From Pseudophaeomoniella oleicola (Eukaryota; Ascomycota; Eurotiomycetes; Phaeomoniellales; Phaeomoniellaceae), in contig QWDQ01000097.1 in the NCBI GenBank assembly GCA_003868215.1, positions 1 through 30,894 of the forward strand: a stretch of DNA of 30,894 nucleotides. Direction: 5' to 3'. The stretch's first letter is position 1, and each line of letters starts with the position of its first letter. The notes under the pieces were generated by a model that had not been told where the DNA came from, did not search any database, and saw only the letters and a list, made by a program, of their open reading frames with translations. Below, piece by piece: positions 1 to 30,894 of this stretch. The position numbers and the translations under genes are program-made.

Positions 1-77
1 ACACACCTCTAGAGTCAAATTGACTCTAAAATTTTAACTAATTTATAATTTTTTGTATTTACGGTATTCAGGGTCAT
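1..77. repeat. Terminal direct repeat, circular assembly overlap
   Basis: The first 77 bases are identical to 30818-30894. An exact overlap at both ends of a contig is what an assembler leaves when it closes a circle with a 77-base word. The unique genome is therefore about 30,817 bp, and tRNA-Arg at 30754-30823 runs across the join. The alternative, a linear molecule with 77-bp terminal repeats, is less likely because a tRNA gene spans the boundary. Confidence 0.93.
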
Positions 78-333
78 CGGTTGCCATTCTATTATTCATA
101 ATATAAAAAAATGTAACATAAGCAATATATGGTGCAATTAAATCTTCTACAGGCACTACAGGCATTGGTGTATTACCTGTTCTATCCATAGTATCATTAA
201 TTTGTTCCACACTTGGATAATTAAAAACAGAATTTATTACACGTCTACCACTTGTAAATATTTGTCTTTCTAAGTAGTCAGCTATTATTCCAAGATGATA
301 AGGTAGAGTACTATTTTCATCACCTCCTATCAT
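43..333 (-). CDS. Small unrecognised ORF downstream of nad5 (96 aa)
   Basis: This is an open frame of 96 codons beginning MIGGDENSTL and ending at TAA, 36 bases before tRNA-Arg across the circle join. I recognise no family. It is hydrophilic overall with a short hydrophobic stretch near residues 65-80 (APYIAYVTFFYIM) and a basic tail (EYRKYKKL). The ATG is preferred; a TTG nine bases upstream is the only other in-frame start before a stop. It overlaps, in another frame, the end of the ORF that follows nad5 directly (311-556). The two together look like one gene broken by a frame change, or two overlapping small genes. Codon use is typical of this mtDNA. Confidence 0.4.
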   Translation of the reverse strand: MIGGDENSTLPYHLGIIADYLERQIFTSGRRVINSVFNYPSVEQINDTMDRTGNTPMPVVPVEDLIAPYIAYVTFFYIMNNRMATDDPEYRKYKKL

Positions 334-556
334 TAATAACAATATGACTTAGAGCTGCTGTTGTATACGTTACAGTAGCAACTATTGCTGCTGATTCTGA
401 AGTAAGCATAGGCATACGTTGAAATAAATCACCTAAACTAAGTGAAATAAGGTTATATAAATGATTATCTCTTGATATATAATTTATTGCTTGTGATCAT
501 TTACCATCTGTACAATATTGTATAACATTTATAAGATATCCTGGGATAATATTAGA
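311..556 (-). pseudogene. Open frame continuing in phase after the nad5 stop, 81 codons
   Basis: Immediately after the nad5 TAA, the same reading frame stays open for 81 codons to a TAG, reading TGA as Trp (for example GKWSQAINY). It has no ATG near its beginning; the first in-frame Met is at about codon 48 (QRMPMLTSES). Its last codons overlap the 96-aa ORF at 43-333 in another frame. It may be an old 3' extension of nad5, or the 5' part of a free-standing gene that has broken into two frames. The family is not recognised. The call as a remnant is inference. Confidence 0.4.
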
Positions 557-2611
557 TTAAATTTTTTGTTCTTTTACTAAAATATTAGTTTTAAAGCTAG
601 TTATTTGTTTTACAGTAAAAGGCATCAAATCTTTAGTTTTTAAACTAATAAATAATATAAATAATATTAGTAAAAATAAAGAGTTATTAACATGAGCAAA
701 AGCAAAAATAGAAATATAACTAACTAAACCTATTAAAATATATAAAGCATAAGTAGTTACTACTCCTGTACTTAAACTATCAATATTTTTACTTAATTTA
801 CCTAAGAAATTTTCTAAACCGAAGGGTCCAAAACGTTCAACAGAACCTTTATCCATAATTACAGTTGTTTGTCCACCTAATGTAAGTATACCTTCTGTAA
901 TATATTTATTGTAATAATGATCAACCATAAAACGTTGATTTAAAAAACCATAAATATTATAACCTGTATTAGAGAATTTAAAATTTATTATTAAATTAGG
1001 ATAAAATTCAGATAAGACAATATAAATAGTAAATAAAGAAATAGTAAAAAAGAAAGGTAATAATTTAAAGAATGTAGGTACAGCAAATTCAGTATCTAAT
1101 AATATTTCATGATTAGGATGAATAAATAAGCTATTGTCTGAAAAGAAACCTGAAGCAAGACCTACATATATATCTTTAGTTATATAACCAAAGAATATAG
1201 AAAATATAGCTAATATAACTAAAGGAGTACTCATAAAAATATCACCTTCATGAGCGTGTGAAGCTTTAGATTTTGTTTTATAATTTATTAAAGGTCCATT
1301 AGGATTACCTAAAAAAGTTAAATATAAAACTTTAGCTGAGTAAAGAGTAGTAAACATAGCTCCAATAGTAGCTACAAAATATACTATTATACTAGAATAA
1401 TCTGATTTACCAAAAGCAGATTCTATAATTAAATCTTTAGAATAATAACCAGTCATAAAAGGTATGGCTACTAAACTTAAAGAAGCAATAAGCATTACAG
1501 AATAAGTTAAAGGTAAATAAGATATTAATCCACCATATTTTCTAAAATCTTGATTATCAGCTACTGCATGAATTACTGCTCCAGCCCCTAAGAATAATAA
1601 AGCTTTATAAAATGCATGATTTATTAAATGAAATAATGCTATATTATAAGAAGATAAACCTATAGCTATAACCATCATACCTAATTGACTCATAGTAGAA
1701 TAAGCTATTACTTTTTTAATATCTTGTTGAAATAATCCTATTAATGAACTAAATACAGTTGTAATAGCACCTATTCATAAACAAAGCATTAAAACAGTAG
1801 TACTATATTCTATTAAGGGACTACTACGCATTAATAAATATACTCCGGCTGTAACCATAGTTGCAGCATGAATTAAAGCACTAACAGGTGTAGGACCTTC
1901 CATAGCAAGAGGTAATCATACATGTAACCCTACTTGTGAACTTTTTGCCATAGCACCTATTAATAAACATATACCTATTACAGTTATTACATTTTCACTA
2001 AAATAAGGTGCTAATGAAAAAACTGTATAATAATCTATATTACCAAATGATCATAATATTGCAAACATACCTATAGTTAATAAACAATCTCCTACTCTAT
2101 TAGTTAAAAATGCTGAAATAGAACTTTGATTAGCTGCTATTCTTGTAAATCAGAAACTAACTAAAAGATATGAACATACTCCAACTCCTTCTCAACCTAC
2201 AAACATTAATAAAAAATTATTAGATGTTACTAATATTATCATCATAAATGTAAATAAGCTTAAATAACTGAAAAATCTTTGGTTATGTGGATCATGACTC
2301 ATATAACCTATTGAATATATATGAACTAGTGATGATACTATTAATACTGGTATTAACATTGACACTGTTAATGAATCAAAATTAAAACCTCATGATACAT
2401 TAAGATATTCTGAATCTATTCATCTAAATAAATGAATTGTTATAGGTATATTATTAAATCCTACTTCAAAATATGTTAATATAGCTAATGTAGTTGTTGT
2501 AATAACAAATAGGCATGTTATTATTTGAGCACCTGTAACACCTATTTTTCTACCGAAAAATCCTGAAACTATTGAACCTAATAATGGTAACACAATCAAA
2601 GCTAAATACAT
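557..2611 (-). CDS. nad5: NADH dehydrogenase subunit 5
   Basis: This is one of the proton-pumping, antiporter-like membrane subunits of complex I in the inner membrane. The frame of 684 codons is continuous only under code 4, since several conserved Trp positions are TGA. The protein has many membrane segments and typical nad5 blocks, such as [23 protein letters not shown] around the functional lysine and histidine, followed by FRKYGGL. The start ATG shares its first base with the last base of the nad4L TAA, the arrangement seen across filamentous ascomycetes, which fixes the start. The length is close to the usual 650-690 aa. The C terminus (VKEQKI) ends at TAA, and the frame then remains open for another 81 codons. 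Confidence 0.97.
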
Positions 2612-2877
2612 TAATAATTTATAGCTATACTTCCTCTTAATCTATAGAAAGCTACTAATATTCCTAAACCTATAGCTGATTCTGCACCAGCTATTGCTAT
2701 TATATATATAGAAAATGTTTGGCCTAGTATGTCATCAAAGCTAAGTGATGTTATCAATACTAAAAATGTTATTGATAATAACATTATTTCTATCGATATT
2801 AATAATAATATTATATTTTTTCTGTTTAATACAAAACCTAAAATTCCTATTAAAAATAAAATTATTGATAATCTCAT
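2611..2877 (-). CDS. nad4L: NADH dehydrogenase subunit 4L
   Basis: This is a small three-helix membrane subunit of complex I (88 aa), homologous to bacterial NuoK. The sequence shows the family pattern: three hydrophobic helices, [10 protein letters not shown] in the second helix carrying the conserved Glu, and [17 protein letters not shown] with the second conserved Glu. The length is normal (about 89 aa). It precedes nad5 with a one-base stop/start overlap, implying a shared transcript and coupled translation. tRNA-His lies 49 bases upstream. Confidence 0.97.
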
Positions 2878-2925
2878 TATATTTTTTACTATAGATCAAA
2901 TTATGGGGTATGCCGAAAATGAGAG

Positions 2926-2997
2926 GGGGGATACCTTGAATCGAACAAGGACATACTGTACCACAAACAGTTGTTCTACCTTTGAACTATATCCGCC
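2926..2997 (-). tRNA. trnH: tRNA-His (GTG)
   Basis: The cloverleaf has a five-pair anticodon stem (ACTGT/ACAGT) with loop TTGTGGT, giving anticodon GTG. The T stem is CCTTG/CAAGG. The acceptor stem has one C-C mismatch at the second pair, and the extra 5' G typical of tRNA-His is present. It lies next to nad4L and marks the downstream edge of the foreign-looking insert. Confidence 0.9.
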
Positions 2998-3039
2998 TTT
3001 GTATTAAATGCCTTATTAGTAATAATGATTTAATAATGA

Positions 3040-3300
3040 CTAATGATTACGTAATGATAACATAGTGATGTGATAAAAATAACATAGTGATAATGTACAA
3101 TGACGTCATGATGACTAATGATTACGTAATGATAACTAATGACGATGTAATCATGATGACTAATAATTACGACATCTTGATAACTAATGATGACTAATGG
3201 TGATGACGTAATAACAATGACGTAATAACTATTACGTCATAATGATGACTAATGATGATGTAATAGTGGTGACGTAATAGTAGTGACGTAGTAGTAGTGA
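3040..3300. repeat. Degenerate short repeats with ACGT cores (bZIP-site-like)
   Basis: There are many variants of TGACGTAA, TTACGTCA, ATTACGTAAT and one TGACGTCA, interspersed with ATGATGACTAATG words. TGACGTCA and TTACGTAA are the palindromes recognised by ATF/CREB-type and Yap/PAR-type bZIP proteins in nuclei. The array is irregular and not a clean tandem. It may be a nuclear upstream activating region or simply a low-complexity expansion of a TGATGACGTAAT-like unit. Open frames through it on the minus strand are His/Tyr/Thr repeats and not believable genes. Confidence 0.6.
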
Positions 3301-3313
3301 CGTAGTAGTGATT

Positions 3314-3364
3314 ACAAATAATGATGTAATGCTGACAAATAATGATGTAATGCTGACAAATGCT
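3314..3364. repeat. 21-bp tandem repeat, 2.4 copies
   Basis: The unit ACAAATAATGATGTAATGCT plus G occurs twice exactly (3314-3334 and 3335-3355), followed by a nine-base partial copy. It sits directly before the 22-bp palindrome, inside the foreign-looking insert. Confidence 0.9.
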
Positions 3365-3366
3365 AA

Positions 3367-3388
3367 CATATGATGATATCATCATATG
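3367..3388. repeat. 22-bp perfect palindrome
   Basis: The half-site CATATGATGAT is followed without spacer by its exact reverse complement. The palindrome has no central loop, so it resembles a protein-binding or recombination site more than an RNA hairpin. It lies between the 21-bp tandem repeat and the TATA-like box of the plus-strand ORF. Confidence 0.85.
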
Positions 3389-3447
3389 ACTCACAAAAAA
3401 TTTTCACATGATAACCTGTTTTCCATTTGCCACCTTAAGGTAAACAC

Positions 3448-3455
3448 TATAAATA
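3448..3455 (+). promoter_or_regulatory. TATA-like box upstream of the plus-strand ORF
   Basis: TATAAATA stands 110 bases before the ATG at 3565, followed by a pyrimidine-rich stretch and the CTTCATT microsatellite. This layout (TATA box, CT-rich tract, A at -3 of the ATG) is that of a nuclear RNA polymerase II promoter in filamentous fungi, not of mitochondrial promoters. In AT-rich DNA a TATA string is weak evidence, but the local composition here is less AT-rich. Confidence 0.45.
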
Positions 3456-3493
3456 AGAGGTACTTCCCTTAGATTTTTTTTCTGATTCCTCTT

Positions 3494-3535
3494 CTTCATT
3501 CTTCATTCTTCATTCTTCATTCTTCATTCTTCATT
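3494..3535 (+). repeat. Heptamer microsatellite (CTTCATT)x6
   Basis: There are six perfect tandem copies of CTTCATT. On the coding strand of the 248-aa ORF this is a pyrimidine-rich tract 30 bases before the start codon, where nuclear fungal genes often have CT-rich transcription initiation regions. Confidence 0.95.
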
Positions 3536-3564
3536 TACCAAAACTCGCAAGTTTTATTATCAAG

Positions 3565-4311
3565 ATGTCTTCCCACAATCCCAACACAAACGATGAACAA
3601 TCACCCAGAACCCCTCGACAGTCTGACTATACTCGTTTCGTACGTGATGATGACGAATACCATGTCGACAATGAACCTATCGAATACCCACCAGGTTTAC
3701 CTCAAATACCTGCCGGATACGCAAATGAGTATCATGGATACTCAACCAGCACCGGCGCTTTTACCATCAACGTTTCCCACCACAGATACATGAGCAGACT
3801 TCATGTATTTCTGAACTCAATCATTGAAGACGGCCAACGTGTGGCGGATTTCTATGAAAGAGGAGCTTTTACTGCTTCATATATGGGAGTTTTCAACAAC
3901 GACAATACATTCGCCGCAATTGCAGTTTCCTGCCCAAACCGTGTATTTCTCTATGAATCACTTGTTACACTCAAAAGACTATCGCAACATGTGGGACCTC
4001 GCGTTTCTCTCATAGTCATGGTGGGAGAATTGGTGGGGTTCTATTATAATCACGAAACTGCACAAATACCGGTTGATCGTTTGGGGGATGTACACTTTGT
4101 TAACGGTTTGGATTACATTGTACCATTGCCAACACCACCATTAGCTGTTCTCTTTCAACATGCGGTTGAGCAAGAAATGGCTTCTGGTTATCAAACTCTC
4201 AAATGTTATTTTAGAGATGGTACGGTTCGTGTAACTGGTGTTTTCTTTCTCACCACTTTTGCTGGAAACGAAGAGATTATGAAAAGATGTGCTTTTAGAG
4301 GAGGGATGTAA
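3565..4311 (+). CDS. Unrecognised plus-strand ORF, 248 aa, nuclear-like
   Basis: This is the only convincing plus-strand gene. The protein starts MSSHNPNTNDEQSPRTP. About 50 N-terminal residues are polar, acidic and Pro-rich, probably disordered. A compact domain from about residue 60 follows, with alternating hydrophobic strands (RVSLIVMVGELVGFYY, VRVTGVFFLTTFAGNE) and no membrane helix. I recognise no family. It contains no tryptophan, so TGA usage cannot show which code it was written for. Third positions use C and G far more than neighbouring genes, and codons such as CTC and CGC occur. The ATG context (TCAAGATGTC) is a good nuclear fungal start. The stop is followed within about 35 bases by tRNA-Gln, so the insert may be cut at its 3' side. 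Expression is unproven. Confidence 0.6.
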   Translation: MSSHNPNTNDEQSPRTPRQSDYTRFVRDDDEYHVDNEPIEYPPGLPQIPAGYANEYHGYSTSTGAFTINVSHHRYMSRLHVFLNSIIEDGQRVADFYERGAFTASYMGVFNNDNTFAAIAVSCPNRVFLYESLVTLKRLSQHVGPRVSLIVMVGELVGFYYNHETAQIPVDRLGDVHFVNGLDYIVPLPTPPLAVLFQHAVEQEMASGYQTLKCYFRDGTVRVTGVFFLTTFAGNEEIMKRCAFRGGM

Positions 4312-4345
4312 TTTGATCTAAAGTAGCCAGATAGGAATAACAACT

Positions 4346-4418
4346 TTATGTTGGAGCGATTCGAACACTCATAGCTAAATACCAAAAATTTATGACTTAC
4401 CTATTAGTCTACAACATA
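4346..4418 (-). tRNA. trnQ: tRNA-Gln (TTG)
   Basis: The acceptor stem is perfect (TATGTTG/CAACATA), the anticodon stem is TAAAT/ATTTA with loop TTTTGGT giving TTG, and the T stem is GAGTG/CGCTC. It is the upstream flank (in minus-strand order) of the foreign-looking insert. Confidence 0.94.
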
Positions 4419-4466
4419 CTTAACTATTTATCTATTATAATTAAATTAATTTATTTATTTTTTAAT

Positions 4467-4550
4467 TATAGGTGACAAGACTTGAACTTGTAAAGTGTTA
4501 TACCATTTCGACCTAAGCGAAACCTGTTTACCAAATTTCAGCACACCTAT
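4467..4550 (-). tRNA. trnL: tRNA-Leu (TAG)
   Basis: Type II tRNA with a long variable arm. The acceptor is ATAGGTG/CACCTAT, the anticodon stem TTTCG/CGAAA and the loop CTTAGGT, giving TAG for CUN leucine codons. Confidence 0.94.
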
Positions 4551-4569
4551 TAAAATTTTTAATTTTACT

Positions 4570-4642
4570 TGCTCGAGGTAAGATTTGAACTTACAACCTA
4601 AACATCTTCAGTGTTCCGCTCAACCAATTGAGCTTCTCGAGC
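4570..4642 (-). tRNA. trnF: tRNA-Phe (GAA)
   Basis: The acceptor is GCTCGAG/CTCGAGC and the anticodon loop CTGAAGA gives GAA. It has a normal D arm and T arm. It belongs to the conserved Phe-Leu-Gln run downstream of rrnL. Confidence 0.94.
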
Positions 4643-5091
4643 GTAAATTCATAACTTATATATTACTTTAAAGAATATTTTTATATAAGGGTATAATTAG
4701 AAAAATTAATTACTATTACATATTTCCAAAAAGTAATATTAACATAAATAAATACTGAATATAGCATTAAAATGTTTATCAATCATAATATCACTAATTA
4801 AATTAGTTATAACAGTACTTAAAGCATCAGTTTTACATCACCAACAATATTCCCACTAAAAAATAAATCAAACTCATTTAGTATAATATGCTAAATTCAT
4901 TTTTGATTTTATTCAATACGAACATGATTTGTCTCTTTACCTAGAATAATAAGTTGACTGAGAAGATATACCAACTTTTTTTTATTATTTTTATTTCAAA
5001 TAATTCTTATACTGACTTTATATAGAACATTATTTTTAATTAAACTATTGATTGTAACAAACCATAAATATTTATGTAAAAAGAGACAAGC
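4643..5091 (-). other. AT-rich spacer with decayed ORF fragments
   Basis: This 449-base stretch between tRNA-Cys and tRNA-Phe has no intact gene. Under code 4 the minus strand shows short open stretches in two frames, one including VYLLSQLIILGKETNHVRIE and another TDALSTVITNLISDIMIDKH. They look more protein-like than random AT sequence, suggesting the remains of one accessory ORF. The family is not recognised. No tRNA, hairpin or repeat of note was seen. Confidence 0.4.
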
Positions 5092-5164
5092 CAGGAATAT
5101 GGAGGAATCGAACCTCAAATCAATGATCTGCAATCAAATAGCAAACCATTTGCTTCATATTCCT
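5092..5164 (-). tRNA. trnC: tRNA-Cys (GCA)
   Basis: The acceptor is AGGAATA/TATTCCT, the anticodon loop TTGCAGA gives GCA, and the T stem is GAGG/CCTC. The anticodon stem is weak at its outer pairs. Confidence 0.88.
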
Positions 5165-5172
5165 TTATCAAT

Positions 5173-5243
5173 CAAGAGCACTTAGATTTGAACTAAGACC
5201 AGGAAGTTTGAAGCTTCTTATTCTGCCATTAAACTATACTCTT
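5173..5243 (-). tRNA. trnW: tRNA-Trp (TCA), reads UGA
   Basis: The acceptor is AAGAGTA/TGCTCTT with a G-T pair and the anticodon loop CTTCAAA gives TCA. A TCA anticodon reads UGA and UGG as tryptophan. It is direct evidence for genetic code 4 and explains the in-frame TGA codons in the core genes. Confidence 0.94.
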
Positions 5244-5303
5244 TATTGGTCTTTCTAATTTTACATTAAAAATTCTTATAACAAAAGATGAGTTAATATT
5301 ACA

Positions 5304-5384
5304 CGGAAAGAAGATGAATCGAACATCTAGGTGAAAATACACAATATTTAGCAAATATCTCGCCTTACCAATGGCAACCTTTCC
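5304..5384 (-). tRNA. trnS: tRNA-Ser (GCT)
   Basis: Type II tRNA with a long variable arm. The acceptor is GGAAAG/CTTTCC, the anticodon stem GATAT/ATATT and the loop TTGCTAA, giving GCT for AGY serine codons. Confidence 0.92.
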
Positions 5385-5412
5385 ATATTTATTTTTTATA
5401 AAAATAATAAAA

Positions 5413-5485
5413 CGAGTTAGACCGGCTCCGACCCGGCATCTATTTCCTCGACAAGGAAACCCTTTACCAATTAAGTTACTAACTC
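5413..5485 (-). tRNA. trnD: tRNA-Asp (GTC)
   Basis: The acceptor is GAGTTAG/CTAACTC, the anticodon stem TTTCC/GGAAA and the loop TTGTCGA, giving GTC. The T stem GCCGG/CCGGT is unusually GC-rich for this genome. Two bases separate it from tRNA-Pro. Confidence 0.93.
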
Positions 5486-5487
5486 TT

Positions 5488-5559
5488 TCGGATTATTATG
5501 ATTCGAACATAACAATTCCTCAACCCAAATGAGGCGCCTAACCACCTGGCTCTAATCCG
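5488..5559 (-). tRNA. trnP: tRNA-Pro (TGG)
   Basis: The acceptor is CGGATTA/TAATCCG, the anticodon stem CCTCA/TGAGG and the loop TTTGGGT, giving TGG. It is tightly packed between tRNA-Ala and tRNA-Asp. Confidence 0.95.
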
Positions 5560-5564
5560 TAAGA

Positions 5565-5636
5565 TGGAAATATTAGGAATCGAACCTAAAATAACGACGT
5601 GCAAAGTCGCCGTTTTACCAATTAAACTATACCCCC
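5565..5636 (-). tRNA. trnA: tRNA-Ala (TGC)
   Basis: The acceptor is GGGGGTA/TATTTCC with several G-T pairs, the anticodon loop TTTGCAC gives TGC, and the stem is GCGAC/GTCGT. It is the first tRNA after orf411. In related fungi tRNA-Ala usually follows tRNA-Leu directly. Confidence 0.92.
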
Positions 5637-5693
5637 TTGCCCTGAAAAAGAGCATAGCCTAGGCCGTATATAATAAATTTATTACAATATTGG

Positions 5694-5708
5694 AGTCTCA
5701 CTTACTAA
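5694..5708 (-). promoter_or_regulatory. 15-bp element shared by the 3' flanks of orf411 and cox2
   Basis: AGTCTCACTTACTAA occurs here and exactly again at 18405-18419. On the minus strand the two copies stand about 50 bases downstream of the stops of orf411 and cox2 respectively. The similar placement suggests an RNA 3'-end or processing signal, by inference only. Confidence 0.4.
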
Positions 5709-5757
5709 CAAAAAGAATAAATATTATATTGTTTAATTGTAATATAATATTTATATG

Positions 5758-6993
5758 TTAGTCATCACCTCCAAATCAATCACTCATTTCTGAATTTACA
5801 TCAGCAAAATCATCAATTAGTGATCCTTTTTCTTTTTTGTCGGAAAATAAATTTTTCATATCTTCTCCCCTATCAGGAAAATCTTTACTTAATGAATCAT
5901 TTGATGAAGTATTATTTGATTTATTAACATCCATTTCAGTATTATTTGATTTATCTACATCCATTTCAGTATTATTTGATTTATCTTCTTCCATTTCAGT
6001 ATTATTTAATTTATCTTCTTCTACTGTTACATCAAATTGATCTTCTTTTTCTTTTTTTACTGTATTATCCACTTCTTGAGTAGATTTCATTGATAATCTT
6101 ATTGCTTTTTCTAAATCAGAATCATAGTCTATATCTTCATATACAGGAGTATTATTATTATTATTCTCAGTTTGGTTTTCTTCTATAGCATTATTTGCCA
6201 TAAGTTGAGGATCCATTGATAATTTTAATGCTTTTTGTAAATCAGAATCATAGTCGTCATCTGATTGATAACTTAATAAATTTTTCTCATCATCGGATTG
6301 ATACTCTAATAATTTTTGTTCATGCAATGCTTTTTCTAAATCTACTTTAGATAAAGATTTCATATAATTATTATAATCATTAGGATTAAAGGTAGGAGAA
6401 GTAGGATCAAAGATTATTTTTGTAGGTGTAGAGTTAGTATTAAGGTTAGAATCTTGATTAGTATCATTAGAATTATTAGATTCTAATATATTACTTGTGG
6501 TATCCAAGTTAAGATTAGACTCCATTTTTTTATTTAATATGCTTTCTAAGTCTTTATTATCAATTTCCGTTTTCCATTTTTTACTTTCATTCTCTACATG
6601 TCCTTCCCATTTATCTGCTGCTCTTTTTTTTAATTTATTAACAGCAGATTCAGGCATATCAGATCGTCATGGTGTACTTAATCCACTAAGTTTACGTTCG
6701 TAAATTTCAGAAAATTTAGTATCTGAAGATGTTCCAGTATCTTTTATATAATCTAAATAATTTTTGGTAACATCTTCATCCAATTCTTTTCTTTTTTCAG
6801 TATATATTTTTCATCCTGCTTCTAATACGGGTTTATTTTCTTCATAAAACTCCTCATCTCATTTTTTAACATCCTCTTCAGTTGCTTTACCTTTACCTTT
6901 GTGATTAGTTGTTTCCTCCTCATTTGATCTATCAATATCTTCTTGAGTAGTTTTGGTTTTACCTTTGTCGTTACTTGTATTTTTTTTTAACAT
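5758..6993 (-). CDS. orf411, acidic protein with two ubiquitin-interacting-motif-like segments
   Basis: This is a code-4 frame of 411 codons with TGA as Trp at several sites (EDVKKWDEEF, STPWRSDM, SDWFGGDD), so it is adapted to this mitochondrion. The protein is hydrophilic and low-complexity with no membrane segment. The N terminus is Lys-rich. Residues about 249-261 (DSDLQKALKLSMD) and 291-302 (DSDLEKAIRLSM) fit the ubiquitin-interacting motif: acidic lead, Leu, Ala three residues on, Ser four further. A weaker third lies near 216-226. Residues about 325-362 are 10-residue acidic repeats around NNTEMDVDKS. The start is chosen because 57 bp of nad4 leader is copied just before it. It lies between tRNA-Leu and tRNA-Ala. 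I recognise no full-length homologue; ubiquitin binding is only a motif-based guess. Confidence 0.75.
5908..6021 (-). repeat. 30-bp tandem repeats inside orf411
   Basis: About 3.8 near-identical 30-bp units, based on TTATTTGATTTATCTACATC, encode the 10-residue acidic repeat NNTEMxxDKS. High identity points to recent slippage or selection for the acidic array. Confidence 0.85.
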
Positions 6994-7000
6994 TTTTATT

Positions 7001-7057
7001 TTATTTTTAAATTTTCTTACCTGTATTTTAACCTTATTTATCAATAAGGTCTTTATT
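7001..7057 (-). repeat. Copy of the nad4 leader upstream of orf411
   Basis: These 57 bases are identical to 18036-18092, the leader of nad4. Each copy ends 8 bases before the respective ATG. The block includes a small hairpin (ACCTTATT, then a TATC loop, then AATAAGGT). It probably carries transcription, processing or translational-activator signals, letting orf411 be expressed like nad4. The direction of copying (nad4 to orf411) is inferred from nad4 being the conserved gene. Confidence 0.92.
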
Positions 7058-7103
7058 GAATAATTGTTATTATTCAATTTCTGATCATTCCAAAATTTAT
7101 AAT

Positions 7104-7138
7104 TTCTTCCTTTAACGGAAATACGATTTTACTACTTT
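7104..7138 (-). promoter_or_regulatory. TTCTTCC...ACTACTTT element, copy 1
   Basis: This is one of four copies of a bipartite motif. TTCTTCCTTTAA, often followed by GGAA to form a small hairpin, is followed about 15-25 bases on by TTTTACTACTTT. This copy is about 110 bases before the orf411 start. The others are at 12930-12966 (nad3), 20976-21011 (cox1) and 30423-30454 (cob). A shared role at transcript 5' ends is inference. Confidence 0.5.
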
Positions 7139-7314
7139 GGTTTAGCCTATTTTATATTAAGCAAAATAACATTAATTGATTATTCAATTACTCTTAAATA
7201 TTAAACAAAAAATACTAAATATAAATTTTAATTAATTTTTTTGTTAAAATAAAGAATAATTATTATTAAAAATACCACAAGGTTTTAACCTAAATTTTAT
7301 GATATTTTTAAGGC

Positions 7315-7396
7315 TATCCGAGGAACGGATCGAACGTTCATGATACCAATCAACAAAACTTAAGTTTGTCCTGTCTACCAATTCCAGCACTCGGAT
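7315..7396 (-). tRNA. trnL: tRNA-Leu (TAA)
   Basis: Type II tRNA. The acceptor is ATCCGAG/CTCGGAT, the anticodon stem ACAAA/TTTGT and the loop CTTAAGT, giving TAA for UUR leucine codons. It is the last tRNA of the Thr-Glu-Val-Met-Met-Leu run before orf411. Confidence 0.95.
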
Positions 7397-7398
7397 GT

Positions 7399-7471
7399 TA
7401 AGGCCAAAGTGATTCGAACACTCATCTAAGCCGTCATGAGCAGCTGGCTCTACCAATTAAGCTATAGCCTT
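7399..7471 (-). tRNA. trnM: tRNA-Met (CAT), second copy
   Basis: The acceptor is AAGGCTA/TGGCCTT, the anticodon stem AGCTG/CGGCT and the loop CTCATGA, giving CAT. It is one of three CAT tRNAs; which is the initiator was not resolved. Confidence 0.92.
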
Positions 7472-7544
7472 TTGCGGCCTAAGGGGTCGAACCTCAATCA
7501 CTAGGTCATGAGCCTAGTATGCTAACCAATTACACCATACCGCA
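7472..7544 (-). tRNA. trnM: tRNA-Met (CAT), third copy
   Basis: The anticodon stem is CTAGG/CCTAG with loop CTCATGA, giving CAT. The first pair is T-A and the inner acceptor pairs are weak, features that often mark fungal mitochondrial initiator tRNA, though this is tentative. It abuts the neighbouring tRNA-Met with no gap. Confidence 0.9.
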
Positions 7545-7583
7545 TATCTAACAATTAAACTATAAATATAGTAAAAATATTAA

Positions 7584-7655
7584 TGAGAAATAAGTGATTT
7601 GAACACCTGACTATCCGTGTGTAAAACGACCGCTCTACCGCTGAGCTAATTTCCC
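7584..7655 (-). tRNA. trnV: tRNA-Val (TAC)
   Basis: The acceptor is GGGAAAT/ATTTCTC, the anticodon loop TTTACAC gives TAC, and it has a standard D arm (AGCTC/GAGC). Confidence 0.93.
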
Positions 7656-7668
7656 ATGCTGGCTATAC

Positions 7669-7741
7669 AACCCAGAAGAGATTTGAACTCTTGAATGTAA
7701 CAGTGAAAATGTTATGTCTTAACCGTACTTGACAACTGGGT
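7669..7741 (-). tRNA. trnE: tRNA-Glu (TTC)
   Basis: The acceptor is ACCCAG/CTGGGT, the anticodon stem TAACA/TGTTA and the loop TTTTCAC, giving TTC. Confidence 0.94.
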
Positions 7742-7746
7742 CTTTT

Positions 7747-7817
7747 AGCCCATTGCAAGTATCGCACTTACGTAAACCGATTACAAAACGGCTGCATTAC
7801 TTTTATGCTAAACGGGC
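7747..7817 (-). tRNA. trnT: tRNA-Thr (TGT)
   Basis: The acceptor is GCCCGTT/AATGGGC, the anticodon stem GCCGT/TCGGT and the loop TTTGTAA, giving TGT. It is the first tRNA downstream of rrnL, as in most Pezizomycotina. Confidence 0.94.
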
Positions 7818-8369
7818 TTTACACTTATTATATTTATATATAGTTATATATAGTAATTTATAAAATTAGTACTTTATGTTTAAAAAAATTAAAATTCTTA
7901 CAACTAAAGCCTATATATATATATATTTTAAATATATATATTCGTAATGTTTTTTTACGAATAAAAAAGTATCCTAAAGAAAACTTTGCACTTTATATGC
8001 TTTCAGTACTTATTTTTAACTGACGTAGCTTTCCTGCCGTGCTTATCTTTATTCCAATATTTTAGTGAAAATATTGGTATTAAATATATATATAATATTA
8101 TTTAATATATTAGATAAACAACAAGTAAACCATAGGTCAACATACCCAGTTCCTTTCGTACAAGGGGGCTATCTTTAATTTACTTTATCTCCCTCTAGAA
8201 GATAGAAACCATACTGTCTCACGACGTATTAAACCCAGCTCGTGTAGCTCTTTAACCGACGAACAGTCGGACCCTTCATGATTCCTGCGTTCATGTGGAT
8301 GAGCTAAGCCGACATCGAGGTGCCAAACCGCGCACTCAATTTGTACTCTCTTGCGCACATTAGCCTGTT

Positions 8370-9966
8370 CAATTTTTGTTAACATAAAAGATTTTCTTTT
8401 ATTTCCATTTTTCTTAAAATGGTTCAGACTATTTATTCTTCTATTTTTATTGAAAACTGATATTATGTATTTAATTATTTTAATTAGTATCCACTAACTC
8501 ATCCTTTTAAACCAAATGATCCTATACGTGTTTTAGAATTTAATTTTGTATATTGTAAATTTGATCTTAAATTTCCTTTTAATATTACAGATGATAAACC
8601 TAAAGAAGATGAATCTAGATTTATCAAATTTCCTTTATATCTTAATTTTGACATTGATCTAGAGGCAGTATAACGTTTTGTTAATCTTCCTTTCGCTTTT
8701 AATCTAACACCTGTTACTATTTTGTATTTAGTTAAGCTTATTACTGTATTTTTTAAATTCTGTTTATTTTTACATGTATTTCTTAATATTAATTCACTTA
8801 TAGGATCTAAATAATTACCTTTTATTTTATTTTTTTTCATAGGTTTATATTTTAATATTTTACTAATTTTTTTTATTTTTGATATAAATATTAGTTGATT
8901 TAATCTATTAATTAATTGTCTTCTATTTCTTCTTATTTTTAATAATATAGATTCTGTAAATATATCACTATTTAAATAAAAATATTTTAAATTTATAATA
9001 TCAAATTGTATATTTTTATTATATACTTTTTTTAAAAGTGTACTTAAATAACTTAAATAATTATAATTAAATTTACATTTATTTATGTAAATTAATTGTT
9101 TATATAAAAAGTATTTTTTATACTTTTTAATAACTATTTTAAAAAGTTTTTTACTTAAATTTTTATCATAAATTTTAATATATAAACTTTGATATTTATT
9201 ATATAATAATTCATTATTTTCATTTTTTATCTTTTCAAATACTATTGATCTATTTTTTTCTATTTGATCTTTGTAAATTTGTATATTGTTTTTTAATAAT
9301 AATAAACTTGGAATTATTTCCTTGTTTATATAAGCTAGAAAATTTTGTTTCATAATATAAGTATAATTAATTTTTTGTCTATTATAAACATAGATAGTAA
9401 TAATAACTTTATTATTAGTATGTTTAAATATCCCATTACTTACATAGATTTTATTAGAAGATAATTTTTTAAATCTTTTCTGCATAGAAAATCCTTTTAT
9501 TTTTTTTTCTAATATTATATTATATAAATTAAAATAACTTTTAATTAATTTAATAGAAATTTTTTTAACTTCTGGTATTAAACTTAAATAGTTTTTATTA
9601 AAAGTATAAATACTATTATCTCATTCTCTAGTAGAAGGAGGAAAATTTTTAATAGTAGGTTTATTATTATTTTTCTTTATATAATCAGGTTTCAGCTGAA
9701 AAGACACTATATTTTTTTTAATATAATTTTTATATAAATTTAACATAATAAAAAATAAAATATATAACTAAATCTAGTTATATAAAATATGTTCAATAAA
9801 TAAATATGAACATTAACACATAAAAAAATAGAAGCTGGATTAAAAGATATAATAGTATATCATTAGTCGTTTAACGTACTTTAATAAAGTTTCGCTTCAA
9901 ATTAACTAAAAAAGTTATTTTTGAAATTAATCCAGAATATACCAAAATATGGAGGGACTAACATTA
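8370..9966 (-). other. Group I intron in rrnL (site L2449) hosting rps3
   Basis: The 1597-base intron interrupts the peptidyl-transferase loop between ACGCTAGGGAT and AACAGGCTAATG. The 5' exon ends in T and the intron ends in G, as group I introns do. Core-like elements are visible: AAACGACTAA near 9870 (P7 5' side, R element) and ATAGTCTGAACC near 8430 (S element, P7 3' side). Most of the length is the rps3 frame. This intron position with an rps3 ORF is characteristic of Pezizomycotina. It is the only intron I see in the genome. Confidence 0.9.
8484..9746 (-). CDS. rps3: Ribosomal protein S3, intron-encoded
   Basis: This is the small-subunit protein uS3 of the mitochondrial ribosome. The frame has 420 codons under code 4. 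It begins MLNLYKNYIKKNIVSFQLKP and includes a TGA-Trp in PPSTREWDNSIYTFN, a block typical of intron-encoded fungal rps3. The C terminus (GVRLKAKGRLTKRYTASRS, FGLKGWVSGY) matches the conserved uS3 RNA-binding tail; the terminal Trp is TGA. The protein is very rich in Lys, Asn and Ile, as is normal here. The start is the first ATG giving the full N terminus. It lies wholly inside the L2449 intron. The length of 420 aa is in the usual range of about 400-500. Confidence 0.93.
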
Positions 9967-12467
9967 ATCCCTAGCGTAACTTTTTCATAACCCAAGACCT
10001 TTCCTTACTGTGTCTTGTGATCATATGCCCCGCTTACGCGACTGATGGACTTGTATGTCTAACAGTAAAGCAAGATTAAGCCATTAAACTTTGAAAGTAA
10101 ATATAATTATCATAAATATAAAAATAAAATTTTATATTTAAAACTATAAACTTTTTATAAATAAAAGTTTATTTTACATCTATTTTCCATATAGTAAAAA
10201 TCTTACTTAAAAAAAAAATTAATTAAATTTAATTAAATAATAACTGAATATACAAATAATGCATATACCAAATTAAACATATAAAAATATAATACAATAT
10301 AATAATAATTATACTATAATATATTAGCATAAAAATAAATGCAATTTTACATATAGAAATTTGGACATACCCAGGTACTTTTTATGGGATCTGTGCCCCG
10401 CATAAACTGTCTTCCAAACACGTAATTAAAATAGAGTAATTAAAGGTGTTACAATTGTGTAAATACTACCTTATACACTAAAAATACTCTTATTTTAACT
10501 AAGAATGGTAACAGTAAAGCTGCATAGGGTCTTCTCGTCTATCTAGAGGTAAACTGTATCTGCACAGTTATTCCAATTTCACTGAGCCAATCATCGAGAC
10601 AGCTGTTGTATCGTTACATCATTCATGCAAGACCGCATTTAACGGCCAGGGTATTCCGCTACCTTAGGACCCTTATCGGTAAGGCCGCCGTTTATCGGGG
10701 TTTTCTTTAAAGCCTAACTATATTAATATATTAAGCCTTTATGTTACCCAGCCGACACGGGGCAGATTTCACACTCAATATATAGATTCACATCTTAGCA
10801 GAGTGCTTTGTTTTAATTAAACAGTCGTACAACACTATTTTATGTTTCCTAATTTATTTAAATTTATCAATATGTTTAAATAAATTGGCCCACCTTATCC
10901 CGAAGTTACGTGAGTCAATTTGCCGAGTTCCTTAATGATTGATTACTCAAACGCCTTTGTATTCTCTACTTGCTTACTTGTGGTAGTTATCTCGAGGTAC
11001 GGTAATTTATTTAGACAATCGTCTTCAGACTTCCTCTGTAGTCTGGCTTATGATTTTCCTGAACTTTTTTCACTGTAATAGACTTCTAGGTACCTTAAAT
11101 ATAAGCCTAAGGAAAATACCTATACTTCCTATTTAAAAAGTTGTTTCATAAGCATTTCTCATCGCACAAATCTAATTAGCCTGGATCCCTTACTTTAGAG
11201 TCTCAACTTTGGTTTATTAGGCCTCCGCCGGCTTAGAGTAAACTAAGTCCAGTTCACCATAATGGTTTATGTTAGATAAGATTAACCTTTTTAGTCTTTC
11301 GCTTAGAGGCCGTATTAATTTGGATACCATAAGCTTAAGGCGAGCATTTTTATGCTTTTTCGTTACTCATGTCAGCATTATCTCTTGGATTATAATGTAG
11401 TGTTTTTTATTTTTATAAAAAATAAATCTTATATTTATCCAATGTTCTGCTACCTTATTTATATTTTTAATATAAATAAACAAGGTTTCGGTATATTATT
11501 TAGATCCGTTAAATTTTCGGCGTAGTTTTCTTTAAATATAATCAGTGCTCTGTTACGAGGTCTTCAAAAAATGGCCGCTTCTAAGCCTATTTCCTGATTG
11601 TTTACAAAAATACGTCCTTTATTTCACTTAATAATAATTTTGGAACCTTATTAACTCTTGTTCAGGGCTGTTTCCCTTTAGACATACAACCTTATCGTAC
11701 TATGTCCGATTATTTAAAATTCATCTTAACCCTTCCGAGATCAAATACTCTCCGATAAAATCTTCACGATCCCCCGATATATACAAATATATTGTTCGAG
11801 ATCACAGTTCTGTACCTGCTAAGATGTTATTTAAATTACCTACTAATATAGGTTTCGCAGAAAACCAGCTATGCTAGTCAGTTTTGTCTTTCACTTACTT
11901 ACCATTATTCCTCGGATATCTATACAACGATAACCCGTTCGGACTTTTATAATCCTGATAATAGTAAGATCACTAGCCTTCGGGTCTAATTTTAGATACT
12001 CTCTCATTTTTTTATAATCGATTTATCTAGGTAACCTTGTTACTTGTATCTAATATTAACTTGCTGACCCATTATGCAAAAGGTATACTTTTAATTTTTG
12101 TTTTCAGTTTTATTGAAGTAGCCTTGTAAAACCACTATTTCATGTAATTCCCTCACGGTACTATTCGCTATCGCTTGTAATACTATATTTAGCTTTAGAG
12201 GAAGGTTCCCCTTTATTCAAACAGATTTTTTCCATTTTACTTTTAAGCTTTTCTACTTTCGTTCTCACTATTTATAGAATCTCGTTTGATTTATTTTCCT
12301 CTGGTTACTAAGATATTTCAATTCTCCAGGTTTGTTACTTAATTTCTCTAAGTTTTGTTGCACTTTAGTTTACAGCTATCATTCCATAATAATTTCTTTA
12401 TATACTTATAATTATTTATTTATATATATTATTCTATATAATTTTTGTTAATACAATTATATATTGT

Positions 12468-12496
12468 TATAGGATATAATTAATAATATATTTTTT
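12468..12496 (-). promoter_or_regulatory. 29-bp element upstream of rrnL, shared with rrnS
   Basis: These 29 bases (starting TATAGGATATAATTAATAAT) are identical to 24052-24080, immediately upstream of the rrnS 5' end. Here they fall between the nad3 stop and rrnL. Exact conservation at just these two sites suggests a common rRNA promoter or 5' processing site. It does not match the yeast nonanucleotide promoter obviously. Confidence 0.6.
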
Positions 12497-12497
12497 T

Positions 12498-12890
12498 TTA
12501 TTTTTCATTAATTATTATTTTATCATAGTTAAACATTTGTTTACTATCTATTTTTAATGCATTTTTTCCTAACTCAAATGCAAATCCCAATGTTAATACT
12601 GAAAAGAATATTAACATTAAGATTAATCCATATAATCCATTAGTATATGCACTAACTATATATGGATATACTAATAAAATTTCTAAATCAAATAATAAGA
12701 ATAATAATGCAAAAATAAAAAAAGATATACTGAATTGAGTTCTATTTTGACCTAAAAATGAATGAAATCCACATTCAAATGTACTATCTTTTTCTAAATA
12801 AGGGTTATGTACTGCAAATATGAAATTTATAACTAATAATAAAGCAGCTACAACTGGTACTATTATTAAAAATAATGTAAAACTTTCCAT
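12498..12890 (-). CDS. nad3: NADH dehydrogenase subunit 3
   Basis: This membrane subunit of complex I (130 aa) is homologous to NuoA. It shows the family signature DSTFECGFHSFLGQNRTQFS, including the Cys of the loop involved in the active/deactive transition. It has three hydrophobic helices and the conserved LFLLFDLEILLVYP segment. The length is normal. It follows nad2 after a 217-base spacer containing two small hairpins, and precedes rrnL. Confidence 0.97.
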   Translation of the reverse strand: MESFTLFLIIVPVVAALLLVINFIFAVHNPYLEKDSTFECGFHSFLGQNRTQFSISFFIFALLFLLFDLEILLVYPYIVSAYTNGLYGLILMLIFFSVLTLGFAFELGKNALKIDSKQMFNYDKIIINEK

Positions 12891-12929
12891 TTTTATTATT
12901 TATTTTTAATGTCTTGATTTTTAATCAAG

Positions 12930-12966
12930 TTCTTCCTTTAACAAGGAAATTTTTTTTTACTACTTT
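12930..12966 (-). promoter_or_regulatory. TTCTTCC...ACTACTTT element, copy 2, before nad3
   Basis: The motif starts TTCTTCCTTTAACAAGGAA, which can form a six-pair hairpin, and ends TTTACTACTTT. It stands 40 bases before the nad3 ATG. A second hairpin (CTTGATT, a TTT loop, AATCAAG, 12913-12929) lies between it and the start codon. Confidence 0.5.
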
Positions 12967-13107
12967 ATTTAAAAATTACTTTGGCTATTAATAAATTTAG
13001 ATTTACGTTATTTTATTTTAAAATAACCAAATTTATAAAGGATATAGTTAAATATTTAACAGTTTTATCCTAATTAAATTAATACAGGTTATAATTTTTA
13101 TGTTTAT

Positions 13108-14730
13108 TTATCAATTATCTGTAAAAGATATAATTGATAAATTATTAGCTAAATATAACAATTCATTAGGTGTTAAAATAAATAGTATTATAGATAAAGT
13201 TAATAAAGATATAGGTATACTTAAATAACTAGATAATGTAATATTTAAATTAACTTCTTCTCTAGTTATGTTATCAAAAGCAAGATAATCATTTTTATCA
13301 AAAAACATAGTTTTTATTATACCTAAGTAATATACAGCACCTATAACACTAGTTAAAATAGCAATTAAAACTAAGAAAATGAAACCATTTTCTAAAGCAG
13401 AAGAAAATACCATTAATTTAGCAAAGAATCCTACAAAAGGAGGTATACCCGCAAATGATAACATAACTACTGATAAACTTATAGCTAGTGTAGGATTAAT
13501 ATAAAAATAACCTTTAATTTGACTTATAAGTTGTATAGGTGAATTATTTTTATCTTTTAATTTAGTAAAAACTAAATTATCATTAGCATATAAATAAAGA
13601 CTATAACCTATAGCTATTAATATCATAAATCCATTAATATTTGTAATAGTATATTGAATTAAATAAAATATAAATGCTTTACTAGATTCTATACTATTAA
13701 CACCTAAAGCTAATAATATAAATCCTACATGAGAAATAGTACTATATGCGAATAATCTTTTTATTCTTGTTTGTGTTAAACCTAAAATTGTTCCTATTAT
13801 TAAAGATAATAAACAACTTATTAGTATTCCTGTTGTTCAATCAAATGTAGTTTTTGTTAATGTATCACTTGTATAGTGAACCATATCTAACATTAAAATT
13901 AATATAGATACTTTTGCCATATTTGCTACAAATGTTGTTACTATTGTAGGTATTCCATCATATACATCTGGTGATCAGAAATGGAAAGGTGCTGCTGCTA
14001 TTTTAAATAATAAACCTACGGATATTATTAATAAAGAATATGTTATATATTCTGATCTATATCATAAACTTACAAATTCATAATTTGTAGTTAAATTAGT
14101 TAATACATAAAAACTATCTAAGCTTGTTATACCTGTATTTACATATATAAAAACTATACCTAATAATATAAAACATGAGGATAATCCTCCTAATAAAAAA
14201 TAAGTTAAACCTGATGAAGTTGCTGATTCTGAATCTCTATATATTACAGATAATATATATAAACCATAACTTTGTAATTCTATACATAAGAATACTGAAA
14301 CAAAATCATTACATGATATTAATAATGAGGCACCTAATACTACAAATAATATAATTAATGCATATTCTATTATCGTATATTGTTCTGCCATTTTATTTAT
14401 TATTAAACTTGTTATAGATGTTATGTTTCTTTTTTCATCTTGTCCCGATTTTGTATCTAATTTTCTGGGATAAAAACCTGTCAATAGTAATATTATTAAA
14501 CTTGCTATAAATATAAATATTTGAAATGTATGTGTTATAGAACTAGCTATAAATAAACCATTATATAAACCTAAACCTTTTTCTAAATATGTTATATAAA
14601 AGCTTATATATGAAGATATAACACTATACATTAATATATAAATAGCAACTCTAGAATATAAAATAGATACATCTTTTCTTATTGTCAGACCATTTGATAA
14701 TAATAATAATAATAAACTTATTAAAAGCAT
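13108..14730 (-). CDS. nad2: NADH dehydrogenase subunit 2
   Basis: This is an antiporter-like membrane subunit of complex I, 540 codons under code 4. It begins [16 protein letters not shown] and carries nad2 blocks such as [31 protein letters not shown] with a TGA-Trp, and [15 protein letters not shown]. It ends FTDNW with TGA-Trp then TAA. The length is typical. It sits upstream of nad3, as in most filamentous ascomycetes, and 37 bases after the cox3-side accessory ORF. Confidence 0.97.
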
Positions 14731-14766
14731 TTGTTGTTTTTATAAAAAGTAAAATTTAAGGTGATA

Positions 14767-15645
14767 TTAGTTAAGTCAATATGTTCTTACTAGATAATCA
14801 AATTCCTCTAAAAAATCAGATAATCAATTTTCAATTTCTACTCTAGTTAATCTGTGATCTACAGAATATAAATGTCTATATATATAATATGCTTCTTGCA
14901 CTACAGCTGTCATTGAGTAAGTACCAGTTCTAATATAATGATGATATATAGATTCTAATCCATAATCAGGATTATGGACTCCACCAAGACCAACATTCTC
15001 CATAAAATATATTAAATGAGGACTTAGTTCTATTGGTCTATTTTCATAATTTAAATCTACATTAAAGGTTTCTTGTATATAATCGATATATTCTTCTTCA
15101 TCAGCAACCATCTCACCATATTGCATATACTGAGATCTTAATTCACTAACCGAATCTAGAAATTGTAACAATTGACCTTCATAAGTAATATCAGGCATAT
15201 TATATTGATCAGGTACCAATAAATATTGGTAATCTAATTGAAAACCTACTAATGCAAGTCGAAGATGATCGATTCAAAGTCTTGTTGTATTATAAACAAG
15301 GTTATTAGCAAATTCAACCCTCTCTGTTATCATACCTCCAAGAGTTAATAAGTGATCATCTAAAGAAGGACTATCTTCTATTAATTCGCTATTGCTTATA
15401 ATATGAGTATTTATGATATTTCACAACTCTGTTACTATATTATAAGCAACAATATTTACTTGAACATACGTAAGTATATTTAAAAGTGCGCTAGATATAT
15501 GACTAAAATCAAGTGAATTATTTGATATCAAACCATTTAAGTGACATGTATTTTCATTTAAAACATTAGTAATATCTATATCTATAAGAAATGTATGACC
15601 TGTAGCTAATACAATTACAAGATGTAAAAAATTTACACATTTTAA
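14767..15645 (-). CDS. Accessory ORF between cox3 and nad2, about 292 aa, start uncertain
   Basis: Under code 4 the frame is open through several TGA codons (TELWNIINTH, TTRLWIDHLR, EIENWLSDF) and ends VRTYWLN. It stays open upstream into the cox3 3' end, to an ATG at 15870 in a different frame from cox3. No ATG lies between the cox3 stop and about residue 110 (GGMITERVEF), so initiation may use TTA/ATT or overlap cox3; the start given is the first code-4 alternative after cox3. The N-terminal third is hydrophobic, while the rest is acidic and Tyr-rich with predicted helices (SELRSQYMQYGEMVADEEEY). No homing-endonuclease or polymerase motif was seen, and the family is not recognised. Confidence 0.55.
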
Positions 15646-15665
15646 ATTAGTATGTTTATTATTAT

Positions 15666-16478
15666 TTATCCTGCACCTCAATAATAAACTGAAATGTATA
15701 AAAATAACCATACAACATCTACGAAATGTCAATATAATATTCCTGATTCCAAACCCAGATGATGATTTTCTGTTAAGTGATAAGCAAATAACCGTCACAA
15801 ACCCACTGCTAAAAAAGCAGTACCTATAATAACATGTAAACCGTGAAAACCTGTTCCAAAGTAAAAACATGAAGCATAAGTACCATCTGTAATAGTAAAT
15901 GAGGAAACAGTATATTCTACACCTTGAAAAGCTGTAAATATAAGAGCTAAAATAACAGTAGATATTAATCCATATAAACTTCCTTTTCTATTACCCTGTA
16001 TTAAAGAATGATGTGCATATGTAACTGTCACACCTGATGATAATAATAAAACTGTATTTAATAAAGGTAATTCAAAAGGATTTATAGCATCTATACCTAA
16101 AGGTGGTCATTGTGCACCTAATTCTATTGTAGGTGATAAAGCACTATGAAAAAAGGCTCAGAAAATAGCAAGGAAGAATAATGCTTCTGATATTATAAAT
16201 AAACCTACACCCATATTTATACCTCTTTGTACAGCTAAAGTATGATTACCTGAAAATGTACCTTCTGATATTATATCTCTAAATCAGAATGACATACTTA
16301 ATATAACAGCTAATAAAGAGATATATAAACTATTAAGTGCATAGCTAAAACTTTGAAATGATAATACTGCATTTAATGTAAGAGATAATAAAGCAAGACT
16401 TGTATACATTGGTCATGGTGAAGGAGAAACTAAATGAAAAGGATGAGATTGAAAATTTCTTCTTATTTCTTGTGTCAT
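15666..16478 (-). CDS. cox3: Cytochrome c oxidase subunit 3
   Basis: Core membrane subunit of complex IV, 270 aa with seven helices. It begins [20 protein letters not shown] and has the family blocks [38 protein letters not shown] with its conserved Glu, [16 protein letters not shown] and the terminal [20 protein letters not shown]. Trp residues are mostly TGA. The length is normal. It lies 64 bases downstream of nad4. An accessory ORF in another frame begins near or inside its 3' end. Confidence 0.97.
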
Positions 16479-16542
16479 AAAATTATTGCATAAATATATT
16501 AATTAAAGACTCGTATTTTATTAAAAAGGGAGAAGGGAGAAA

Positions 16543-18027
16543 TTAGTTGCTATTATAAGTATATAATAAACAACTTGCAGGATAATGTAAAGTGTCTAAA
16601 ATAACAGAAGGATATATTCCAAAGAATATAGTAGCTAGTGTTAATATTATTAACATAAAGAATTCTCTTTTATTTAAATCTGGTATATATTTGTCTCAAA
16701 ACATATCAAAATATGAACCAGCAAAAGCTATACGATTAAACATATAAATAGTATAAGCAGCAGAAAATATTATTGAAAGAGATGCTATAACACCTGCTAT
16801 AGGTAATCTTTCAAATACACCATAGATAGACATAAATTCACCTATAAAGTTAAGTGTAAGAGGTACACCACAATTACCTAAACATAATAAGAAAAATAAT
16901 ATAGAAAATATAGGCATTATTTGTGTCATACCTCTATAATATGATATTAATCTTGTGTGTGATCTATCATATAATACACCTCCTGCACATATAAATAAAC
17001 CTGATGATACAAAACCATGAGCTAAACCTAAAGTTATTCCTCCTTGTATTCCTTGTAATACATTACTAAATACTGCTATAAAATATACAGCAGCGTGTGA
17101 TACTGAAGAATAAGCTATTAATTCTTTTATATCAATTGTTCTTAATGTACTTAAACTTGCATATATTATAGTTAAAACTCCTATAAGAAATACTAAGTAT
17201 GTTAATATCATAAAGGCTTTAGGTAATAAAGGTAATATTAATCTTAATACACCATATAAACTAAGTTTTAAAACTATAGCTGCTAATATAATACTACCTG
17301 ATAATGGTGATTCTACATGTGCTTTTAATAATCAACTATTTAAATATATTATTGGCGTTTTTACGGCAAATGCTACTAATATACCTAAAAATAAAAATAT
17401 TTGTGTTGTATATACAAAATTAGATTTTGATAATACTTCAAAATCTGTTGTACCTGTTAATGAAAACATTGTTATAATAGATAAAAGCATAAATAATGAT
17501 CCTAATAATGTATACAAAAAAAAGTAAAAACTTGCTCTTACTTTATCTTTTGAACCTAATATTCCTATTAATATAAATAATGGAGCTAATATACTTTCAA
17601 AAAATATATAAAATAATAATATATCTAATACTACAAATACTAATAATAATAATGATTCTAATAGTAAAATTATTATTACAAATGATATTACATTATCTTT
17701 TACAGATTTCCAATTAGATATTATAGCTATTGGCATTATAATTGTTGTTAATATTACAAAATAGATGGACAATCCATCTAAACCTAAAAAAAAATCATAA
17801 TTATTTATTTCATATCTTTCTTGTATAAATTGATATTGTTTTCCACTAAAATCGTATAATATATATATTATTAAACTTACAACAAGGTTCAGCAAGGTAA
17901 AACCTAATCCTATTGATTTTATTATCTCTACGTTTATTTTTTTCTTACCTTTTACTGCAAAACTTGAAATTGAACCTAATACTGTTAGGATTCCCAAAAA
18001 AGGAATTAATATTAAAGATGTTAACAT
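16543..18027 (-). CDS. nad4: NADH dehydrogenase subunit 4
   Basis: Antiporter-like membrane subunit of complex I, 494 aa under code 4. It begins MLTSLILIPFLGILTVLGSI. Typical blocks are visible: FFLGLDGLSIYFVILTT, ESILAPLFILIGILG with the conserved Glu, KTPIIYLNSW, AYSSVSHAAVYF and GLAHGFVSSGLF. It ends LLYTYNSN before TAA. The length is normal. Its leader (18036-18092) has been copied in front of orf411. Confidence 0.97.
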
Positions 18028-18035
18028 TCTTTATA

Positions 18036-18092
18036 TTATTTTTAAATTTTCTTACCTGTATTTTAACCTTATTTATCAATAAGGTCTTTATT
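18036..18092 (-). promoter_or_regulatory. nad4 leader, duplicated before orf411
   Basis: This 57-bp block ends 8 bases before the nad4 ATG and is identical to 7001-7057. It contains the hairpin ACCTTATT/AATAAGGT. It is presumably the parental copy. Confidence 0.85.
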
Positions 18093-18221
18093 AGATAATA
18101 AGGTCTTTATATAATTATTATCCGTTTTCTGATTATTATAATATAATATTAATTGATTCCGAACCTTTTTTTATTTTTATTGATATAATATTTATATCAG
18201 GCGAATTTGAATGTTTATTTG

Positions 18222-18248
18222 CGTGCTTTGCATGCGAAGCAAAGCACG
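18222..18248. repeat. GC-rich hairpin, 10-bp perfect stem
   Basis: CGTGCTTTGC and its reverse complement GCAAAGCACG flank a 7-base loop (ATGCGAA). This is far more GC-rich than the surrounding spacer and resembles the mobile GC clusters or double-hairpin elements known in some fungal mtDNAs. No second copy was found in this genome. Confidence 0.85.
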
Positions 18249-18404
18249 ATGGCTGTTACACCGGCTTACTTAAAACCAAATTTATTCTATTTAATAATAA
18301 ATGGTTTAAAAATAAATATAGTTAAATCTGTTAAATAATGAGATATACCTAAATAATTATATATTTCCTTAGTTATATAGCCTCATTAATTAGAATATTT
18401 TGTA

Positions 18405-18419
18405 AGTCTCACTTACTAA
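18405..18419 (-). promoter_or_regulatory. 15-bp element downstream of cox2, shared with orf411 flank
   Basis: Identical to 5694-5708 (AGTCTCACTTACTAA). It lies 46 bases after the cox2 stop on the minus strand. A possible RNA 3'-processing or stability signal. Confidence 0.4.
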
Positions 18420-18464
18420 ATGAAGAAGGAGTATAAAATTAAAATAACAAAAGAGTATAATAAA

Positions 18465-19184
18465 TTATGCACCTATTAAATCATATAATCAGTATAAGAA
18501 TTTATTTAAACTTACACTTTGTATAGCAATAGGCATAGAACTATGTAAAATTCCACATATTTCTGAACATTGTCCAAAATATGTACCTTCTCTATTTAAA
18601 TAAACAGAAGATTGGTTTAATCTTCCAGGGTAAGCATCAGTTTTAATACCTAAAGCAGGGCAAGCAAAAGAATGTATAACGTCAGCAGCAGATACTACAA
18701 AACGAGTGTGTGTTAATTCAGGTATTATAACTCTATTATCAACTTCTAACATTCTAAGAGTACCTTCTTCTAAATCACTTTCAGGGACAATATAAGAATC
18801 AAATTCTATATATTCATCATCAATATTTGTAAAATCGGGATATTGGTAACTTCAATATCATTGATGTCCCTCACCATATATAACTAAAGCAGGGTCAATA
18901 ACTTCATCCATTAAATATAATAATTTAAATGAAGGGAATGCTATTAATATAAGAATTAAAGCTGGAGTTATTGTCCATATTAGTTCAATCAATGTACCAT
19001 GATTTACATATTTATTAGATATCTTTTTTTTAGAATATGTTAAAACTATAGAGAAGAATATTCAAGTAACAGAAAACAGAATAATAGTTAAATAAAAGAA
19101 AATATTATTATGTAATTCTTCCAATCCTTCCATTTGAGGTGTAGCACTATCTTGGAAAAATATACCTCAAGGTTCTGGAGCATC
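18465..19184 (-). CDS. cox2: Cytochrome c oxidase subunit 2 part of a cox1-cox2 fused frame
   Basis: Subunit 2 of complex IV carries the binuclear CuA centre that receives electrons from cytochrome c. The region begins [20 protein letters not shown], where free-standing fungal cox2 has its Met. It has two membrane helices, then the CuA domain with [18 protein letters not shown] (two Cys, Glu, His, Met ligands). It ends LYWLYDLIGA, the last Trp being TGA. The segment is about 239 aa. No ATG or stop separates it from cox1: the frame continues from SPPKPHAFVSLPLQS through a short linker (LLGVSLIFNKTEL). It is presumably made as a fusion and cleaved, or started at a non-ATG codon. Confidence 0.95.
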
Positions 19185-20831
<1,647 letters not shown>

Positions 20832-20880
20832 TTGTTGTTTTTTTTTAGGTAATCTAGGTCTAGATGTAAATGTAAATGAT

Positions 20881-20924
20881 TATAAACCTAAATATTAAGT
20901 AGTAGTACTTTATTTAGGTTTATA
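20881..20924 (-). promoter_or_regulatory. Hairpin in the cox1 5' leader
   Basis: TATAAACCTAAATA and its exact complement TATTTAGGTTTATA form a 14-bp stem around a 16-base loop, 50 bases before the cox1 ATG. A role in cox1 translation control or mRNA 5'-end formation is inference. Confidence 0.6.
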
Positions 20925-20975
20925 TTTTTTAATTTATATAATAAATTATATTTATATTTCTATATTATTTATTAT

Positions 20976-21011
20976 TTCTTCCTTTAAAGGAAAATTTCCT
21001 TTTACTACTTT
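20976..21011 (-). promoter_or_regulatory. TTCTTCC...ACTACTTT element, copy 3, before cox1
   Basis: TTCTTCCTTTAAAGGAA (a palindrome) is followed by AAATTTCC and TTTTACTACTTT. It lies about 145 bases before the cox1 ATG, between the leader hairpin and tRNA-Ser. Confidence 0.5.
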
Positions 21012-21083
21012 ATTTTAATTAATATTTATATTTATTTATTTTTTATTTTTTCTTATTCTTTTTTCTTTATTTTTTGTTCGTGG

Positions 21084-21169
21084 CAGAGAATATCCGATTC
21101 GAACGGATGTGGTAGTAAACACCAAATAAGTTTCAAGCTTATCACCATAAGCCTCTCGGTCAATTCTCT
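21084..21169 (-). tRNA. trnS: tRNA-Ser (TGA)
   Basis: Type II tRNA. The acceptor is AGAGAAT/ATTCTCT, the anticodon stem ATAAG/CTTAT and the loop CTTGAAA, giving TGA for UCN serine codons. Confidence 0.95.
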
Positions 21170-21175
21170 AAAACC

Positions 21176-21228
21176 GAATATATAAAGATTTAATTATTAA
21201 ATCTTTATATATTCAACCTTTAAAGGTT
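21176..21228. repeat. Tandem pair of perfect hairpins between tRNA-Ser and tRNA-Ile
   Basis: A 17-bp perfect stem starting GAATATATAAAGATTTA with a 5-base loop (21176-21214) is followed at once by the 14-base palindrome AACCTTTAAAGGTT (21215-21228). Two adjacent hairpins resemble the double-hairpin elements of fungal mtDNA, though these are AT-rich. It may be a processing signal between the two tRNAs. Confidence 0.85.
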
Positions 21229-21235
21229 ATGATTC

Positions 21236-21307
21236 TGATTCTTCCAGGTTTCGAACTTGGATCACATCCTTATCAAAAATGCACTTTACCCATTAAGTTA
21301 AAGAATC
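21236..21307 (-). tRNA. trnI: tRNA-Ile (GAT)
   Basis: The acceptor is GATTCTT/AAGAATC and the anticodon loop TTGATAA gives GAT. No base separates it from tRNA-Gly. Confidence 0.94.
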
Positions 21308-21379
21308 TATGGCTAGCCGAATTCGAATCGACACCCTTCGTTTGGAAGACGATGAGTCTACCTATTAACCTATAGCCAT
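21308..21379 (-). tRNA. trnG: tRNA-Gly (TCC)
   Basis: The acceptor is ATGGCTA/TAGCCAT and the anticodon loop CTTCCAA gives TCC. Confidence 0.94.
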
Positions 21380-21387
21380 TTTAATTA

Positions 21388-21457
21388 CTCCTATTTTGGA
21401 ATTGAACCAAAATCCGAATATTAGAAGTATTCTGCTCTGCCTATTAAGCTAATAGGA
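21388..21457 (-). tRNA. trnR: tRNA-Arg (TCT)
   Basis: The acceptor is TCCTATT/AATAGGA, the anticodon stem GAATA/TATTC and the loop CTTCTAA, giving TCT for AGR codons. Confidence 0.94.
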
Positions 21458-21469
21458 AATTAAATAATT

Positions 21470-21552
21470 AGGAGAAAAGAGATTCGAACTCTTAAAAGTA
21501 TATTACTATTGAGTTTACAGCTCAACCCTTCTTACCAATAAAGGAATTCTCC
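21470..21552 (-). tRNA. trnY: tRNA-Tyr (GTA)
   Basis: The acceptor is GGAGAA/TTCTCC, the anticodon stem TTGAG/CTCAA and the loop CTGTAAA, giving GTA. It has the longer variable arm common in fungal mitochondrial tRNA-Tyr. Confidence 0.94.
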
Positions 21553-21700
21553 TTATTTAAATTAAATTTATTTTTATAAGTAATTAATAATTGAATTATT
21601 ATTTTTATTAGAATTTTAAATGTTTATTAATTATATATTAATTAATGATATTGTGCCTTTACCTGCAAACTCTAAATAAAAAAAAATAAATAAATATAAA

Positions 21701-21772
21701 TAAGACCTACAGGATTCGAACCTATAATATAATGATTAAAAGTCATATGTTTTACCATTAAACTAAAGTCTC
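21701..21772 (-). tRNA. trnK: tRNA-Lys (TTT)
   Basis: The acceptor is GAGACTT/AGGTCTT with G-T pairs, the anticodon loop CTTTTAA gives TTT and the T stem is ATAGG/CCTGT. It lies 45 bases after the nad6 stop. Confidence 0.92.
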
Positions 21773-21817
21773 TAAATTTTAATTAAAAAAGATAAGAATC
21801 CAAACAGCAAATAAAGA

Positions 21818-22594
21818 TTAAACATCTTTCTGTTTAATAGTGATAACAATAGCACCAACCATAGCTAATAATAAAATAATAGAACTAATAATTAATCATA
21901 TAGAATAACTAGAATATAAAACATTACCAATACTCATAATATCAATACTATCAGTAATATTACCATCCCAATTTTTAGAAGAAACATAAGATATTTGATT
22001 ATTACTATATAAATAATCAGATAATTTATTAATTTCACCTTTGAATAAGACATCAATAAAAGAATCATATCTAACATTTTGGTCAGGTAAAATTTTATTA
22101 ATAGGATTAATAAAAGCTAAAATAGTTAAAATAGCTAAAGGTATATTATTATTAGTATCACTAATAAGCTCTGAAACTCTAATGTTAATTAACATTAAAA
22201 TGAAAAGAAATAGAATAGATACAGCACCAACATAAACTAATAAATAAGAAATACCAATAAATTTTGCTCCAATTAAAATTAAATAAACAGATATTGTAGA
22301 AAACAACATTATTAAAAATAATACAGAAACAATAGGATTTTTACTTACAATAATAAAAATACCAAAAAGAATAGAAATAATAGATAATAAATCTAAAAAC
22401 AAAGAAAAAAATCCACTGCCTGCACTGAAAATTTCATTTAAAACGTAAATAGTCATAAAAACAATAATTATAATCTTATCTAAAAGAAATATCTCTTTTT
22501 GGAATTGAACCAAAATAAAAGCAATACCAGCTAAAGATGTTGTAAAAGTAAGTACTTTTACAACTTGTATCGAGATTAAAGGCTTAAAAACCAT
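21818..22594 (-). CDS. nad6: NADH dehydrogenase subunit 6
   Basis: Membrane subunit of complex I homologous to NuoJ, 258 aa under code 4. The ATG giving MVFKPLISIQVV is preferred over a GTG five codons upstream. Family blocks include NPIVSVLFLIMLFSTISVYL, FIGISYLLVYVGAVSILFLF with the pi-bulge helix, and the C-terminal AMVGAIVITIKQKDV that follows a TGA-Trp. The length is at the normal fungal size. It directly follows rrnS. Confidence 0.96.
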
Positions 22595-22627
22595 ATAAAA
22601 AAGATACACAAATTAAACTAAAAATAA

Positions 22628-24047
22628 TAAATCCCGTGCAACTTCCGTTACACGAACCATATTTCGACTTAACACCAATCAAGATCACGCATACGAAGTT
22701 TATCTAAACACGAGTATAAAGCTATTAATAAATACTAAAATGAATAAATACCCAAACTTATTGCGCATATCCCTTTCAGCGCCTGACGAGTAGTTAGTAC
22801 CCATCTGAGGTTATATTCACCGTGACGTGGTGATTCACGATTACTAGTAATTTCTTATTCATGCAGTCGAATTTCAGACTACAATTCACAAATAGTTATA
22901 TCCTTTTTTAAGGATTAGCTAAATTTCACAATTTTGCTTCCCTTTGTAAAGGCATATGTGGCACGTCTATAGCCCACAACATTAAGGCCATGATGACTTG
23001 TCTTAATCCCTTTTATCTAACCAATAATATTGGCGAACTACTTTATAATATAAATAAAAGTAAGGGTTTGCGCTAATTAAAGGAGTTAACCATATCTCAC
23101 GACATTAGCTAAAGACAGCCGTGCAGCACTTGTATTTTATTCAAGTTGTGGTAAGGTTATTCGCGGATCATCGAATTAAATAACATACTTCACTACTGGT
23201 TTCAAAAACGGTCTAATGATTTCAATTTGAGCGTTGCCGCTTTACTCATGAGGTGGAATGCTTTCACTTTCATTTATAAACTAATAGTTTATTAAAGATA
23301 TTATTTTATCTTTTATACTAGTTTATGGCATTCAGATTTTTCTCCTAGGACTATTAGGGTCTCTAATCCTTATCGTTACCCTAGGCTTCGTCCCTCAACG
23401 TCAGTTTTTACATAGAAGGTCGCCTTCGCCGTTACCAGTCCCTACAGTATAAACGAATTTTAACTCTACTCTGTAAGTTCTACCTTCTCTCATAAAACTC
23501 TAGAAAATTAGTTCCAATTTTGGCTTTATTTTCCGTCTAGGTACCCTTTAAACCCATTAAAGATGAATAACACTAGTCTTCTACGTATTACCGCGTCTGC
23601 TGGCACGTAATTTAGACAAGACTTATAGATAAACAATTGTCATAATCATTTATTTATCTAGAATTTTATACGACATACTCGTTAATACATTCTTCCAAGT
23701 TGCTGGTTCAGCCTTTAGGCCATTGACCAATATTCCTCACTGCTGTGCGATGCGCCGTGGGGTTTTTTCAGACCCACTGTGGTCGATCGACCTCTCAGTC
23801 TCGACTACCAGAATTTTAGCTAGATTTTCTATTACTCTTCCGGGTAATATTATAATATCTTTTAGCGAAATTTACTTTTTCTTTACTATATAAGGGATTT
23901 TTCCCCTTACTAAAAGGTAATTATAATATTTTTACTCACCTGTTCACCACTTCACCTTTTCTTAAAGTGACGTTCGATTAGCATGTGTTAAGCACTTGGA
24001 CAGCGTTCATTCAGAGCCATCATCAAACTCAATTTTTATATTCTATA
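22628..24047 (-). rRNA. rrnS: Small subunit ribosomal RNA
   Basis: Small rRNA of the mitochondrial ribosome. The 5' end is marked by the complement of GAGTTTGATGATGGCTCTGA near 24020-24035 and the following AACGCTGTCC. Universal segments such as the 530 loop and the decoding-site helix (near 22640-22680, complement of TAAGTCGAAATATGGTTCGT) are visible. The ends are approximate. About 1.42 kb, compact, with no intron. The 29-bp element shared with rrnL lies immediately upstream. Confidence 0.94.
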
Positions 24048-24051
24048 TTAC

Positions 24052-24080
24052 TATAGGATATAATTAATAATATATTTTTT
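24052..24080 (-). promoter_or_regulatory. 29-bp element upstream of rrnS, shared with rrnL
   Basis: Exact copy of 12468-12496. It ends within about five bases of the expected rrnS 5' end, so it is a good candidate for a transcription start or a 5' processing site. Confidence 0.6.
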
Positions 24081-24330
24081 ATTAGGATTCCCTTTACAAA
24101 TAAGCAGATTTATGTTGATTGTACGTGTACTAAATTTAATGCTTTGTATATTAATATGTCTCAATACCTTTTATATTTTATTTTTATTTTATGGTTTTAT
24201 ACATAATTAGCTCTGACTTTTCTTATATTTATTCTATAATATTTAAGTATATAATATTATATTAACAAATATTATACTTATGTGGTAAGATATCCTATTA
24301 GCTGGTTAATAAATTAATAAATTAAATTTA

Positions 24331-25107
24331 TTAATGTAAATCTAAACTATCTTTTATATAAGATGAACTTAAAACTACAAAAACTTGTGCTTGAATAAAG
24401 GCTATACCTAATTCTAATGCAGAAAAGGCTATTATAAATGCTAAAGGTATTAAACCTAAGAAGAAATATATAATTCCAGATGTCATTATATTATATGTAA
24501 ATCCTCCTAAAATATTTAATAACATGTGACCACTTAAAATATTAGCACCTAATCTTAAACCTAATGATACAGGTCTTGATAAATATGAAATAAATTCTAT
24601 TAAAACTAATAAAGGTAATAAAGCCAGAGGACAACCTGCTGGTACAAATAATGAAAAGAATTCTAATCCGTGTTTATTAAAACCTACTATAGTTGCACCT
24701 ATTACTACTGTAAAACTCATTGAAAATGTTAATATAAAATGAGATGTAGCTGAAAAACTATATGGTACTAATCCTATTAAGTTATTTATTAATATATATA
24801 TAAATAATGTATATATTAAAGGAAAATATACTTGTCCTTTTTTTTCATTAATTTGTCCCACTACTATACTATGTACTGTAGCATATATTGTTTCTTGACT
24901 TATTGATCAATTATTAGGTGTTATATAATTGAAATTTGTTGATACTAAATGCACTATTAATATTATTGATAATGCTATTAATAAGTATAATCCTATGTTT
25001 GTTAATGAAATTTGAGTATTTCCTAATATATTAGCTTTTATACTTATTAAATCTCTAATTTCAAATTGGTCCAAGGGACTATTTGATAGATATATGTTTT
25101 TTGTCAT
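24331..25107 (-). CDS. atp6: ATP synthase subunit a (F0 subunit 6)
   Basis: Subunit a of complex V, which forms the proton half-channels against the c-ring. 258 aa under code 4; the first TGA-Trp is in NNWSISQET. The essential Arg lies in SLGLRLGANILSGHMLL, and the C-terminal helix ALELGIAFIQAQVFVVL carries the conserved Glu and Gln. The N terminus MTKNIYLSNSPLDQFEIRDL includes the leader peptide usually removed in fungi. It follows atp8 by 52 bases, a conserved pairing. Confidence 0.97.
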
Positions 25108-25159
25108 TTTTTTGTTATTTTTGTTATTTATTTGTTTCAGTTTTTTTATTTATACTAAA

Positions 25160-25309
25160 TTATATTAATTTACTTATGTAATTTCTAGCTGTGTATAATA
25201 ATACATTTCTAGGTAATATATATTTAGAAAACATATAAATTAATACAATAAGCACTAAAAAATTAAATGTTACTTGATTTACAAAATATATAGGATTAAG
25301 TTGTGGCAT
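25160..25309 (-). CDS. atp8: ATP synthase subunit 8
   Basis: Small membrane subunit of the F0 stalk, 49 aa. It begins with the family signature [20 protein letters not shown], has one membrane helix, and ends with a basic tail ([16 protein letters not shown]). The length is normal. It lies between atp9 and atp6. Confidence 0.96.
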
Positions 25310-25561
25310 TTTATTTGTTTCTTTTTTAACACTCTCGTTTATTTGTTAATTACTTATAACTAGATAAAATTCCGTTTATATTAATAAAAAATATGCATAA
25401 ATATTTATACATATTTTTTATATTATTTAATTTTAAGTTAAATTAAAAAACTTTAAGTTATATTATAGTTTAAATACTTTATATTATATATTTTTTATAT
25501 TATAATTATAATGTCCATCTTTATCTTAAACATTTTTATCCTAAATTTATTATCCTAATTT

Positions 25562-25855
<294 letters not shown>

Positions 25856-25860
<5 letters not shown>

Positions 25861-26878
25861 TTAAATAAATATTTACAGGTATTATAGAACAACTGTATAT
25901 TATACATGGAATTAATATAATAAAAGCAATAACAATAGGAAGTAATATTATTCAACAAAATAACATTAATTGATCATAACGAGCTCTAGGTAGAGAAGCT
26001 CTTGCTCATATAAAAACAAAAATTAAAAAACATGTTTTAATTCCTAAATTTAAACTAGACACTAAACCTAAAATAAATATATTTTCGAAGAATAAAGAGG
26101 TTAAAGAAAAAAATTCTAAATAACCTCCAATAAAAAGTAAACTGGCTAAAATACAAATTAAAACTATACTAGCATACTCAGCTAAGAAAAAGAAAACGAA
26201 TATAACAGCAGAGTGTTCTGTCATAAAACCACTTACAAGTTCTGATTCCGCTTCAGCCAAATCAAAGGGAGCTCTGTTTGTTTCTGCTATTGAACCTATG
26301 AAAAATATTATAAATATAGGTAATAAGGGTATAAAGAAATATATACTTTTTTGGGCTTCAACATTTAATGTTAAGTTTAAATTACCTGATATTAATACTA
26401 CTATGATTATTACTGAACTTAATATTAATTCATAACTAATTAATTGAGCAGTACTTCTTAATGAACCTAAAAAGGCATATTTAGAATTAGCTGATCAACC
26501 TGCTAGTAATATACCATAAGTTGATAATGAAGATACAGCTAATGAATATAAAATACCTAAATTTAAATCAGCTATTGTTAAACCTGGTCCGTAAGGAATA
26601 ACTGCAAAACCTAAAAGAGAAAATATTAAAGTTATAACTGGCCCTATGAAAAATAATATAATATTTGATTGTGAAGGTGCTACATATTCTTTTAATAATA
26701 ATTTTAAGGCATCTGCAAAAGCTTGTAGTAATCCATAAAATCCTACTGAATTAGGACCTAGTCTACGTTGCATACTTGCCATGGCTTTTCTTTCTGCTAC
26801 TGTTACAAATGCTACTCCTAGTAACATAGGTATTAAAACAGATACAACTTCTAATATAGGTGCTAAAATACTATACAT
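25856..26878 (-). CDS. nad1: NADH dehydrogenase subunit 1
   Basis: Membrane subunit of complex I next to the quinone channel, 340 aa under code 4. It begins MYSILAPILEVVSVLIPMLL. Typical blocks are FVTVAERKAMASMQRRLGPN, NRAPFDLAEAESELVSGF in the quinone-channel loop, and the C-terminal SLPRARYDQLMLFCW. A degenerate copy of its final part lies at about 27711-27850. No intron is present. The length is normal. Confidence 0.97.
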
Positions 26879-26981
26879 TTATTTTTTATTTATTTTTTTG
26901 ATCTTTATCGATCATTTTTTATCATTTTTGTTAAACTTCATAATAGTGTTATTAGTATGTATTTCATTGGTATGGGGTTTG

Positions 26982-27008
26982 ATTAAGCCTACATTGTAGG
27001 CTTAATCC
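26982..27008 (-). terminator. 12-bp hairpin spanning the orf232 stop codon
   Basis: GATTAAGCCTAC and its complement GTAGGCTTAATC form a perfect stem with a 3-base loop. On the minus strand the orf232 TAA lies in the 5' arm. A stem-loop exactly at a gene's 3' end suggests RNA 3'-end formation or protection. Confidence 0.55.
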
Positions 27009-27700
27009 CATTTTGCGGTAAATACTATGGTTTTGGGTCTATGTTCTTTCTCTAATATTTTATATTTATGATTACGAATATTTGTATCGTATATGTACAT
27101 ATTGTAATCTGATTTAAATATTGTAAGTAAACAAGAAACATTTAGTTTATAGGATGAGTTTATATACTTTCCTTTAAATTTAAGTATATCCCCATTAGGC
27201 AAAATTTTGTATAATCTAGAAGTTGTGTGGCGTGGTGATGGACATGATGATTTTAAAAATACAGATTTTAGGGGATTATATTTGTCTATGATAGATATAT
27301 ATCATTTTTTATGGTAATAATTTATAATTATTTTATATCTATTATTATTTCTGATATACATATAATTAAGAAAAATCAAAAAATCTATTAACAATACAGT
27401 AAATATAAATATCGTTTTATATCCAATATCAAGATTTACTAAACTTATAGAAGCTAATGTTGAATAACATAAATCTTCAAATATTAATACTTTAAATGTT
27501 AAATATAATTTTGTATCTGCTAATCATGTGTAAGCTAATCCTGTTCCAGTATAATCATAGGGATCTAGAGAATTATAATTAATATTGGCTTCCATATAAG
27601 AGTTAAATACTGTTAGTTTTTCTATTCTTACAAGATATTCTGCTAAAATTGCATCTAATGAACTAACATTTAATATATCAATATAAAGAGAGTACGGCAT
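27002..27700 (-). CDS. orf232, unrecognised accessory protein with one membrane segment
   Basis: The code-4 frame of 232 codons uses TGA as Trp at two sites (LAYTWLADT, KKWYISIID) and TGG at the end (TAKWD). It begins MPYSLYIDILNVSSLDAILA. A single hydrophobic segment at about residues 98-122 (IFIFTVLLIDFLIFLNYMYI) is followed by a basic C-terminal half (RNNNRYKIIIN, EKEHRPKTIVF). No LAGLIDADG, GIY-YIG or polymerase motif was seen and I recognise no family. The start is supported by the copied atp9 leader ending 10 bases upstream, and the stop by a 12-bp hairpin. The intact frame despite strong AT pressure suggests selection. Confidence 0.7.
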
Positions 27701-27710
27701 ATTTTATATA

Positions 27711-27850
27711 TTTATTTATGGGTTAGGTTACTTATCCTTTGGTATAAAATTACTTTATAAATATTTAGTTAAATAAATATATAAAAGCAATAAGAGTATG
27801 TAGTAAAAATATTAAACAAAATAACATTAATTGGTTTATATTTTTTTATA
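27711..27850 (-). pseudogene. Degenerate duplicate of the nad1 3' end plus exact atp9 leader copy
   Basis: Positions 27711-27773 match 25798-25860 exactly. Beyond, about 27774-27850 matches the last coding part of nad1 (for example AACAAAATAACATTAATTG at 27818-27836 and ATAAAAGCAATAA at 27781-27793) with substitutions and a loss of roughly 50 bases. The nad1 reading frame is destroyed. The CCGTTCTAGG at its far edge lines up with the nad1 LPRAR codons but is here the end of orf428 (KPRTAR). It is a partial nad1 tail, not a functional gene. Confidence 0.75.
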
Positions 27851-27852
27851 CT

Positions 27853-29139
27853 TTATCTTGCCGTTCTAGGTTTGATATGTAATATTAAATTAGAAGGACT
27901 TTTACTTTCGAAATATAAAACTTTATCTGGAGTAGTTGTTCAATTAGCCTGAATTATTGATCTAGCCGCTACATTACCAACAAAGATATCGTTATCTAGT
28001 TCTGCAGTTCTTATCCCTCCCTTAGAATATGTAAACTTTGTACATTTAACTTCAAGACCATCTTCCAATTTCTTTTGAACTACTTCCATAGGAAAACGTC
28101 TAGAAGGTGACACTAGCGCATAATGCATAGGAGAATCTGTAGGATGGTTTCTATCAAAAAGATATAATTCTATGGTCTCATCATCATTTCTTTCTATAAC
28201 ATAATCTGCTAATATTATTCTAGGTGCAGGAACTGGTGCTGGTGCAGGTGCAATAGGTACATATGAAATTGGACGCGGTGGTGTTTCGGGGAACTCTACA
28301 GTAATGTCTGTACTTGCACGGACTAAAGCTTCAAATTGATCAATATTTCCTGCTAAACTTTTTAAAGAACCATGAGGTACACTTCTCATAGAACGTGCTG
28401 TAGGATTAGTTGGTGCATTTGGTGCATTTGGTACATTTGGTGCATTTGGTGTATCAGGTACATTTGGTACATTTGATGCATCAGGTATATTTGGAATATT
28501 TGGAGCATTAGGTATATTTGGTGAATCAATAGGATTTAATAAACTTGATATAGATAGTACTCTTAATGGTTCTGGTAAACTTGGTACAGTTGGCATTCTT
28601 GGTACTAATCCTGGGCTTAGACTTGATCCTGAACTTGATCCTGAACTTGATCCTACGTTTGATCCTGCGTTTGAATTTGCAAAGTTTATAATGCTTGATA
28701 TATTTCGTTCAATATCATTCATAATATTATTATCATTGTGAGTTGCTAAACAATTGGCTAATTGTTCCATTCCTAAAAATTTATTAATATTATGAAACAT
28801 ATAAATAATATAATTTATACCTTCATCCGATCTAATATATTCTATAAATAAATAACCAAGTAACATAAGTAATAGATCGAAAATAATCATATATTTAATA
28901 TTTAAAGTAAATATTATACATACAACTATAAAAAGAATAATTACTGGTATTATTAAGTTTAAAGTAAATATATTTATTAAAGATGAATAGAAAGTAAATT
29001 TATATATTGCACAAAAAATAATTTTTAGGCCTAAACAAGCTAAAGATATAGCCAACGCTGTAATTAATTTATTTTTAACTTGTAATCTAGGTAGATAGCT
29101 ATATTTATTTACTTTCGTAAATAAATCTTTAGACTTCAC
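27853..29139 (-). CDS. orf428, membrane-anchored repeat protein of unknown function
   Basis: The frame begins at GTG five bases after the cob stop (no ATG before residue 83) and runs 428 codons under code 4, with a TGA-Trp in QANWTTTPDK. The N terminus is basic, then there are three hydrophobic helices (about residues 25-47, 52-80, 83-101). A Gly/Ser linker (GSSSGSSSGSS, near 163-173) leads to Pro-Asn-Ala repeats of the PNAPNVPN type (about 207-243) and PAPAPVPAPR (298-307). A more ordered C-terminal domain of about 120 residues follows (ERNDDETIELYLFDRNHP). It ends HIKPRTAR, where the nad1-like duplicate begins. The family is not recognised; an inner-membrane protein with an exposed tail is the likely topology. 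Confidence 0.65.
28409..28515 (-). repeat. 9-bp coding repeat (Pro-Asn-Ala type) in orf428
   Basis: Units related to GGTGCATTT/GGTACATTT/GGTATATTT are repeated about a dozen times, encoding PNA/PNV/PNI triplets. Slippage is the likely source; the frame is preserved throughout. Confidence 0.85.
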
Positions 29140-29144
29140 AGTGC

Positions 29145-30368
29145 CTACACTAAGATTCGAAAAGAAATAAATCCCACAATAATGGCTAATATTGATGATA
29201 TAGTTGATTTAGATGTTTTTTCATTTGAGAAGAAAACAACTGTATTTTCAATTAAACCAACTAAAGGTAATAATATTATAAAATAACTAAAATATATAGC
29301 AGTTGATATTTGACCAAATTCTATAAAAGGAGATTCAACATGTTTAGCTCCTAAAGCCATTAAAACTAAAAAGTTAGCAGCAAACACAAAAAATAATACC
29401 TTTGAAAGAGGTTTAAATTGAGCACCTCTTAATTTAGAAAGATCAGTAAAAGGCATAGCTAATAAAATTAATAAAGCTAAAAACATAGCTATAACACCTA
29501 ATAATTTATTAGGTATGGATCTTAATATAGCATAGAAAGGTAAAAGATATCATTCCGGAACTATAGCTGCAGGAGTTTGCATAGGATTAGCCATAACATA
29601 ATTTTCACTATCCCCTAAAACATTAGGCATGAAGAATACAAATAAAGATAATACAAATATAAAAGCAAATATAGTAATTAAATCTTTAAATATATAGTAA
29701 GGAGCAAAAGGTATTCTATCTAAATTACCTGTAACACCTATAGGATTACCTGAACCTGATACATGTAATGTTAATAAATGTAATACAACTAAACCTGCTA
29801 ATGCAAAAGGCAATACAAAATGTAATGAAAAAAATCTGTTTAATGTAGCATTATTTACAGAGAAACCTCCTCAAACAAATTCAACTATATCTTGACCTAC
29901 TCATGGTATAGCACTCATTAAATTAGTTATAACTGTTGCACCTCATAAACTCATTTGACCATATGGAAGCACATAACCTAAAAAGGCTGTACCCATCATT
30001 AAAATTAATATTATTACACCTATTGCTCATACTATTGTTCTAGGTGCTCTATAAGATCCATAATATAAACCTTTAGATATATGTAAATAAACTAAAGCAA
30101 AAAATGCTGATGCTGTATTAGCATGGCAGTATCTTATAAATCAACCATTATTTACATCTCTCATTATATGTTCTACAGAATCAAAAGCTTCATATATATT
30201 TGGTATATAATGCATAGCTAATGTAACTCCTGTTACAATTTGAATTATTAAACAAAAACCTAATAGAGATCCCACATTTCAAAGGTAATTTATATTAGAT
30301 GGTTGCGGAGAGTCAACCATATATGAATTGGCAAGTTTCAATATCGAGTGTACTTTTAATAGCCTCAT
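29145..30368 (-). CDS. cob: Apocytochrome b
   Basis: Central subunit of complex III, binding haems bL and bH and both quinone sites. 407 aa under code 4, intronless. It begins [20 protein letters not shown] and has [20 protein letters not shown], the Qo-site block [39 protein letters not shown], and the PEWY motif (AAIVPEWYLLPFYA, Trp as TGA). It is about 20 residues longer than the usual 385-390 owing to a C-terminal tail ([17 protein letters not shown]). orf428 starts five bases after its stop. Confidence 0.97.
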
Positions 30369-30422
30369 TAGATTGACTTTATATAGTAAAATTATAATAA
30401 TTATTTTTAAATTTATAATCTT

Positions 30423-30454
30423 CTCTTCCTCTAAAAAACTTTATTTTACTACTA
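30423..30454 (-). promoter_or_regulatory. TTCTTCC...ACTACTTT-like element, copy 4, before cob
   Basis: CTCTTCCTCTAAAAAAC followed by TTTTACTACTA is the most diverged of the four copies. It lies about 55 bases before the cob ATG. Confidence 0.35.
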
Positions 30455-30521
30455 TGTTAATTATAACTTATATATTCCAATATTAAGTTAGTATATGATA
30501 TATTATATTAAATATATTAAA

Positions 30522-30594
30522 AGCCAGGAGAGAAATTCGAATTCTCACTATTAATGCATGAAATTAATGTTCTTACCAGTTAAACTATCCTAGC
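30522..30594 (-). tRNA. trnM: tRNA-Met (CAT), first copy
   Basis: The acceptor is GCTAGGA/TCCTGGC, the anticodon stem TTAAT/ATTAA and the loop TTCATGC, giving CAT. It lies upstream of cob. Confidence 0.92.
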
Positions 30595-30678
30595 TTTAAT
30601 TTAATAATCTTTTCATGCAACTATATCTAGTTTTATTAAGTTATTTTAAATTATATATTTTTAATAAATTATAATCTA

Positions 30679-30749
30679 CGCCTTCAAGATGACTCGAACA
30701 TCTATACAATTATTAACAGTAATATGCTCTACCTTTGAGCTATAAAGGC
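30679..30749 (-). tRNA. trnN: tRNA-Asn (GTT)
   Basis: The acceptor is GCCTTTA/TGAAGGC and the anticodon loop CTGTTAA gives GTT. It has a standard D arm (AGCTC/GAGC). Confidence 0.93.
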
Positions 30750-30753
30750 TATA

Positions 30754-30823
30754 AGTGTGTACAAGATTCGAACTTATATAACCGCGTCCGTAGCACAGTA
30801 TTTTTACCATTAAATCAACACAC
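30754..30823 (-). tRNA. trnR: tRNA-Arg (ACG)
   Basis: The acceptor is GTGTGT/ACACAC, the anticodon stem CTGTG/CGCGG and the loop CTACGGA, giving ACG for CGN codons. Its 5' bases fall within the 77-bp terminal overlap, so it bridges the circle junction. Confidence 0.93.
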
Positions 30824-30894
30824 CTCTAGAGTCAAATTGACTCTAAAATTTTAACTAATTTATAATTTTTTGTATTTACGGTATTCAGGGTCAT

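Follow-up and report, generated by a model that had tools for sequence, protein, structure and literature searches.

The spacer between trnQ and trnH of the fungal mitochondrial genome analysed here holds an intact 248-codon reading frame, orf248, whose coding composition matches the nuclear genome rather than the mtDNA, if less strongly than that of the host's own nuclear ORFs. We give a probability of about one half to the reading that a DNA fragment with a nuclear-type gene was captured into this spacer. In all likelihood the block between the two tRNA genes is a genuine insertion, and the nuclear-like ORF in it is intact and has no known relative; we infer a nuclear donor and, less firmly, that a promoter was carried along.

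The mitochondrial circle and its trnQ-trnH spacer

The stretch of DNA that was analysed as a whole (the window; 30,894 bases) is contig C110 of a 26.1-Mb assembly of 112 contigs. It begins and ends with the same 77 bases and so closes to a circle of 30,817 bp. The mtDNA encodes rns and rnl (Rfam), 23 tRNAs (ARAGORN), nad1-6, nad4L, cob, cox1 and cox2 in one frame, cox3, atp6 and rps3, and it has an ATP-synt_C (atp9-like) match. Names other than those of Pfam and Rfam hits come from reading the translations, with the core genes backed by tblastn of the mtDNA against related loci. The minus strand carries all 23 of the ARAGORN tRNAs, the two rRNAs and the identified core genes. The single credible plus-strand gene is orf248 (3565-4311), and the initial annotation was right to single it out on both counts, as lying on the opposite strand and as the only gene there. 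Its 248 codons are part of a stop-free run of 284 codons; the longest frame was 161 codons in 1000 first-order shuffles of the block and 187 in 1000 shuffles of the ORF stretch, so that it is longer than any frame in all 2000.

Several other features of the circle deserve mention. It has no internal exact direct repeat of more than 66 bases; the longest, a perfect 66-base direct repeat at 25796 and 27709, has one copy adjoining the atp9-like gene and the other adjoining orf232. The continuous cox1-cox2 frame (18465-20831, minus strand) encodes 788 amino acids, and the atp9-like gene is kept at 25577-25765 (minus strand). A single cox1-cox2 frame is described in the available text of PMC5626475 for Stemphylium and other Pleosporales; the mtDNAs referred to there are alike in this respect and differ in lacking atp9. 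Orf439 (5758-7077, minus strand) is read in the mitochondrial code and has a tandem repeat with a 30-base unit in the 3' portion. Pfam scores a ubiquitin-interaction motif in it above the cut-off, which is odd for a protein made inside mitochondria. Orf428 (27853-29139, minus strand) has hydrophobic N-terminal stretches and a proline-/asparagine-rich middle built of a 27-base repeat, and a homology search with it gave no match at E<=1.

The block lies between trnH(gtg) (2925-2996) and trnQ(ttg) (4346-4418), both on the minus strand and both found by ARAGORN and Rfam, and it parts them, as had been claimed; 1,349 bases lie between the two. From the left it consists of a degenerate AT-rich tandem array (3008-3400) with units of about 10-24, 14, 21 and 66 bases; a plus-strand TATA match, TATAAATA (3448-3455), at -117 from the ATG; a CT-rich tract on the plus strand (3480-3540), mostly TTCTTCA x6.3 (3492-3535); orf248; and a 34-base spacer (4312-4345) that separates the stop codon from trnQ. 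It is in this spacer or inside the end of the ORF that the right junction must be sought, and the donor gene may, as the initial annotation suggested, be cut at its 3' side. No direct repeat of at least 6 bases, such as a target-site duplication would leave, is common to 2986-3060 and 4296-4360.

The initial annotation gives trnQ and trnH as normally neighbours in Pezizomycotina. We scanned six related loci (L015-L020), filed under bacterial genomes or viral contigs and taken as fungal from identity and gene content, for tRNAs and found both genes in three of them. The two are 4 bp apart in L017 and separated by 190 AT-rich bp in L016; in L018 trnH follows trnL and trnQ lies elsewhere. (L015 has no tRNA, L019 only trnP, and L020 trnH without trnQ.) Thus trnQ and trnH are neighbours in two of the three informative loci, so that the claim of their usual adjacency stands for L016 and L017 and fails for L018, and the block is on this account an insertion or a strong local expansion. 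The insertion is absent from the orthologous spacer of L016 and L017, a comparison with two distant mtDNAs (nad5 identity 75% and 71%). The fungal-looking mtDNAs of L016, L017, L018, L019 and L020 stand in Mucilaginibacter, Tolypothrix, Nocardioides, Caulobacter and Fictibacillus records, presumably as contamination.

Composition of orf248 and of the DNA upstream

Orf248 has a GC content of 0.430, a GC3 of 0.35 and a CpG observed/expected ratio of 0.90; its codons include 8 CGN and 6 CTC, with no TGA and no TGG. The 16 other in-frame ORFs of the mtDNA (a table from which orf367 was left out) have GC3 values of 0.06-0.15, CpG ratios of 0-0.65 and no CTC. Synonymous codon choice in orf248 favours the nuclear over the mtDNA table by +0.349 log-odds per codon. 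The 16 mtDNA ORFs all score negatively (-0.36 to -0.79) and 16 of 16 nuclear ORFs score above orf248 (0.70-1.37); the tables were trained on nuclear ORFs and core mtDNA genes, which flatters the nuclear scores, and orf248 was kept out of the training. By third-order Markov log-odds, the nine windows that cover 3525-4274 score 0.052 to 0.112, and every one of them lies above the mtDNA 95% point (-0.018, n=195) and inside the 5-95% band of nuclear windows (0.033-0.212, n=726). Six of them exceed the highest mtDNA window (0.076) and three do not.

The overall GC of orf248 is one that nuclear DNA also shows: of 418 nuclear windows of 750 bp, 13 lie at or below 0.425. Its GC3 is lower than that of every one of 35 sampled nuclear ORFs (0.41-0.70), which were called mechanically from 110 kb at a length of at least 200 aa. 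GC at four-fold sites (36/118) lies between the nuclear (0.497) and mtDNA (0.049) values. Orf248 is alien to the mtDNA, yet it is no typical unmodified gene of the host nucleus.

This composition does not extend over the whole block. The log-odds switch to nuclear-like values near 3450-3525, and GC amounts to 25-33% in the 100-base windows that span 3008-3407, so that the initial annotation's GC-richer block with an abrupt change of composition holds for orf248 and not for the array. Array windows starting at 3000-3375 score -0.138 to -0.048, mtDNA-like or ambiguous: they lie between the mtDNA 5% and 95% points (-0.295 and -0.018), above the mtDNA median (-0.169), and fall short of the nuclear 5% point (0.033). 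The 450 bp upstream of orf248 are not nuclear-like in composition. This DNA has seven copies of the palindromic or near-palindromic TKACGTMA, which we take to be bZIP/CRE-like sites, in 433 bp (3008-3440), compared with one in the other 29,556 bp counted and none in a 73,048-bp nuclear sample. The 14-, 21- and 66-base units are duplicated in the array, and the seven sites are not independent because they were partly copied by tandem duplication. The idea that such arrays form a nuclear family was rejected, as the exact two-site pattern of the array occurs across the assembly in this block only. An inverted match of 13 bases, without a mismatch, links the array (3171-3183) with the start-codon region of orf248 (3557-3569); none of 100 shuffles reached it, their maximum being 12. 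Array and ORF also share a direct likeness of 17 bases, which was set aside as near chance (9 of 100 shuffles).

The supposed promoter features fare less well than the coding sequence. A TATA-like box had been counted as a mark of foreign origin, but in AT-rich DNA it is uninformative: of 806 plus-strand stretches of 100 bp, evenly spaced along the window, 294 contain TATAWA, compared with 1 of 30 nuclear ORF upstreams (-150 to -50), and the box was rejected as evidence. So was the allegedly nuclear-like start context, since no more than 11 of the 30 sampled nuclear ORFs have A at -3. The CT-rich tract does exist, with a maximum CT content of 0.88 per 50 bp before the ATG; of 806 stretches scanned on each strand, the block itself among them, 11 on the plus strand and 1 on the minus strand reach at least 0.8. 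It is, at the same time, richer in CT than any of the 30 nuclear upstreams (maximum 0.78; some of these 30 ORFs may be internal exons), and it is largely a perfect TTCTTCA microsatellite, of which a similar 7-base example lies at G000:C52:167469-167516. With the TATA match and start context uninformative, a CT tract that is unusual in both genomes and an mtDNA-like array, the promoter reading has little support.

Proposed capture of a nuclear-type gene and its alternatives

The protein has no counterpart elsewhere in the material searched. A search of the same strain's nuclear genome, proposed in the initial annotation, gave nothing: in the 26.1-Mb assembly, which may omit small contigs (the smallest of 20 listed has 10,685 bases), the orf248 protein matches the window only, with no nuclear copy or relative. 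The DNA of the block has no second place there save a 48-base, 90%-identity, microsatellite-like match on C52, and the flanks (2000-3015 and 4312-5700) have no nuclear copy that would show an empty site. Searches with the whole protein (246 candidates) and with residues 62-248 (312 candidates) gave no homologue at E<=1 and E<=10, respectively; no Pfam, PHROGs or NCBIfam family and no PDB sequence was matched, no relative appeared in viral_contigs (a search that finds close relatives only), and the other mtDNA ORFs of at least 60 residues show no similarity (best E 4.2). An AlphaFold2 single-sequence model is useless (mean pLDDT 32.9). No description of this block was found among titles and abstract openings in the open-licence literature searched.

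Capture, as we picture it, would have begun with a fragment carrying a nuclear-type (eukaryotic, standard-code) gene, which most plausibly entered the trnQ-trnH spacer when a break in a tRNA cluster was repaired by end joining. The donor would be a nuclear genome, which need not be the host's own, and the CT-rich tract a remnant of the donor gene's 5' leader; the AT-rich array may be a host-side expansion at the junction or DNA of the donor. Since orf248 faces against the identified mitochondrial genes, it is now probably silent cargo in the organelle, or mostly so. The mitochondrial tRNA set, as we read it, and the mitochondrial code could serve to translate orf248 if it were transcribed. Of the transfer of a nuclear gene together with its promoter, as first suggested, there is left a foreign, nuclear-like coding sequence in a closed circle, and the promoter part is weak.

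It is possible, if not our preference, that the gene arrived on a mobile replicon of non-nuclear kind, either virus-derived DNA or a mitochondrial plasmid, and belongs with the free-standing ORFs of no assigned function that are common in fungal mtDNA. Fungal mitogenomes average 8.2 unassigned ORFs, of which 35.51% are without known domains and some are plasmid-derived, according to the available portion of PMC8672057. The fruitless protein searches suit such an origin. So does the company that orf248 keeps: for orf439, orf232, orf428 and orf99, too, the six related loci (several of them partial) gave no match of at least 30 residues. These four ORFs, however, differ from orf248 in having GC3 values at the mitochondrial level (0.12-0.15) and codon scores like those of mtDNA. 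No polymerase family was found in the block or by Pfam in five ORFs of the window, no inverted repeat was found in the block that would join its two ends, and neither PHROGs nor, as far as close relatives go, viral_contigs offers a viral kin.

Another reading is that of an old transfer: the gene would now work in the mitochondrion, with purifying selection having held its frame and drift having cut its GC3. This seems to us doubtful. The intermediate GC at four-fold sites fits it, and simulated drift speaks for it. In 4500 runs, fragments of host nuclear DNA (45 of them, GC3 averaging 0.52, 248-codon frame) drifted neutrally towards mtDNA composition; once GC3 had come down to 0.351, the frame was still open in 0.27% of cases under code 4 and in 0.04% under the standard code. 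If orf248 descends from a typical host gene that arrived long ago, its open frame therefore implies selection, because neutral drift so rarely keeps it. What the low rates call for more generally is an AT-richer donor, a recent arrival or selection, and the first two fit the same data without the third. Half the drift (t = 0.2) leaves 6.5% (code 4) or 2.5% (standard code) of frames open, and a donor at the lowest sampled GC3 (0.41) would need roughly half (an estimate moved to another starting point). The protein has no tryptophan at all and so no TGA-for-Trp sign of adaptation, and orf248 is opposite in strand to the identified mitochondrial genes. The fuller version, in which a nuclear gene moved into the mtDNA, its nuclear copy was lost and it survives under selection as a functional gene on a strand with no other identified gene, we consider improbable.

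An assembly chimera of nuclear, contaminant and mtDNA sequence is unlikely. The composition break in the block is what misjoining might produce, and the 77-base terminal overlap suggests short-read k-mer assembly. Against this, two independent misjoins would be needed in a contig that closes on itself, the junctions share with nuclear contigs only the 48-base microsatellite-like match, and orf248 has no other place in the assembly, where the flanks and the block are otherwise unique. That orf248 is an ordinary mtDNA-resident ORF, arisen de novo in the spacer or diverged there beyond recognition, is hardly credible: the failure to find a homologue where one was sought and the mtDNA-like composition of the upstream array would agree with it, but its GC3 and CpG ratio are beyond the range of the 16 other in-frame ORFs and it resembles none of the mtDNA ORFs with which it was compared.

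Comparison with known gene gains by mitochondria

As a rule, mitochondria pass protein genes to nuclei, and a relocated functional gene, if that is what orf248 should turn out to be, would run against the usual direction. Capture of a nuclear-type coding insertion by a compact fungal mtDNA would offer a tractable case for the route by which DNA enters the organelle, and the same case would bear on whether a standard-code gene can turn functional in mtDNA.

Like the unassigned ORFs of fungal mitogenomes in the portion of PMC8672057 referred to, orf248 is intergenic and without a known domain; it differs from them in its nuclear-like codon usage and GC content, its opposite strand and its upstream tandem array. 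The four other unassigned ORFs tabulated for the same mtDNA look mitochondrial, unlike orf248. In flowering plants, DNA arriving from the nucleus is recognised as one cause of differences in mitogenome size, and the genes listed as gained by mitogenomes include some of nuclear origin (PMC7194472). Compared with these nucleus-to-mitochondrion transfers, the present case is fungal, the genome is compact (30.8 kb), a single intact ORF is involved and the nuclear donor is putative; we liken orf248 to a nuclear-derived insertion and do not claim its membership in that class as proven. Gene gain by mitochondria is called exceedingly rare in the accessible part of PMC8099122, and a katablepharid mtDNA, treated there, provides such a rare gain of foreign genes. 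The katablepharid restriction-modification genes are of bacterial origin, and their enzymes have been tested. Orf248, in contrast, is nuclear-like in composition and has no relative among the sequences searched.
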